Shown here: one piece after another, positions 1 through 64,000 of the stretch | Position numbering within the stretch: the first letter of the stretch is position 1 | Layout: each line of letters starts with the position of its first letter | Source of the DNA: Parabacteroides distasonis ATCC 8503 | Lineage (GTDB): Bacteria > Bacteroidota > Bacteroidia > Bacteroidales > Tannerellaceae | DNA: 64,000 nucleotides | Assembly: GCF_000012845.1 (NCBI RefSeq) | Contig: NC_009615.1 | Location: 2,199,501 to 2,263,500, forward strand | Direction: 5' to 3' | The notes under the pieces: generated by a model | What the model was told of the DNA's origin: nothing | The model's input: only the letters and a program-made list of their open reading frames with translations | The model's database searches: none | Translations under genes and position numbers: made by a program

Positions 1-1178
1 ACTGGCAGGTTGGCCAGGATCATCACACTCATCAGTATCTGATAATCACGGATCTTTCCCGTGGCCTGTACCGATACCCAAAGTGGACCTTGCAAAGCGT
101 CCAGCAAAGAGAGCAATATCATCAAGCGACAAAACGACACCGTATGCGCAGGTACCTCCCCCAACCACAGCGACAACACTTCCTCACAACAGATATACAG
201 AGGCAAAGAGATAGCGAACAACAGGAAATAAGAGTATTTCGAGGTACGCATGATCAAGTCGATGAAATAACAACGATCGCCTGACACATAGGATTTCACG
301 ATCTGAGGATTGAATGCTGTCTGGAAATTACTCACAAAACTATAGACCGCCGTTTGTACCTGATTGGCGATACCCATAGCAGCGTTCACCGTCACGCCGA
401 AAAAAAGATTCAACAAGATGTTCAATCCTTGCGAGGCTCCCATATTGGCTATTCCTCCAAACAGACTCCAGCCAGAGAAACCTAGCAACTCGCAGAACAA
501 CCCTTTATCCCAAAAGAAATGATAATGACATACTGCAAACGATCGCCTGCAATACAAATAATAACAAGCCAACACCAAAGCCAGTACGACAAACATCAAG
601 AACCCATAAAAGATCAAACGATCCCATGCGGTCCAAGTCAACAAATACACAATCAACAAACGAAACACGGCCTCAATCACACTGATATAAGCATAGAATG
701 ACATCCGCTCATGTGCGATAATGGCTGCGTTATAAGGAGCACGCATGATATTAACACAAGTGCCCAATATCGTAAATTGATATGTAAGTGTCACCGCCCA
801 TCCCCTATCCGCAGGATATTGGATGTAGCGTTCCAAAAACCACAACCCAGCAGTCTCCGCAAGTACGAACGTCAGCAACGCTATTCCTAGATGGATCGTG
901 ACACTGGCAGAGAACACGTGTTGGGTTGTCACCAAATCCCCACGTCCCAACTCATAATTCAAGAACCGTTGCGTGGAGGTGACCATGGCGTTATTGACAA
1001 ACGTAAAGAGTACAACTATTCCTCCCACCACGTTATAAATCCCGTAGTCCTCTACCCCCAGCATCTGTAATACAACTCGGCTGGTGTATAGCGTCACCCC
1101 CATGATCAAGAGCATACGTACATAGAGGAACAGCGTGTTCTTCGCTATCCGCTTATTATTCTCGGATATTGAATGCAT
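1..1178 (-). CDS. Polysaccharide flippase (Wzx/MATE-like), 3' end outside window
   Basis: Reading the minus strand from an ATG at 1178 gives an open frame of at least 392 codons that runs off the left edge. The protein is highly hydrophobic with many membrane segments and begins MHSISENNKRIAKNTLFLYV, followed by a segment typical of O-antigen and capsule repeat-unit flippases (TSRVVLQMLGVEDYGIYN). Such proteins move lipid-linked repeat units across the inner membrane. It lies 244 bp downstream of the UpxY-like antiterminator on the same strand, so it should be an early gene of a capsule or exopolysaccharide operon that continues to the left. The partial length prevents a finer family call. 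Confidence 0.82.
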   Translation of the reverse strand, partial: MHSISENNKRIAKNTLFLYVRMLLIMGVTLYTSRVVLQMLGVEDYGIYNVVGGIVVLFTFVNNAMVTSTQRFLNYELGRGDLVTTQHVFSASVTIHLGIALLTFVLAETAGLWFLERYIQYPADRGWAVTLTYQFTILGTCVNIMRAPYNAAIIAHERMSFYAYISVIEAVFRLLIVYLLTWTAWDRLIFYGFLMFVVLALVLACYYLYCRRSFAVCHYHFFWDKGLFCELLGFSGWSLFGGIANMGASQGLNILLNLFFGVTVNAAMGIANQVQTAVYSFVSNFQTAFNPQIVKSYVSGDRCYFIDLIMRTSKYSYFLLFAISLPLYICCEEVLSLWLGEVPAHTVSFCRLMILLSLLDALQGPLWVSVQATGKIRDYQILMSVMILANLP

Positions 1179-1339
1179 ATATCTTATTGAGAATTGGTAT
1201 CCTTCAAATTTAGAGCAACTGTAACACTCTTCAAATTCTCAAGCGTACAACTTTCTTGATTTGCACACAGCCTTCATACTGCTTGGATAGCCATCAAAAC
1301 GAACCACATAAAAAGCGTTAGCACTGACTTCGGTCACGC

Positions 1340-1408
1340 AGTATATATTCAAGGGAATATACAGTATATATCCGGATGCACATGTAGTATATATCCTCAA
1401 GAGACAGA
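1340..1408. repeat. Three tandem units, 23-bp period
   Basis: The core AGTATATAT starts at 1340, 1363 and 1386, exactly 23 bp apart, in the gap between the UpxY-like gene and the flippase gene. The rest of each unit is degenerate. It is in the transcribed leader region of the flippase if the two genes share an operon. Confidence 0.6.
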
Positions 1409-1422
1409 TAGGTAGATATATG

Positions 1423-1959
1423 TTATAGTAACCGAATATATTTAGGATCGACCTCTACAGCAGCAACCAACAGACCTGGTATCTCTACGATCAAACGTTT
1501 CACACGGGTCCCTCGTATAGAGAGTAAACGACCCTCGTAGCCATCCAGTGGACCACCCTCGATGCGGATCATGCGACCGTACATCGCAGGAGTTAATTCT
1601 TCCACCAAGAAATAACGTGGGGAATCATCGGAATGGACAGCACAGATAAAACGGTTCATCTCCGCATGGCCTACCGTCATCGGCTTACGGTAGCCACCAC
1701 GCAAATAACGATATTGGAGGGTACTGATCTCTTCTACGATTGGATCCATACAGGTACGGGTAGTATGGGCAAAAAGTAAATCGTGCAGAAGAGGAACCTC
1801 CTCACGAATCCGCTTACCCTTCCTCTCGACCAACCGCCAACGCATAGGAGTGAAAATCTCAATACCCTTTTCCTCTAGCAACCTATAGGCCGGGCGTTTA
1901 GCATTGGGACGGGTCAAGTCTCGCAATACGAACCAATCGTCTGTTAAAGGATATTCCAT
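1423..1959 (-). CDS. UpxY-family transcription antiterminator (NusG-like)
   Basis: This 178-aa protein has the NusG N-terminal type start (DDWFVLRDL) and a C-terminal KOW-like stretch (MIRIEGGPLDGYEGRLLSIRG is split here by position: roughly residues 128-150). In Bacteroidales, UpxY proteins are encoded first in capsule operons and prevent premature termination in the long operon leader. Here it is first in a minus-strand operon with a leader of about 240 nt and is followed by a flippase gene, which fits. No UpxZ-type gene is seen next to it. The family call rests on fold-level features and context. Confidence 0.82.
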   Translation of the reverse strand: MEYPLTDDWFVLRDLTRPNAKRPAYRLLEEKGIEIFTPMRWRLVERKGKRIREEVPLLHDLLFAHTTRTCMDPIVEEISTLQYRYLRGGYRKPMTVGHAEMNRFICAVHSDDSPRYFLVEELTPAMYGRMIRIEGGPLDGYEGRLLSIRGTRVKRLIVEIPGLLVAAVEVDPKYIRLL

Positions 1960-2202
1960 TGGATAAGGGATAATTCTTCTAATCCTGAAAGGATGTGTAT
2001 TTTCTTAATATCCAATCAGTTATACAATAGACTCTTGTAAGTTAGAAAGCGTATACTCTCTTTTCAAGACCTTTTGTTGCCATCGAAGCCAACTTGTTTT
2101 ACGCTCAAAAGACCCTATATTTAATACCGAGAAGGCATTTTTATAGCCTTTGAGCTATTTTGGCAAATAGGCTACTTGGCGAATAGCATTCGTTTCACGC
2201 CG

Positions 2203-2236
2203 CAAATATAGCAAAAAATAACCAAACACAAGCAAA
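2203..2236 (-). promoter_or_regulatory. Putative promoter of the UpxY-like gene
   Basis: On the minus strand, 2210-2203 reads TATATTTG, matching the Bacteroidetes -7 box TAnnTTTG. A TTTG that could serve as the -33 box lies at 2236-2233, with a spacer of 22 nt, slightly longer than the usual 19-21. Confidence 0.5.
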
Positions 2237-2267
2237 CATCAAGCCTTGTTTGTGTTTGGTTATTTTT
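2214..2267. repeat. 22-bp inverted repeat spanning the divergent promoters
   Basis: Arms 2214-2235 and 2246-2267 are complementary over 22 bp with one mismatch and enclose a 10-nt loop. Each arm carries the TTTG that would be the -33 box of one of the two outward-facing promoters. It is too compact to be an invertible promoter and has no coding role. Confidence 0.75.
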
Positions 2268-2278
2268 CACTACATTTG
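2249..2278 (+). promoter_or_regulatory. Putative dnaG promoter
   Basis: TTTG at 2249-2252 is followed after 18 nt by TACATTTG at 2271-2278, a good match to the Bacteroidetes -33/-7 pattern. The start codon of dnaG is 27 nt further on, with AGGAG at 2292-2296 acting as a plausible ribosome binding site. Confidence 0.6.
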
Positions 2279-2305
2279 TGTTCGCTAAAAAAGGAGTAAT
2301 TTAAA

Positions 2306-4423
2306 ATGATCGATCAACCTACCATAGACCGGATATTGGACGCGGCGAACATCGTGGATGTTGTCTCTGAATTCGTGACTCTTCGGAAACGAGGGATCAA
2401 CTATGTAGGATTATGCCCATTTCATTCGGACAAATCACCGTCTTTTTACGTATCCCCCTCAAAGAATATCTGTAAGTGTTTCGCTTGCGGAGAAGGTGGA
2501 ACCGCCGTTCACTTCATCATGAAGCATGAGCAACTCAGCTATTTCGACGCTTTACGCTTTCTGGCGAAAAAATACAATATAGAGATACAGGAACGGGAAC
2601 TTACCGAGAAAGAGAAACAAATCCGTAGCGACCGGGAAAGTATGCTTATCGTCAATAGTTGGGCGGGACAATACTTCTCTACTTTATTACATGAGCATGT
2701 TGAAGGGAAAAGCGTAGGTATGCGTTACTTTGCCGAGCGAGGATTGAGGGAAGATATCATCCGTAAATTCCAGCTCGGGTATAGCTTGGACCAGCGGGAT
2801 GCTTTATACAAAACCGCTATAAAAGCAGGTTATAAAAAGGAATTCCTCGAGAAAACCGGTTTAGTTATCGCTTATGATAATGGAAACGTGAACGATCGTT
2901 TTCGGGGACGTGTCATCTTTCCCGTCCATACGCTAAGCGGAAAGGTCGTGGCATTCGGCGGACGTGTATTGAAAAAGGACGAGAAGACCGCGAAGTACGT
3001 AAACTCTCCCGAAAGCGAGATTTATCATAAGAGTAACGAGCTTTACGGCATCTATTTCGCCAAGCAAGCAATCATGAAACAGGATCGCTGTTTCTTGGTG
3101 GAAGGATATATGGACGTGATCGGTATGCACCAAGTGGGCGTAGAAAACGTGGTTGCCTCCTCGGGTACGGCGCTCACGCAAGGGCAAATCCGGCTCATAC
3201 ATCGTTTCACGAATAATATCACGGTATTATACGATGGAGACGCCGCCGGAATCAAAGCGGCCCTCCGGGGTATCGATATGTTATTGGAAGAAGGGATGAA
3301 CGTCAAGGTCGTGCTTCTTCCGGCGGGAGAAGATCCGGACTCGTTTGCCCGTAGCCATAGCGCGAGCGAGTTCGCAGAGTTTATCAGCCAGAACGAGACG
3401 GATTTCATCCGTTTCAAGACAAAGTTACTATTGGCGGAAGCGGGGGGCGATCCGATCAAACGTTCCGCCCTGATCTCGGATATTATCCGTACGGTAGCGA
3501 TCATACCTGATAATATCGCTCGCTCCGTGTATATCCGGGAATGTAGTACGACCATGGAGATAGACGAGCAAGTCTTACTCAACGAGGTCAATAAGATCCG
3601 TCTCAACAAGGAAGAGAACCAAGCGGCTAAATCCGTAAGGAATACACCGCCCGTTCAATCTCCCGTCAATACGATTCCGGAGTATCCGGATTTCCCCGGC
3701 TACCAACCGTATACACCGGAAGAGGCGAATACCCTTCCTCCGGAAAATATTCCGCCTCCACCGCCCGAGGACTATATTCCGGAAGAGGAAGCGGGTCCGC
3801 CCCCTACTCCTCCATACGAGGTTCCGACGGCTCCCAACATACAGGTCCAACCGAAACGCTCTCCTTTCGAGGCTTACGAATTGGCTCTTTTACGCTATAT
3901 CGTACGATACGGCGAACGTGTCCTCTATGACTACGTAGATGAGGAGACCAACGAGCATGTTATCATGCGGGTCGCCGATTATATCCGTTTCGATCTGGAA
4001 CGTGATGACCTTACGTTTTATACGCCGACCTTCAAGCAAATGTTGGACGAGGCTGCCGAGCATTGCCAGAACGAGGGTTTTATGGCCACTCGTTATTTCC
4101 TTGCCCATCCGGACCCGAACATCAGCCGGCTTGCCGCCAACCTTATCAGCGATAAGTACCAGCTTAGTAAATATCATACGAAGTTCAGGGAACTGGAGCA
4201 AGAAGAAGATAAATTGGATTACTTGGTACCCCGGGAAATCTATTCTATGAAAGATGCCTATATCCTCTATAAGATAAAGGATATCCAAGCGAAAATCAAA
4301 GAGGCTCAAAACAAGGGAGACATGGAGCTGATCTTTGATTTAATGAAACAGAATGCCCACCTCAACGAGATCAAGAACGTGCTCTGCAAAGAGCTGGGTG
4401 AGCGTATCGTATTAAAAATGTAA
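2306..4423 (+). CDS. dnaG: DNA primase
   Basis: DnaG makes RNA primers for replication. The 705-aa protein has the CHC2 zinc finger (C37, H40, C58, C61), the primase core and a TOPRIM domain with EGYMDV near residue 266 and the metal-binding DGD near 310. A linker of about 70 residues rich in Pro and Glu (about 448-518) separates the core from the C-terminal helicase-binding region; this makes the protein longer than E. coli DnaG (581 aa). It is read divergently from the capsule locus and is followed after 13 bp by an ABC transporter gene pair. Confidence 0.97.
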   Translation: MIDQPTIDRILDAANIVDVVSEFVTLRKRGINYVGLCPFHSDKSPSFYVSPSKNICKCFACGEGGTAVHFIMKHEQLSYFDALRFLAKKYNIEIQERELTEKEKQIRSDRESMLIVNSWAGQYFSTLLHEHVEGKSVGMRYFAERGLREDIIRKFQLGYSLDQRDALYKTAIKAGYKKEFLEKTGLVIAYDNGNVNDRFRGRVIFPVHTLSGKVVAFGGRVLKKDEKTAKYVNSPESEIYHKSNELYGIYFAKQAIMKQDRCFLVEGYMDVIGMHQVGVENVVASSGTALTQGQIRLIHRFTNNITVLYDGDAAGIKAALRGIDMLLEEGMNVKVVLLPAGEDPDSFARSHSASEFAEFISQNETDFIRFKTKLLLAEAGGDPIKRSALISDIIRTVAIIPDNIARSVYIRECSTTMEIDEQVLLNEVNKIRLNKEENQAAKSVRNTPPVQSPVNTIPEYPDFPGYQPYTPEEANTLPPENIPPPPPEDYIPEEEAGPPPTPPYEVPTAPNIQVQPKRSPFEAYELALLRYIVRYGERVLYDYVDEETNEHVIMRVADYIRFDLERDDLTFYTPTFKQMLDEAAEHCQNEGFMATRYFLAHPDPNISRLAANLISDKYQLSKYHTKFRELEQEEDKLDYLVPREIYSMKDAYILYKIKDIQAKIKEAQNKGDMELIFDLMKQNAHLNEIKNVLCKELGERIVLKM

Positions 4424-4436
4424 TAAAAAAACATCT

Positions 4437-5309
4437 ATGAATTTCCTTGAGACAGAAAACGTGGTAAAACAGTACGCCGGGCATCTGGCGCTGAACAAGG
4501 TAAGTATCCAAGTTCCTCAAGGAACAATCTTTGGATTACTGGGGCCTAACGGAGCGGGCAAGACGACCTTGATCCGGATCATCAACCGGATTACGGCACC
4601 GGATAGCGGAATCGTTCGCTTCAACGGCCATGAATCCAGCCCGGAAGACATCTACCAGATCGGTTATTTGCCGGAAGAGAGAGGGTTGTATAAAAAGATG
4701 AAAGTCGGGGAGCAGGCGATCTATCTGGCACAATTGAAAGGTCTCTCCTACCCAGAGGCACGCAGTCGTTTGACCCGTTGGTTCGAGAAATTTGACATCA
4801 TGCCTTGGTGGAATCGCAAACTGGAAGAGCTGTCGAAAGGTATGCAGCAGAAAGTACAGTTCATCATTACCGTGATACACGAACCCGAGCTATTGATCTT
4901 TGACGAGCCATTTAGCGGATTCGATCCGGTCAACGCCGATCGCCTTAAACAAGAGATATTGGAATTGAAGGCAGCCGGACATACCATTATATTCTCAACT
5001 CACAACATGTCCTCCGTTGAGGAGATTTGTGACGAGATTGCTTTAATCAATCGCTCTGAGGTCGTCCTGTCCGGCAATGTCAAGGAGGTACGGGAACGGT
5101 TTAAGAGTAATACCTATATATTAAATGTACGCAAGGAGACTGGAGGTATTGAGGAGTTAAGGATACGCAAGGAAGAAAATATCAGTAACTCCGATTGGCT
5201 TACCCGGCTGGCGTCCCAATATGAGATTCTTTCCTTCACGGAGGAGATCCCTTCTATGAATGACATTTTTATCAACACCGTTTCCGGTACAAACACATCA
5301 AAGGTATGA
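4437..5309 (+). CDS. ABC transporter ATP-binding protein (NatA-like)
   Basis: This 290-aa protein is a cytoplasmic ATPase of the ABC-2 exporter class. Walker A GPNGAGKT lies near residues 36-43, the signature LSKGMQQK near 132 and Walker B LLIFDEP near 152. The C-terminal extension of about 80 residues is typical of NatA-type subunits. Its stop codon overlaps the start of the permease gene by 4 bp (ATGA), so the two are translationally coupled and work as one exporter. The substrate cannot be told from sequence; NatAB relatives move sodium or other small ions and drugs. Confidence 0.9.
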   Translation: MNFLETENVVKQYAGHLALNKVSIQVPQGTIFGLLGPNGAGKTTLIRIINRITAPDSGIVRFNGHESSPEDIYQIGYLPEERGLYKKMKVGEQAIYLAQLKGLSYPEARSRLTRWFEKFDIMPWWNRKLEELSKGMQQKVQFIITVIHEPELLIFDEPFSGFDPVNADRLKQEILELKAAGHTIIFSTHNMSSVEEICDEIALINRSEVVLSGNVKEVRERFKSNTYILNVRKETGGIEELRIRKEENISNSDWLTRLASQYEILSFTEEIPSMNDIFINTVSGTNTSKV

Positions 5310-6622
5310 GCAAAATTGGATTAATCATCAAACGGGAATATCTCCGGAGAGTAAGTAAAAAGTCATTTATCCTGCTCACGTTCCTCACACCGTTTCTATT
5401 CGCTGCACTTGCGTTCGTCCCCCTATGGCTCTCTTCCATCAAGGGAGATGAGGTTCATACAGTCGCCATACTCGACGCCACCGGCAAATACGCCCCGTTG
5501 TTCGAGGATACGGAAAGCTATCGTTTTATCAACGGCGACAAAGATATGGATAAGTACAGGCAAATGTCGGAAAAGGAGATATTCGCATTTCTCAACATCT
5601 CCGACGACTTGCAGAAAAATCCGAAAAACGCAACCCTCTATTCCAAGAAACAAATCCCGGCGGATTTGAGCCGACTCGTCAATATGACATTAAAGAAGCA
5701 GATAGAGAGTGACAAACTGGCAACATTCAATATCCCCAATCTACAAGAGATCATAAAAGAAAGTAAAGTAGATTTCAACATACAAACGATCAAATGGGGG
5801 GATGACGGAAGCGAAAAGCAATCCTCGTCCGTAGTGGCATCCATAACCGGAGTAATTTTCACCATGCTTATCTATATGTTCATCCTAATCTATGGAGGAA
5901 TGGTCATGCAAGGGGTTATGGAAGAAAAGACGAACCGGATCATCGAGATTATGATCTCGTCCGTCAAACCTTTCGACTTAATGATGGGTAAAATTATAGG
6001 AATCGGTTTTGTCGGGCTTACGCAAGTATTCCTTTGGGCGGTTATGACCTTTATTCTCATCACCGGGGGAACTTTCTTTTTGGGAGGAGGTATGGAAAGC
6101 GAGATCTTGCAATCAAGCATGGCACTTAACACAACCCCTAACATGACGGTTATCGCAGCCCAGCAGCCGGCAAATGAATGGATAGAGATGCTTCATACGA
6201 TTAACTTCACCGAGATAGGCATCTTGTTTATCGCTTATTTCATAGGCGGCTACTTATTATATTCTTCTTTATTCGCCGCTATCGGATCAGCTGTAGACGG
6301 CCAAGAAGACACGCAACAATTCATGCTACCAGTCACGCTTCTTTTGGTTTTCGCCCTCTATGCGGGGATCTATAGCATGGAAAACCCTGACGGACCATTA
6401 GCTTTCTGGTGCTCCATGATCCCCTTCACTTCTCCGATCGTCATGATGGTCCGGGTGCCATTCGAGGTGCCTTTGTGGGAAATACTACTTTCCATTGGAT
6501 TTTTGTATATATCATCCATCGGTTTTACTTGGTTTTCCGCCAAAATATACCGTGTAGGCATTCTCATGTATGGTAAGAAACCTAGTATAAAGGAGATGTC
6601 CAAATGGCTTCGTTACAAATAA
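5306..6622 (+). CDS. ABC-2 family permease (NatB-like)
   Basis: This 438-aa membrane protein has one N-terminal membrane helix (about residues 20-42), an extracytoplasmic domain of about 150 residues, then a motif region GGMVMQGVMEEKTNRIIEI typical of NatB/ABC-2 permeases and about five further helices. It pairs with the ATPase encoded immediately upstream. A strong terminator follows at 6641-6681. Confidence 0.9.
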   Translation: MSKIGLIIKREYLRRVSKKSFILLTFLTPFLFAALAFVPLWLSSIKGDEVHTVAILDATGKYAPLFEDTESYRFINGDKDMDKYRQMSEKEIFAFLNISDDLQKNPKNATLYSKKQIPADLSRLVNMTLKKQIESDKLATFNIPNLQEIIKESKVDFNIQTIKWGDDGSEKQSSSVVASITGVIFTMLIYMFILIYGGMVMQGVMEEKTNRIIEIMISSVKPFDLMMGKIIGIGFVGLTQVFLWAVMTFILITGGTFFLGGGMESEILQSSMALNTTPNMTVIAAQQPANEWIEMLHTINFTEIGILFIAYFIGGYLLYSSLFAAIGSAVDGQEDTQQFMLPVTLLLVFALYAGIYSMENPDGPLAFWCSMIPFTSPIVMMVRVPFEVPLWEILLSIGFLYISSIGFTWFSAKIYRVGILMYGKKPSIKEMSKWLRYK

Positions 6623-6640
6623 AAACATGATAACTACAAC

Positions 6641-6681
6641 AAAAAAGCCTCGCTACTCTTATCGAATAACGAGGCTTTTTT
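6641..6681. terminator. Bidirectional terminator
   Basis: Perfect 12-bp arms AAAAAAGCCTCG (6641-6652) and CGAGGCTTTTTT (6670-6681) form a GC-core hairpin with T-tracts in both directions. It sits between the ABC operon (+) and the convergent tRNA-Gln pair (-). Confidence 0.9.
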
Positions 6682-6684
6682 ATG

Positions 6685-6755
6685 TTGTTCTACCTGGATT
6701 CGAACCAGGACAAACAGGACCAGAATCTGTTGTGCTACCATTACACCATAGAACA
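6685..6755 (-). tRNA. tRNA-Gln (CTG), copy 1
   Basis: The minus strand folds into a 71-nt cloverleaf: acceptor stem TGTTCTA/TAGAACA, D stem GTG/CAC, T loop GTTCGAAT flanked by CCAGG/CCAGG-complement, and an anticodon loop TTCTGGT with anticodon CTG. The last pair of the anticodon stem is an A-C mismatch. CCA is not encoded. It is identical to the copy 104 bp away. Confidence 0.93.
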
Positions 6756-6788
6756 ATCTCTACAAAATTGTCAAGTAAACTTTAAACG

Positions 6789-6859
6789 TTGTTCTACCTG
6801 GATTCGAACCAGGACAAACAGGACCAGAATCTGTTGTGCTACCATTACACCATAGAACA
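6789..6859 (-). tRNA. tRNA-Gln (CTG), copy 2
   Basis: This is an exact repeat of the tRNA-Gln at 6685-6755 with the same anticodon CTG. It lies upstream of that copy on the minus strand, so both may be processed from one transcript. The spacer between them is 33 bp. Confidence 0.93.
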
Positions 6860-6951
6860 ATATTTAACAAATCACCAACTCTCTTGTTAGCGAGTGCAAA
6901 GGTATATACTTTTTCAAAATTTGCAAATAAACCTTCGAAAAAAATGTCCAG

Positions 6952-7019
6952 AAAAAACACGTACGTCTTTCGGATAAAACACGTACATGTTTTCTCAAAA
7001 AGACGTACGTGTTTTTTTA
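6952..7019. repeat. Three 22-bp tandem units forming a cruciform-type palindrome
   Basis: Units begin at 6954, 6976 and 6998 and share the core ACGTAC. The outer units are in addition perfect 19-bp inverted repeats of each other (6952-6970 and 6999-7017), and the middle unit is itself nearly palindromic. The array lies between the tRNA-Gln pair (-) and rsfS (+). A second array with the same core is at 57719-57784. Confidence 0.85.
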
Positions 7020-7108
7020 AAAGCTTATAACGATCGAGGAGATAGTCTCAAACAAGGTATTACACATATATTAATGAAAGAAAAAGACGTATGTAACGAA
7101 TTAAGAAG

Positions 7109-7116
7109 TATATTTG
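7109..7116 (+). promoter_or_regulatory. Putative rsfS/ftsH promoter (-7 box)
   Basis: TATATTTG followed by GCGAC matches the Bacteroidetes TAnnTTTG box, 30 nt before the rsfS start codon. Confidence 0.5.
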
Positions 7117-7146
7117 CGACTTGGAAAATTATATCAATAGAAATAA

Positions 7147-7506
7147 ATGGATCAAACAAAAGAATTAGTAAAAACGATTGTTGAAGGCCTTCAAGAAAAA
7201 AGAGGCAAAAATATTGTAACAGTAGATTTAAGCCAGACTTCTGGTGCCATTTGTCAATATATGGTTATTTGTGAGGGAAACACTCCTACCCAAGTTTCTG
7301 CTTTATCCGATTCCGTATGGGATTTCGCACGCAAGAATGCAAATGAGAAGCCTTTGTCTATTGACGGTACACAGGGCGCTCAATGGATCGGCATGGATTA
7401 TGGCACGGTTCTTGTACATATATTCTTGCCGGAACAACGTGCATTTTATAACTTGGAGAACCTTTGGGCAGACTCGAAGGTTATACAAGTACCTAACATT
7501 GATTAA
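7147..7506 (+). CDS. rsfS: Ribosome silencing factor RsfS
   Basis: RsfS binds ribosomal protein L14 and blocks joining of the subunits in poor growth conditions. The 119-aa length and the family features (VTVDLSQTSGAICQYMVICEG near residue 24 onward is the DUF143 core, and QWIGMDYGTVLVHIF near 88) match the family well. The gene is 30 bp upstream of ftsH on the same strand, the usual order in Bacteroidales, and both are probably transcribed from the promoter at 7109. Confidence 0.93.
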   Translation: MDQTKELVKTIVEGLQEKRGKNIVTVDLSQTSGAICQYMVICEGNTPTQVSALSDSVWDFARKNANEKPLSIDGTQGAQWIGMDYGTVLVHIFLPEQRAFYNLENLWADSKVIQVPNID

Positions 7507-7536
7507 GCCGGTCTAAATATTTGATGATAATCTCTT

Positions 7537-9591
7537 ATGGAAAATAAAAACGACATGTTTAATAAAACACCGAAGAGCGGGAAACCTAAGATGTTCCGCT
7601 TTAATTTGTATTGGATGTACGGGTTGATCTTCATCATGCTTGTTGCCCTATACATGACAAATGATTCTTCGGGAACGAAAGAGCTAGGCTGGACAGAGTT
7701 CCAGAAACTAGCGCAGGAAAACGTATTCGACAAAATGACAGTCTACAACAAGAAGAACTTGGTGGAGGCTACAGTGAAAAATGGAAAGACTGAACAGGTC
7801 TTTGGGAATATGGACGTTTCTAAAATCGGGGTTTCTCCGAAAGTATACGTAAAGATCCCGTCGGCCGACAAGTTTTCCGATTTCTATGACAAAGCGGTAG
7901 CCGATAGTCATATCGATACACAAGTCCGGTTCGAGGAAGGCGATGACGCTATCTGGAATTTCTTGGTTTCATTCGGCCCAATTATCTTATTGATCGGTGT
8001 ATGGATGTTCTTGATGAGACGTATGTCCGGTGGTACCGGCGCAGGTCCGGGTGGCGTGTTCAGCGTTGGTAAGGCAAAAGCTCAGCTTTTTGATAAAGAT
8101 AATGACCGTAAGGTGACATTCAAGGATGTCGCCGGATTGGCGGAAGCGAAACAAGAGGTAGAGGAGATCGTCTCTTTCTTAAAGAATCCGGAAAAATATA
8201 CCGAATTAGGAGGTAAGATACCCAAAGGTGCATTATTGGTAGGCCCTCCGGGAACCGGTAAGACATTATTGGCGAAGGCTGTTGCCGGAGAGGCTAATGT
8301 GCCGTTTTTCTCCTTGTCTGGTTCTGATTTCGTGGAGATGTTTGTCGGTGTAGGCGCCTCCCGTGTGCGTGACTTATTCCGCCAAGCGAAGGAAAAATCT
8401 CCTTGCATCGTCTTTATTGATGAGATCGATGCGGTAGGTCGTGCCCGTGGGAAGAACGCGAATATGAATAGCAACGATGAGCGTGAGAACACGTTGAACC
8501 AGTTGTTGACCGAAATGGATGGTTTCGGCTCTAACAGTGGTGTTATTATCTTAGCCGCTACAAACCGTGCGGACATTCTGGATAAAGCGTTGTTGCGTGC
8601 CGGACGTTTTGACCGACAAATCCATGTTGAATTACCGGATTTGAATGAACGTAAAGAGATATTCGGGGTGCATTTGCGTCCGATCAAGATAGATGAAAGC
8701 GTAGATGCTGAGTTCCTAGCAAGGCAGACTCCGGGCTTCTCGGGTGCTGATATCGCTAATGTTTGTAATGAGGCTGCTTTGATCGCCGCCCGTAACGGAA
8801 AGAAATTCGTACAGAAAGAAGACTTCATGAATGCGGTAGACCGTATTGTCGGTGGTCTTGAAAAACGTTCGAAGATCACGACAGAGGAAGAACGTAAATG
8901 TATCGCGAACCATGAGGCCGGTCACGCTACGTTAAGTTGGTTGTTGGAACATGCCAATCCGCTGGTTAAGGTGACAATCGTTCCCCGTGGTAAGGCATTA
9001 GGTGCGGCATGGTACTTGCCGGAAGAGAGACAGATCACCACCCGCGAGCAATTGCAGGACGAGATGTGCGCTACTTTAGGAGGACGTGCCGCAGAGGAAT
9101 TAGTCTTGGGAAAAATATCCACAGGCGCATCCAACGATTTGGAACGTGTCACGAAACAAGCATATGCGATGGTCGTTTACTTCGGTATGAGCGATAAACT
9201 TCCAAACTTGAACTATTACGACTCCACCGGACAGGATTGGGGATTCACCAAGCCTTATAGTGAGGAGACTGCGAAATTGATCGATACGGAAGTACAGAAG
9301 ATCATCAATGAGCAATACGACAGGGCAAAACGGATATTATCCGAGAATAAGGAAGGACATAGTAAACTTGCGCAGGTATTATTGGATCGTGAGGTAATCT
9401 ACTCGGAAGATGTAGAGCATATCTTCGGGAAACGAGCCTGGATCTCCCGTTCCCAAGAGATTCTGGAGTTGCAGGAAAAGGCTAACGGAAAGAACAAGGA
9501 GAATGCGGATAAGGAGGCGGAAGCGGACGCAACAACGGAAAACGTAACCGATACTCCTACCGAAGAAAACAAGACAGGGAAAATAGCTTGA
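7537..9591 (+). CDS. ftsH: ATP-dependent zinc metalloprotease FtsH
   Basis: FtsH is a hexameric inner-membrane protease that removes misfolded and regulatory proteins. The 684-aa protein has two membrane helices (about residues 24-40 and 145-160) around a periplasmic domain, an AAA module with Walker A GPPGTGKT near 236, Walker B FIDEIDA, the SRH region (LLRAGRFDRQI), and the zinc-protease motif HEAGH near residue 459. The C-terminal 35 residues are a charged Glu/Lys/Thr-rich tail. The gene follows rsfS and precedes cdsA. Confidence 0.98.
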   Translation: MENKNDMFNKTPKSGKPKMFRFNLYWMYGLIFIMLVALYMTNDSSGTKELGWTEFQKLAQENVFDKMTVYNKKNLVEATVKNGKTEQVFGNMDVSKIGVSPKVYVKIPSADKFSDFYDKAVADSHIDTQVRFEEGDDAIWNFLVSFGPIILLIGVWMFLMRRMSGGTGAGPGGVFSVGKAKAQLFDKDNDRKVTFKDVAGLAEAKQEVEEIVSFLKNPEKYTELGGKIPKGALLVGPPGTGKTLLAKAVAGEANVPFFSLSGSDFVEMFVGVGASRVRDLFRQAKEKSPCIVFIDEIDAVGRARGKNANMNSNDERENTLNQLLTEMDGFGSNSGVIILAATNRADILDKALLRAGRFDRQIHVELPDLNERKEIFGVHLRPIKIDESVDAEFLARQTPGFSGADIANVCNEAALIAARNGKKFVQKEDFMNAVDRIVGGLEKRSKITTEEERKCIANHEAGHATLSWLLEHANPLVKVTIVPRGKALGAAWYLPEERQITTREQLQDEMCATLGGRAAEELVLGKISTGASNDLERVTKQAYAMVVYFGMSDKLPNLNYYDSTGQDWGFTKPYSEETAKLIDTEVQKIINEQYDRAKRILSENKEGHSKLAQVLLDREVIYSEDVEHIFGKRAWISRSQEILELQEKANGKNKENADKEAEADATTENVTDTPTEENKTGKIA

Positions 9592-9617
9592 CCAAAGTCA
9601 AGACATTCATAACAAGT

Positions 9618-9660
9618 AAGGCTGGGGCGTATCTTTGATCAAAAGTTACTATCCAGCCTT
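9618..9660 (+). terminator. Possible terminator after ftsH
   Basis: AAGGCTGG (9618-9625) and CCAGCCTT (9653-9660) form an 8-bp stem with a long loop. Only a weak pyrimidine tract follows, so termination may be partial; a promoter for cdsA follows at once. Confidence 0.45.
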
Positions 9661-9689
9661 CCTTATTGCTGTATTATCAATTTATTAGT

Positions 9690-9697
9690 TATATTTG
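9690..9697 (+). promoter_or_regulatory. Putative cdsA promoter (-7 box)
   Basis: TATATTTG followed by GCAGCC is a typical Bacteroidetes -7 box and start region. It shows that the TTG at 9695 lies inside the promoter and cannot be the translation start of cdsA. Confidence 0.6.
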
Positions 9698-9733
9698 CAG
9701 CCAAAATTACAAACAAGCAAAAACACTATTGTT

Positions 9734-10567
9734 TTGAAAAATCTGATTACACGTGCATTGACTGGCATCATTTTCGTCGCGGTATTAGTCGGTGCGATCT
9801 ATTTCCACTCCTATTATTTTCTTGCGGTATTTGGACTCATTACCGGACTTTCTCTATGGGAGTTCTACGGATTGGTTAAACATTATGAGAATGCCGCCAT
9901 CAAACGATTTGTCAGCTCCTTGGGGGGAGCCTACCTCTTCGCCGCCACATTCGGTTACGCCAATGGCTTGGTTGGAGGCAATATATTTCTCCCCTATCTT
10001 TTATTCTTAATGTATACCATGATCACCGAGCTTTACGATAAAGCCAGTAATCCAATCAATAACTGGGCATTGACCTTATTCGGTCAAATCTATTGCGCAG
10101 GCGCTTTCTCTCTGCTAAACTTTATTACATCGGTACCTAATACGCCGGGCGAGATCGTACATATCCCCTATTTTGCCTTGGCTATTTTCGTTTTCGTATG
10201 GGTAAATGATACGGGAGCTTATCTAGTGGGATCTATGCTTGGAAAAAGAAGATTGTTCGAACGTATCTCTCCCAAGAAGTCCTGGGAAGGTTTTTACGGA
10301 GGGTTGGCATTCGTATTAATAACCTCCCAAATATTCGCTTGGTTCATGCCGGCCACGAACTGGTACACATGGCTTGGATTAGCCGGCACGATCGTAGTAT
10401 TCGGAACTTGGGGCGACTTGATCGAATCTTTGATGAAACGTACGTTAGGCGTGAAAGATTCCGGGCATGTATTACCCGGACATGGAGGCATGCTGGATCG
10501 CTTCGATAGCGTAATGATGGCTATACCGGCCGCTTATATCTATATCGAGTTATTTATTCGAAATTAA
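9734..10567 (+). CDS. cdsA: Phosphatidate cytidylyltransferase
   Basis: CdsA makes CDP-diacylglycerol, the common precursor of bacterial phospholipids, at the inner membrane. The protein is a chain of about eight membrane helices and ends with the family signature region (GDLIESLMKRTLGVKDSGHV with the HGGMLDRFDS motif after it). No ATG is available near the start. An open frame begins at TTG 9695, but that lies in the promoter, so the TTG at 9734 (277 aa) is preferred. The 3' end overlaps the convergent porT gene by 14 bp. Confidence 0.93.
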   Translation: MKNLITRALTGIIFVAVLVGAIYFHSYYFLAVFGLITGLSLWEFYGLVKHYENAAIKRFVSSLGGAYLFAATFGYANGLVGGNIFLPYLLFLMYTMITELYDKASNPINNWALTLFGQIYCAGAFSLLNFITSVPNTPGEIVHIPYFALAIFVFVWVNDTGAYLVGSMLGKRRLFERISPKKSWEGFYGGLAFVLITSQIFAWFMPATNWYTWLGLAGTIVVFGTWGDLIESLMKRTLGVKDSGHVLPGHGGMLDRFDSVMMAIPAAYIYIELFIRN

Positions 10568-11255
10568 ATGTCAGGATCACCATACGGGATGTAGCTTTCG
10601 ATAAGGCATCCGTATATTTGATATTTGCTTGATCTACCAAGTCCGGACGATCTTTCTCCAATAGGTTAACCAATCCGAAACAGAATTTCAGCTCCGGGCA
10701 TAACTTAAAGTAGGGTAGATAGATATCACATCCCAAGCCAAACTCAAATCCGAAGTCCGTGCTTTTCAATAGAATCGGATTACCTTTCTTACGGCCTATA
10801 TCCACGGAGCCATAGATACCGCCGATCAAATAAGGACGATAATTATTCAAGCGTAAAGCCGTATATTTAACGTCTAAGGGGAAATTCAGATAACTGGAAC
10901 GAACGTTCGTGATGAATTCCTCTCCCGTAGCCTGTTCCCGAAACTTAAATTTCTTATCTCCGAAATGGATAGAAGGCGTGAAACGTAAATTGAAATAAGG
11001 ATTCATATACATATCTCCGATCACCCCGACACTAAAGCCGGGTGAGTAAGAAGGAATCTCCGCAAACCAAGTCTCTCCATTGGTCATGACACCGGTATGG
11101 GTCAATAACAAATCCTGCGAGTGAATACCCACATGAAACCCCAGATGAAGCCATTTCAAATCAGCGTACGGCTGATTCCTCACCCTTTCCTTTTGAGCCA
11201 TGGCTCCCATGGTAGCCAAGCTTACCACATATAATATAAGTAATAATCGTCTCAA
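10554..11255 (-). CDS. porT: PorT-type outer-membrane beta-barrel protein
   Basis: The 233-aa protein has a cleavable signal peptide (about residues 1-20, ending AMA-Q) and an eight-stranded barrel pattern. Segments such as WLHLGFHVGIHSQD, LRFTPSIHFGD and SYLNFPLDVKYTALRLNNYRPYLI (shown in parts; residues about 125-150) resemble PorT, an outer-membrane protein required for the type IX secretion system. PorT-family is also used as a loose label for small barrels, so the T9SS role is probable rather than certain. GldH, another T9SS-associated protein, is encoded at about 35.4 kb. Confidence 0.75.
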   Translation of the reverse strand: MRRLLLILYVVSLATMGAMAQKERVRNQPYADLKWLHLGFHVGIHSQDLLLTHTGVMTNGETWFAEIPSYSPGFSVGVIGDMYMNPYFNLRFTPSIHFGDKKFKFREQATGEEFITNVRSSYLNFPLDVKYTALRLNNYRPYLIGGIYGSVDIGRKKGNPILLKSTDFGFEFGLGCDIYLPYFKLCPELKFCFGLVNLLEKDRPDLVDQANIKYTDALSKATSRMVILTFNFE

Positions 11256-11363
11256 ATCTCAACCTATTTTGTTTAATAACGAAAACCCGACAAAGATATT
11301 GCAAAAAAGAAGATTTTTGAAGAAAATAAGCCAGTAGATATTTTTTAAATAGAAAGAAAGCTA

Positions 11364-11371
11364 TATTTTTG
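11364..11371 (+). promoter_or_regulatory. Putative ferredoxin promoter (-7 box)
   Basis: TATTTTTG followed by CACC fits the TAnnTTTG box, 37 nt upstream of the ferredoxin start codon. Confidence 0.5.
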
Positions 11372-11408
11372 CACCTACTAATAGTTATCAATTTAAACGT
11401 TTAAAAAA

Positions 11409-11579
11409 ATGGCTTACGTAATTAGCGATGATTGTATTGCATGCGGAACTTGTATTGATGAGTGTCCGGTAGGAGCAATTTCAGAAGGTGATAAATACAG
11501 CATCAACCCTGAAATGTGTACAGATTGTGGAACTTGCGCTGACGCATGTCCTACAGAGGCTATCCACCCGGCTGAATAA
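11409..11579 (+). CDS. 2[4Fe-4S] ferredoxin
   Basis: This 56-aa electron carrier has two classic cluster-binding motifs: CIACGTCIDECP and CTDCGTCADACP. Both are of the CxxCxxCxxxCP type that binds two [4Fe-4S] clusters as in clostridial ferredoxins. It is transcribed alone, from its own promoter to a strong terminator, and likely serves enzymes such as pyruvate:ferredoxin oxidoreductase and radical enzymes of this anaerobe. The partner choice is inference. Confidence 0.95.
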   Translation: MAYVISDDCIACGTCIDECPVGAISEGDKYSINPEMCTDCGTCADACPTEAIHPAE

Positions 11580-11627
11580 TTCGCAGCAAAGAATAGGATT
11601 TTCCTTTGCGGAAAGCTCCTAACACAT

Positions 11628-11672
11628 AACGGGCTGTTTCTCTCTATGAGTAAAACAGCCCGTTATCTTTTT
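11628..11672. terminator. Bidirectional terminator after the ferredoxin gene
   Basis: Arms AACGGGCTGTTT (11628-11639) and AAACAGCCCGTT (11653-11664) pair perfectly over 12 bp and are followed by a T-rich run. It separates the ferredoxin gene from the convergent PUR-family gene. Confidence 0.88.
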
Positions 11673-11686
11673 CTCTTCGTGTTATA

Positions 11687-12076
11687 TTAAAACTCAATAT
11701 CTAACTTTATATCACCGGAAGCCATATCCTCCTCTGGGGAATCGCCATGAATCGTTTCCTCCTCTTCAGGTTCCACCACGTCTTCCGCGGATTTCTTCAG
11801 ATTTGAGTTCTTGATATAACTGATTACATCTTGCATTCCCTCCATGAACTTCTCAAAGTCCTCCTTATAAAGGAAAATCTTATGCTTCTCAAATGAGATT
11901 TGCAAACCATCCTTTGATTGAATTTTCTTACTTTCCGTAACGGCAACGAATAGGTCATCTTTCAAATTCCTCTTCACATCCAGATAATAAATCCGTTTTC
12001 CCGCTTTAATGGCTTTAGAGTATAGAATCTCCCTGTCGCCACCTTCAACATGTTTTTTATTCCTTGATTCTTCCAT
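11687..12076 (-). CDS. PUR-alpha-like nucleic-acid-binding protein
   Basis: The protein (129 aa from the ATG at 12076; an in-frame ATG also exists at 12088) carries a single PUR repeat: ILYSKAIKAGKRIYYLDVKR near residue 17 and LQISFEKHKIFLYKEDFEKF near 58. This fold binds purine-rich single-stranded DNA or RNA. The C-terminal third is a strongly acidic tail. Similar proteins (DUF3276) are common in Bacteroidetes and spirochaetes; cellular role is not settled. Confidence 0.85.
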   Translation of the reverse strand: MEESRNKKHVEGGDREILYSKAIKAGKRIYYLDVKRNLKDDLFVAVTESKKIQSKDGLQISFEKHKIFLYKEDFEKFMEGMQDVISYIKNSNLKKSAEDVVEPEEEETIHGDSPEEDMASGDIKLDIEF

Positions 12077-12257
12077 GACAGCTAACATTCGTTAAAAACC
12101 CACCCACTTTATAGAACTTGCTTCAAATATGTGCATTTTTTTTTAATTAGCAACTATTTTAACGATCGAAAATACGCCCATTGAGGCTAAATTTGTAAAA
12201 TATCATCTAACACATATAAAATTAAGTAAATCCGGATTCTTTTATGGAAAAAACAAC

Positions 12258-12265
12258 TACCTTTG
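12258..12265 (+). promoter_or_regulatory. Putative nusB promoter (-7 box)
   Basis: TACCTTTG followed by CAGCC matches the Bacteroidetes -7 box, 35 nt before the nusB start codon. Confidence 0.55.
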
Positions 12266-12299
12266 CAGCCTAATTTATAATAAGAAGTTCCTTCAAACG

Positions 12300-13226
12300 A
12301 TGATCAACAGAATTTTAATCCGCATTAAAGTTTTACAGATAGTATACTCTTACTATCAAAACGGAAACGGTGACCTCAAAGTTGCGGAAAACGAATTGCT
12401 TTTCAGCCTTCAGAAGTCATATGACTTATATTATTATTTCTTACTCCTAATTATCGAAGTTACCAACCTGCAAAGAAGGATCCTTGACACCCGGAAGTGC
12501 AAATACATGCCTACCGACGAGGAGTTAAACCCGAATACACGCTTCATAGACAATCGTTTCGTCGCTCAATTAGCGGAAAACGATACGTTGAAAAAGTATG
12601 TAGACGAGCAAGGTCTCTCATGGAGCAACGACGAGGAGTTCATTAAGAACGTATTGGATACGATCCTAAGTTCTGAGATTTACGCCGAATACTTGAAAAA
12701 CGAAGAAGACTCGTACGAGACGGATCGTGAGTTCTGGCGCCAGATCTTCAAGAAAATAATCTGTGGAAACGAGATGATAGAGGAATATCTGGAAGATAAA
12801 AGCATCTACTGGAATGACGATATCGAGATCGTAGAGACTTTCGCCTTGAAGACTATCAAGAAATTCGAGGAGAAGAAAGGTAGCAAACAAGCCTTATTGC
12901 CAATGTTCAAGGATTTGGAAGACAAGGCTTTCGCAATCAAGTTATTCCGTCAAAGTTTGTTGAAAGGTAAGGAATATCGTGAACGCATCGACAAACATAT
13001 GAAGAATTGGGAAACCGAACGTATCGCCAATATGGACTTGATCATCATGCAAGTCGCCTTAGCCGAGATTTTATCGTTCCCGACCATTCCCATCAACGTT
13101 ACCTTAAATGAATATATCGATGCCGCAAAGTATTATAGTACACCTAAAAGCGGAACATTCATTAACGGAATTCTGGATTCAATAGTCAACGAATTAAAAA
13201 AAGAGAAGTTATTGCTCAAAGATTAA
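12300..13226 (+). CDS. nusB: Transcription antitermination factor NusB (long form)
   Basis: NusB with NusE binds boxA RNA and prevents early termination in rRNA operons. The 308-aa protein is about twice the E. coli length: the N-terminal part starts RILIRIKVLQIVYSYYQNG, a central 150-residue helical region follows, and the canonical NusB C-terminal half ends with ILSFPTIPINVTLNEYIDAAKYYSTPKS in parts (residues about 255-285). This long form is usual for Bacteroidetes. It heads the run nusB-yajC-ybbR-coaE. Confidence 0.93.
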   Translation: MINRILIRIKVLQIVYSYYQNGNGDLKVAENELLFSLQKSYDLYYYFLLLIIEVTNLQRRILDTRKCKYMPTDEELNPNTRFIDNRFVAQLAENDTLKKYVDEQGLSWSNDEEFIKNVLDTILSSEIYAEYLKNEEDSYETDREFWRQIFKKIICGNEMIEEYLEDKSIYWNDDIEIVETFALKTIKKFEEKKGSKQALLPMFKDLEDKAFAIKLFRQSLLKGKEYRERIDKHMKNWETERIANMDLIIMQVALAEILSFPTIPINVTLNEYIDAAKYYSTPKSGTFINGILDSIVNELKKEKLLLKD

Positions 13227-13236
13227 TTATTATCAT

Positions 13237-13244
13237 TACATTTG
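13237..13244 (+). promoter_or_regulatory. Putative yajC promoter (-7 box)
   Basis: TACATTTG matches the TAnnTTTG box, 44 nt upstream of the yajC start codon, suggesting an additional start inside the nusB-coaE run. Confidence 0.45.
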
Positions 13245-13288
13245 TGCATATCATTATTGATATTAACTTGTAAAACGATTATTATAGT

Positions 13289-13603
13289 ATGAACTTACTC
13301 AGTATTTTACTTCAAACTCCAGCTGGAGGAAGTCAGTGGTCCGGTATTTTGATGATGGTAGTTATCGTAGCTATCTTCTATTTCTTCATGATCCGTCCGC
13401 AACAAAAGAAACAAAAAGAAATCCAGAAATCACGTGAGGCGTTGAAAACAGGCGATAAAGTGATTACCGCCGGAGGTATCTATGGAAAGATCAAAGAGAT
13501 CGGTGATACTTATATGCTAATCGAGGTAGCGGATGGAGTACGTATCCGTGTAGATAAAACTTCTATTTTCGCTTCAGCGGAAGACGCTCAGCAGCAGAAA
13601 TAA
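13289..13603 (+). CDS. yajC: Preprotein translocase subunit YajC
   Basis: The 104-aa protein has one N-terminal membrane helix (about residues 18-36) followed by FMIRPQQKKQKE, the hallmark of YajC, and a small cytoplasmic domain (GDKVITAGGIYGKI). YajC associates with SecDF at the inner membrane. It lies 62 bp after nusB and 14 bp before the YbbR-domain gene. Confidence 0.95.
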   Translation: MNLLSILLQTPAGGSQWSGILMMVVIVAIFYFFMIRPQQKKQKEIQKSREALKTGDKVITAGGIYGKIKEIGDTYMLIEVADGVRIRVDKTSIFASAEDAQQQK

Positions 13604-13617
13604 TCTAACTACAGAAT

Positions 13618-14631
13618 ATGTCACGACTTGAGAACATACAAAATTCCTTCAAGTCTATCCAAGCAAAGACTAAGGCTTTTTTCCACGGAGACAGATGGAA
13701 AGAGGTCTTGGTCTTTTTCTTTTTCGCCCTTTTGGCTTTCGGTTTCTGGCTACTCCAAAGCTTGCAGCAGGAATATGAGATAGAACTTGTTTTTCCGGTT
13801 AAGTATAAGAACGTACCTGCCGATATAGCGTTTAATGCCCCTGAGGTGGAAACGATTACCGCAAAGGTAAAAGACAAGGGTAGCGTTTTACTCAACTATA
13901 CTTTTGGAAGATCGTTTGCTCCGATTGAAGTGAACATGAAGAATACGAAGGAGAAAAATGGTTCGGTTCAAGTAAGTAAAAGGCAGATCGAGAACGATAT
14001 TCAAAAACAATTGATAGCCACTACGGCATTACAAAGTTTTGATCCGCAACAAATAGATATGGATTTCAGTCAGCGGGTCCATAAGGAAATACCGGTCGTC
14101 TTTAATGGCGATATTCATCTGGAAGCCGGCTTTCAACTATCCGGGGATATCCGAATCACCCCTCAAAAGATCAACGCTTATGCCACCGCGGCGATCTTGG
14201 ATACACTGACCTCGGTTAAGACGGTCTTCACCGAGGTTAAAAAGGCGAATAAAAACATTACGAGAACCGTACAACTGATCAAGGTAGACGGCGTTAACTT
14301 CGATCCGGAAAGTGTATCCATCACGATTCCGATAGAGGAGTACACGGAGAAGACATTGGAAATACCTGTCTCTTGCAGTCATATACCGCCACATTATACG
14401 GTACGTATGTTTCCGGCGGTCGTAAAAGTGACTTGCAGTGTGCCCTTGTCCCGATTCAAAGGACTTTCGGAAGATATGTTCTCGATTCATATACCTTTTG
14501 AGGATCTGGAGCAAAACGTATCTGGTACCCTACCCGTCAAACTCACCAAGAAACCAGACTGGGTGCATACGGCAATCTTATTGCCAGATAAGGTAGAATT
14601 TATTTTGGAACACAACAATAAGCATGATTAA
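13618..14631 (+). CDS. YbbR-like (CdaR-type) domain protein
   Basis: This 337-aa protein has a short cytoplasmic N-terminus, one membrane helix (about residues 36-56, EVLVFFFFALLAFGFWLL) and an extracytoplasmic part with YbbR-type beta repeats. CdaR proteins of this family regulate the membrane diadenylate cyclase in other bacteria; whether that applies here is unknown. The stop codon overlaps the coaE start by 8 bp. Confidence 0.8.
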   Translation: MSRLENIQNSFKSIQAKTKAFFHGDRWKEVLVFFFFALLAFGFWLLQSLQQEYEIELVFPVKYKNVPADIAFNAPEVETITAKVKDKGSVLLNYTFGRSFAPIEVNMKNTKEKNGSVQVSKRQIENDIQKQLIATTALQSFDPQQIDMDFSQRVHKEIPVVFNGDIHLEAGFQLSGDIRITPQKINAYATAAILDTLTSVKTVFTEVKKANKNITRTVQLIKVDGVNFDPESVSITIPIEEYTEKTLEIPVSCSHIPPHYTVRMFPAVVKVTCSVPLSRFKGLSEDMFSIHIPFEDLEQNVSGTLPVKLTKKPDWVHTAILLPDKVEFILEHNNKHD

Positions 14632-15205
14632 AATAGGTATTACAGGAGGGATCGGGAGCGGCAAATCCGTCGTAGCCTCTTTATTAGCGTTATCCGGTGT
14701 ACCCGTATACATAGCGGACGAGGAAAGTAAATGGCTGACAAATAACTCCCCGGTTATCCGTGAGAAATTAACAGCCCTTTTCGGTCCGGAGATTTATACG
14801 AATGAGGGATTGAACAAGAAACTTCTAGCCTCCCACATCTTTAATAATCCGAAACAATTACAACAGGTCAACCAGATCATTCATCCTGAGGTAAACCGTC
14901 ATTTCTCGGCTTGGGTAGAGAGACAGACTTCCCCTTTATGTGCCATCGAATCCGCCATATTATTCGAATCCGGTTTCTACAAAGTGGTAGACATAAGCTT
15001 GATGGTCTATGCCCCAAGAGAACTCCGCATCGAAAGAGCCTTGGGGAGGGACTCAGCCTCGAGAGAAGAAATCGAACGCAGAATCAACAGCCAAATGTCG
15101 GACGAGGAAAAGAAAGATCGCTCCGATTACGTTATCTATAATGACAACAGACAGGCCCTTATACCGCAAGTAGGCAAACTGTTATGTTGGCTTCAATCCC
15201 AATAA
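14624..15205 (+). CDS. coaE: Dephospho-CoA kinase
   Basis: CoaE phosphorylates the ribose of dephospho-CoA in the last step of CoA synthesis. The 193-aa protein has a P-loop GGIGSGKS at residues 8-15, the DEESKWL segment, and the lid region RINSQMSDEEKKDRSDYVI. The length is normal. It overlaps the YbbR-domain gene by 8 bp and ends the operon. Confidence 0.96.
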   Translation: MIKIGITGGIGSGKSVVASLLALSGVPVYIADEESKWLTNNSPVIREKLTALFGPEIYTNEGLNKKLLASHIFNNPKQLQQVNQIIHPEVNRHFSAWVERQTSPLCAIESAILFESGFYKVVDISLMVYAPRELRIERALGRDSASREEIERRINSQMSDEEKKDRSDYVIYNDNRQALIPQVGKLLCWLQSQ

Positions 15206-15260
15206 TCACCGATAGCGGGACGAGTGGCTTTTACAGTATCTTACCTTCATCATCCAATGA

Positions 15261-15326
15261 ACCTAAGATACTTCGTCAACGAACCTAAGATACTTTGTCG
15301 ATGCACCTAAGATACTTCTCCAACGA
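15261..15326. repeat. Three 22-bp tandem units
   Basis: The 13-bp core ACCTAAGATACTT starts at 15261, 15283 and 15305, exactly 22 bp apart, in the gap between coaE and the DUF5606 gene. The other 9 bp of each unit vary. Confidence 0.9.
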
Positions 15327-15415
15327 AGTTAACTGTCCTCATGACGGAAGAATTCCACTTTTTCTTATTACCTTTGCCACCTCGAAGTTTAACACTAATA
15401 GAAAATAAAAACATT

Positions 15416-15853
15416 ATGTTGAAGACTATTTTGTCTATTTCGGGAAAACCCGGTCTGTATAAACTGGTTTCCCATGGAAAAAACATGTTGATCGTTGAAT
15501 CGCTGACTGATAACAAGAGAGTACCCGCATACGCAAAAGATAAAGTAATCTCATTAGGCGATATCGCAATCTATACGGATGAAACAGAAGTGCCTTTGCA
15601 TGAGGTATTGACTAGCGTAAAGAATAAAGAAGAGGGAAAAGCCGCCTCTTTAGTACCTTCTAAAGCCACGACGGACCAATTGCGTGCGTACTTTGCCGAG
15701 GTATTGCCTAGCTATGATCGTGAGCGTGTTTATCCGAGCGACATCAAGAAACTACTCTCTTGGTATAACATCTTGATCAACGCAGGCATCACTGACTTCA
15801 CCCCGGAAGATGCTCCGGCAGAAAAGGAAGCTGCTGAAAAAGAAGCTGAATAA
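15416..15853 (+). CDS. DUF5606 family protein
   Basis: From the ATG at 15416 the protein is 145 aa: MLKTILSISGKPGLYKLVSH marks an N-terminal small beta domain, and a helical segment with YPSDIKKLLSWYNILINAG follows near residue 110. The tail is Ala/Glu/Lys rich. It is a conserved Bacteroidetes protein of unknown function. An upstream in-frame ATG at 15341 is rejected because the added residues do not resemble the family and ACACTAATAG lies between. Confidence 0.8.
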   Translation: MLKTILSISGKPGLYKLVSHGKNMLIVESLTDNKRVPAYAKDKVISLGDIAIYTDETEVPLHEVLTSVKNKEEGKAASLVPSKATTDQLRAYFAEVLPSYDRERVYPSDIKKLLSWYNILINAGITDFTPEDAPAEKEAAEKEAE

Positions 15854-15877
15854 CAGCATACGACATAAAGATTAAAG

Positions 15878-15915
15878 AAAGGACCGTTCGATACCCATCG
15901 TCCGGTCCTTTTTTT
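15878..15915 (+). terminator. Terminator after the DUF5606 gene
   Basis: AAAGGACCG (15878-15886) pairs with CGGTCCTTT (15903-15911) and is followed by more T residues. Confidence 0.88.
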
Positions 15916-16006
15916 ATATTGCCACATTAACCAACAAGAGCACTTATGCAAAAATAGTCCATTATTTTAGGCTAAACCTCACATTGTCTAGGGCGGGTAA
16001 CTCCTT

Positions 16007-16014
16007 TATCTTTG
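16007..16014 (+). promoter_or_regulatory. Putative promoter of the ROK/glycyl-radical operon (-7 box)
   Basis: TATCTTTG followed by CCAAC matches the Bacteroidetes -7 box, 46 nt before the ROK kinase start codon. Confidence 0.5.
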
Positions 16015-16060
16015 CCAACAAATAATTCACTCTATTGACCTCATAAAATAAAGAGCAAAG

Positions 16061-17026
16061 ATGGAAAGCACCAAGTATTATCTCGGTCTGGACGTTGGCG
16101 GTACCAATATGGTCGCTGGCGTAGTAGATGAGAATCACCAGATTATCGCAAAGGAGAGTATACCGACACAAGCCGGACGCACGATCGAGGAGATCACCGC
16201 CGACATGGCGGAAGTCAGCAAAAAAGCGGTTCTCAAAGCAGGCTTGCAAATGGAAGACATCTCTTCTTGGGGCATCGGCATGCCCAGTTACGTAAATCCA
16301 AAGACGAACCTTTTGGTACATGCCAATTGTTTCGGATGGAAGAATGTCCCCATCTACGACTATTTAAAGAAGCATATTTCATTGCCTACTTATATAGCCA
16401 ACGACGCCAATTGCGCAACCTATGGAGAGGTCTTGGCCGGATCGGCCAGCCAATATACCGATGCCATCATGTTAACGCTAGGAACAGGAGTCGGAGGCGG
16501 AATTATCATGGGTAAGAGGATTTATTCCGGAGCCGATAATATGGGAGCAGAGCTTGGACATACCAAATTGGTATACAATGGCGAACGTTGCACATGCGGG
16601 CAAAAAGGCTGTTTGGAAGCTTATTGCTCATCTACCGCATTAATCCGCATCATGAAAGAGGCCTTACAAGAGAATAAGGACACCTTGATATGGAAACTTT
16701 GCGGCGAAGACGAAAATAAAGTCAATGGAGAAATCCTTTTCGAGGCCGCTAAACAAGGGGATTCCCTCGCTAAACAGATCGTCGATGACTATATCAGTAA
16801 ACTGGCCGCCGGAATCTCCACGTTCATAACCATCTTCCGTCCGCAAGTAATCATCTTAGGGGGTGGTATCGCACATGCAGGTGACCTGCTGTTGAAACCT
16901 TTAAACGAGAAACTACATACTTGTACCTTCGCCGCCGAGGAAATAGGTATCCCCCAAGTCATCCGTGCGGAATTAGGAAATGACGCCGGAATAATCGGCG
17001 CCGCGCTTTTAGAGAAAACGATGTAA
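16061..17026 (+). CDS. ROK family sugar kinase
   Basis: This 321-aa protein is a ROK (repressor/ORF/kinase) sugar kinase. It has the N-terminal phosphate-binding motif LDVGGTNMVAGVV (residues about 8-20), the second nucleotide motif LGTGVGGGIIMG (about 141) and the zinc motif CTCGQKGCLEAYC (about 184-196). Lack of an N-terminal helix-turn-helix points to an enzyme rather than a repressor. The family phosphorylates glucose, N-acetylmannosamine or N-acetylglucosamine. Next to a NanE-like gene the natural guess is ManNAc, but the glycyl radical enzyme in the same operon leaves other sugars open. Confidence 0.88.
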   Translation: MESTKYYLGLDVGGTNMVAGVVDENHQIIAKESIPTQAGRTIEEITADMAEVSKKAVLKAGLQMEDISSWGIGMPSYVNPKTNLLVHANCFGWKNVPIYDYLKKHISLPTYIANDANCATYGEVLAGSASQYTDAIMLTLGTGVGGGIIMGKRIYSGADNMGAELGHTKLVYNGERCTCGQKGCLEAYCSSTALIRIMKEALQENKDTLIWKLCGEDENKVNGEILFEAAKQGDSLAKQIVDDYISKLAAGISTFITIFRPQVIILGGGIAHAGDLLLKPLNEKLHTCTFAAEEIGIPQVIRAELGNDAGIIGAALLEKTM

Positions 17027-17037
17027 CGAAAAAAAAT

Positions 17038-17778
17038 ATGAAAACAAATAAGAAAGAACTTTTAGATTCATTCAAGGGAGGACTGATCGTATCCTGTCAA
17101 GTACAACACGATGATCCGACTTTTTCAGTAGACTTTGTCGTAAAAATGGCAAAAGCCGCCCAATGGGGAGGAGCCGTGGGTATCCGTGCCAACGACCCAG
17201 AGCAGATCAAGGCGATTAAAAAAGAAGTGGATTTACCAGTAATCGGGCTTTGGAAAATCTGGCACGATGACACGGATGTGTTTATCACCCCAACCTTAGA
17301 GGCCGCTAAAGCCGTATGGGAAGCCGGAGCCGAGATTATCGCCTTGGACTGTACGAGCCAAATAACCCATGAAGGCCGCCCTGCATACGAATTGCTACCA
17401 ATCGTCAAGAAAGAGATACCGGAAGCTATCATTTTTGCGGATGTCTCTAATTATGAGGAAGCTGTACGTGCCGTAGAAATGGGAGCCGATATCGTTGGCC
17501 CTACCTTATATGGATATACGGAAGCAACCAAGCATATCGAGCAACCGGATTTACGGGAATTCGCCCGTATGTGCCGTGACTTTAAAGATAAAGCCTATGT
17601 CATTATGGAGGGGCATATCTACTCGCCGGAAGATGCCATGAAATGTATCTTCCTCGGAGCTCACTCCGTAGTAGTAGGCAGCGCGATCACCCGTCCGCAC
17701 TTGATCACGAAACGTTTTACGGACTTACTAACCGGTTACCAAAATAACTGGCGGGAAGCCGAAAGAAGCAAACATTAA
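17038..17778 (+). CDS. nanE: N-acylglucosamine-6-phosphate 2-epimerase-like (NanE)
   Basis: NanE turns ManNAc-6-P into GlcNAc-6-P in sialic acid breakdown. The 246-aa TIM-barrel protein keeps family features: GLIVSCQ near residue 15, GAVGIRAND near 46, IIALDCTSQ near 98 and EGHIYSPEDA near 184, then VVVGSAITRP. It is 11 bp after the ROK kinase gene and 7 bp before the glycyl radical enzyme gene. No sialidase, sialic acid lyase or transporter gene is in the window, so the true substrate in this operon is uncertain. Confidence 0.82.
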   Translation: MKTNKKELLDSFKGGLIVSCQVQHDDPTFSVDFVVKMAKAAQWGGAVGIRANDPEQIKAIKKEVDLPVIGLWKIWHDDTDVFITPTLEAAKAVWEAGAEIIALDCTSQITHEGRPAYELLPIVKKEIPEAIIFADVSNYEEAVRAVEMGADIVGPTLYGYTEATKHIEQPDLREFARMCRDFKDKAYVIMEGHIYSPEDAMKCIFLGAHSVVVGSAITRPHLITKRFTDLLTGYQNNWREAERSKH

Positions 17779-17785
17779 TAGTCAT

Positions 17786-20065
17786 ATGGCAAATTTCAAT
17801 GTAGAAGGGGCGCAAAACGTAGAGATCAGCAAGAAATTACCTTGCGAGAAACCTCTGATCGTACAACTGGAGATCATGGAGCGGTATACGGCAGTCCATA
17901 AAGCCTGTGCCGCCCTACCCAAAGAGATACGTGAAGTGGAATGCCTGAAAGTTTTATACCCCACGCTATTTCGCAAGATCACGAATCAAGACTTGATCGC
18001 CGGACGTACGGACTTCCTACCGATCGGGTTCGGATGCGTAACCTCATTAGGGGGTGTCGGGCATTATTGCGTATTCAAGAAACTCCGTGCCTTCCAGCTA
18101 CAACTGGATGAAACTGAACGAAAACGGGTGGATGCGTTATATGATTATTGGTTGGATCACGATTTAAAGACCCAATTCAACAAGGAGGTCCTCACCGAGG
18201 ATACATTGGGTATGTTCATCGACTGCGAATACCCGATGATCGCTACCGCACGTCTATCTGGAATGATGCTGGATTACCCGAAACTATTGGATAAGGGCAT
18301 CGGTGGCCTTCGCTCTGATTTACAGGAGAAACTCAAAGAGCAACCCGATAATAACTTTTACAAAGCAGGCATCCAATGTCTGGATATTTTTGTAGATTGT
18401 GCTTCTCATCTCCAGCAAGACGCTAGAGAGCAAATGGCTTCAGCCAACATGAAAAGGCAAAAAGAATTAGAGCGTATCTGCCAAGCCCTAGAGAACATCA
18501 AGGAGAAGAAACCCGGTACGTTCCATGAAGCAATGCAGTTATTCTGGTTATTCGCTTTGTTGGCCGGTGTTATAAACTACGGTCGTCTGGATGATTATCT
18601 AGGCCCTTATTTAGTAGCCGATCTCAAGTCCGGGCGATTGACCGACGAAGAGGCATACCGATATATCCACTCGCTTTGGACCATGATTGAGAATCGCCGT
18701 ACCACCGTAAACGGACGTATCATCGTAGGCGGTAAAGGGCGCAAACACCCGAAAGAGGCCGACGTATTCCTGCATATCGCCATGAAAGTAGCGAAAAATT
18801 GCAGATATGTAGAGCCACAATTCACCTTGCGCTTCGATAAAGAGACCTCCGAGGAAATCTGGGACGAAGCGTTGGACGCTTTGGGTGCGGGAGCTACTTA
18901 CCCGACCCTTTACAATGATGATGTAAACGTCCCGGCCGTCATGTACGGAATGCGTGTAGACGAGAAAACGGCGGAACAATACGTGCCTTTCGGTTGTACC
19001 GAGTTCGTGATACAAGGACAGAGTACGGGTACGCCCAACATTTGCATCAATTTACTAAAACTACTTACGATTTATATGAATGATGGTATCGACCCGATTG
19101 ACGGTAAACGTAAATCCGGGCCGGTATCTCTAAAGAAATTAGAGGAGTATCAGACATTCGAGGAATTCTATGACGGTTACAAGGCTTTACTCGATTATTA
19201 TCTGGATCTGTCTGTCAAAGCCCAATACCATTCGTATGAGGTGATGAACCAGCACGTAAGTTTCTTGTTTACCAGCCTATTGACCGATGATTGCATCGCA
19301 CGGGGAAAAGCGCTTTTGGACGGAGGCGTACGTTATCTAGGCGGGACAAACGAGACGTATGGCAATATCAACACTTCCGATTCCCTGTGGGTAATCCGGG
19401 ATCTGGTATTCAATCAAAAAAAATACACGTTACGGCAATTGAATGATGCCATGCTAGCTAATTTCAACGGCTATGAGGCTTTACGAAAAGATTGCCTGAA
19501 CTGTGATAAATATGGTAACGACCTTGAGACTGCCGATACGATGGCCAACGATTTGTACGAGTTCGTAGCGAAAGGCGTACGCGATCGCGGTATCGCCATC
19601 GGTATGCAATACTTCTTGATCGTTATCAGCAATAACCAATTAAACACGGAATGGGGAAACCGGACCGCCGCCTCACCCGACGGACGATTATCGTGCATGT
19701 ATATGAATCCTGCCAATAATCCGCAAGGGGGAGCGAATAAAAGCGGCCCCACGGCCATGCTGAATTCCTTGGCGAAGTTCGACGCCAAGTATCATGGAGG
19801 CTCGGTACAAAACATTAAGTTTTCTCCTTCCATGTTCAACGAGAACAGGGCTGTCATCAAGAGCCTGTTCAAGACTTATTTTGCGAAAGGGGGTTGCCAT
19901 TTGATGGTGACTGTAGTAGATAAGGGAGTTTTAGAAGACGCGGTAGAGCACCCGGAAAATTACCCGGACCTAATCGTCCGGGTAAGCGGGTTCTCCGCGG
20001 TATTCGTCGATTTATCTCCCAATATTCAACAGGAACTTTTAAGCAGGGTATTGTATGATAAATAA
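17786..20065 (+). CDS. Glycyl radical enzyme, eliminase/dehydratase type
   Basis: The 759-aa protein has the pyruvate formate-lyase fold. The radical-bearing motif VRVSGFSAVFV is at the C-terminus (Gly near residue 735), and the active-site Cys is in FGCTEFVIQG (C near 403). The C-x-E pattern two residues before Glu is that of C-O or C-N lyase members rather than pyruvate formate-lyase, which has two adjacent Cys. The gene is followed, with an 11-bp overlap, by its activase. Family members of similar size in E. coli (PflD, YbiW) open 1,5-anhydrohexitol phosphates; that is one candidate substrate class here, not a demonstrated one. Confidence 0.9.
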   Translation: MANFNVEGAQNVEISKKLPCEKPLIVQLEIMERYTAVHKACAALPKEIREVECLKVLYPTLFRKITNQDLIAGRTDFLPIGFGCVTSLGGVGHYCVFKKLRAFQLQLDETERKRVDALYDYWLDHDLKTQFNKEVLTEDTLGMFIDCEYPMIATARLSGMMLDYPKLLDKGIGGLRSDLQEKLKEQPDNNFYKAGIQCLDIFVDCASHLQQDAREQMASANMKRQKELERICQALENIKEKKPGTFHEAMQLFWLFALLAGVINYGRLDDYLGPYLVADLKSGRLTDEEAYRYIHSLWTMIENRRTTVNGRIIVGGKGRKHPKEADVFLHIAMKVAKNCRYVEPQFTLRFDKETSEEIWDEALDALGAGATYPTLYNDDVNVPAVMYGMRVDEKTAEQYVPFGCTEFVIQGQSTGTPNICINLLKLLTIYMNDGIDPIDGKRKSGPVSLKKLEEYQTFEEFYDGYKALLDYYLDLSVKAQYHSYEVMNQHVSFLFTSLLTDDCIARGKALLDGGVRYLGGTNETYGNINTSDSLWVIRDLVFNQKKYTLRQLNDAMLANFNGYEALRKDCLNCDKYGNDLETADTMANDLYEFVAKGVRDRGIAIGMQYFLIVISNNQLNTEWGNRTAASPDGRLSCMYMNPANNPQGGANKSGPTAMLNSLAKFDAKYHGGSVQNIKFSPSMFNENRAVIKSLFKTYFAKGGCHLMVTVVDKGVLEDAVEHPENYPDLIVRVSGFSAVFVDLSPNIQQELLSRVLYDK

Positions 20066-20984
20066 ATATAAGGTTAGCGAGAATAGGTTATCAATCATGG
20101 AGATCGAACGGTTCGCCGTTCACGACGGCCCGGGCATCCGGACCGTCGTTTTCCTTCAAGGTTGTCCCCTACATTGTTCATGGTGCTCCAATCCGGAATC
20201 CCAGAAAAGGAAACCGCATTTGCTCCATATCAAGAATAAATGTATCGGATGCGGACGTTGCGAGGCGATTTGTCCACGGGGCAATATCTCCATCCAAGAC
20301 CATTTTCCGGTGTTTAATCGTCAGGCCTGTGTAGCCTGCAAGGCTTGCGAGCGTATATGCCCGCAGAACGCCATTAAGTTTGTCGGTGAATCTATTACCT
20401 CATCCGAGATCATGGAAATCCTTTTACGTGACCGGGATTATTACCTAAATTCCGGTGGAGGGGTTACGTTTTCCGGTGGCGAAGCTTTCACGCAATTCGA
20501 GGGATTGATGGATTTGCTGATCCAATGCAAGAACGAGAAACTGCATACCTCCGTGGAGACTTGCGGGCAAGTGAATCTTGATAAGATAAAGCAAGCGCTT
20601 CCGCTTATCGATTTGTTCTTGTTCGATATCAAACATACGGACAAGGATTTACTTCAGAAAGAAACCGGAGCGAACTTGGATACGATCCTCACGAATTTAC
20701 GGTATATATCCAGTAAGAGCGCTAATAAAGTAACGATCCGTGTACCGGTAATCCCCGGTTTCAATTTCAATGAGAATACGCTTCGGGAAATATTCATGCT
20801 GGCGAAAGAAAATCGTATCAAATGCGTACACCTGCTTCCCTATCATACATTGGGAAAAGATAAATACGAGCAATTAGGTCTCACCTATCCTTATTCCTGC
20901 GAGCAAATGCTAGCCAAAGAAGAGCTGTTCCCCTTTAAGGAGATGGGGGAAAAAATGGGTTTGGAAATACGAATCGGAGGATAA
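20055..20984 (+). CDS. Glycyl radical enzyme activase (radical SAM)
   Basis: This 309-aa protein installs the glycyl radical in the upstream enzyme. It has the radical SAM motif CPLHCSWC (residues about 36-43) and an inserted ferredoxin-like domain with two four-Cys motifs (CIGCGRCEAICP near 61 and CVACKACERICP near 91), as in activases of the non-PFL branch. GGGVTFSGGEAF is the SAM-binding segment. It begins inside the last codons of the glycyl radical enzyme gene. Confidence 0.95.
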   Translation: MINKYKVSENRLSIMEIERFAVHDGPGIRTVVFLQGCPLHCSWCSNPESQKRKPHLLHIKNKCIGCGRCEAICPRGNISIQDHFPVFNRQACVACKACERICPQNAIKFVGESITSSEIMEILLRDRDYYLNSGGGVTFSGGEAFTQFEGLMDLLIQCKNEKLHTSVETCGQVNLDKIKQALPLIDLFLFDIKHTDKDLLQKETGANLDTILTNLRYISSKSANKVTIRVPVIPGFNFNENTLREIFMLAKENRIKCVHLLPYHTLGKDKYEQLGLTYPYSCEQMLAKEELFPFKEMGEKMGLEIRIGG

Positions 20985-21048
20985 ACTCCTCCCAATAAAA
21001 TAGTATCTTCGCGCAAATCATCGTTTTATAAATCTTAGTAAGAGACAT

Positions 21049-21639
21049 ATGAAAACAGAAAAAGAGAAAGCGGCGGAAGGTCTATTATACAATGCGAATC
21101 ATGATAGTGAGCTTCAAGATGAGATGAAAAGAGCGAAATGCGTCCTTTTCAAATACAACCAATTGCCCCCCGACCAAGAGGAAGAAAAAGATCGGATCCT
21201 AACCTCTTTTCTAGGCAAGAAAGGGAAGAACACCGTTATCCTATCCCCTTTCCAATGCGATTATGGCTATAATATCGAGATTGGGGATAATTTCTTCGCC
21301 AACGTGAATCTCGTTATCTTGGATGGAGCGAAAGTTCGTATCGGCAATAACGCGTTCATCGCCCCGAACGTAGGCATCTATACCGCCGGCCACCCTTTTG
21401 ACGTAAAGCAACGTAATGAAGGTCTGGAATACGCTTTTCCCGTGACTATCGGCGATAACGTATGGATCGGGGCGCAAGCCTGTATCCTTCCCGGGGTGAC
21501 CATTGGCGATAACACGGTAATCGCCGGAGGAAGCGTCGTAACCAAAGATATTCCGGCCAATGTCATAGCCGCCGGCAATCCCTGCCGTGTAATCCGGGAA
21601 ATAACGGAAGCCGACCGGAATAAATACCGCCAGCCCTAA
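21049..21639 (+). CDS. Maltose/galactoside O-acetyltransferase family
   Basis: The 196-aa protein has the N-terminal Mac domain (LLYNANHDSELQDEM, residues about 12-26) and a left-handed beta-helix of hexapeptide repeats. The catalytic His is in YTAGHPFD near residue 124, and the acyl-CoA loop is IIGDNTVIAGGSVVTKDIP-like near 160. It transfers acetyl from acetyl-CoA to sugar hydroxyls in the cytoplasm. It lies 64 bp after the activase gene on the same strand and might belong to that operon. Confidence 0.9.
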   Translation: MKTEKEKAAEGLLYNANHDSELQDEMKRAKCVLFKYNQLPPDQEEEKDRILTSFLGKKGKNTVILSPFQCDYGYNIEIGDNFFANVNLVILDGAKVRIGNNAFIAPNVGIYTAGHPFDVKQRNEGLEYAFPVTIGDNVWIGAQACILPGVTIGDNTVIAGGSVVTKDIPANVIAAGNPCRVIREITEADRNKYRQP

Positions 21640-21667
21640 GCTCCCGTTTAGGTTCATCGTAAATATC

Positions 21668-22561
21668 TCACTTCGGCAACGAGTGCCGGTAATCCTTGGG
21701 CGATGTACCTACTATCTTCTTAAAGATACGGCTGAAATAGTAGGGATCGTCAAAGCCCAGTTTCAAGGCGACCTGATTGATTTTCATATTTGTATGTAAT
21801 AATAGCTGGCAAGCCCGGTCTATTTTCATATGTAAGAAATAATTCATCGGCGCATAGCCGGTTTCCTTGAAGAAAAGCCTGTACATATAAGATTCCGAAT
21901 AGCCGAAATGAGAGGCCAATTCCTTTAATGTCAATTTATTTTCCAGATTCTCCGTCATGAAGTGGGTCGCCAAACTAATAAAGAACGTATTCTCCGCCTT
22001 GCTTTTGGAGAATTTAGCCTCCCTATACGTCTTCACATAGAGGAAAGAGGCGATCAAATGATTGAAACTTAAATTGACATAATTAACCGTAGCCTCATCC
22101 GTCCCGCTCTCCAACACGTTCAATAGTTCATCGAAGAAGGCGATACGATCGCCGATACGGGAATTATCATCCATGTCGATCGGGATCACCCCTTGCAGTT
22201 GATCGCTGATATACTTCGCCTTTTTCCCTTTAAAATGTGCCCAATAAATATACCAAGGATCATGCTCGCTCGAACCATATTGATGGGGCTTCTCTGCCGG
22301 GAGGATGAAAAAATGATTCTCGGGTACGACATATCGTTTTCCATCCAACACGTACCAACCCTCTCCTTTGGTGCAATAAATTAAAAGGTACTCTCCACAA
22401 CCGGACGCACGATCAATATAATGGCTTTCCGCCTTCGGAAAATACCCCATAGAGTGTACGACCAAGTCCGCGACTAACGGGTTGTTCAACGCTTGTTCTA
22501 TAACGTAGAAAGGATAGACAATCAATCGCTGACCGGAAAAACCATGCTTTATTTTCGCCAT
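21668..22561 (-). CDS. AraC family transcriptional regulator
   Basis: This 297-aa regulator has an N-terminal cupin-like ligand domain (YLLIYCTKGEGWYVLDGKRY near residue 58) and a C-terminal double helix-turn-helix (LKELASHFGYSESYMYRLFF near 211; INQVALKLGFDDPYYFSRIFK near 262). Such proteins usually sense sugars. It is divergent from the DUF1080 operon and is its most likely controller; its start is 168 bp from that of the DUF1080 gene. A second, convergent neighbour is the acetyltransferase gene. Confidence 0.9.
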   Translation of the reverse strand: MAKIKHGFSGQRLIVYPFYVIEQALNNPLVADLVVHSMGYFPKAESHYIDRASGCGEYLLIYCTKGEGWYVLDGKRYVVPENHFFILPAEKPHQYGSSEHDPWYIYWAHFKGKKAKYISDQLQGVIPIDMDDNSRIGDRIAFFDELLNVLESGTDEATVNYVNLSFNHLIASFLYVKTYREAKFSKSKAENTFFISLATHFMTENLENKLTLKELASHFGYSESYMYRLFFKETGYAPMNYFLHMKIDRACQLLLHTNMKINQVALKLGFDDPYYFSRIFKKIVGTSPKDYRHSLPK

Positions 22562-22652
22562 AAACCAGAACTTTTAGATGGTTACTGAATAACGCAAAGA
22601 TAATCCATTTTTTTTAGCTAGATACTCTATTATCCAAATCCTTTATGTGCAG

Positions 22653-22660
22653 TATTTTTG
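22653..22660 (+). promoter_or_regulatory. Putative promoter of the DUF1080/Gfo-Idh operon (-7 box)
   Basis: TATTTTTG followed by CCAAT matches the TAnnTTTG box, 69 nt upstream of the first gene. Confidence 0.5.
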
Positions 22661-22729
22661 CCAATGAACAAATAAACCATATCAAATGGCGTTATCATAA
22701 GGAGATAATTAAACTAAATATTCTAATAT

Positions 22730-23506
22730 ATGAAAAAGATCGTATCTATTTTTCTAGTAACCATTTACGGAATGTGTATGGTTGCATGTGGAAGTCGTTC
22801 CTCATCCACGGAAGTAAAAGATAATGTATTGACAGAGGAGGAAAAAGCGGAAGGCTACACCTTGTTATTCAATGGCAAGGATTTTACCGGTTGGAAAATG
22901 TTCAACGGGGGTGATGTCAAGGGATGGCAGGTAGAAGACGGGGTGATCGTCGGCTACGGAAACGGTGGTGACGTGATAGCGGATACTACGATCAAGGTAA
23001 GTACCGATATCGTTACCGTTAAGAATTACCATAACTTCCAGATCAAATGGGATTGGAAAATCGGGGCGCAAGGAAACTCAGGATTCTTATATCACGTACA
23101 AGAAGGGCCTAAGTACAAAGCTCCTTTTGAAACCGGCCCGGAATACCAGTTGATCGATGACGATAACTATCCTTGGGTCAGCGAGACCGGAAAAGAGGGA
23201 TTGGAAGACTGGCAGAAAACGGGTTGCAACTACGCTATGTATGTACCGGAAACCAAACAGGTGAACCCTCCGGGAGAATGGAACTCCTCTATGGTACTTT
23301 ACAAGGATGGATATGTTGAGCACTGGCTGAACGGAGAAAAACTATTCTCTTTCCAAGAAGGGTCCGAAGATTGGAAGATGCGTCGTTATAGCGGTAAATG
23401 GGAAGCTTTCCCCGATTACGGTATCTCTACCACCGGTAAACTTTGTTTTCAGGACCATGGAAGTAAAGTATATTTCAAGAATGTGAAGATTAAGGATTTA
23501 GACTAA
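22730..23506 (+). CDS. DUF1080 lipoprotein (3-keto-glycoside hydrolase type)
   Basis: The 258-aa protein has a lipoprotein signal ending MVAC (Cys at residue 20) and one DUF1080 domain, a concanavalin-like beta sandwich with the segments LLFNGKDFTGWK, NSGFLYHVQEG and GPEYQLIDDD. Members of this family in Bacteroides act on glycosides whose sugar has been oxidised at C3, cleaving them by elimination and hydration. With two Gfo/Idh/MocA genes and a TIM-barrel gene downstream, it fits such a periplasmic oxidise-then-cleave route. Confidence 0.87.
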   Translation: MKKIVSIFLVTIYGMCMVACGSRSSSTEVKDNVLTEEEKAEGYTLLFNGKDFTGWKMFNGGDVKGWQVEDGVIVGYGNGGDVIADTTIKVSTDIVTVKNYHNFQIKWDWKIGAQGNSGFLYHVQEGPKYKAPFETGPEYQLIDDDNYPWVSETGKEGLEDWQKTGCNYAMYVPETKQVNPPGEWNSSMVLYKDGYVEHWLNGEKLFSFQEGSEDWKMRRYSGKWEAFPDYGISTTGKLCFQDHGSKVYFKNVKIKDLD

Positions 23507-23527
23507 TTGTATTAAGAAATCAATGCC

Positions 23528-24691
23528 ATGAATAGAAAAGAATTCTTTAAAGTATCTGCCGCAGCAAGTCTAGCGTCACTACTATCCCCTCTTTCCGCCT
23601 ATGCGGAGAAATTCGAGTCGGAAGGTAAAAAGGTGAAAGTAGCCGTTATCGGTTGCGGAAGTGTATCTACCCAATATTTTCCCCATATATCGAAATGCCC
23701 GTATGTAGAAATCGTGGCTTGTTGCGATATCAAACCGGATCGTGCTCAAAAGGCGGCCAAGCAATATAATATACCTAAATGGTACAAGCATATCGATGAT
23801 ATGCTTAGCGGTTCCAAGTTCGACTTGATGCTTACATTGACCGATATGCAGGTTCACGGAGAGTTGAACCGTAAGGCTTTGATGGCGGGAAGAAATGTCT
23901 GGAGCGAGAAACCTTTGGCGAATTCCTATAAGGAAGGCAAAGAATTATACGATCTCGCTACGAGCAAGGGACTTCGTATCTGGGGTGCGCCTGCCGTTGT
24001 AAACAGTCCTCAATTTGCCTTTATGGCCGAACAAATCAATAAAGGAACCCTAGGTAATCTGGCATGTGCGCACGGACATTACGGACATGAAGGCCCTTCT
24101 TGGTCCGCTTTCTTCTACGAACCGCTAGGTGGCAGTATGCCCGACTTAGGAGTCTATAACATCGCTACCCTAACCGGATTATTGGGACCGGCTAAATCCG
24201 TTGTTGCCATGACTACAATCGTAACCCCGGAGAGAACCGTAGACGATAAGGGCAAAATCAAAGTTCGAGAAGAAGATAATGCCATGATTATCATGGAACA
24301 CGAAAAGGGAGTCCTTTCTCATATCGAGTGTGGTTTCAATTATTTCGATCCATACGGACATTTAGGTAAAGGACAGGAGAAAGCGACGATCTCCTTATAC
24401 GGTTCCCACGGCAATATGCATATGGTAGGTTACGACTGGGCACCAAACGGGGTGGACTTATCGACGATGGATCATCCGGTACCCCAACGTTTCGTTCCGG
24501 ACACCAATGGCTATGTTTGGCAAGAAGGAGCTTCCGATATCAGCAAACACATGGCATTAAACACGGAACCACGTATAAATGTCGAGCATGCGTTACACGT
24601 ATTAGAGATTATCGAGGCCGCCCGAAAATCACAAGCTACAGGTCAACGCATCCAGCTTGTATCGAAGTTTCCTTGGCCGATGGTAAAATAA
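23528..24691 (+). CDS. Gfo/Idh/MocA family oxidoreductase, exported
   Basis: This 387-aa protein has an export signal (residues 1-26, NRKEFFKVSAAASLASLL, ending AYA) followed by a Rossmann fold (VAVIGCGSVSTQYFPHI) and the catalytic-type segment SEKPLANSYKEGKEL, where K is the family's conserved Lys. These enzymes oxidise or reduce sugars with a tightly bound NAD. It lies 21 bp after the DUF1080 gene. The signal has one Arg-Lys in place of a twin Arg, so Tat export is likely but not certain. Confidence 0.87.
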   Translation: MNRKEFFKVSAAASLASLLSPLSAYAEKFESEGKKVKVAVIGCGSVSTQYFPHISKCPYVEIVACCDIKPDRAQKAAKQYNIPKWYKHIDDMLSGSKFDLMLTLTDMQVHGELNRKALMAGRNVWSEKPLANSYKEGKELYDLATSKGLRIWGAPAVVNSPQFAFMAEQINKGTLGNLACAHGHYGHEGPSWSAFFYEPLGGSMPDLGVYNIATLTGLLGPAKSVVAMTTIVTPERTVDDKGKIKVREEDNAMIIMEHEKGVLSHIECGFNYFDPYGHLGKGQEKATISLYGSHGNMHMVGYDWAPNGVDLSTMDHPVPQRFVPDTNGYVWQEGASDISKHMALNTEPRINVEHALHVLEIIEAARKSQATGQRIQLVSKFPWPMVK

Positions 24692-24730
24692 ATTAAGAAG
24701 TCTTAGTAGTGAAAAGAACGGGACATTTAA

Positions 24731-24738
24731 TATATTTG
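24731..24738 (+). promoter_or_regulatory. Putative internal promoter (-7 box)
   Basis: TATATTTG sits 22 nt before the start codon of the EEP-family gene, within the 69-bp gap after the first oxidoreductase gene. Confidence 0.45.
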
Positions 24739-24760
24739 TTCCTGTAAATACCAGAGAAAC

Positions 24761-25675
24761 ATGAGGAAGATAAGTGAAATTTTATGCTGCGTAGCCATAC
24801 TTTGTTGTGCATTGAGCGCATGTAGCGACAAGCCGGCAACGGTAAAAGTCAGCAGTTTCAATATTTGGTTGAATACCCTAGGGGGAAAGCTTCCCCCTAG
24901 CCAGACAGCGAAAGTGATCGAGGCTAGCCAGACGGATATCGTAGGAATCCAAGAAGGGCATATCTATGAAGAAGACGGCATCAAGCACGATCATGTACCG
25001 GAAATCGCGGAATCCCTAGGTTTCCACCTTTTCAACCAAGGGGAGGGACATTATATCTTATCTCGTTATCCGGTCGTCGACAGTACGGCTTCCCGCTACG
25101 GGGTGAAGATACAAGTAGGCAAAGACAAATTCTGCTGGATGTTTAATTGCCATCTATATTATATTCCGTATCAACCTTATCAATTGAATGGGATTCCTTA
25201 TGGCGATTATCCGTTTATCGATACCGAGGAAGAAGCTGTCCGGTTCGCCAACGAGGCCCGGCGTGAAGAAGTAACTCGTTATCAAAAGGATATACAGCAA
25301 GTCATGAAAGAAGGTTATCCTGTCTTTTTAACAGGAGATTTTAACGAGCCTTCTTTCTTGGACTGGACACAACGGGCCGCCGATGCCGATATCCACAAGA
25401 TCAAGGTGGAGTGGCCGGCAACCAAGGCTTTCTCTGAGATCGGGATGAACGACTCCTACCGGACAATCCATCCGGACGAGGTCTCCACACCCGGCTATAC
25501 ATGGACTCCCGTTCCTAGCGAACAAGATATACTAGACCGTCTGGATTTCGTACTATATTCCGGATGTAAGGTAACAGACTCATTTATCACAGGCGAAAGC
25601 GAGGCCACCTCGGACGTGGTAGTCTCCCCTTACCCTTCGGATCATAGAATGGTAACCTCCTGTTTCAATTTCTAA
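24761..25675 (+). CDS. Endonuclease/exonuclease/phosphatase family lipoprotein
   Basis: The 304-aa protein has a lipoprotein signal (lipobox LSAC, Cys near residue 21) and the EEP fold: VSSFNIWLNT at the start, GIQEGHIYE with the metal-binding Glu, TGDFNEPSFLDW and the C-terminal SDHRMVTS with the catalytic His. The family includes phosphodiesterases, phosphatases and nucleases. Being lipidated and placed between two sugar oxidoreductases, it is more likely to release sugar from a phosphodiester or phospholipid-like headgroup than to cut DNA. This is inference. Confidence 0.88.
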   Translation: MRKISEILCCVAILCCALSACSDKPATVKVSSFNIWLNTLGGKLPPSQTAKVIEASQTDIVGIQEGHIYEEDGIKHDHVPEIAESLGFHLFNQGEGHYILSRYPVVDSTASRYGVKIQVGKDKFCWMFNCHLYYIPYQPYQLNGIPYGDYPFIDTEEEAVRFANEARREEVTRYQKDIQQVMKEGYPVFLTGDFNEPSFLDWTQRAADADIHKIKVEWPATKAFSEIGMNDSYRTIHPDEVSTPGYTWTPVPSEQDILDRLDFVLYSGCKVTDSFITGESEATSDVVVSPYPSDHRMVTSCFNF

Positions 25676-25705
25676 CAGTAACTACTAAAAAACAAATTAT
25701 ACAAC

Positions 25706-27187
25706 ATGGAATCAAGAAGAGATTTTCTGAAAAAAGCAGCCGTAGCGGCAGCTGGTCTAACAATCGTCCCCTCTAAAACGATCGCTGGATTAGGCCATAA
25801 GGCACCAAGTGATACAATGAATATTGTCGGTATCGGTATCGGTGGTAAAGGCCACCCGAACTTGGTCGGCATGAAAACCGAGAACATCATCGGGCTTTGC
25901 GATATCGACTGGAAATATGCGAAGAACTGCTTCGAGGAATTCCCGGACGCTAAACGTTATTGGGACTGGCGAAAGATGTTCGATGAGTTGGGCGACCAGA
26001 TCGACGGTGTCATGGTAGCTACTCCGGACCATACTCATGCCACGATTGCGGCCACGGCCTTGACAATGGGGAAGCACGTATATTGCCAAAAGCCGCTTAC
26101 CCACTCCGTTTACGAGAGCCGTTTATTGACAAAACTCGCCGCTAAATATAAGGTAGCGACCCAGATGGGTAACCAAGGGAACTCCGGCGATGGTGTACGT
26201 CAATTATGCGAATGGATCTGGAACGGAGAGATCGGTGAAGTAAAAGAAGTACACGCATGGACCAACCGTCCGATCTGGCCGCAAGGATTACAGCGCCCAA
26301 CCGAAAAACAACGTTGTCCGAAGACGATGAATTGGGACTTATTTATCGGCCCGGCCGCCATGCGTCCGTTCCATGAGATCTACACCCCTTGGAACTGGCG
26401 TGGATGGTGGGATTTCGGAACCGGAGCTTTCGGAGATATGGCTTGCCACGTACTCGACCCGGTTTACCAATCCTTGAAGTTAGGTTATCCGGATCGCGTA
26501 CAAGGCCGTTCTACCCAGATCAATACGGAATCCGCTCCTCAATCGGAGGTGGTAGAATTCCGCTTCCCGGCTCGTGATAATCTTCCAAAGGTAGCCTTAC
26601 CGGAGGTGAAAGTATATTGGTACGATGGCGGTATGCTTCCTCAGCGTCCGGACTTATTACCGGATGGCGTAGATATGATGCGTGACGGTTTGGGTGGATG
26701 TATCTTCGTAGGTACTAAAGACACGTTGATCTGCGATTGCGGAGGTTTCAACTCCCGGTTATTATCCGGCCGTGTACCTCAAGTAACCCCTTATTTGCGC
26801 CGTATCCCGAACGCTACCGGATACTTCGACGGTTTCCATGAGCAAGACTGGATCCGTGCTTGTAAAGAATCTCCTGAGAACCGTGTGGAAGGAACTTCCA
26901 ACTTCGCTTATTCCGGACCATTCAACGAGATGGTGTTATTAGGCGTATTGGCGATCCGTCTGCAAGGCTTGAACAAGAAATTGATGTGGGACGCCCAAAA
27001 CATGCGTTTCACCAACATATCCTCTTCCGACGTATTGAAGATCGTAACCAGCGATGATTTCAAGGTGATAGACGGTCACCCCTATTTCGATACGAAATAC
27101 GCGGAGTTCAATGCGCTAGAGGCTGCCAACGAATATATCAGACATACCTATCGTGAAGGCTGGAGCCTTCCGGAAATGCCGGTATAA
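25706..27187 (+). CDS. Gfo/Idh/MocA family oxidoreductase, Tat-exported
   Basis: The 493-aa protein starts with a clear twin-arginine signal (SRRDFLKKAAVAAAGLTIV). The Rossmann motif (NIVGIGIGGKGHPN), the QKPLTHSVYES segment with the catalytic-type Lys, and the WNWRGWWDFGTGAFGDMACH segment follow. Tat export fits folding with NAD(H) before crossing the membrane. It is closely similar to the protein at 59450-60964. It lies 3 bp before the TIM-barrel gene. Confidence 0.9.
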   Translation: MESRRDFLKKAAVAAAGLTIVPSKTIAGLGHKAPSDTMNIVGIGIGGKGHPNLVGMKTENIIGLCDIDWKYAKNCFEEFPDAKRYWDWRKMFDELGDQIDGVMVATPDHTHATIAATALTMGKHVYCQKPLTHSVYESRLLTKLAAKYKVATQMGNQGNSGDGVRQLCEWIWNGEIGEVKEVHAWTNRPIWPQGLQRPTEKQRCPKTMNWDLFIGPAAMRPFHEIYTPWNWRGWWDFGTGAFGDMACHVLDPVYQSLKLGYPDRVQGRSTQINTESAPQSEVVEFRFPARDNLPKVALPEVKVYWYDGGMLPQRPDLLPDGVDMMRDGLGGCIFVGTKDTLICDCGGFNSRLLSGRVPQVTPYLRRIPNATGYFDGFHEQDWIRACKESPENRVEGTSNFAYSGPFNEMVLLGVLAIRLQGLNKKLMWDAQNMRFTNISSSDVLKIVTSDDFKVIDGHPYFDTKYAEFNALEAANEYIRHTYREGWSLPEMPV

Positions 27188-27189
27188 GT

Positions 27190-28005
27190 ATGAAACGATA
27201 TATTATATTAGCACTATGTACGGTCATGCTCCTTGGGCAGGCCGTACAGCTGGCGGCGCAAAAAGCGGACTGGAAGGTGGGTATACAGACTTGGACTTTC
27301 CACAATCTTACGTTGATGGAGACCTTGGATAAGACCCAACAACTGGGCATGGGGTATGCGGAAGCTTTCTTTTTCCAAGAATTGGGTGCTCCGTTCCCAA
27401 AAGAGACCTATCTGAATTACGACTTGAGCGATGATAACTGCGCTTTATTACGCCACGAGTTCAAGATAAGGGGAATCAAGCCGATCGCCTTTGGTGTAGC
27501 CTCTTATGGGACTAACGAGGAATGGGATAAGTTCTTCGCATTCGCTCATAAAATAGGCGCACATATCGTGACTGTCGAACCGGAGTTAAACCAGTTGGAC
27601 TACATCGAATCCCTCGCCAAGAAGTACGATATGGAGGTAGCGATCCATAACCATCCGAGTCCATGCATTTACGCAAGTGCCGAGGTGGTAGAGAAAGCGC
27701 TGAAAGGCCGTTCTCCCTTGATGGGAGTATGCGCCGATATCGGCCATTGGAAACGAGTGGGTGAAGATCCGCTCAAGAATCTCCAGAAGTTGTCCGGACG
27801 CATCAAGGTAGCACATTTGAAAGACCTCACCGACAAGATGGAAGACGCTACATGGGGAACCGGGATCTTACCGGTAAAAGCGTTCGTCAACGAGCTGAAG
27901 CGTCAGCATTTCAACGGGCTTATCTCCATCGAGTACGATGATTTCAAATCCGATATCCAAGAGATACGCAACAGCTTGGAATTCCTACAGAAATGCTCTA
28001 AATAA
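27190..28005 (+). CDS. Xylose isomerase-like TIM-barrel protein, exported
   Basis: This 271-aa protein has a cleavable signal (about residues 1-23, ending LAAQ) and a sugar phosphate isomerase/epimerase-type TIM barrel. Probable metal ligands are in TVEPELN, AIHNHPSP, CADIGHW and ISIEYDD. Related proteins in 3-keto-glycoside loci process the keto sugar or its glycal. It is the last gene of this operon and is paralogous to 60986-61840. Confidence 0.87.
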   Translation: MKRYIILALCTVMLLGQAVQLAAQKADWKVGIQTWTFHNLTLMETLDKTQQLGMGYAEAFFFQELGAPFPKETYLNYDLSDDNCALLRHEFKIRGIKPIAFGVASYGTNEEWDKFFAFAHKIGAHIVTVEPELNQLDYIESLAKKYDMEVAIHNHPSPCIYASAEVVEKALKGRSPLMGVCADIGHWKRVGEDPLKNLQKLSGRIKVAHLKDLTDKMEDATWGTGILPVKAFVNELKRQHFNGLISIEYDDFKSDIQEIRNSLEFLQKCSK

Positions 28006-28026
28006 AGGCATACTCTTCCTTTAAAA

Positions 28027-28136
28027 ACACCTATATCGGCATAGGCCCACACGTATATACGTATAGGCTTACGCCGATATTAATATGGGCCTACACGTAT
28101 ATACGTATAAGCCCACACCAATATATGCATAAAAAG
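28027..28136. repeat. Five degenerate 22-bp tandem units
   Basis: Units begin at 28027, 28049, 28071, 28093 and 28115, each starting ACAC or ACGC. Units 2 and 4 share ACACGTATATACGTATA and contain the perfect palindrome ACGTATATACGT. The array fills the gap between the convergent TIM-barrel gene (+) and lon (-). Confidence 0.88.
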
Positions 28137-28142
28137 TCGTTA

Positions 28143-30617
28143 TTAAAACAATGGATTATCCACCTTTTCTCTCAGCAACGCCAGATCCACCACCTGTTGA
28201 ATGTCACTCACATAATGGAACACCAAGCCTTTCAAATACTCCGGTTTAATCTCATTGATATCCTTCTCATTCTCCTTGCAAAGAATCAATTCCTTAATCC
28301 CGGCACGTTTAGCCGCCAAGATCTTCTCTTTGATACCTCCCACGGGAAGCACTTTGCCACGCAACGTGATCTCGCCTGTCATAGCCAAGTTCTTTTTCAC
28401 CTTACGCTGAGTAAAGGCGGAGACAAGAGAAGTCACCATCGTTATTCCGGCACTCGGTCCGTCTTTCGGGATCGCCCCCTCCGGTACGTGGACATGCACA
28501 TTCCAGTTCTCGAACAACTCCTCGTTGATATTAAACTGAGCCGCATGCGCATGGATATACTCAAGTGCCAACATGGCAGACTCTTTCATCACATCTCCCA
28601 GATTCCCGGTCAAAGTAAGCTTTGACCCCTTACCTTTACTTAAGCTCGACTCCACGAAAAGAATCTCACCACCAACAGCCGTCCAAGCTAATCCCGTAAC
28701 CACGCCGGCATAGTCATTCCCTTGATATTTATCGCGGGAATATTCGACCGCCCCTAGATATTCATACAAATCCTCCGGCTTAATGCTCGTCGGGATAGGC
28801 TCGTCGCTAGCGACCTTACGGGCTAGCTTACGCATGATTTTGGCGATTTTCTTATCCAATTCCCGGACACCGCTCTCGCGTGTATAGGCTTCAACGATCA
28901 CTTGTAAGGTTTTCTTGGGGAATTTCACGGAACCTTTCTTCAAGCCGTGTACATCCATCTGCTTAGGCACGAGATGCTTCGCTGCGATCTCTACCTTCTC
29001 CTCCATGATATAACCGCTCACCTCGATCAGTTCCATACGATCCAGCAATGGCTGGGAAATCGTATTCAAATTATTAGCGGTAGCGATAAACATCACCTTG
29101 CTTAAATCGTAATCGATATCCAGATAATTATCGTGAAACGCATTATTCTGCTCCGGGTCCAAGACCTCCAATAAAGCGGATGCCGGATCCCCCTTGAAAT
29201 CATTCGTGATCTTATCGATCTCATCTAAGATAAAGACAGGGTTCGATGTTCCCGCCTTCTGTATATTCTGGATGATACGTCCGCACATAGCGCCGATATA
29301 GGTACGACGATGTCCGCGGATCTCGGCCTCATCGTGCAATCCACCTAAAGAAACACGTACATATTTGCGGCGCAAAGCCTCTGCGATGGAACGCCCCAAT
29401 GAAGTCTTGCCGACTCCCGGAGGACCGTACAAACAGATAATCGGAGATTTCATATCCCCTTTCAGCTTCAATACCGCCAGATGCTCGATAATACGCTCTT
29501 TCACCTTCTCCAAACCATAATGATCACGATCTAAGACCTTCTGGGCATGAGATAAGTTGAAATTGTCCTTACTATACTCGTTCCACGGCAAGTTAACGAT
29601 ATTCTGGACATATTGCGTCTGTACGGAATAATCCGGAGATTGCGGATGCAATCGTTCCAATTTTCGCAATTCCTTCTCAAAGACCTGCGCTACCTCGGCA
29701 GGCCATTTCTTACGACTGGCTTTCTCCCGTAATTCTTTTATCTCCAACTCATTGATATTCCCGCCCAATTCCTCTTGAATCGTCTTGATTTGCTGTTGAA
29801 GGAAATATTCTTTTTGTTGTTGATTGATATCCTCATGTGTCTTCATCTGGATGGAAGCTTTCAACTCCACCAGCTGATACTCGCGGTTCAAGATAAAAAG
29901 TAACCGATACGCACGCTCTTTTAAGTCCCCGATCAATAACAATTGCTGTTTCTCGGCCGATCCACTCGGTATATTGCTACAAGAGAAATTGACCACATAC
30001 AAGACATTCTTATTATTCTTGATCGAGAAGATCAAATCCCGGGGAGGTTCAGCCACGGCCCCAAGCATCTTGATGGTCAAATCCTTGATCGTTGAGATCA
30101 AAGCCTCGAACTCGCGGTCTGTCTTGTCCGGCTTCGTGTCCTCCAACACGGTGATCTTACCGGAAAGATACGGATCTGTCTCGGTCAACTCATTCAATTC
30201 AAAGCGTTTCTTACCTTGAAGAATAACAGTAGTACTACCGTCCGGCATCTCTAAGACACGAACGATGTCAGCGATTACCCCGGTTGTATATAAATCCTCT
30301 AAGATAGGATCTTCCGTACCCATCTCTTTCTGGCAAACAACTCCGATCAAACTCTTTTTATGTACAGCCTCTTTAATCAGGCGCATCGATTTAGGACGCC
30401 CGATAATCACCGGCAAGGCAACACCCGGAAAGAGTACCATATTCCTTAACGGAAGAATGGGTATAGTGTCTCCAACTTTCTCTATTCCTTCTGTGAAATC
30501 CTCATCTACATCGCATTCTGTAAGAATTGGCATTACGATACCAATATTGTCATCCAAGTCATCAAACGAATTCTGGCAAAATACTCTCGTCTTTTCTTTC
30601 ATATATACATTCATCAT
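28143..30617 (-). CDS. lon: ATP-dependent protease Lon
   Basis: Lon degrades damaged and regulatory proteins in the cytoplasm. The protein has the N-terminal substrate domain ([16 protein letters not shown]), the AAA module with Walker [10 protein letters not shown] and Walker B FILDEIDK, and the Ser-Lys protease domain with [10 protein letters not shown] (catalytic Ser) near the C-terminus. An open frame continues upstream to an ATG at 30662, but a -7 promoter box (TAACTTTG, 30651-30644) lies inside that stretch. The start is therefore placed at the ATG at 30617 (824 aa); the ATG at 30602 is also possible. Confidence 0.96.
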
Positions 30618-30643
30618 TGTATATGTTAATACAATAAACGTGC

Positions 30644-30651
30644 CAAAGTTA
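30644..30651 (-). promoter_or_regulatory. Putative lon promoter (-7 box)
   Basis: On the minus strand this reads TAACTTTG, matching TAnnTTTG. It would start transcription near 30637, about 20 nt before the ATG at 30617. Confidence 0.5.
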
Positions 30652-30702
30652 CAGCTTTTCATTCAATTCTTACTAATTTCGCGGCATACAATCGATAGAG
30701 AT

Positions 30703-31416
30703 ATGGCAAATCCTTATTTTCAATTCAAGAAATTTACGGTATGGCACGATAAATGTGCCATGAAAGTCGGAACGGATGGCGTTTTGCTTGGGGCATGGGC
30801 TAGCACAGAGAGATGTCAGAGGATTTTGGATGTGGGAACCGGAACGGGATTGATCGCCCTCATGCTGGCGCAGCGTAGCACCGCGATTTTAGACGCTATC
30901 GATATAGATTCAGACGCATGTTTACAAGCTCAGGAAAACATCGCGAAATCGCCTTTCGCCAACCGGATACAAGTCTATCAAACCTCGCTCTCCGAATATA
31001 TGCCGGATGAGAATATCAAATATGACTTGATCGTATCCAACCCACCCTATTTTATTGATTCATTGAAATGCCCGGATACTAAACGTAATCTAGCCCGGCA
31101 TACGGATACTCTATCACTCCCGGATTTATTGCGTGATAGCCGCAAACTGTTGGCACCCGAAGGAAATATCGCCTTGGTGCTTCCCTTCGAGCAACGGGAG
31201 TCTTTAATAGACATCGCTCGAGAAGAGTCTTTGTCTCCATCGAGAGAAGCCCACGTTTCCCCCATACCGGACGCCCCTCCTAAGCGTTTATTAATAGAAC
31301 TCTCAGCGACGCCGGTAGCAAAGCCCAAGTCGTCTCATCTGACTCTAGAAATCGAGCGGCATCGATATAGCGAAGAATTCACCGCTATAGCTAAAGACTT
31401 TTACTTGAAAATGTAA
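30703..31416 (+). CDS. tRNA1(Val) adenine-N6 methyltransferase (TrmN6/YfiC type)
   Basis: The 237-aa protein is a class I SAM-dependent methyltransferase. It has MKVGTDGVLLGAWA and the SAM motif LDVGTGTGLIALMLAQ (about residues 42-57), and the N6-adenine/amino methylase motif SNPPYF near residue 111. TrmN6 methylates A37 of tRNA-Val. The frame extends far upstream over lon, but homology begins at the ATG at 30703, divergent from lon. It overlaps the convergent lipid kinase gene by 16 bp. Confidence 0.88.
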   Translation: MANPYFQFKKFTVWHDKCAMKVGTDGVLLGAWASTERCQRILDVGTGTGLIALMLAQRSTAILDAIDIDSDACLQAQENIAKSPFANRIQVYQTSLSEYMPDENIKYDLIVSNPPYFIDSLKCPDTKRNLARHTDTLSLPDLLRDSRKLLAPEGNIALVLPFEQRESLIDIAREESLSPSREAHVSPIPDAPPKRLLIELSATPVAKPKSSHLTLEIERHRYSEEFTAIAKDFYLKM

Positions 31417-32378
31417 GGAAGCTTTTTATCGAAGAAGCGAGTTACCTCGTCAAATAAATTATGTACCTCCTTGGTGAAAGACACAACCTCCGGAGTCAGC
31501 ACATGTAAGGCTTTTGGTTCCACCGTAATATCGATACGGCGATCTGCCATGATCGGTTCTCCATCCAAGTGCATCACGCCCGGATGTTGGCGAATAATCG
31601 TGACTTGCTGGGCTTTCATCGTCTTAATCTTACTATTCCGATCAATCTGTTTGGTAAACAATTGAATGGCCAAAGGAGCGATATCCAATGGCATAAAAGG
31701 GGATAAGATCGTAACGTCCATCCGTCCGTCCTGTATATTCGCGTGCGGAGCGATAAACGCGTTATTACCATATTGCGAAGCATTCGCGCAAGCGACTAGA
31801 AACGCCTTCTCCTTGATCGTCTGATTATCCACCACCAATTCATAAGGCTCAGGCTTATAGCTCAGATACTCCTCTATCGTATTCTTTATATAAGTAAGAG
31901 AGCCGCGCCGTTTCTCATTCGCGAATTTCTGGCTGACGGCGGCATCAAAACCGACTCCACAGGTACAGAAAAAGACCTGTCCGTTCGCCCGGCAGCAATC
32001 TATCGTCGTAACATGCCCTTTCGCGATCAGATCGATAGCTCTTTTCACGTCCATCGGTATGTGCAATTCTCTAGCTAAGCCATTGCCCGAACCTTTCGGG
32101 ATGATACCTAAGATCGCATTCGAATGGATCATAGCTCTCGCTATCTCATTCACCGTCCCGTCACCGCCTACCGCCAAAATATATTCAGCTCCCTCCTCTA
32201 TGGCTTGCCGAGTCAACTCGCTGGCATGGCCTGCATACTCTGTAAAAGAAATGTTTAACGAACAGTTCTTTTTCGAGCAGATCCCTTCGATCATCTTAGG
32301 TATCTTGCGCTTCGACCCTACACCTGATATAGGGTTTATGATAGCTTGTACTTTTATATCCCGTTCGCTCATCCTCAC
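31401..32378 (-). CDS. Diacylglycerol/sphingosine kinase-family lipid kinase
   Basis: This 325-aa protein belongs to the DAGK catalytic domain family (YegS/BmrU). It starts VQAIINPISGVGSKRK, has the nucleotide motif VGGDGTVNEIARAM near residue 74 and the IIPKGSGNGLARELHI segment near 95. Members phosphorylate diacylglycerol, ceramide or sphingoid bases. It is read divergently from serine palmitoyltransferase, 192 bp away, so a sphingolipid substrate is plausible but not shown. Confidence 0.9.
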   Translation of the reverse strand: MRMSERDIKVQAIINPISGVGSKRKIPKMIEGICSKKNCSLNISFTEYAGHASELTRQAIEEGAEYILAVGGDGTVNEIARAMIHSNAILGIIPKGSGNGLARELHIPMDVKRAIDLIAKGHVTTIDCCRANGQVFFCTCGVGFDAAVSQKFANEKRRGSLTYIKNTIEEYLSYKPEPYELVVDNQTIKEKAFLVACANASQYGNNAFIAPHANIQDGRMDVTILSPFMPLDIAPLAIQLFTKQIDRNSKIKTMKAQQVTIIRQHPGVMHLDGEPIMADRRIDITVEPKALHVLTPEVVSFTKEVHNLFDEVTRFFDKKLPYIFK

Positions 32379-32462
32379 TTCTTCTTTTTTATTTGAGAGG
32401 ACAAAAATAATGCTTTTATAAAACTTTTAAAGCATTTCGACTACTATAAGTTATTTTTTTAC

Positions 32463-32470
32463 TATTTTTG
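32463..32470 (+). promoter_or_regulatory. Putative spt promoter (-7 box)
   Basis: TATTTTTG followed by CGGC matches the TAnnTTTG box and leaves a leader of about 95 nt before the start codon. Confidence 0.5.
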
Positions 32471-32570
32471 CGGCTGGATTTGCCGAAACATGGGATTATG
32501 TATGCGGCGAACCTGTGTTCTTTATTAGAATAAATAAATAGCGAGATAAATCATTCTCTTTTATAATAAT

Positions 32571-33758
32571 ATGAAACTTTTACAAGAGAAACTAGCAAAG
32601 TACGACGCTCCTCAAAGAGCCATGGCAATGGGAATCTATCCTTACTTCAGGGAAATCCAGAGCGATCAGGACACGGAAGTTCTAATCAGCGGGAAGAAAG
32701 TCTTGATGTTTGGTTCTAATGCGTACTTAGGATTAACCAATCATCCTAAAGTAAAAGAAGCAGCGATCGAGGCCATTAAAAAGTATGGTACAGGTTGTGC
32801 CGGCTCACGTTTCTTAAACGGAACGTTGGACTTACACCTCCAGTTGGAAAAACGTTTAGCAGAATTTGTTGGTAAAGAAGACGCCATCGTATACTCTACA
32901 GGTTTCCAAGTTAATCTAGGTGTTGTATCCTGTATCACCGGACGTGAGGACTATATCCTTTGGGATGAGTTGGATCATGCATCCATTATCGAAGGACATC
33001 GTCTTTCTTTCTCCACGAAATTGAAATTCAAGCATAACGATATGGACTCCTTGGAGAAACAACTCCAGAAATGCGAGCCAGACAAGGTGAAACTTATCGT
33101 TATCGACGGTGTCTTCAGCATGGAAGGTGATGTCGCTAAATTACCGGAAATCGTAGCTCTCGCAAAGAAATATAACGCAAGTGTAATGGTTGACGAGGCT
33201 CATGGTATCGGTGTATTCGGTGATCATGGCCGCGGTACTTGTAATCACTTCGGCGTTACGAACGATGTTGATTTGATCATGGGAACTTTCAGTAAGTCTT
33301 TCGCTTCTATCGGTGGTTTTATCGCATCAGACGAACCGGTTATCAATTACTTACGTCACCACTCCCGTTCCTATATCTTTAGCGCAAGCAATACGCCTGC
33401 CGCTACTGCCGCAGCGAACGCGGCATTAGATATTATGTTAAGCGAACCGGAACGTATCCAACATTTATGGGATTTGACTCATTACGCATTGGATGGTTTC
33501 CGTAACATGGGTTGTGAGATCGGACATACTTCTACCCCGATCATCCCGTTGTTTATCCGTGACAACGACTTGACATTCCTTATCGTAAAAGAATTATTTG
33601 AGGCCGGAATCTTCGTAAACCCGGTAGTAGCTCCCGCAGTTGCTTCCGAGGATACACTGATCCGCTTCTCCCTTATGGCTACCCACACGAAAGAGCAACT
33701 AGATTACGCTTTGGAAACAATCCACAAGGTATTCAAGAGCCATGGGTTGGTAGACTAA
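32571..33758 (+). CDS. spt: Serine palmitoyltransferase
   Basis: The 395-aa pyridoxal-phosphate enzyme belongs to the alpha-oxoamine synthase family. It has MVDEAHGIGVFGDHGRGT (cofactor-binding Asp and His) and GTFSKSFAS with the PLP-binding Lys near residue 242. Bacteroidales use this enzyme to condense serine with a fatty acyl-CoA as the first step of sphingolipid synthesis. The nearest alternative is 2-amino-3-ketobutyrate CoA ligase (Kbl). The N-terminal region and the neighbouring DAGK/sphingosine kinase-type gene favour SPT. Confidence 0.88.
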   Translation: MKLLQEKLAKYDAPQRAMAMGIYPYFREIQSDQDTEVLISGKKVLMFGSNAYLGLTNHPKVKEAAIEAIKKYGTGCAGSRFLNGTLDLHLQLEKRLAEFVGKEDAIVYSTGFQVNLGVVSCITGREDYILWDELDHASIIEGHRLSFSTKLKFKHNDMDSLEKQLQKCEPDKVKLIVIDGVFSMEGDVAKLPEIVALAKKYNASVMVDEAHGIGVFGDHGRGTCNHFGVTNDVDLIMGTFSKSFASIGGFIASDEPVINYLRHHSRSYIFSASNTPAATAAANAALDIMLSEPERIQHLWDLTHYALDGFRNMGCEIGHTSTPIIPLFIRDNDLTFLIVKELFEAGIFVNPVVAPAVASEDTLIRFSLMATHTKEQLDYALETIHKVFKSHGLVD

Positions 33759-33779
33759 TCGTGTAAATATATAAGAAAA

Positions 33780-33822
33780 GGCCCGAAGGTTAGGTATAAC
33801 ACCTATCTTCGGGTCTTTTTTT
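33780..33822 (+). terminator. Terminator after spt
   Basis: GGCCCGAAG-type arm (33780-33788) pairs with CTTCGGGTC (33807-33815), including one G-T pair, followed by seven T residues. Confidence 0.88.
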
Positions 33823-33868
33823 ATAACTGAAAAAATCATAACTATGATTTTGAATGGGAATAAATCAC

Positions 33869-33876
33869 TATTTTTG
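33869..33876 (+). promoter_or_regulatory. Putative ricT promoter (-7 box)
   Basis: TATTTTTG followed by CATA matches the TAnnTTTG box, 56 nt before the ricT start codon. Confidence 0.5.
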
Positions 33877-33932
33877 CATATTTAGATAAATTGGGTGGTT
33901 ATGTCGATGGCCCTCTTACAAATTAAAAATAA

Positions 33933-35447
33933 ATGGATTTCATATTAGATAAAGGAAGTAGCCATATGGGCTGCAAAGGTTGCAGCAAAAGGCAAAACAA
34001 TAAACTGAATACCTATGATTGGTTGTGCGATGTACCCGACGCGGAAGGCTCGACTGACTTCGTAGAGGTTCAATTTAAAAATACCCGCAAAGGGTATTAC
34101 TTGAATAGTGCTAAAATACCTTTGGAAAAAGGTGATATAGTAGCCGTAGAGGCAAGTCCCGGTCATGATATCGGTACGGTTTCTTTAACGGGAAAATTGG
34201 TTCTGCTGCAAATGAAGAAGAACAACGTGCGCACGGAAGCTGAGCCAAAACGGATTTACCGAAAGGCAAAACCGACCGATATCGAGAAATATGAGGAAGC
34301 GAAAGCAAAGGAACATGCCACTATGATTCGCTCGCGGCAAATCGCTGCCGATTTAGGATTGAATATGAAAATCGGTGATGTAGAGTATCAAGGTGACGGT
34401 AATAAGGCGATCTTTTATTATATAGCGGATGAACGTGTAGATTTCCGTCAACTAATTAAAGTGCTAGCGGAGGCTTTTCGTGTTCGTATCGAGATGAAGC
34501 AGATCGGTGCTCGTCAAGAAGCCGGACGTATCGGTGGTATCGGCCCTTGCGGTAGAGAACTTTGCTGTTCCAGTTGGATGACAAGTTTTGTATCGGTCGC
34601 TACCGGAGCTGCCCGTTATCAAGATATTTCCATGAATCCCCAGAAATTGGCCGGACAATGCGCTAAATTGAAATGTTGTATCAATTATGAGGTAGATACA
34701 TATGTGGAAGCCCAGAAACGCCTTCCTTCCCGGGAGATTGTCTTGGAGACCAAAGATAATAATTACTATCATTTCAAGACGGATATTTTCAAACGGGAAA
34801 TTACCTATTCTACGGATAAATCATTTGCGGCTAATCTTATCACGATTCCGGCAAGCCGTGCTTTCGATGTCATTAACATGAATAAGAAAGGCATGAAGCC
34901 GATATCTCTAGAGGCGGATACGAAGCCACAACCACCGAAACGAGACGCTCAAGATATTCTTGGGCAAGAAAGCGTCACACGTTTCGACTCTGTTAAAAAG
35001 AAAAAGAAAAAACGTCCTGCCAACAAGAATAATGGCGAGAACAATGGAAACGGGAACGGAGCTAACACCACCGCGACGGCAGTTACCAACACCGACGCAC
35101 CTGTTTCTGAGAATAAGAACAACGGAGGAAACGGAGCCGGTGGCAATAATCGCCGCAACGGAGGAAATAATAGGAATAGCAATCGTGAGAATAACCGGGA
35201 CAGAGAGAATAACCGGGAGAATAACAAAGATAATAGCCGGGAAAACAGTCGGGAGAATCGGGAGAACAACCGTGATAATAACAGGGAGAGCAACCGAAAC
35301 AATCGCCCGAAACAAAGGCCGAGAGCTAATAACGATAAGCAATCCAACAATGACAAGCCTGCGAATAATGACAAACCTCAGCAACCGATCAAACAGGCCA
35401 GACCTGATAAAACGGAGAATAGGCCAGAGACAAAGCCTGAGGCTTAA
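33933..35447 (+). CDS. ricT: PSP1-domain protein RicT (YaaT)
   Basis: The 504-aa protein has a Cys motif near the start (CKGCSK), the PSP1 domain (residues about 25-290) and the Cys-rich segments CGRELCCSS and CAKLKCCINYE. These Cys bind iron-sulfur clusters in the RicAFT complex of Bacillus, which helps RNase Y process mRNA. RNase Y is encoded at 49277-50815 in this window. The C-terminal 160 residues are low-complexity Asn/Arg/Glu/Lys, an RNA-binding-like tail. Its 3' end overlaps gldH. Confidence 0.88.
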   Translation: MDFILDKGSSHMGCKGCSKRQNNKLNTYDWLCDVPDAEGSTDFVEVQFKNTRKGYYLNSAKIPLEKGDIVAVEASPGHDIGTVSLTGKLVLLQMKKNNVRTEAEPKRIYRKAKPTDIEKYEEAKAKEHATMIRSRQIAADLGLNMKIGDVEYQGDGNKAIFYYIADERVDFRQLIKVLAEAFRVRIEMKQIGARQEAGRIGGIGPCGRELCCSSWMTSFVSVATGAARYQDISMNPQKLAGQCAKLKCCINYEVDTYVEAQKRLPSREIVLETKDNNYYHFKTDIFKREITYSTDKSFAANLITIPASRAFDVINMNKKGMKPISLEADTKPQPPKRDAQDILGQESVTRFDSVKKKKKKRPANKNNGENNGNGNGANTTATAVTNTDAPVSENKNNGGNGAGGNNRRNGGNNRNSNRENNRDRENNRENNKDNSRENSRENRENNRDNNRESNRNNRPKQRPRANNDKQSNNDKPANNDKPQQPIKQARPDKTENRPETKPEA

Positions 35448-35940
35448 AAAGTTCATTGCCGCCTGTGTAACATGCTTCTTATGCTTCTCTTGCGAGAATG
35501 AAGCTGTATACGATCAGTATCAAGCTATCCAAAACACCTCGTGGGAGAAGGATAAGGAGTACTATTTCACTTTCTTGATTAAGGATATATCGATTCCGTA
35601 CGACCTAACCTTGGAAGTACGGAACAATAATATGTATCCATATCAGAACCTATGGGTATTTTGCAGCGAGGAACTTCCGATAGGTCCTTTAAAAAGGGAT
35701 ACGATCGAATGTATGTTAGCTGATGAGTTTGGGAAATGGTATGGGGACGGGATCTCCCTGTTTCAATCCAGTTTCCCGATACGGTCTGCTTACTATTTCC
35801 CCGTTAAAGGGCAATATACCTTTAGCTTCCGGCAGGGGATGCGTAACGACCAACTTCCGGGCATTCAGGAAATCGGCTTACGGGTCTTACCTTCTTCCAC
35901 TAACGCTCCTTCCGAGAAGCGTCCAAACGAAGAAAAATAA
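35368..35940 (+). CDS. gldH: Gliding motility lipoprotein GldH
   Basis: The mature protein (from Cys of CFSCENEAVYD) has a GldH-type beta sandwich with YYFTFLIKDISIPYDLTLEVR (in parts) and SFRQGMRNDQLPGIQEIGLRV. GldH is an outer-membrane-associated lipoprotein linked to gliding and type IX secretion. The start is unclear. The nearest in-frame ATG is 35368, inside ricT, which puts about 25 polar residues before the lipoprotein signal. A start at CTG 35437 would give a normal signal peptide. No ATG, GTG or TTG lies between. The 3' end overlaps rodA by 41 bp on the opposite strand. Confidence 0.82.
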   Translation: MTNLSNRSNRPDLIKRRIGQRQSLRLKKFIAACVTCFLCFSCENEAVYDQYQAIQNTSWEKDKEYYFTFLIKDISIPYDLTLEVRNNNMYPYQNLWVFCSEELPIGPLKRDTIECMLADEFGKWYGDGISLFQSSFPIRSAYYFPVKGQYTFSFRQGMRNDQLPGIQEIGLRVLPSSTNAPSEKRPNEEK

Positions 35941-37345
35941 ACAATAAGATCGTAAATCCCCAAAGCGAGGAACCTCCATAGCTAAAGAAAGGCAAGGGAA
36001 TGCCGATAACCGGAGTCAATCCCGTCACCATGCCGACATTAATCGCCAGATGGAAAAAGAATATGGAGGCTACGCTATAGCCATAGACTCGCCCGAAAGC
36101 ATTATCTTGCCGCTCCGCCAATACAATCAGACGAAGAATAAAAAGTCCGAATACGATCAATACGGCAGAGGCTCCCAAAAAGCCTTGCTCCTCGCCTACC
36201 GTACAAAAGATAAAATCCGTATCCTGTTCCGGCACATACTTCAATTTGGTCTGCGTCCCATTCAAGAATCCTTTTCCGGATAATCCTCCGGAACCGATAG
36301 CGATCTTGGACTGATTCACATTATACCCCGCCCCGCTTGGATCATCCTCCAAGCCTAAAGAGACTTTAATACGAATTTGTTGGTGAGGTTCCAATATGTC
36401 ATTAAACACATAATCCACAGAAAATAGGAAACAGATAGAACCTAAAGCGAACAGAGCGATTAACGCATAATGCCATACCCAGTTTCGAATGGATAAATAG
36501 AATAAATAGATTGACGCGGCTCCTACCAAGCCTATCGATATCCAAGCGAAGTTTACCGGGACAAACAAAGAAACGACATACCCGATCAAGAATGTCGAAG
36601 CAATTCCCCCAAGCATGATCTTAACGCTTATATAATCCTTACGGACACTCCCAACTAATCCCATGGTTATTAATAAGACAAGGCAAGAGACGATTAATTC
36701 ACCCAATGGGGTAATACCCACCATCACCTCTGAATATTTCATTCCCGTAACGAAAAAGACGACCGCACAAACTCCTATCAACAAAATATATCCAGTCATT
36801 CCTTCCCGGTATAACATCAGGAAGAATGCCAAGTAAACCAATGCCGACCCCGTCTCTTTCTGTAAAAGAATACAAACCATCGGCAAGAAGATCAAGAACA
36901 AAGTGATTGAGAAATTCTTGACCGTCGTTAGCTTAAAGCCATAGCCATTCATAAACTTCGCCACGGCCAAAGCGGTAGCGAACTTAGCCAACTCCGCTGG
37001 TTGCAAACGGATAGGTCCCAATACGAGCCAAGAATGCGATCCCTTGATATTAGGTGCTAAAAATATAGTGGCGATCAACAATACGATCACGCACGCATAG
37101 ATCAGATAGGCGAATATATCGAAGAAGTCACTTTCCAGCATCAATATGACGAAAATAAGGGCGAGTGAGGTACCGATCCAAATCATCTGCATCCCCGGAC
37201 GGCCCGACGGGTCGAACAAGCCAACGTTATCAAACTCGTAGCTCGCCCCACAAATACTAAACCAACCGGCGATTACCATAATCAAATACAACAAAATGGT
37301 AATCCAGTCTACCGACTTCCATATTTCCGTTTTCCTATAGCGCAT
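35900..37345 (-). CDS. rodA: Rod-shape peptidoglycan glycosyltransferase RodA
   Basis: RodA polymerises lipid II into glycan strands with PBP2 during side-wall growth. The 481-aa SEDS-family membrane protein has about ten helices and the signatures GSHSWLVLGPIRLQPAEL (residues about 107-124), AIGSGGLSGKGFLNGTQ and PVIGIPLPFFSYGGSSL. It overlaps the PBP2 gene by 11 bp and ends the elongasome operon. Confidence 0.95.
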   Translation of the reverse strand: MRYRKTEIWKSVDWITILLYLIMVIAGWFSICGASYEFDNVGLFDPSGRPGMQMIWIGTSLALIFVILMLESDFFDIFAYLIYACVIVLLIATIFLAPNIKGSHSWLVLGPIRLQPAELAKFATALAVAKFMNGYGFKLTTVKNFSITLFLIFLPMVCILLQKETGSALVYLAFFLMLYREGMTGYILLIGVCAVVFFVTGMKYSEVMVGITPLGELIVSCLVLLITMGLVGSVRKDYISVKIMLGGIASTFLIGYVVSLFVPVNFAWISIGLVGAASIYLFYLSIRNWVWHYALIALFALGSICFLFSVDYVFNDILEPHQQIRIKVSLGLEDDPSGAGYNVNQSKIAIGSGGLSGKGFLNGTQTKLKYVPEQDTDFIFCTVGEEQGFLGASAVLIVFGLFILRLIVLAERQDNAFGRVYGYSVASIFFFHLAINVGMVTGLTPVIGIPLPFFSYGGSSLWGFTILLFIFLRLDASRKER

Positions 37346-39203
37346 TGTTCGGTAGTATTACGGCATTCATAATATATTCCTCCGTCGCCTTGTTAGCCTC
37401 GGATATTTCTCCTTTCAAATATTTCTCCAACATCAATTTACCGATAGGCACCGCATAGGTAGCACCGAATCCGGCGTTTTCCACAAACACGGCAATGGCG
37501 ACCTTCGGCTTTTGATAAGGAGCGAATCCCATAAAAATAGAATGGTCCTTACCATGCGGATTCTCCGACGTTCCCGTCTTTCCACAAACCTCGATATCCG
37601 GTAAAGCCGCCCCACGACAGGTTCCACCATAAGCGGTTCCCGTAACAGCCCCTCGCATACCCTCGGCAATATAACTATAATAATGCGTATCCACCGATGT
37701 ATAATGCCTCTTACTATATAATGTATCCAGCGGAGTGTCTTGAATCTCTTTTACGACATGCGGAGTAATATAATATCCCCGATTAGCGACAGTAGCCGCC
37801 AAATTACAGATTTGCAAAGGCGTAGCCAATATCTCACCCTGACCGATAGCGATCGAGATAACCGTACTGGAATTCCAACGTCCCCGGTACACCTTATCGT
37901 AGAACTTACTATTCGGAATGAACCCTCGCTTCTCTCCCGGAAGATCAATTCCCAACTTATAGCCATATCCCATTGAGACCATGTGATTCTTCCAAACCTC
38001 AAAAGCCTCCTGTACCGAGGGATATCGCTTCCGGCTGTCGATCATATCATGCAGTCCCCAAGGGAAAAAAGAGTTACAAGAGGTCGCCAACGCCCCGACC
38101 AGATTCAGAGGAGACGGATGCCCGTGGCAAGCCGGCTTACCACCCCGGAAGGTGTATCCATGCGCACAGGTATATTGAGTTTCCGGGGTAATCACACCTT
38201 CTTGCAAGAAGATCAAACCTTGGGTCGGTTTAAAAGTAGATCCGGGAGGATATTGCGCCATGAGCGGACGGTTGAACAGAGGTTTCAACGGGTCCTTCTG
38301 CAAAGCCACGTAGTTCTTTCCCCGCTGGCGCCCGATCAAGATACTCGGATCATACGTAGGGGCGGAAACCATACAAAGCACCTCCCCTGTCTCCGGCTCT
38401 ATCATCACGATACCCCCTAATTTATTCTGCATTAACTTCTCCCCATAAGCCTGCAAGTCCATATCCAAGGATAATTTCAAGTTTTTGCCGGATTCCGGCT
38501 GGATATCGTGCAGGCCTTCCTCGTATCGCCCCTTGATACGTCCGTGAGCGTCACGCAACAGGATCTCGACACCCTTCACGCCCCGCAAATATTCCTCGTA
38601 CGATTGTTCGATCCCGGTCCTGCCGGAGTAATCGCCTTGTGTATAATAAGAGTCACTCTCTATATCTTTCCGGTTTACCTCGCCGATATTTCCCAGCACA
38701 AGAGCGGCATTGGGATACTCGTATTGGCGGATCGTGCGATTCTGTATATAGAAGCCGGGAAATTTGTATAACTTCTCCTGCAACACGCCATATTCCTGCG
38801 CGGAAAGCTGGTTCATAAATACTTGAGGGACATAGGAAGAATAACCGGGATTTAACCGCCGGTTCTTAATATCCGCTATACGTTTGAGGAATTGCTCTTT
38901 CGTGATGCCCAGCACATCGCAGAAATCGAGGGTATCGAAAGGCTGTATCTCACGCATGATAAGCATCACGTCGTAAGCGGGCTGGTTATAGACCAATAAT
39001 TTACCATTACGGTCGTACATCATGCCTCGGGAAGGATATAAGGTCTTTTTCAAGAAAGCGTTACTATCCGCCCAAGCTTTATAATCGTTGTCGACCACCT
39101 GAAGGATGAACAAACGGATAATAAAGATGATAACCAACAGGATCACCGCCCCACCTAAGACATAGCGCCTGTTCTCAAACTCATACTTGGTATTATTCTC
39201 CAC
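37335..39203 (-). CDS. mrdA: Penicillin-binding protein 2
   Basis: PBP2 is the transpeptidase partner of RodA. The 622-aa protein has one N-terminal membrane helix (about residues 14-33), a dimerisation domain, and the catalytic motifs PGSTFKPT (nucleophile Ser near 321), SCN (near 382) and CGKTGTSENP (near 538). The gene overlaps mreD by 11 bp upstream and rodA by 11 bp downstream. Confidence 0.96.
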   Translation of the reverse strand: MENNTKYEFENRRYVLGGAVILLVIIFIIRLFILQVVDNDYKAWADSNAFLKKTLYPSRGMMYDRNGKLLVYNQPAYDVMLIMREIQPFDTLDFCDVLGITKEQFLKRIADIKNRRLNPGYSSYVPQVFMNQLSAQEYGVLQEKLYKFPGFYIQNRTIRQYEYPNAALVLGNIGEVNRKDIESDSYYTQGDYSGRTGIEQSYEEYLRGVKGVEILLRDAHGRIKGRYEEGLHDIQPESGKNLKLSLDMDLQAYGEKLMQNKLGGIVMIEPETGEVLCMVSAPTYDPSILIGRQRGKNYVALQKDPLKPLFNRPLMAQYPPGSTFKPTQGLIFLQEGVITPETQYTCAHGYTFRGGKPACHGHPSPLNLVGALATSCNSFFPWGLHDMIDSRKRYPSVQEAFEVWKNHMVSMGYGYKLGIDLPGEKRGFIPNSKFYDKVYRGRWNSSTVISIAIGQGEILATPLQICNLAATVANRGYYITPHVVKEIQDTPLDTLYSKRHYTSVDTHYYSYIAEGMRGAVTGTAYGGTCRGAALPDIEVCGKTGTSENPHGKDHSIFMGFAPYQKPKVAIAVFVENAGFGATYAVPIGKLMLEKYLKGEISEANKATEEYIMNAVILPNNAL

Positions 39204-39711
39204 TTTTCTGAGACTCTATATTGAATGCTTCTACCGTACAAATCAATAAGGTTGTCATCACCACGCTCGAGAGGATACGGACAACCAGAAACAACGGGTC
39301 AAATAAAGTCAACGACTCAATCGCGAAAAGAGTCGTATGTTGTATCAACACAAACGATAACACATATCGGAAAAAGCCTCCGAAACCAAAGGTCTTATAA
39401 GACGGGTAAATACCTTCCGGCAAATCTTTCCCCATGAATACACGGATTAACGGCTCCCTGCAAAATCCCGCCAATGTACAGGCGGCCGCATGCATACCCG
39501 GTGTGTTGCTGAATGTATCGATAACCACCCCGGCTATGAAAGAGAAGAAAACGACTTGCGTCCGTGAGCTACCGACCGGCATCTTAATAATGAAATAGAG
39601 ATACAGAAACGGGGTAGCGATCCGCAAGAAATGAATGTTGTTCAAGATCAAGACCTGAATCAACACAAACACCACGAAATATATGAAACCACGCAGTAAA
39701 TTATTAATCAT
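39193..39711 (-). CDS. mreD: Rod shape-determining protein MreD
   Basis: The 172-aa inner-membrane protein has five or six predicted helices and no soluble domain, as expected for MreD, which links MreC to the elongasome. Sequence conservation in the family is low, so the call rests on size, hydrophobicity and position between mreC (8-bp overlap) and mrdA (11-bp overlap). Confidence 0.9.
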   Translation of the reverse strand: MINNLLRGFIYFVVFVLIQVLILNNIHFLRIATPFLYLYFIIKMPVGSSRTQVVFFSFIAGVVIDTFSNTPGMHAAACTLAGFCREPLIRVFMGKDLPEGIYPSYKTFGFGGFFRYVLSFVLIQHTTLFAIESLTLFDPLFLVVRILSSVVMTTLLICTVEAFNIESQKSGE

Positions 39712-40558
39712 TTCTTTTCGCCTCTTGTTCTACACCAATTTGCTCCGTCTGACGGAAATTCTTGATAATACGCACGTTGTTCAACGCTTGGAAATCCGTA
39801 GCCAACTCTACCTGTAATGAATAGAAATTATCATCGTGTTGTTTCTCGAAATCAGCGACCGTACCTACGATAATACCCGAGGGGAATACGGCTGAGTAAC
39901 CGCTCGTCACGATCGTATCGCCTTTCTGGAACTCCACATGGCGCGGCAACTCATCGAGGTTGGCGTACAGCGTATTGCGTCCATTCCAGCTTAATGACCC
40001 GAAATAACTACTACCTAATACCTTACAACTCAACCGGAACTTAGGATTCAGCAACGGAATGATCACGGAGAAATGATCGGAAACCGTCGATACGATACCC
40101 ACCACACCTCGTTCCGAGACAACTCCCATATCGGGCATGATCCCGTCCAGCTTCCCTTTATCCACGGTAATATAATTAGACAAATGCGTGACACTGTTGT
40201 TCACTACATCCGCCACGACAAACGAATAAGGAAATTGCTCCGTCGAATCCGGCGCAAATCCCTTAAAACTAACCGTATCCGCAATCAGCGCATCTAACTG
40301 ATCTTGCAGATCCAGCATTTGCAATTCCAACTGTCCGTTACGCTCCAATAACTCCTTATTGATATCCCGAAGATTCAAATAAGAAGTGACAGATCCGGAT
40401 ATCGAGGCGATATATCCTGTCACGACATTCGCTGAGCTGAATATAATATTCCGTTGGTACGCGTTATTACGATAGACCAACATCAACGAAACAGCCTCAA
40501 GCAGAATGAACAAAAACCAATGCCTCTTCCCGATCAGGAATTCTAGTAACTTACGCAT
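39704..40558 (-). CDS. mreC: Rod shape-determining protein MreC
   Basis: The 284-aa protein has an N-terminal membrane helix (about residues 12-28), a coiled coil (about 60-92) and two beta-barrel domains in the periplasm (segments GVVGIVSTVSDHFSVIIPLL and GDTIVTSGYSAVFPSGIIVG). MreC scaffolds the elongasome and activates PBP2. It is 102 bp downstream of mreB, with an inverted repeat in the gap. Confidence 0.95.
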   Translation of the reverse strand: MRKLLEFLIGKRHWFLFILLEAVSLMLVYRNNAYQRNIIFSSANVVTGYIASISGSVTSYLNLRDINKELLERNGQLELQMLDLQDQLDALIADTVSFKGFAPDSTEQFPYSFVVADVVNNSVTHLSNYITVDKGKLDGIMPDMGVVSERGVVGIVSTVSDHFSVIIPLLNPKFRLSCKVLGSSYFGSLSWNGRNTLYANLDELPRHVEFQKGDTIVTSGYSAVFPSGIIVGTVADFEKQHDDNFYSLQVELATDFQALNNVRIIKNFRQTEQIGVEQEAKRND

Positions 40559-40560
40559 AG

Positions 40561-40655
40561 GAATTGAAAACTGAAAGTTGAGAATTGAAAATTGAAAAGA
40601 ACCAGACCTATCGGCTTGCTAATTTTCAACTTTCAATTCTCAATTCTCAATTATT
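40561..40655. repeat. AT-rich imperfect inverted repeat between mreB and mreC
   Basis: The left part (40561-40598) and right part (40619-40652) are built from repeated GAATTGAAA and TTTCAATTC words, so they can pair over more than 25 bp with mismatches, around a roughly 20-nt loop. It lies inside the purH-rodA transcript. Confidence 0.75.
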
Positions 40656-40660
40656 TACTC

Positions 40661-41680
40661 TTATCGGATTAAGAAATTAAACTTCTCAATATTCTTCAAA
40701 GCGACTCCCGTACCTTTCGCCACGGCATGCAACGGATCCTCGGCGATATGGAACTGGATATTCATCTTATCCCGCAAGCGCTTATCCAAACCGCGAAGCA
40801 TAGCGCCACCGCCAGCCAAATAGATACCGTTTTTCACGATATCGGCATATAACTCGGGAGGGGTTTGCTCCAAGGCACTCAAGATAGCCGCCTCTATCTT
40901 CGAGATAGACTTATCCAAACAGTGGGCAATCTCCTGATAAGAGACGGGTACCTCCATCGGTAAGGCAGTCATCTGATTCGGGCCGTGAACCACGTAATCC
41001 TCCGGAGCGTCCTCCAATACCGTAAGCGCGGAACCCACGTTGATCTTGATACGCTCGGCCATACGCTCACTCACCTTCACGTTGTGTTGGCGACGCATAT
41101 ACTCCACGATATCAGCCGTTAAATCGTCACCCGCCATACGGATTGATTTATTCGACACGATACCACCTAAGGAGATGACAGCGATCTCGGTAGTACCACC
41201 GCCTATATCCACGATCATATTACCCTCGGGGGCCAAGACATCTATACCGACACCGATAGCGGCAGCCATCGGCTCAAAAACCATGTACACATCACGTCCA
41301 CCGGCATGCTCGGCAGAGTCTCGCACGGCACGTATCTCTACCTCCGTACTACCTGAAGGGATACCGATCACCATACGTAAGGACGGAGCGAACCAGCGCT
41401 TCCTTCCGCTCGCCATCTTGATAAAGCCGCGAATCATTTGCTCGGCAGCGTAAAAATCCGCGATAACTCCCTCACGAAGCGGTCGTACGGTACGAATATT
41501 CGGGTGCGTCTTCTCGTACATCTCACGGGCCACCTTACCGACAGCCAGCACCTTGTCCGAGCGAGCATCCAAAGCAATCACCGAAGGTTCGTCTACCACC
41601 ATCTTATCATTACACGTGATAATGGTATTGGCGGTACCCAAATCTATGGCAACTTCTTGTGTGAAAGAAAACAATCCCAT
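40661..41680 (-). CDS. mreB: Rod shape-determining protein MreB
   Basis: MreB is the bacterial actin that guides side-wall synthesis. The 339-aa protein has the actin-type nucleotide motifs VAIDLGTANTIIT (residues about 10-22), IVDIGGGTTEIAVI (about 156) and GIYLAGGGAMLRGLD (about 283). It is 11 bp downstream of purH and upstream of mreC. Confidence 0.98.
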   Translation of the reverse strand: MGLFSFTQEVAIDLGTANTIITCNDKMVVDEPSVIALDARSDKVLAVGKVAREMYEKTHPNIRTVRPLREGVIADFYAAEQMIRGFIKMASGRKRWFAPSLRMVIGIPSGSTEVEIRAVRDSAEHAGGRDVYMVFEPMAAAIGVGIDVLAPEGNMIVDIGGGTTEIAVISLGGIVSNKSIRMAGDDLTADIVEYMRRQHNVKVSERMAERIKINVGSALTVLEDAPEDYVVHGPNQMTALPMEVPVSYQEIAHCLDKSISKIEAAILSALEQTPPELYADIVKNGIYLAGGGAMLRGLDKRLRDKMNIQFHIAEDPLHAVAKGTGVALKNIEKFNFLIR

Positions 41681-41691
41681 TAGTCTTATTA

Positions 41692-43215
41692 TTAATGTTT
41701 AAAATGACGAACACCTGTCTTCACCATAGCCAAACCATGTTGGTTACAGTACTCGACAGACAACTTATCATTGATAGAGCCTCCCGGCTGGATTACGGCC
41801 GTGATACCTGCTTGGTCTGCGATCTCAACGCAATCGGGGAACGGGAAGAAAGCGTCGGAAGCCATCACGGCGCCATTCAAGTCGAAGCCGAATGATTTAG
41901 CCTTCTCTATGGCTTGTCTCAAAGAGTCCACACGAGAGGTCTGCCCGATACCGCTGGCGCAAAGCTGCTTGTTCTTCACCAAGGTGATCGCGTTGGACTT
42001 GCTGTTCTTCACGATTTTGTTGGCGAACAACAGGTCCTCAACCTCCGAGGCTGTCGGCTGCTTATCCGTCATAGGCTCCAAATCAGCCTTACCTTGGATG
42101 CTCAAGTCCTTCTCCTGCATCAAGACACCATTCAATAAAGAACGGAACTGCATCGGGCAAGTCTTGCAATCCTTACGGATCAAGATGATACGGTTCTTCT
42201 TCTGTTGAAGTACCTCCAGCGCGTCAGCGTCGTAAGCCGGAGCGATAATCACCTCGAAGAAAATCTTGTTGATTTCCTCGGCCACTTCCTTGTTAATCGT
42301 AGTATTCGTGATCAAGATGCCACCGAAAGCGGAAACCGGGTCACCGGCCAAAGCCTCTTTCCAAGCCTCAACCACATTACCGCGGGAAGCGATACCGCAA
42401 GCGTTATTATGTTTTAAGATAGCGAACGTCAGCTCGTCGAACTCATCGATCAAGTTCACGGCAGCGTCGATATCCAATAAGTTGTTGTAAGAAATCTCTT
42501 TTCCATGGATTTGATCGAACATATCGTTAAACTTACCATAGAACTTAGCGGCTTGATGAGGATTCTCGCCATAACGCAAATGCATCGGACTATCTACCGT
42601 TGCACGGAAATGGGAACCTTCGCGGCCATCAAAATAATTGAAGATAGCGGAGTCGTAACCCGAGGAAACGGCGAACGCCTCTTTGGCGAACCATCTACGA
42701 TCCTCGATGCTTGTCTCAGCGCCCTTCTCGTTCAAAAGATCCATCAACGGCTGGTATTGAGCCTTGGAAGCTACGATTACCACATCCTTGAAGTTCTTCG
42801 CGGCGGCACGTATCAAAGAGATACCGCCTATATCTATTTTCTCAATAATCGCTTGTTCCTCAGCGCCGGAAGCGACAGTCTCCTCGAAAGGATATAGGTC
42901 AACGATAACCAAGTCGATCTCCGGGATCTCATATTCGGCTAATTGTTTCTGGTCATTCTCGTTCTCGCGGCGAGCCAAGATACCACCGAACACCTTCGGA
43001 TGAAGCGTCTTCACACGACCGCCCAAAATAGACGGATAAGAAGTCAAGTCCTCTACCGCATCACAAGGCAAACCCAATGACTCGATAAATGATTGAGTAC
43101 CACCTGTTGATACAAAGCTCACACCCTCGCTATGCAATTTCTTTAGGATTTCGTCCAGCCCGTCTTTGTGAAACACAGAGACCAAGGCACGTTTCATTCG
43201 TTTCGTTGCAGCCAT
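41692..43215 (-). CDS. purH: Bifunctional AICAR transformylase/IMP cyclohydrolase
   Basis: PurH carries out the last two steps of IMP synthesis. The 507-aa protein has the N-terminal cyclohydrolase (VSFVSTGGTQSFIESLG, GRVKTLHPKVFGGILARR) and the C-terminal transformylase with KHNNACGIA and VIQPGGSINDK. It is the first gene of the purH-mreBCD-mrdA-rodA run and has a promoter box 36 nt upstream. Confidence 0.97.
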   Translation of the reverse strand: MAATKRMKRALVSVFHKDGLDEILKKLHSEGVSFVSTGGTQSFIESLGLPCDAVEDLTSYPSILGGRVKTLHPKVFGGILARRENENDQKQLAEYEIPEIDLVIVDLYPFEETVASGAEEQAIIEKIDIGGISLIRAAAKNFKDVVIVASKAQYQPLMDLLNEKGAETSIEDRRWFAKEAFAVSSGYDSAIFNYFDGREGSHFRATVDSPMHLRYGENPHQAAKFYGKFNDMFDQIHGKEISYNNLLDIDAAVNLIDEFDELTFAILKHNNACGIASRGNVVEAWKEALAGDPVSAFGGILITNTTINKEVAEEINKIFFEVIIAPAYDADALEVLQQKKNRIILIRKDCKTCPMQFRSLLNGVLMQEKDLSIQGKADLEPMTDKQPTASEVEDLLFANKIVKNSKSNAITLVKNKQLCASGIGQTSRVDSLRQAIEKAKSFGFDLNGAVMASDAFFPFPDCVEIADQAGITAVIQPGGSINDKLSVEYCNQHGLAMVKTGVRHFKH

Positions 43216-43250
43216 CTTTCTATTTTCGTTTACTTTAATGTTTTAGAGCA

Positions 43251-43258
43251 CAAAAGTA
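43251..43258 (-). promoter_or_regulatory. Putative purH operon promoter (-7 box)
   Basis: On the minus strand this reads TACTTTTG, matching TAnnTTTG. Confidence 0.5.
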
Positions 43259-43362
43259 GATATTTATTTCCAATCCAGCCTTATTATTCAGATAAAAACA
43301 AGGCAACCATACCAAATTTCATCCATAGCCAAAGAAACATGAATCCATCGCACATGATACGG

Positions 43363-43384
43363 GAGACGGGGCACGCCCCGTCTC
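43363..43384. repeat. GC-rich palindrome
   Basis: GAGACGGGGC (43363-43372) and GCCCCGTCTC (43375-43384) are perfect arms around a 2-nt centre. The GC-rich block stands out in AT-rich intergenic DNA and resembles dispersed REP-like palindromes. Confidence 0.75.
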
Positions 43385-43629
43385 TACAACATATGACATT
43401 GCCCTAAGATAATGAGATTTCCTTTGTTAATAATAGAAGATCGCCCAATTTGACATTCTGACATTTTGTATTCTAAAGCTCCAGAGAATCGAATATTTCG
43501 CCCCAGAGTACAGTCGGTTTCCATATTTGAGAATAAAAATCCGCAATTAGTTATCTTCCAAGGATATATCGTTTTTGGAGCTTTTATTCTAGCGAGGATT
43601 CCCGTCTCTTATCACCCTCAAACATACAA

Positions 43630-43695
43630 ACAATAGACTTCTTATTCGAAAACAATAGACTTTTCACTCGAAAACAATAGCATTCGTAGTCGAAA
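43630..43695. repeat. Three 22-bp tandem units
   Basis: Units at 43630, 43652 and 43674 each begin ACAATAG and end TCGAAA; the middle of each unit varies. Confidence 0.9.
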
Positions 43696-43915
43696 GCAAC
43701 TAACAACGCCGCCGTAAACACCCTACAACTGGATCGTAACAACCTTACAATGCCTATCCGCAGCATGAAAAGACAACCAAATCCTCTCTTTTCTCCCCTC
43801 TATTCCCGCTATTTCAGTCTATTCAAAGGAATGGCTTGTCAGCGAAAAGCGCCCATCCCAAGCAAAAAGCCACGAATAAGCGAATTACGCAGACAAGCCA
43901 TTTTAGTGATGAGAA

Positions 43916-44319
43916 CTATCGTCCACCAGTAATCAGCAATAAAAAGGAAGGGACACACCGCCTCATCCCGCCATACAAAGCGAGTCCGATCCCTATCACC
44001 ACACAGGCAGATCCCAAATACAAGCCTATCACCTCTAACTCAGACCCCGGAGGGAGATACCGAACCACCACCTTGATAGCCAACGCCAACGGCATCCCAT
44101 GATAAGCATAAACAAAGAAGCTGCTCCCCGCCAGAAAACCGCTTACCCGACAAAGCCCTCGCTCCAAACAGGTCGCCGTGAGGCTGATAAAGCACACGCA
44201 CCCCACGATAATCCCCACGTTATGCAGGTATCGGCACCATGGTTCTCCCATAAAACAGAGGTCGCACACAGCCAAAATCGCATAAAGCCCTACTATGCAG
44301 CAAATAAGCGATAGGGGTC
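43916..44319 (-). pseudogene. Acyltransferase 3 family remnant (C-terminal part only)
   Basis: The minus-strand frame ending at 43916 encodes about four membrane helices with SGFLAGSSFFVYAYHGMPLALAIKV (in parts), the pattern of the last helices of acyltransferase-3 (OafA-like) proteins. Complete family members are about 350 aa; here only about 130 residues remain and there is no ATG at a sensible place (TTG at 44275). The 5' part seems to have been replaced by the nucleotidyltransferase gene next to it. Confidence 0.65.
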
Positions 44320-44616
44320 TTACACATATTCTACCTCCTTTAATATCTGCTGGCCAATAAAAGGGCTTAACCCTTTAAGGGTGACTATGTCCACTTTCAA
44401 TCTGTCAAAAAGCTTCTCTAATATCTCACAAGCCAAAAGGAAATTGGAATAAGTCTCTTTATCATCCTCAAAGTCGATCAATATATCCACATCACTACTT
44501 TCCGTATTGCTCTCACGAACAGTAGAGCCAAAAAGCCCCAACTGCTTTACACCGCAACTCTGCGACAAAGGCTGCTTTGCTTTCCGAAGAAGAGATATGA
44601 CAGATTGTTTATTCAT
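44320..44616 (-). CDS. MNT-type nucleotidyltransferase (MntA-like), solitary
   Basis: From the ATG at 44616 the protein is 98 aa; an in-frame ATG at 44676 also exists. The minimal nucleotidyltransferase motif GSTVRE followed by SSDVDILIDF (Gly-Ser and the D-x-D metal ligands) is intact. MntA proteins usually pair with a HEPN-domain toxin and AMPylate it; no HEPN gene is adjacent here. Its stop codon is at the edge of the acyltransferase remnant, so a partner could have been lost. Confidence 0.82.
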   Translation of the reverse strand: MNKQSVISLLRKAKQPLSQSCGVKQLGLFGSTVRESNTESSDVDILIDFEDDKETYSNFLLACEILEKLFDRLKVDIVTLKGLSPFIGQQILKEVEYV

Positions 44617-44640
44617 TACACAATTGGATATTAATGTATA

Positions 44641-44671
44641 ATGCAAAGATAAGCAATATTTTTCGTACCTT
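44641..44671 (+). repeat. 31-bp direct repeat, left copy
   Basis: This matches 45665-45695 at 28 of 31 positions in the same orientation, with the 18-bp block CAATATTTTTCGTACCTT identical. The two copies bracket the BRO-N gene. Confidence 0.8.
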
Positions 44672-44778
44672 CTCATTTAAACCGCGTATCGTTTGCTTAA
44701 ATGAGATTAATATACTTACTTTGCGATAAATAAACTTTTAATCAAACTATTAAACTATGGATATACTAAATTCTCATT

Positions 44779-44786
44779 TACCTTTG
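44779..44786 (+). promoter_or_regulatory. Putative promoter of the BRO-N gene (-7 box)
   Basis: TACCTTTG matches the TAnnTTTG box, 26 nt before the start codon. Confidence 0.5.
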
Positions 44787-44812
44787 TCTATAACTACTCA
44801 AAGCAACTACAA

Positions 44813-45658
44813 ATGACACAAAAAGAATCTATCCGCTTATTCGAAGAAAGAAAAGTTCGCGCCATATGGGATGACGAACAAGAGGAATGGTATTTCTCGA
44901 TCGTTGATGTTATATCTATTTTAACAGATAGCCCCAACCCTCGAAAATACTGGAGTGTATTAAAAACCAGATTGAAAAGAGAAGGTAGCGAGTTGACTAC
45001 AAATTGTAGTCAACTGAAAATGCAGGCCGCTGATGGCAAGAAATATTTAACCGACGTAGCCAATACCGAGCAACTCTTCCGCCTTATCCAATCAGTACCA
45101 TCTCCAAAAGCAGAACCTTTTAAGTTATGGATCGCCCAAGTAGCGAAGGAACGTTTGGATCAAATGCAAGACCCGGAATTGTCTATCGAGCAAGCCATGG
45201 CCGATTATAAACGATTGGGCTATTCGGATAATTGGATCAACCAACGATTGAAATCCATCGAGATACGGAAAGATCTAACAGACGAATGGAAGAAGAGAGG
45301 ACTGGAAGAAGGCCTCCATTTCGCTACATTAACCGACATAATCTATAAGTCATGGTCCGACATGACCTCCAAGGAATATAAACGATTCAAAGGATTAAGA
45401 AAAGAGAATCTTCGAGATAATATGACAAACAAAGAGCTTGTATTAAACATGCTGGCCGAGTTATCTACCAAGGAAATATCAGAAGCATCGGAACCAGACA
45501 CCTTTAGCGAGCACATAAATGTCGCCCAACAAGGAGGCGAGGTGGCTCGTAACGCCCGATTAGAGCTGGAAGCCAAAACCGGGAAAAGCGTTATCTCACC
45601 GCTCAACGCCCAAAAGATAATTAGCCTAAAAAAGGGAGAGAACGAGCGGGATGTATGA
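44813..45658 (+). CDS. BRO-N domain protein (phage antirepressor/DinD-like)
   Basis: The 281-aa protein has an N-terminal BRO-type domain (VRAIWDDEQEEWYFSIVDVI, then TDSPNPRKYWSVLKTRL; residues about 15-110) and a C-terminal part with GGEVARNARLELEAKTGKSV, as in DNA-damage-inducible protein D-like proteins. BRO-N domains bind DNA and are common in phages and mobile islands. It is flanked by 31-bp direct repeats and has its own promoter box, consistent with an acquired cassette. Confidence 0.82.
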   Translation: MTQKESIRLFEERKVRAIWDDEQEEWYFSIVDVISILTDSPNPRKYWSVLKTRLKREGSELTTNCSQLKMQAADGKKYLTDVANTEQLFRLIQSVPSPKAEPFKLWIAQVAKERLDQMQDPELSIEQAMADYKRLGYSDNWINQRLKSIEIRKDLTDEWKKRGLEEGLHFATLTDIIYKSWSDMTSKEYKRFKGLRKENLRDNMTNKELVLNMLAELSTKEISEASEPDTFSEHINVAQQGGEVARNARLELEAKTGKSVISPLNAQKIISLKKGENERDV

Positions 45659-45664
45659 CATCCA

Positions 45665-49213
<3,549 letters not shown>

Positions 49214-49224
49214 CGACAGATATA

Positions 49225-49257
49225 AAAAAGGCCGACTTACACAAGCCGGCCTTTTTT
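49225..49257. terminator. Bidirectional terminator
   Basis: AAAAAGGCCG (49225-49234) and CGGCCTTTTT (49247-49256) form a perfect stem between the convergent LTA-synthase-family and rny genes. Confidence 0.9.
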
Positions 49258-49276
49258 ATTTATATTAATAATATTC

Positions 49277-50815
49277 TTACTTAGCGTAGCTTACCGCACG
49301 AGTCTCACGGATCACCGTGATCTTAACCTGTCCCGGATAAGTCATCTCATCCTGAATCTTCTTAGCGATCTCAGCGGACAAGTTCTCGGTGTCCTTATCG
49401 TCAATCTTATCAGCGCCAACGATGACGCGCAACTCTCTACCCGCTTGGATAGCGTAAGTCTTGACGACACCCGGATACGATAAAGCCAATTGTTCCAAAT
49501 CATTCAAACGCTTGATATAAGCCTCTACGATCTCACGACGTGCTCCCGGACGAGCACCTGAAATAGCGTCGCAAACCTGTACGATCGGAGCCAACAGCGT
49601 CTGCATCTCCACCTCATCGTGGTGAGCGCCTACGGCGTTGCAAATATCCGGTTTCTCCTTATATTTCTCGCAAAGCTTCATACCCAAGATAGCGTGCGGC
49701 AATTCCGGCTCATCATCGGGCACTTTACCAATATCATGTAACAATCCGGCACGTTTCGCTTTCTTCGGGTTCAAGCCCAACTCGGAAGCCATCACGGCAC
49801 AAAGGTTGGCCGTCTCACGAGCATGTTGCAACAAGTTTTGTCCATAAGAAGAACGATACTTCATCTTACCGATCATACGGATCAATTCCGGATGCAAACC
49901 GTGCACACCCAAATCGATCACGGTACGCTTACCAGTCTCTACGACCTCGTCTTCCACTTGCTTCTTCACCTTCGTTACCACCTCCTCGATACGAGCCGGA
50001 TGGATACGTCCGTCCTGTACCAATTGATGCAAGGCCAAACGAGCGATCTCACGGCGAACCGGATCGAATCCGGAAAGAACGATAGCCTCAGGCGTATCAT
50101 CCACCACGATCTCAATACCGGTAGCGGCCTCCAAAGCACGGATATTACGTCCCTCACGACCGATGATACGGCCTTTGATCTCGTCCGATTCAATATGGAA
50201 CACGGTAATAGAGTTCTCGATAGCCGTCTCCGTCGCTACCCGTTGGATAGACTGGATCACGATCTTCTTCGCCTCCTTATTAGCGGTCATCTTCGCCTCC
50301 TCGACGATCTCGTTGATGTAAGAAGCGGCTTGCGTCTTTGCCTCATCCTTTAAGGACTCGATCAAACGCTCTTTGGCTTCCTCGGCGGACAACCCGGAGA
50401 TAGCCTCCAAATGCTCCACTTCCTTCTGATGAAGTTTATCCAAATCTTGCTTCTTCTTCTCCACCAACTCCAACTGAGAAGATAAATTCTCCTTTACAGC
50501 CTCTACCTCGTTATTCCTACGCTGTAACTCTTCCTGACGTTGATTCATCGTCAGTTCTCTTTGTTTCAATTTAGTCTCGACAGACTGGATCTTAGCGTTA
50601 CGCTGTGATACCTGTTTTTCCAAGTCCGCTTTCAAATGAAGAAACTTCTCCTTTACTTCCAGCATCTTGTTCTTCTTTATCACCTCGGCCTCCTTCTCCG
50701 CCTCTTGAAGCACGGAGTCGTACTTCGACTTCAGAAGGAAACGCATGCCCAGCCACGCAAGCAACCCACCAATGATGAAGGTTACTATCGGTATGATTAT
50801 ATACATTCCAACCAT
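49277..50815 (-). CDS. rny: Ribonuclease Y
   Basis: RNase Y starts decay of many mRNAs at the membrane. The 512-aa protein has an N-terminal membrane helix (residues about 4-24), a long coiled coil (about 30-200), a KH domain ([19 protein letters not shown] near 215) and an HD domain ([19 protein letters not shown] near 345). It is downstream of zapA on the same strand. Confidence 0.97.
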
Positions 50816-50857
50816 TTAACTAATAATTTAAGATTCATTTATTTATATACAAAAAAA

Positions 50858-50895
50858 GCACTACCATCACACGGTCTCACCGTGCAAAGCAGTGC
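50858..50895 (-). terminator. Nested hairpin with T-tract between zapA and rny
   Basis: On the minus strand GCACT (50895-50891) pairs with AGTGC (50862-50858), enclosing a second stem CACGGT/ACCGTG (50884-50879 with 50875-50870) with a 3-nt loop. Seven T residues follow (50857-50851). It should stop or attenuate transcription from zapA before rny. Confidence 0.65.
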
Positions 50896-50922
50896 GGAAA
50901 CTCTCTTCTTACAATATGTATG

Positions 50923-51213
50923 TTATTTCTTCAGATATCCTTCCAACTCGGTTGTAAGCTCCTGTATCTTATCCGTAAAAGGATTTGTATCATTCCGTTT
51001 TTCCAACTCCAGATTATGCATCGAGAGTTGAAAAGCCACCATGGCTAACAAATCTTTCGTATCCACCTCGACCGCGAAATGCTGCCTGTATTGAAGAATC
51101 TTGCTGTTGATCTGATCAGCGGCGGCACGCGCCAACTCTTCCTCATGACGTTTGATCGTAAGCGGATATTTCTTTCCGGCTATCACTATATTTATAAGAA
51201 ATTCTTCGTCCAT
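50923..51213 (-). CDS. zapA: Cell division protein ZapA
   Basis: The 96-aa protein has the ZapA-type N-terminal segment (FLINIVIAGKKYPLTIKRHEE in parts; residues 4-24) followed by a helix-rich dimerisation region. ZapA bundles FtsZ at midcell. It lies 5 bp after the small coiled-coil gene, which may encode its partner. Confidence 0.9.
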   Translation of the reverse strand: MDEEFLINIVIAGKKYPLTIKRHEEELARAAADQINSKILQYRQHFAVEVDTKDLLAMVAFQLSMHNLELEKRNDTNPFTDKIQELTTELEGYLKK

Positions 51214-51218
51214 CGCTT

Positions 51219-51512
51219 CTATTCATTTAAAAGTGCGATGCACTTGTCTACTTCCCGCACTAATTTTGATAACCGCATCCGGGCGTTCTTCATCTCTTCC
51301 TCGTTCGTGGAAACAATTCGCGCCGTCAGCATGTTATCACATTTGGCATTCAATCCTTCAATCATATCCTTCGCCTGCCGCAACTCCTCGTCTTTAAGGC
51401 TCAAAGCAGCTGTAAGTTCGTCAATTCTACGTTTCTGCTGATCGCATAACGCCATCAAATCACGAACTCTAACCTCAAATACAGCTAACAATCTCTTATG
51501 ATCTTCGGTCAT
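51219..51512 (-). CDS. Small coiled-coil protein, upstream partner of zapA
   Basis: From the ATG at 51512 the protein is 97 aa and nearly all helical with heptad patterns (RVRDLMALCDQQKRRIDELT). It has no enzyme motif. Placement directly before zapA suggests a role at the division ring, for instance a ZapB-like spacer, but this is inference from position and shape only. An in-frame ATG at 51533 exists. Confidence 0.75.
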   Translation of the reverse strand: MTEDHKRLLAVFEVRVRDLMALCDQQKRRIDELTAALSLKDEELRQAKDMIEGLNAKCDNMLTARIVSTNEEEMKNARMRLSKLVREVDKCIALLNE

Positions 51513-51607
51513 TTCACACCAAATTCTACACAAAAGTAAGTTTTTGAATTGAATTAACCAACTGTAGACTTAATTATTTTGACAGAAAACGTATGGACAA
51601 ATAAAAA

Positions 51608-51632
51608 GGCCGTCCAAAAAAATCGAACAGCC
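51608..51632 (-). terminator. Terminator after the winged-helix gene
   Basis: On the minus strand GGCTGTTC pairs with GGACGGCC (two G-T pairs) and is followed by a T-tract at 51607-51603. Confidence 0.7.
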
Positions 51633-51662
51633 CTCCCTAATTCTTGTAAACGTTCCTCTTGT

Positions 51663-51860
51663 TTACACTAAAGAAACATACATTTCACCTTCAATCTCCT
51701 CGAAAGCTAATTTACCTTCTTTCGCCAACCAACCAAAAGCGGCGTACATATCTTTTTCCGCTTTAATCTTCGTGGCTTTCTTCACTGCCTTAAAACTCAT
51801 TTTACCGCCTTCATTTAAAACGTTCCATACAAGGCCGGCGTTTGTACCAATTAATTCAAT
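51663..51860 (-). CDS. Winged helix-turn-helix domain protein (DUF2582)
   Basis: From the ATG at 51860 the protein is 65 aa (MIELIGTNAGLVWNVLNEGG, then a recognition-helix-like region and a beta wing FEEIEGEMYVSLV). These tiny winged-helix proteins are common in Bacteroidetes; their targets are unknown. It is monocistronic with its own terminator. Confidence 0.82.
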   Translation of the reverse strand: MELIGTNAGLVWNVLNEGGKMSFKAVKKATKIKAEKDMYAAFGWLAKEGKLAFEEIEGEMYVSLV

Positions 51861-51985
51861 CATTTTATGATAACATTTGATTACTGGGGACAAATTTATA
51901 GATTAAATGATTAAAACAAAAGATTATAGATGTTTTTTAGCATAAAAGATGGACATTTTTCGCTTTGTAAACAATATTAACACGG

Positions 51986-52675
51986 TTATAACGTTATTTT
52001 TCCTCTGTTTTCTCGGCATATCAGTTCCGCTTCCACGTTTACCGCTGAGACATATCTTTTTAATAAGTCAACCGAGTAACCACCCGCTTCCAATAAGCCC
52101 TCCTTACCGGAATAACCATTCAGAATCATTAACAATGAAGTGGTCGACATTTCAATCTTGGTACGTTCCTCATCGCTGGTAGGCGTTCCGACACCCGCTA
52201 CTCCATCCCTGTAGACTGGAAGACCGGCGATATTCAATTCACCACGTCCGATACCGTGATAAATTTCCCCCTCTTTTCCGACACCTAGTTCCAATCCGCC
52301 TACAATCTTATCTGCGTCAAATCCTCCGATAGAATAACCGCTACGGATAGAAACCAGATTGACGATATCCACCAAGGTATCTATCTTATATAAAGGAAGC
52401 CCGCGAAGTATCCGTCGTCTTAACGCCTCGGCGGAAGGGCGATACCGGTTCGGGTCTTTCCCCAGACGTTTATAAGCCTGACGGGTAGCGAAAATAGGAG
52501 TCCACTTATTAATATCCTCTATCTTACAGGTAGAACGGATATCCTCCTCAACACGGGTTATTTCTTCCCAAAGTCGTTCATCGGGCTCCGTGTTCTTTAC
52601 TTGACAGGCGATAGCCAACACGTGAAGATCGGGGCAAGCCTCCGATATCTCAGATGAAAGAGTGATTGAAATCAT
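51986..52675 (-). CDS. B3/B4 (PheT-like tRNA-binding) domain protein
   Basis: The 229-aa protein is a stand-alone B3/4 domain as found in the beta chain of phenylalanyl-tRNA synthetase: WTPIFATRQAYKRLGKDPNRYRPSAEAL (in parts) and TLVDIVNLVSIRSGYSIGGFD. Stand-alone forms may edit mischarged tRNAs. It ends the hpt-adk-obg-pgeF run, 27 bp after pgeF. Confidence 0.88.
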   Translation of the reverse strand: MISITLSSEISEACPDLHVLAIACQVKNTEPDERLWEEITRVEEDIRSTCKIEDINKWTPIFATRQAYKRLGKDPNRYRPSAEALRRRILRGLPLYKIDTLVDIVNLVSIRSGYSIGGFDADKIVGGLELGVGKEGEIYHGIGRGELNIAGLPVYRDGVAGVGTPTSDEERTKIEMSTTSLLMILNGYSGKEGLLEAGGYSVDLLKRYVSAVNVEAELICRENRGKITL

Positions 52676-52702
52676 GTCTATTATAAGTTTGAGCCAATAT
52701 AA

Positions 52703-53521
52703 CTAAGATTTTTTCAAGCATATTCCGGTAAGAATCCGGCCGCTTTTGACACCGAGGCGACGAGCGGAGAAATAATCCTCATACCGAATATAAGTACAGA
52801 TGCCAGCGATCTCTATATGCTCGGAGAGCAATCCTGCCTCTAACAATTGTAAACGGTTGGTTTCCCATAGATCGATATACGCTTTTTGAGTCTCCGCATT
52901 ACGTCGAAGAATCCGCTCCATCGGGAAGCCCGCCATTTGAAAAGCTTTTACGACTTCCTCTCCCACCTCAAATGCCGCTTGACTGATAGAGGGACCTATT
53001 CCGGCAACCAATTGAGTGGGATCGCAATCGTATGCCTCGATCATCAAGCTTGCCGCCTTACGAGCTATATGTAAAACCGTACCCCGCCAACCCGCATGGA
53101 CGGCAGCTACCACTTTACGATCCGGCGCATATAACAAGACAGGGACACAATCCGCCGTAGATACGGCTACACATACATCCGGAACATTCGTCACCAAAGC
53201 GTCCACGCCTTCCAAACGTAGCTTTCGCTCTTTATCATTCAGCGAAAGGAAAGACGCGTCGATCGCCAATACTCGATCCTCATGGGTCTGATGAGGTATA
53301 ACCATATTCTCTAGGGAAATCCCGACCGCATTCGAAAGAAGTTCCAAGTTCTTCCGGATGAAGCCCGGATCATCCTCGGTATAAACGCCCGGATTCATCG
53401 AAGCGTACGTTCCCGTACTCACGCCGCCATGACGTGTTGTCGTAAAATGAGAAATGTCGCGGTATCCGCTTAACCCGGAGAACCGCGACACCTCTATTTG
53501 CTTATTTTCTTGTATCTTCAT
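52703..53521 (-). CDS. pgeF: Peptidoglycan editing factor PgeF (laccase-domain protein)
   Basis: From the ATG at 53521 the protein is 272 aa. It has the DUF152 metal/active-site residues in [23 protein letters not shown] and [11 protein letters not shown], with a C-terminal [14 protein letters not shown]. PgeF removes wrongly built muropeptide precursors; related proteins cleave nucleosides. The frame opens further upstream within obg, but that part is low-complexity Thr/Arg and is rejected. The start overlaps the end of obg by 20 bp. Confidence 0.92.
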
Positions 53522-54662
53522 CTTCATCATCGTCCCAGTATTCCTCGTATTCCTCATCCGGGTCATCCTCGTCCTCGTCCACGGGGAAGATGTATTCGTC
53601 GTCGTCCTCAAATTCCAACGTGCTTACATCTATATTCTTATGGACAATTCGCTCTGCCTCATGGAAATTCTCCTTATTCAGCTCTTTCCATAAAAGGTCT
53701 TTCAACTCGACAATACCCAGTCCCGTGATAGAAGATATAAAGACATACGGAATTCCCTCCGGCAAGTCTTGCGACAAAGCCTCGATCAATTCCTCATCCA
53801 GCATATCGCTCTTGGTGATCGCCAGTACACGGCGTTTATCCAGCAATTCCGGATTATACTTCACTAACTCATTATGCAATATCTCGTATTCTTTCTTGAT
53901 ATCGTCTGCCTCAGCGGGAACCATGAACAATAACAATGAATTACGTTCGATATGACGTAAGAAACGAAGTCCCAAACCTTTTCCCTCGCTTGCTCCTTCG
54001 ATAATACCCGGTATATCGGCCATTACGAACGAACGGTTATCGCGATAACTCACGATGCCTAAATTAGGCTCCAACGTAGTAAAAGGATAATTAGCGATCT
54101 TCGGTTTAGCGGCGGATACGACAGAAAGCAAGGTAGATTTACCCGCATTCGGGAAGCCTACCAAACCGACATCGGCCAGCAATTTCAACTGAAGAATCAC
54201 CGTACGTTCCAATGCCGGCTCACCCGGTTGCGAATAACGGGGCGCTTGATTGGTAGCCGTCTTGAAGTTAAAATTCCCCAGACCGCCACGACCGCCTTTC
54301 AGCAACATCACTTGCTGACCGTCTTCCGTAACGTCGCAAATAAACTCTCCGGTCTCAGCATCGTAAACAACCGTACCGCAAGGAACCTCGATTACTCGAT
54401 CCTCCCCGTCTTTACCCGAGCTACGCTTCGCGCTACCACTCTCACCATTGGTGGCCATGATATGACGCTCATATTTCAAGTGAAGGAGCGTCCAGTAATT
54501 CCGGTTACCACGGAGATACACATGACCTCCTCTCCCTCCATCGCCCCCGTCGGGACCTCCTTTCGGAATGTATTTCTCACGACGGAAGTGAGAAGACCCT
54601 CTTCCACCCTTTCCTGAGCGGCAATAGATCTTGACATAATCTACAAAGTTCGATTCAGCCAT
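53502..54662 (-). CDS. obg: GTPase Obg
   Basis: Obg acts in late assembly of the 50S ribosome. The 386-aa protein has the glycine-rich Obg fold (residues 1-158), the G domain with P-loop [10 protein letters not shown] near 168 and [12 protein letters not shown], and a C-terminal tail of about 45 residues that is almost all Asp/Glu/Tyr. The gene is 15 bp after adk. Confidence 0.97.
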
Positions 54663-54677
54663 ATTGGTTTATTTCAA

Positions 54678-55250
54678 TTATTTTACGTTATTAACCGCCT
54701 CTTTGATACGACCGAAGATTTCCTCGATTGTTCCCATCCCTTTGATGGCCACGTGCTTGCCTTCACCTACATAGTAGTCTGCCAAAGGAGCTGTTTGAGT
54801 ATGGTAAACATCCAGTCTGGATTTGATCGTCTCCAAGTTATCGTCAGAACGTCCGGATACTTTACCGCGCTCCAATAAACGCTTGATCAACTCCTCTTCC
54901 TCTACTTGAAGGTTCAACATAACGGAAACGTCTGTTCCACGCTCGTTCAACATCTTCTTCAAGGCTTTCGCTTGAGGGATCGTACGAGGGAAACCATCGA
55001 AGATTACGCCCTTAGCCGGCTTCTTGCTATCCAATACATTCGCCAACATATCAACGATCAACTCGTCCGGAACCAATTGTCCCTTCTCGATATAATCCTT
55101 AGCGATCTTGCCCAGTTCTGTCTCAGCCTTCATCTCGCCACGCAATACATCGCCAGTAGAGATATGATCCAAACCGTATTCTTTAATAATCAACTCACTT
55201 TGTGTTCCCTTACCTGAACCGGGAGCACCAAAAATAACCACGTTCAACAT
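54678..55250 (-). CDS. adk: Adenylate kinase
   Basis: Adk balances ATP, ADP and AMP. The 190-aa protein has the P-loop GAPGSGKGTQ (residues 8-17), GFPRTIPQA for AMP binding and a short lid (short-type adenylate kinase). It lies 36 bp after hpt. Confidence 0.97.
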   Translation of the reverse strand: MLNVVIFGAPGSGKGTQSELIIKEYGLDHISTGDVLRGEMKAETELGKIAKDYIEKGQLVPDELIVDMLANVLDSKKPAKGVIFDGFPRTIPQAKALKKMLNERGTDVSVMLNLQVEEEELIKRLLERGKVSGRSDDNLETIKSRLDVYHTQTAPLADYYVGEGKHVAIKGMGTIEEIFGRIKEAVNNVK

Positions 55251-55286
55251 ACTATTGTTCCTTTATTATATATAATGTATACTATT

Positions 55287-55823
55287 TTATTCCACAACCT
55301 TGTAGATATCCTTATATGAGCGGCCCAACTCATCATAATCCAAACCATGTCCCACGATAAAATCAGCGGGTATCTGTAAGCCTACATAATCCGGAGTCAA
55401 CTCGCATTTCAAGGATTCCGGCTTGAAAAGCATCGTTGCCAATCTTACATCGGCGGCACCCTCGCTCCGAAGCTTCTCCATCACGTAGCTCATCGTAAAG
55501 CCCGTATCGATAATATCCTCCAATAAGATCACCATACGTCCGCGAATATCAGCCTGCACCGGCATGATCTCATTCAATATGCCCGTACTGGAAGTTCCTT
55601 GATACGAGGAATAACGAGCGAATGTCAGCTCATACGGAACATCCAGCTCACGCATCAGCTCGGCGACAAACATAAAAGCCCCGTTTAGCACACCCACGAA
55701 TAGAGGATTTTTCCCTTCCACATCCGCTTTAATCTGAACGGCCATTTTAGCGATAGCCGCCTGAATATCCGACTCCGGAATAAACAGTTCAAATTCTTTG
55801 TCTTTTAGACGAATTCTGTCCAT
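55287..55823 (-). CDS. hpt: Hypoxanthine phosphoribosyltransferase
   Basis: Hpt salvages hypoxanthine and guanine with PRPP. From the ATG at 55823 the protein is 178 aa with the PRPP loop LLEDIIDTGFT near residue 100 and the base-binding KPESLK and FIVGHGLDYDE segments. The open frame runs up to 56006 on the minus strand, but that stretch contains the promoter box and the divergent nnr start, so it is rejected. Confidence 0.95.
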   Translation of the reverse strand: MDRIRLKDKEFELFIPESDIQAAIAKMAVQIKADVEGKNPLFVGVLNGAFMFVAELMRELDVPYELTFARYSSYQGTSSTGILNEIMPVQADIRGRMVILLEDIIDTGFTMSYVMEKLRSEGAADVRLATMLFKPESLKCELTPDYVGLQIPADFIVGHGLDYDELGRSYKDIYKVVE

Positions 55824-55846
55824 AAATCTTTCGGTTTTCGAGGGGA

Positions 55847-55854
55847 CAAATGTA
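55847..55854 (-). promoter_or_regulatory. Putative hpt operon promoter (-7 box)
   Basis: On the minus strand this reads TACATTTG, matching TAnnTTTG, 23 nt before the hpt ATG. Confidence 0.55.
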
Positions 55855-55906
55855 CAACTTTTTCGGCGATGCACAAAAAAGTGTAGCAACATACCAAAGT
55901 TTGTTA

Positions 55907-55914
55907 TACATTTG
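55907..55914 (+). promoter_or_regulatory. Putative nnr promoter (-7 box)
   Basis: TACATTTG on + is the mirror counterpart of the hpt box, 32 nt before the nnr ATG. Confidence 0.55.
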
Positions 55915-55946
55915 TAAGCAGAATAAAACCCCAGACATCTAGAATT

Positions 55947-57458
55947 ATGATTAAGATATTCGCTACAGACAAGGTAAAGGAGCTCGACCAATATACGATT
56001 CAACACGAGCCAATTAGTTCGATCGACTTAGTGGAGCGTGCCGCTACGACGTTCGTCCATGAGTTTTGCCGGCGCTACTCCAAGCAGGTCCGCATCGTGA
56101 TTTTCGCCGGTCAAGGCAATAACGGAGCCGACGCTTTGGCCATCGCCCGCCTTTTGAACGAGGAATCATACCGGGTAGAGACGTATTTATTCAACCCGAC
56201 AGAGCATCTGTCCGTAGAGTGTGAGCAAAACAAGCAGCGTCTGCTCGACATGGAACGGATCGAATTTACGGAAGTGGTCCGTGACTTTGAGCCGCCGACG
56301 CTAACCGACCGAGACGTGGTGATCGATGGCTTGTTCGGTTCGGGATTAAACCGTCCTCTCACCGGAGGTTTCGCCGCTATGGTCAATTATATCAACCAAT
56401 CCGAGGCGGAAGTCGTAGCGATCGATATTCCTTCCGGCTTATTCGGGGAAGATAATCGTAAGAATGACTCGGAGGCGATCATCAAGGCCAGCTTAACCTT
56501 GACATTCGGCTTCCCGAAACTGGCGTTTCTTTTTCCGGAGAATGAACAATACGTAGGCGAGTGGAAAATACTGGATATCGGAATCCATCCGGACGCAATT
56601 TATGAGACGGCTTCCCCTTACTCATTGGTTACGGAAGAAGATATATCCTATTCGTTAAAGTCTCGCAAACGTTTCGCCCATAAGGGAACGTTCGGACATG
56701 CTTTATTGATCGCCGGAAGTAAAGGAAAAATGGGAGCCGCCCTATTATCCGCGAAGGCATGCTTACGGAGTGGAGCCGGACTATTGACCGTGCATATCCC
56801 GACCCGAGGCGAATCAATCTTCCAGACCGCTTTCCCGGAAGCGATGTTAAGTCTAGACGCAAATCCTGATTATTTCTCTACGGTTCCCGAGATAGGTAGT
56901 TACTCCGCTGTCGGTATGGGACCGGGACTCGGACAGCATTTAGAATCCGCAGCAGCGATCGAACGTATCCTGCAATCCAGCACAAAACCAGTCGTTATCG
57001 ATGCGGACGCTATTAATATAATGGCATCCAACAAGGACTTATTCAATAAGATCCCGCCACGGAGCATCCTCACTCCCCATCCGAAGGAGTTCGATCGGAT
57101 AGCGGGTGAAAGCACGAACTCATACGACCGTTTGATGAAAGCGCAATCTTTCGCCGCCGAACATAAGATTTGTATCGTATTGAAAGGTGCTTATACCGCT
57201 ATTTGTTCTCCGGCAGGAAACATTTATTTCAATAGTTGCGGAAATCCGGGCATGGCAACCGCCGGTAGCGGAGACGTGCTGACGGGCATCATCCTCAGCT
57301 TATTGGCGCAAGACTATTCTCCGGAAACTGCCGCTGTAGTCGGAGTATTCTTGCACGGCACAGCCGGTGATCTCGCCGCCGCTTTCCGCTCGGAAGAGAG
57401 CATGATCGCCAGCGACATCACGGATATGCTCGGAAAAGCGTTTAAGCAAATCAAATAA
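55947..57458 (+). CDS. nnr: Bifunctional NAD(P)H-hydrate epimerase/dehydratase
   Basis: This 503-aa protein repairs hydrated NAD(P)H. The N-terminal epimerase (YjeF_N) has VIFAGQGNNGADALAIARLL near residue 50 and VIDGLFGSGLNRPL; the C-terminal dehydratase (ribokinase-like) has KGTFGHALLIAGSKGKMGAA near 247 and GNPGMATAGSGDVLTGI near 430. Both domains are complete, which is the common fused form. Confidence 0.96.
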   Translation: MIKIFATDKVKELDQYTIQHEPISSIDLVERAATTFVHEFCRRYSKQVRIVIFAGQGNNGADALAIARLLNEESYRVETYLFNPTEHLSVECEQNKQRLLDMERIEFTEVVRDFEPPTLTDRDVVIDGLFGSGLNRPLTGGFAAMVNYINQSEAEVVAIDIPSGLFGEDNRKNDSEAIIKASLTLTFGFPKLAFLFPENEQYVGEWKILDIGIHPDAIYETASPYSLVTEEDISYSLKSRKRFAHKGTFGHALLIAGSKGKMGAALLSAKACLRSGAGLLTVHIPTRGESIFQTAFPEAMLSLDANPDYFSTVPEIGSYSAVGMGPGLGQHLESAAAIERILQSSTKPVVIDADAINIMASNKDLFNKIPPRSILTPHPKEFDRIAGESTNSYDRLMKAQSFAAEHKICIVLKGAYTAICSPAGNIYFNSCGNPGMATAGSGDVLTGIILSLLAQDYSPETAAVVGVFLHGTAGDLAAAFRSEESMIASDITDMLGKAFKQIK

Positions 57459-57501
57459 ATCCAGCAAAAACAACGGGCGTTTTTACTCTCGTTTGTTACA
57501 A

Positions 57502-57563
57502 TTACTACCGCTATTCCATATATTATACGGACTTACAGTGTACATATAGAATGGTGGTAGTAA
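57502..57563. repeat. Imperfect inverted repeat
   Basis: TTACTACCGCTATTC (57502-57516) and GAATGGTGGTAGTAA (57549-57563) pair at 13 of 15 positions around a 32-nt loop. There is no T-tract, so it is not an obvious terminator. Confidence 0.6.
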
Positions 57564-57718
57564 ATTTTCATGGTACCCCAACGCCTTTTGCTATCACATT
57601 TCAACCTTTTCTTACTCACTCAATAAATGTCGGCGATATCTTTTATGACAAAGCTCTGTAAAGTAGAGTTATTGTAACTTTTAAACATGTATAATTGTAT
57701 CCCTATCATTTTATAGAA

Positions 57719-57784
57719 AAACACGTACATGAATTTTTTTAAACATGTACGACTTTTTTCGAAAACACGTACGTGTTTCAGCAT
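57719..57784. repeat. Three 22-bp tandem units, same core as 6954
   Basis: Units begin at 57719, 57741 and 57763 and each starts AAACAYGTAC. The first and third are inverted relative to each other over ten bases (AAACACGTAC and GTACGTGTTT). It shares its core with the array at 6952-7019, 50 kb away. Confidence 0.88.
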
Positions 57785-58152
57785 AAACATCATGATATTT
57801 TCACAATGCTGATTATCAACACTTTAAATAAAGTATTCGATTACTGGCTTATTGTAGTATTTTCTGTAAAGAAAAGCTTCAGTCGTTGATACCATAACTA
57901 TTACAGCAACATTTGGCTACATCATATAATGTATTTAGTGTATCCAAATCAGATATACTGCGTTGGCGATGTTTGTATATATTACTTGGCAAAGTCAGTA
58001 CTACTGCGTTTGCCGACTAATAAATGACCGATTGCCATACACTTCCGTTAAAATAAATAAAAAAGGAAAAAGAGCTTACGTATCCCTTGCCCCAGAGTTG
58101 TCTCATATATAAAACACCGACAAATTTGTATTAACAATAAAGCTATACGTAC

Positions 58153-59421
58153 ATGAAAATAACAATCGTATCGTTCGCAATGGCAGCTGCTTTCGGTTTA
58201 ATCGCCTGTGATAACACGAAGCATAACACATTGACCGAACAAGAGAAAGCGGAAGGTTGGGAACTTCTATTCGATGGGGAAACCTTGGATGGCTGGCGGG
58301 ATTATAACGGAACTGCCTTGACCGGACCTTGGGAAGTTGTAAACGGAACCATCCAAGCGGACGGGCAAGGTAGCGATGCCAGCGGATACATCGTCACCGA
58401 CAAGGCTTATGAGAATTTTGAGCTTTCGTGGGACTGGAAAATCTCGAAAGGAGGAAATAGCGGTTTATTATATCATGTGGTAGAACGTCCTCAATTCCCG
58501 GTTCCCTACGTTACCGGTCCCGAGTATCAATTGATTGATGATATCAATTTCGCGGAGCCATTGGAAGATTGGCAACGTTGCGGAGTGGATTACGCGATGT
58601 ATTTACCGGACTTCAACACGATAAAAGTACATCCGGCCGGCGAATGGAACAACTCTAAGATTATTTTTGACAACGGACATGTCACCTACTTTATGAACGG
58701 GCACAAAACCGTAGAGTTCGATGCATGGTCTGATGATTGGTTCTCCCGTAAGAACAGCGGTAAATGGGCGAACGCTCCTGAATACGGATTAGCGCATAAA
58801 GGCTTGATTTGTTTGCAAGACCACGGTTATCCCGCATGGTTCCGTAATATCAAGATCAAGGAACTTCCCCGCAAGACACGAGAGGCTCGTTTATTCAACG
58901 GCGAGGACATTACAAACTGGGATAAATACGGCACAGAATTATGGTATGTAAAAGATGGTTTATTAGTATGCGAAAGTGGCCCGGATAAACAATACGGCTA
59001 TCTAGCCACCCGGGAATATTACGACGATTTTGACCTTACCGTGGAATTTAAACAGGAAGCGGATGGTAATTCTGGCGTATTTATTCGTTCCTTTGTAGAA
59101 GAAAAAGATGTAAAGGTAAACGGCTGGCAAGTGGAAGTCGCCCCCAAAGGCTTTGACACGGGCGGTATCTACGAATCCTACGGACGAGGATGGTTGATAC
59201 AGATCCCGGACGAGAAGGAGAACATCCTAAAACAAGGAGAGTGGAACACGATGCGTATCCGGGTACAAGGAGATAATGTACAGACTTGGCTCAACGGAGA
59301 GGAGATGGTAAACATCCGGGATGAAAAGATCGGAGCCGGTCAAGGGCGTATCGCTTTGCAAATACATGATGGTGGCGGCATCAAGGTTCTTTGGCGCAAC
59401 CTTCATTTACAAACATTATAG
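58153..59421 (+). CDS. Two-domain DUF1080 lipoprotein
   Basis: The 422-aa protein has a lipoprotein signal (lipobox LIAC, Cys near residue 19) and two DUF1080 beta-sandwich domains: the first with LLFDGETLDGWR, NSGLLYHVVERPQFP and GPEYQLIDD (about 33-235), the second with RLFNGEDITNWDKYG and NSGVFIRSFVEE (about 240-420). The family processes 3-keto glycosides. The first domain resembles the protein at 22730-23506. It heads a three-gene operon. Confidence 0.87.
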   Translation: MKITIVSFAMAAAFGLIACDNTKHNTLTEQEKAEGWELLFDGETLDGWRDYNGTALTGPWEVVNGTIQADGQGSDASGYIVTDKAYENFELSWDWKISKGGNSGLLYHVVERPQFPVPYVTGPEYQLIDDINFAEPLEDWQRCGVDYAMYLPDFNTIKVHPAGEWNNSKIIFDNGHVTYFMNGHKTVEFDAWSDDWFSRKNSGKWANAPEYGLAHKGLICLQDHGYPAWFRNIKIKELPRKTREARLFNGEDITNWDKYGTELWYVKDGLLVCESGPDKQYGYLATREYYDDFDLTVEFKQEADGNSGVFIRSFVEEKDVKVNGWQVEVAPKGFDTGGIYESYGRGWLIQIPDEKENILKQGEWNTMRIRVQGDNVQTWLNGEEMVNIRDEKIGAGQGRIALQIHDGGGIKVLWRNLHLQTL

Positions 59422-59449
59422 AATATCGTTTTCTTAAAATTTAATAGTT

Positions 59450-60964
59450 ATGAAAAACATTTCGAGAAGAAGTTTCCTCAAGACCGGAGCCGTAGCGGCA
59501 GCCGGACTAACGATCGTTCCGGGTTCTGTACTCGGTAAATCCTTTGGCTATACAGCTCCTAGTGACAAACTGAATATCGCGGGTATCGGTGTCGGCGGTA
59601 TGGGACGTCGTAACCTCGCCAACATGAACACGGAGAATATCGTAGCTTTATGCGATGTAGATTGGCACTACGCGGACAAGACCTTCAAGGACTATCCGAA
59701 GGCTAAACGCTTTAAAGACTGGCGTGTCATGTTCGATGAGATGGGTAAATCAATCGATGCGATTATGGTAGCCACCCCAGACCATACACATGCCGGCGTG
59801 ACCGCCCACGCAATCACGCTAGGCAAGCATTGCTATACGCAAAAACCGCTTACCCACTCCGTTTACGAATCGCGTTTGCTTACCAAACTGGCGAAGAAAT
59901 ATAAGGTAGCCACCCAAATGGGTAACCAAGGTAACTCATTCGACTGGTGCCGGCAGATCGCGGAGTGGATACAGTCTGGCGTAATCGGCGATGTATATGA
60001 GGTACATTGTTGGACAGACCGCCCCATCTGGCCCCAAGGCTTGATGAAGCCGAACGATACCCCGAAGTGCCCGAAGACACTGGATTGGGATTTATGGATC
60101 GGCCCGGCTCAAAAGCGGCCTTATAATCCGGTCTATACCCCTTGGAACTGGCGTGGATGGTGGGACTTCGGAACCGGGGCCTTGGGCGATATGGCTTGCC
60201 ATATCATGGACCCGTTGTATTGGGCACTCGACTTAAAATATCCGACCAGCGTAATCGGCAGCTCTACTTTGAGTAACCTGTACTCCCCTCCTCACGCACA
60301 GATCGTAACCTATACATTCCCCGCACGTCCACCCAAAGGAAATGTCAAGATGCCGGAAGTGAAAGTCTATTGGTACGATGGTGGTCTGATGCCTCCCCGT
60401 CCGGAAGAATTGAAAGACGGGCAGATGATGGGCGACGAGAACGGCGGTATCATCTTCATCGGAACGAAAGGAAAGATCATGACAGGCTGTTATGGAATGA
60501 ACCCGACCTTATTACCGGTTTCCGACATGGAACATTTCAACCAGCCCAAACCGACGATCCCGAGAGTGAAAGGTGGCAATGGAGACATATGGTCCACCAA
60601 TGCCCATGAGCAAGACTGGATCCGGGCTTGCAAGGAATCCCCGGAAAATCGTACGGAAGCCTCATCCAACTTCCAGTTCTCCGGTCCGTTCAACGAGATG
60701 GTCGTGATGGGAGTCTTGGCCGTTCGCCTCTCCGGACTGCAAGGTTTGCATCGTGAGTTGCAATGGGATGGAGAGAACATGCGGTTTACGAACATCTCCC
60801 CGAACGATAAGATCAAGATCGTCACGGTGGATGATTTCAAGGTAATTGACGGAGATCCGCGTTTCGACCGTCGCTTCGCCGAGTTTAACGCTGCGGAAAT
60901 GGCCAACGAATGGATCAAGCATACGTATAACAACGGTTTCTCTTTGCCGGATATGCCAAGATAA
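59450..60964 (+). CDS. Gfo/Idh/MocA family oxidoreductase, Tat-exported
   Basis: The 504-aa protein starts with a twin-arginine signal (SRRSFLKTGAVAAAGLTIV) and has the Rossmann segment LNIAGIGVGGMGRRN, the catalytic-type Lys in TQKPLTHSVYES and WNWRGWWDFGTGALGDMACH. It is a close paralog of the protein at 25706-27187. It is 28 bp after the DUF1080 gene and 21 bp before the TIM-barrel gene. Confidence 0.9.
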   Translation: MKNISRRSFLKTGAVAAAGLTIVPGSVLGKSFGYTAPSDKLNIAGIGVGGMGRRNLANMNTENIVALCDVDWHYADKTFKDYPKAKRFKDWRVMFDEMGKSIDAIMVATPDHTHAGVTAHAITLGKHCYTQKPLTHSVYESRLLTKLAKKYKVATQMGNQGNSFDWCRQIAEWIQSGVIGDVYEVHCWTDRPIWPQGLMKPNDTPKCPKTLDWDLWIGPAQKRPYNPVYTPWNWRGWWDFGTGALGDMACHIMDPLYWALDLKYPTSVIGSSTLSNLYSPPHAQIVTYTFPARPPKGNVKMPEVKVYWYDGGLMPPRPEELKDGQMMGDENGGIIFIGTKGKIMTGCYGMNPTLLPVSDMEHFNQPKPTIPRVKGGNGDIWSTNAHEQDWIRACKESPENRTEASSNFQFSGPFNEMVVMGVLAVRLSGLQGLHRELQWDGENMRFTNISPNDKIKIVTVDDFKVIDGDPRFDRRFAEFNAAEMANEWIKHTYNNGFSLPDMPR

Positions 60965-60985
60965 ACCTTTTAATAACAGCCAAAT

Positions 60986-61840
60986 ATGATAAGACATATC
61001 TATAAAATAATGATAGCGATCGTTTGCTGCCTATTGGCTATTCCAAGCGAAGCGCAAACGAAGGCCGAGAAGAACGGATGGCGTCTAGGGATGCAATCCT
61101 ATAGTTTCCACCTGTTCCCTTTGACGGAAGCTCTCGATAAGACACAAGAACTGGGATTGAAATACATCGAGATTTATCCCGGCCATAAGCTCGGTGGTAA
61201 ATGGGGAGATAAAGTATTCGATTTCAACCTTGATGCGCAGACCCAGAAAGAGATCAAGGAGCTTGCGGCATCCAAAGGTATCAAGATCGTAGGAACCGGG
61301 GTGTATGTAGCCGAAAAGTCGTCCGATTGGGAAAAGATGTTCAAATTCGCGAAAGCGATGGACCTAGAGTTCATTACTTGCGAACCGGCTTTAAGTGACT
61401 GGGACTTGGTAGAAAAATTGTCCAAGCAATACAACATTAAGATCTCCGTCCATAATCACCCGCAGCCTTCCGACTACTGGAAACCTGAGAACCTGTTGAA
61501 AGCCATCTCCGGACGCAGTCAATCGCTTGGTTCTTGTTCCGATGTGGGGCATTGGCGTCGGGAGGGGCTAAACCAGATTGATTGCTTAAAGCAACTCAAA
61601 GGTCGAATCATCTCTTTGCATTTCAAGGATATCGCCCCGAAAAAAGCAGGAGAGAATGAGCAGCACGACGTGATCTGGGGCACAGGCATCCTAGATGTAA
61701 AGGGAATGTTGAAAGAACTCAAATCCCAGAATTTCAAGGGAGTATTCTCTATCGAGTATGAATACAACTGGGAAAACTCTGTACCGGACATTAAAGAATG
61801 TATCCAATACTTCAATAAAACCGCAAACGAAATCTTATAA
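60986..61840 (+). CDS. Xylose isomerase-like TIM-barrel protein, exported
   Basis: The 284-aa protein has a signal peptide (ending SEAQ near residue 23) and a sugar isomerase/epimerase-type TIM barrel with likely metal ligands in TCEPALS, SVHNHPQPSD, CSDVGHW and FSIEYEYNW. It is paralogous to 27190-28005 and ends the second 3-keto-glycoside-type set. Confidence 0.87.
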   Translation: MIRHIYKIMIAIVCCLLAIPSEAQTKAEKNGWRLGMQSYSFHLFPLTEALDKTQELGLKYIEIYPGHKLGGKWGDKVFDFNLDAQTQKEIKELAASKGIKIVGTGVYVAEKSSDWEKMFKFAKAMDLEFITCEPALSDWDLVEKLSKQYNIKISVHNHPQPSDYWKPENLLKAISGRSQSLGSCSDVGHWRREGLNQIDCLKQLKGRIISLHFKDIAPKKAGENEQHDVIWGTGILDVKGMLKELKSQNFKGVFSIEYEYNWENSVPDIKECIQYFNKTANEIL

Positions 61841-61869
61841 TAGGGATTAGCATTAATTGACAGGTAGTA

Positions 61870-61909
61870 AGCGTATAGGCCCAAGGGACGTTCTCCTAGC
61901 CTATACGCT
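61870..61909. repeat. Perfect 11-bp hairpin after the TIM-barrel gene
   Basis: AGCGTATAGGC (61870-61880) and GCCTATACGCT (61899-61909) pair fully around an 18-nt loop. Only a short CT-rich run follows, so it is a weak terminator at best. The CGTATAGGC word also occurs in the array at 28027-28136. Confidence 0.75.
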
Positions 61910-61938
61910 CCACCTTTCTAATAATACACGGGAATAAA

Positions 61939-62229
61939 ATGGCATCTGACAACAAAATAATCGAATTGATCAAACAAGGAGATATAGCCGCCTTTAATAC
62001 CCTGTTCAAGTCTGTTTATCTCCAACTTTATATACATTGCCGAAAATTTATCCCCGCCCCGGAAGACGCAAAAGACATCTTACAAAACGTCTTCCTCCGC
62101 TTTTGGGAAAAGCGTGAGAACATCGATATTCACACGTCTTTAAACGCTTATTTATACAGGGCTATACAGAACGAATGCCTCAATTACCTTCGTTCTACCG
62201 GAACTCCCTATCTGATTAGCCATAATTAA
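61939..62229 (+). CDS. ECF sigma factor, N-terminal half (cut by DNA inversion)
   Basis: This 96-aa ORF encodes the sigma-2 region of an ECF sigma-70 factor: QGDIAAFNTLFKSVYLQLYI, then PEDAKDILQNVFLRFWEKRE for core and -10 binding, and YLYRAIQNECLNYLR. It lacks sigma-4. The real coding sequence breaks off in the 13-bp repeat at 62192-62204; the last seven residues here (PYLISHN) come from the flipped DNA. If the segment 62205-63587 is reversed, the frame continues into the ORF at 63299-63587 and gives a complete 184-aa sigma factor. In this orientation the product should be inactive. Confidence 0.92.
   Translation: MASDNKIIELIKQGDIAAFNTLFKSVYLQLYIHCRKFIPAPEDAKDILQNVFLRFWEKRENIDIHTSLNAYLYRAIQNECLNYLRSTGTPYLISHN
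62192..62204. repeat. Inversion site, left copy (GTTCTACCGGAAC)
   Basis: This 13-bp sequence is the exact reverse complement of 63588-63600. It has its own dyad, GTTC-N5-GAAC, as expected for a recombinase crossover site, and lies in the sigma coding frame (codons for S-T-G-T). Confidence 0.92.
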
Positions 62230-62346
62230 TAAATTTAAGATTAATAATAAGATCTAACAATGTTACGTTTTTTATCCGTATTACACTAAAAATCATCCAT
62301 TTCTCATAAGCAAGACTGTTTTTAAGATTAATAATTCAATGATTTA

Positions 62347-63216
62347 TTATTTGATTACTATAGTATCTTTCAGTATTTGATAGCGAATACCCGTATTCGT
62401 CTTTATCACATTGAGAATCTCCGATAAATCTTCGTTGTTACGGAAACTACCGCTAAACCTTAATTTTTTTATCCCTTGATTTTCATAACGAAATACAACG
62501 TTATAGTTCCTTTCCAACAACTTTGTTATATCTTGCAGATACATCATTTTAAAAGACAAGAAACCTCCTCTCCATTGAGCGAATAGTTTCTTATCGTAAG
62601 GTACTACTTCTATCTTATTTCTACTTTTATCATAAACCGCCACTTGGTTAGGCTCAAGTAAGACCTCTTGTTTAGTCAACGTAGGTTGTACGGCGACCTT
62701 GCCATTGAACAAGGTTGTGGTTAGTTGCGAGTCTTCCATATAAGCGGAAACATTAAAGGCCGTACCAATCGCTTTCACATCAATACCGTTTGCCTTTACA
62801 ACAAATGGTAAGTCTTTATTCTTTGCGACTTCAAAATAAGCTTCTCCATCCAAATAAATGCTACGATTGGAATGGCCGTAGTTCTCCGCATATTCTAGAG
62901 TTGTACAAGAGTTAAGCCAAACCCTCGTACCATCCGGTAATTGCAAATAGCTCTTCTCTCCTTTGCTCGTTACTAATTTATAATTTCCAACTGTCGATAA
63001 GTTCTCTTGATTCGTAAGATACAACGTTGATAGTGAAACACCTATGCCCAAAACCACGGCAGCGGCATATTTCATGTATTGAAGGAATAGCCTTCTTGTT
63101 TTCATTTTGGAAATAGTTTTTTTCTCTATGGATGAAAACAAACGCTCCCACTCCCTATCAACATCTACTTCGTCTTTGAGACTTTCCGCAATTATATTTT
63201 TTATATATTCTTTCAT
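62347..63216 (-). CDS. FecR family anti-sigma factor
   Basis: The 289-aa protein has a short cytoplasmic anti-sigma part (residues 1-45), one membrane helix (about 48-66) and a periplasmic FecR domain (YLQLPDGTRVWLNSCTTLEY, then GEAYFEVAKNKDLPFVV), ending with a DUF4974-type domain (LRFSGSFRNNEDLSEILNVI) that resembles an STN domain. It senses the partner SusC/TonB receptor and holds or activates the ECF sigma. It is intact, but in this orientation it is detached from the sigma promoter and lies antisense to transcription from 61939. Confidence 0.93.
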   Translation of the reverse strand: MKEYIKNIIAESLKDEVDVDREWERLFSSIEKKTISKMKTRRLFLQYMKYAAAVVLGIGVSLSTLYLTNQENLSTVGNYKLVTSKGEKSYLQLPDGTRVWLNSCTTLEYAENYGHSNRSIYLDGEAYFEVAKNKDLPFVVKANGIDVKAIGTAFNVSAYMEDSQLTTTLFNGKVAVQPTLTKQEVLLEPNQVAVYDKSRNKIEVVPYDKKLFAQWRGGFLSFKMMYLQDITKLLERNYNVVFRYENQGIKKLRFSGSFRNNEDLSEILNVIKTNTGIRYQILKDTIVIK

Positions 63217-63298
63217 TGTTTTTTCTCGATTCTATATGTATGACACTTCAAAACGATGTGCTACTTACAAGATTGATAGATTTTTGTATTATATTTTT

Positions 63299-63587
63299 TC
63301 AAGAAACCAGATAATCTTTCAATCTACTTTTCAAAATCTTAAGGGCTCTATATATCTGTGTTTCCACTGTACGGACGGAGATATCCAATTTATCTGCGAT
63401 CTCTTGGTTCTTGAGTCCATTTATACGACTCAATTTAAAAATGGATTTACATTGATCTGGTAATTCCTCTATCGTATTTTCCGTGATTCGTTCTATTTCA
63501 AAAATACTAAGTATCGAATAAGGATCATTATCTTCCACAGCCTCTTGTTTATCCATCTCTGATATTTCATATCGGGGAATGTCAATG
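63299..63587 (-). pseudogene. ECF sigma factor, C-terminal half (sigma-4), detached
   Basis: This frame (an internal ATG at 63556 gives 85 aa) encodes IEELPDQCKSIFKLSRINGL and NQEIADKLDISVRTVETQIY, the sigma-4 helix-turn-helix for the -35 element. It is the missing half of the gene beginning at 61939: reading from the repeat, the codons T-I-D-I-P-R-Y-E-I-S-E lead without interruption into the ATG at 63556. It is 82 nt upstream of fecR on the same strand. Confidence 0.9.
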
Positions 63588-63600
63588 GTTCCGGTAGAAC
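63588..63600. repeat. Inversion site, right copy (GTTCCGGTAGAAC)
   Basis: Inverted copy of 62192-62204. It lies in the susC coding frame (codons S-S-G-R-T once joined to the flipped DNA). Confidence 0.92.
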
Positions 63601-64000
63601 TAATTACAGAACCCTGAAAAAATCATTATTTTTAGGTTTGTGCTTAACCTTTTTCCAGCCGTACACAGTAGCGGCATCAGCACAAATTATATCCTTAAAT
63701 ATCACAAAAGGAACTATCACTGAAGTTTTTAAGGCGATTGAAGACCAAAGTGAATATAAATTCTTTTATAATGACAATCAAATCAATTTGAATAAACGGG
63801 TTGATGTCAATATCCATGAAGAATCCATAGAACAAGTATTAAACAATGTCTTTAGAGGTACGGATATTACGTATAAGATCGTCAAGAATCACGTAGTACT
63901 TACCAACAAGACCATGAAAGATACGGAGTTGCCATCCACCAACCAAAATCGCAAACGGCTAACCGGACAAGTAGTAGGACAAGATGGGGAGCCTCTGATC
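63588..64000 (+). CDS. SusC-type TonB-dependent receptor, 5' end cut by inversion, 3' end outside window
   Basis: The frame encodes a signal peptide (TLKKSLFLGLCLTFF, ending AASA-Q), an STN domain (LNITKGTITEVFKAIEDQSE, then EESIEQVLNNVFRGT) and the beginning of a carboxypeptidase-regulatory-like domain (LTGQVVGQDGEPL). STN-bearing receptors signal to FecR. In this orientation there is no start codon: an in-frame TGA lies at 63560-63562 and no ATG follows before the signal peptide. In the flipped state the frame would begin with ATG at the segment end (62223 on the minus strand), adding MANQIGS. Confidence 0.9.

Follow-up and report, generated by a model that had tools for sequence, protein, structure and literature searches.

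Cell-surface signalling systems of the FecI/FecR/FecA type are encoded in clusters that are normally fixed. Intragenic invertons, in which the repeats lie within coding sequence and inversion recodes or truncates genes, have reportedly been described by Chanin et al. in 2024 and by Milman et al. in 2023. For gut Bacteroidales, the available parts of the literature on DNA inversion describe promoters that are flipped and surface-protein and other genes that are swapped. According to the accessible portion of one report, the Bacteroides fragilis invertase Tsr0667 underlies SusC/SusD phase variation and has many distant sites (PMC4747536). Invertible capsule promoters with the site GCTACTYRGNRAGTAGC are described for Parabacteroides distasonis in the part of a second source that was at hand (PMC12118408), and Carasso et al. 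(2024), as far as the accessible sections go, reported invertible regions, including intragenic ones, in genes ranging from regulatory to surface functions, with P. distasonis among the genomes. A sigma factor gene that is split in two and made whole again by site-specific recombination is, by the excerpt available, known from the sigK/skin systems of Bacillus subtilis and Clostridium difficile (PMC4191935).

In P. distasonis ATCC 8503, the window (the whole 64,000-nucleotide stretch of DNA that was analysed) contains two halves of an ECF sigma factor gene that face each other. The N-terminal half, comprising region 2, is a 96-aa ORF at 61939..62229 on the + strand (PF04542, 6.4e-13) that ends in the tail STGTPYLISHN, while the C-terminal half, comprising region 4, lies at 63299..63589 on the - strand (PF08281, 4.7e-16), with 96 codons open up to a 13-bp repeat. 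Between them, entirely within the segment bounded by the repeats, lies fecR (62347..63216, - strand), encoding a 289-aa anti-sigma factor (PF04773, 1.4e-16; PF16344, 8.8e-20). This layout had been proposed in a sequence-only reading of the same DNA, and the ORF list and Pfam profiles agree with it, as they do with the proposed breakpoints: the left site, GTTCTACCGGAAC, occupies 62192..62204 (+) within the sigma codons R-S-T-G-T, its inverted partner occupies 63588..63600 (-) within the susC leader codons S-S-G-R-T, and both copies, each of them intragenic, sit exactly where the genes are broken. The putative invertible segment (62205..63587, in what we call the OFF orientation as sequenced) measures 1383 bp between the repeats and 1409 bp with both included, and its gene content is fecR and part of sigma only, with no recombinase on it. 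When 62192-63600 was inverted in silico, the halves joined into one sigma ORF of 184 aa, the length that the earlier reading had given. The joined protein scored 166.7 bits against TIGR02985 (cut-off 126.4), compared with 78.9 and 84.7 for the halves, both below the cut-off; against the broader TIGR02937 (cut-off 42.9), each half passed alone, with 44.7 and 50.9. The resulting ON order, with sigma regions 2 and 4, the FecR domains and a receptor carrying an STN domain, has the make-up of an ECF sigma/FecR/SusC signalling cluster.

The receptor gene is the second gene broken by the segment. The body of susC, encoding a TonB-linked receptor with STN, plug and barrel domains by Pfam and a match to TIGR04056, begins at 63601 on the + strand and runs past the end of the window at 64000 to genome position 2266539. 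Its ATG (62221..62223, - strand), followed by the leader MANQIGSSGRTN..., is stranded within the segment and faces away from it, and the fecR-susC intergenic stretch (62224..62346, - strand), which carries a TAATCTTAA block found in all eight of the aligned loci, is likewise detached; this stretch would hold the susC promoter and ribosome-binding region. As sequenced, the susC frame contains no ATG, and the first ATG, GTG or TTG codon is a TTG at 63638, within the signal peptide. Upon inversion in silico, the sequence reads ATG GCT AAT CAG ATA GGG A-GTTCCGGTAGAAC, that is, MANQIGSSGRTN... in frame with the receptor, and a 1156-aa SusC is restored, including its start codon, leader and upstream region. 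A leader of the same kind (MANH.GSSG...) occupies the same place in five relatives without matching sites. The sequence-only reading had held that the switch acts on the regulator and turns a whole receptor system ON or OFF. This is supported as far as it goes and falls short in that a single flip not only cuts sigma and reverses fecR but also parts susC from its start codon and upstream region.

Exact copies of GTTCTACCGGAAC occur only twice in the 4,811,379-bp genome, at the two breakpoints. A 13-bp inverted repeat by itself, however, is common in the window and proves little: the window contains seven maximal inverted pairs that are 13 bp or longer and lie within 3 kb, and 30 simulated windows averaged 3.0 such pairs and never had more than 5. 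The case therefore rests on the gene breakpoints, on comparisons with other genomes and on the family of sites to which the repeat belongs.

We searched 38 genomes of the genus with the joined sigma factor. Matches with E values up to 1e-20 were obtained in 33, mostly below 45% identity, and we examined the 10 loci whose identity was at least 56%, ATCC 8503 itself (G000) included. The OFF arrangement with both sites was present in 2 of the 10, G000 and G004 (matched to P. distasonis NM39_I3), so that the two assemblies examined for P. distasonis agree in being OFF; in G004, the sites are identical to those of G000 and inversion in silico again restores both ORFs. G023 (matched to the MAG Parabacteroides sp. 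STD2_99) is ON and has both sites, GTTCTACCAGAAC/GTTCTGGTAGAAC. The site core is TACCG in G000 and G004 and TACCA in both G023 copies, the same single base being changed in each. G035, a MAG-type record, has the ON order with the left site only and no susC match, and past fecR it runs into the end of a susD gene; its sigma and fecR (L035) are intact and, barring an assembly fault, the locus appears to be locked. Five of the 10 loci (L037-L041), all more distant, have sigma, fecR and susC collinear and lack matching sites, although in L040 and L041 the GTTC/GAAC arms are already present in the susC leader. The remaining locus, L042, gave no tblastn match to fecR or susC within 18 kb. On the simplest reading of these comparisons, an ordinary fixed cluster would have acquired the matching sites within the P. 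distasonis lineage. A search for viral contigs found none for the relatives or for either junction. The earlier reading had suggested comparison with strains in which the three genes are collinear and had regarded a single orientation everywhere as an argument against a switch; collinear genes were found in G023 and the five more distant loci, and ON and OFF both exist across strains and lineages. Elsewhere in the genome, a lone sigma region-2 frame of 85 aa without a region-4 partner among the Pfam matches was noted (L043 4282-4539, genome 3246281-3246538; hit at 3246329). No tblastn match to parts of the split sigma/fecR/susC system was found at L043, and the inverted repeats nearby are 11-12 bp long, with none at the end of the frame; it may be a truncated gene or another kind of rearrangement.

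Both states are also represented among database proteins. P0003 (ON) and P0057 (OFF) are identical over their first 106 residues and part exactly at the repeat, beyond which P0003 continues as TIEVPQ..., the intact sigma, and P0057 as TPYQISHN, an OFF tail. In another lineage, P0008 (ON) and P0192 (OFF) share 84 of 91 residues up to the site. OFF N-terminal halves of the P. distasonis type form clusters represented by P0186 (236 members) and P0187 (442 members), which carry the same OFF tail as ATCC 8503, and the largest ON cluster, P0001, has 142, these sizes being member counts at 90% identity and not frequencies. P0001 is 93% identical to the 184-aa joined sigma, and its longest contig is as long as that of G035, which has lost susC. 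The ON state of P. distasonis in the strict sense is represented by P0027 only, which has the exact ON junction of the ATCC 8503 locus over 113 residues; upstream of that junction, its contig seems to be chimeric. One lineage contains SusC proteins that include the leader (P0121, P0122) as well as others called from an internal methionine (P0135-P0151); judging from the start codons chosen by the gene caller, the latter would correspond to the OFF state. In P0059 (174 aa), the reading frame passes from the sigma N-terminal half straight into the susC leader, with the join lying exactly at the site, which probably reflects a deletion between the two quasi-palindromic sites.

Selection on the genes was assessed as dN/dS in pairs drawn from G000, G004, G023 and G035. 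Values were 0.05-0.09 for the N-terminal half (six pairs) and 0.05-0.22 for the C-terminal half in five of six pairs, with the sixth pair saturated and one of these five close to saturation. For fecR, they were 0.08-0.35 (three pairs, without G004), and for susC 0.05-0.07 in two of three pairs, the third being saturated. The G004 fecR frame begins MKKYI. Between the two OFF genomes, G000 and G004, dN/dS was 0.05 for the N-terminal and 0.22 for the C-terminal half. Both halves of sigma are thus under purifying selection rather than decaying, and the accumulation of mutations in both, named beforehand as a sign against a working switch, was not seen between these genomes. The proportion of synonymous differences (pS) between G000 and G004 is 0.09 for the sigma N-terminal half, 0.33 for the C-terminal half and 0.65 for susC; this unevenness along the locus suggests allele replacement.

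The 13-bp site has the form GTTC-N5-GAAC. This motif occurs at 119 places in the genome, compared with 207 for the reversed control, and is thus rarer than the control; the raw count therefore gives no support, and matched pairs alone do. At least five matched inverted pairs with identical cores were found, including the one at the split sigma/susC locus (genome 2261692/2263088), a lower bound in that cores ending in C or T on both strands were incompletely covered beyond 2.96 Mb. At least four pairs are separated by less than 2 kb, where a simple estimate predicts about 0.006. With the reversed-control motif, no matched pair was present in the loci examined, which were partly chosen for having pairs, or among the matches listed (100 of 132). 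All five of the pairs found adjoin susC genes (TIGR04056), with common arms and different cores, which points to one invertase that prefers SusC loci. Two of them, 244344/244578 (L044 4345-4591, 234 bp apart) and 3020468/3020962 (L121 6468-6976, 494 bp apart), lie upstream of susC and are probably promoter invertons. The GTTCATACAGAAC pair at 589446/589997 (L045 5447-6010, genome 589446-590009) is 551 bp apart, between divergent susC genes, and looks like a SusC/SusD switch. There, the two susC 5' ends are nearly identical, a recombinase lies 5 kb off, and the pair is conserved in G004 (L160). The fifth pair, 1902141/1912559 (L165 3142-13572, genome 1902141-1912571), is 10.4 kb apart, with identity extending past 13 bp; its sites flank two susC/susD-like operons that face each other, and thereby enclose two susC genes and their downstream neighbours. 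Possibly, a large inversion chooses here which receptor operon meets an outside promoter. In G002 (L164 13103-15099), three GTTCTATCAGAAC-type sites, one of them inverted relative to the other two, lie around repeated susC 5' ends, approximately 5 kb from a recombinase homologue.

No recombinase was found near the switch itself, the closest Pfam matches being a tyrosine recombinase about 243 kb and a serine recombinase about 110 kb away. A candidate invertase is a 392-aa tyrosine recombinase (genome 583390-584565) with arm-binding, SAM-like and catalytic domains, which sits within the SusC/SusD cluster holding the 589-kb pair and has homologues (E up to 1e-50) in 26 of the 38 genomes of the genus. 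We regard it as a lead and not as proof. Matched GTTC pairs lie near the homologue in two of five neighbourhoods (G004 and G002), with none in G023, G017 or G008. G023 carries the switch yet has no pair near its homologue, which breaks a simple co-location rule. G035, with one site only, has no homologue in a genome that is only 83% complete. The tyrosine recombinase ORFs of about 310 aa, which adjoin GCTACT...AGTAGC repeats at L122-L128 and L131 and repeats of other kinds at L129 and L130, were set aside. At L132, a capsule-type GCTACT...AGTAGC pair surrounds two ORFs that resemble transposases (551 and 251 aa, labelled by eye), and ORFs of the same lengths and starts are present at L134.

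Taken together, we consider it highly probable that a reversible, site-specific intragenic inversion controls this ECF sigma/FecR/SusC system, with cells of one strain presumably switching orientation. In the ON state, sigma, fecR and susC would stand in line, with sigma whole and susC provided with its start codon and upstream region; sigma and FecR would be expressed from the sigma promoter, and sigma would drive susC once the receptor signals through its STN domain. In the OFF state, as in ATCC 8503, inversion between the GTTC-N5-GAAC sites would have cut sigma between regions 2 and 4, turned fecR round and left susC without its start, and such cells would make a 96-aa sigma-2 fragment at most, with neither a whole sigma factor nor a normal receptor until the segment flips back. 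Most likely, a recombinase would act in trans on both sites, presumably a tyrosine recombinase encoded elsewhere. A different reading of the OFF state would make it a second coding state, in which the 96-aa sigma-2 protein, its tail being antisense to the susC leader, replaces the activator by a decoy that binds the RNA polymerase core or FecR, and would have the switch arise by coding changes alone, as a stretch of sigma codons came to match the conserved susC leader, which was already there and usable by a SusC invertase; we think this combination unlikely.

Could the inversion be real and yet the product of rare homologous or replication-slippage events at the 13-bp repeat, with no dedicated recombinase? 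The shortness of the repeat and the lack of a recombinase nearby speak for such an origin, but the same arms recur with different cores in four more matched pairs, all at susC genes, and the motif is found again in the G002 SusC cluster near a recombinase, which makes it rather improbable. It is harder still to see the locus as a pseudogene relic of a one-time ancestral inversion, the ON strains keeping the ancestral order. Although both P. distasonis assemblies being OFF would fit a relic, the halves have stayed in frame with low dN/dS in these very strains, P0003 and P0057 do not differ before the site, OFF tails are present in several lineages, and the two G023 sites carry the same change, so that we hold a relic to be very unlikely. 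An assembly artefact of the reference genome, which the sequence-only reading had named as a danger, has next to no probability, given that the G004 assembly has the same arrangement and that the OFF tail recurs in the 236- and 442-member clusters.

Compared with the systems described above, a reversible inversion at this locus would unplug regulator and receptor together, with little scope for a leaky intermediate. The sigma-fecR-susC order is kept in relatives that lack matching sites, and the location of the sites in two coding sequences therefore suggests how a switch can evolve within an ordinary cluster of this kind. Gene callers will record such loci as truncated sigma factors and as SusC proteins with odd start codons. 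As far as the consulted parts of the sources go, intragenic inversions, SusC phase variation, P. distasonis capsule invertons and a split sigK are already known. In the portions of the DNA-inversion literature covered by our search, no sigma factor gene split by inversion was found, and the published inverton surveys may list the locus. The Tsr0667 cases, to judge from the available text, resemble the present one in that DNA is inverted at susC-type receptor genes; they shuffle receptor genes or flip promoters, whereas here the regulator's own frame is cut. With sigK/skin, again by the excerpt cited above, the locus has in common that sigma halves are rejoined by site-specific recombination (here in silico). 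However, skin brings its own recombinase and is lost by excision in a terminal cell, whereas the 62192-63600 segment would be inverted, carries fecR and is not an excised element bearing a recombinase. The capsule invertons, in the part of that study that was accessible, come from the same species and likewise have palindrome-armed inverted repeats, but their site sequence is different, their repeats are intergenic, and a recombinase ORF of about 310 aa adjoins them in eight of the loci fetched. The intragenic invertons attributed to Chanin (2024) and Milman (2023) reportedly have their repeats in coding sequence as well, while here two linked genes, sigma and receptor, are broken at once. Finally, as in FecI/FecR/FecA, an ECF sigma factor, a FecR anti-sigma factor and an STN receptor belong to one cluster; in ATCC 8503, in contrast, that cluster is physically dismantled.
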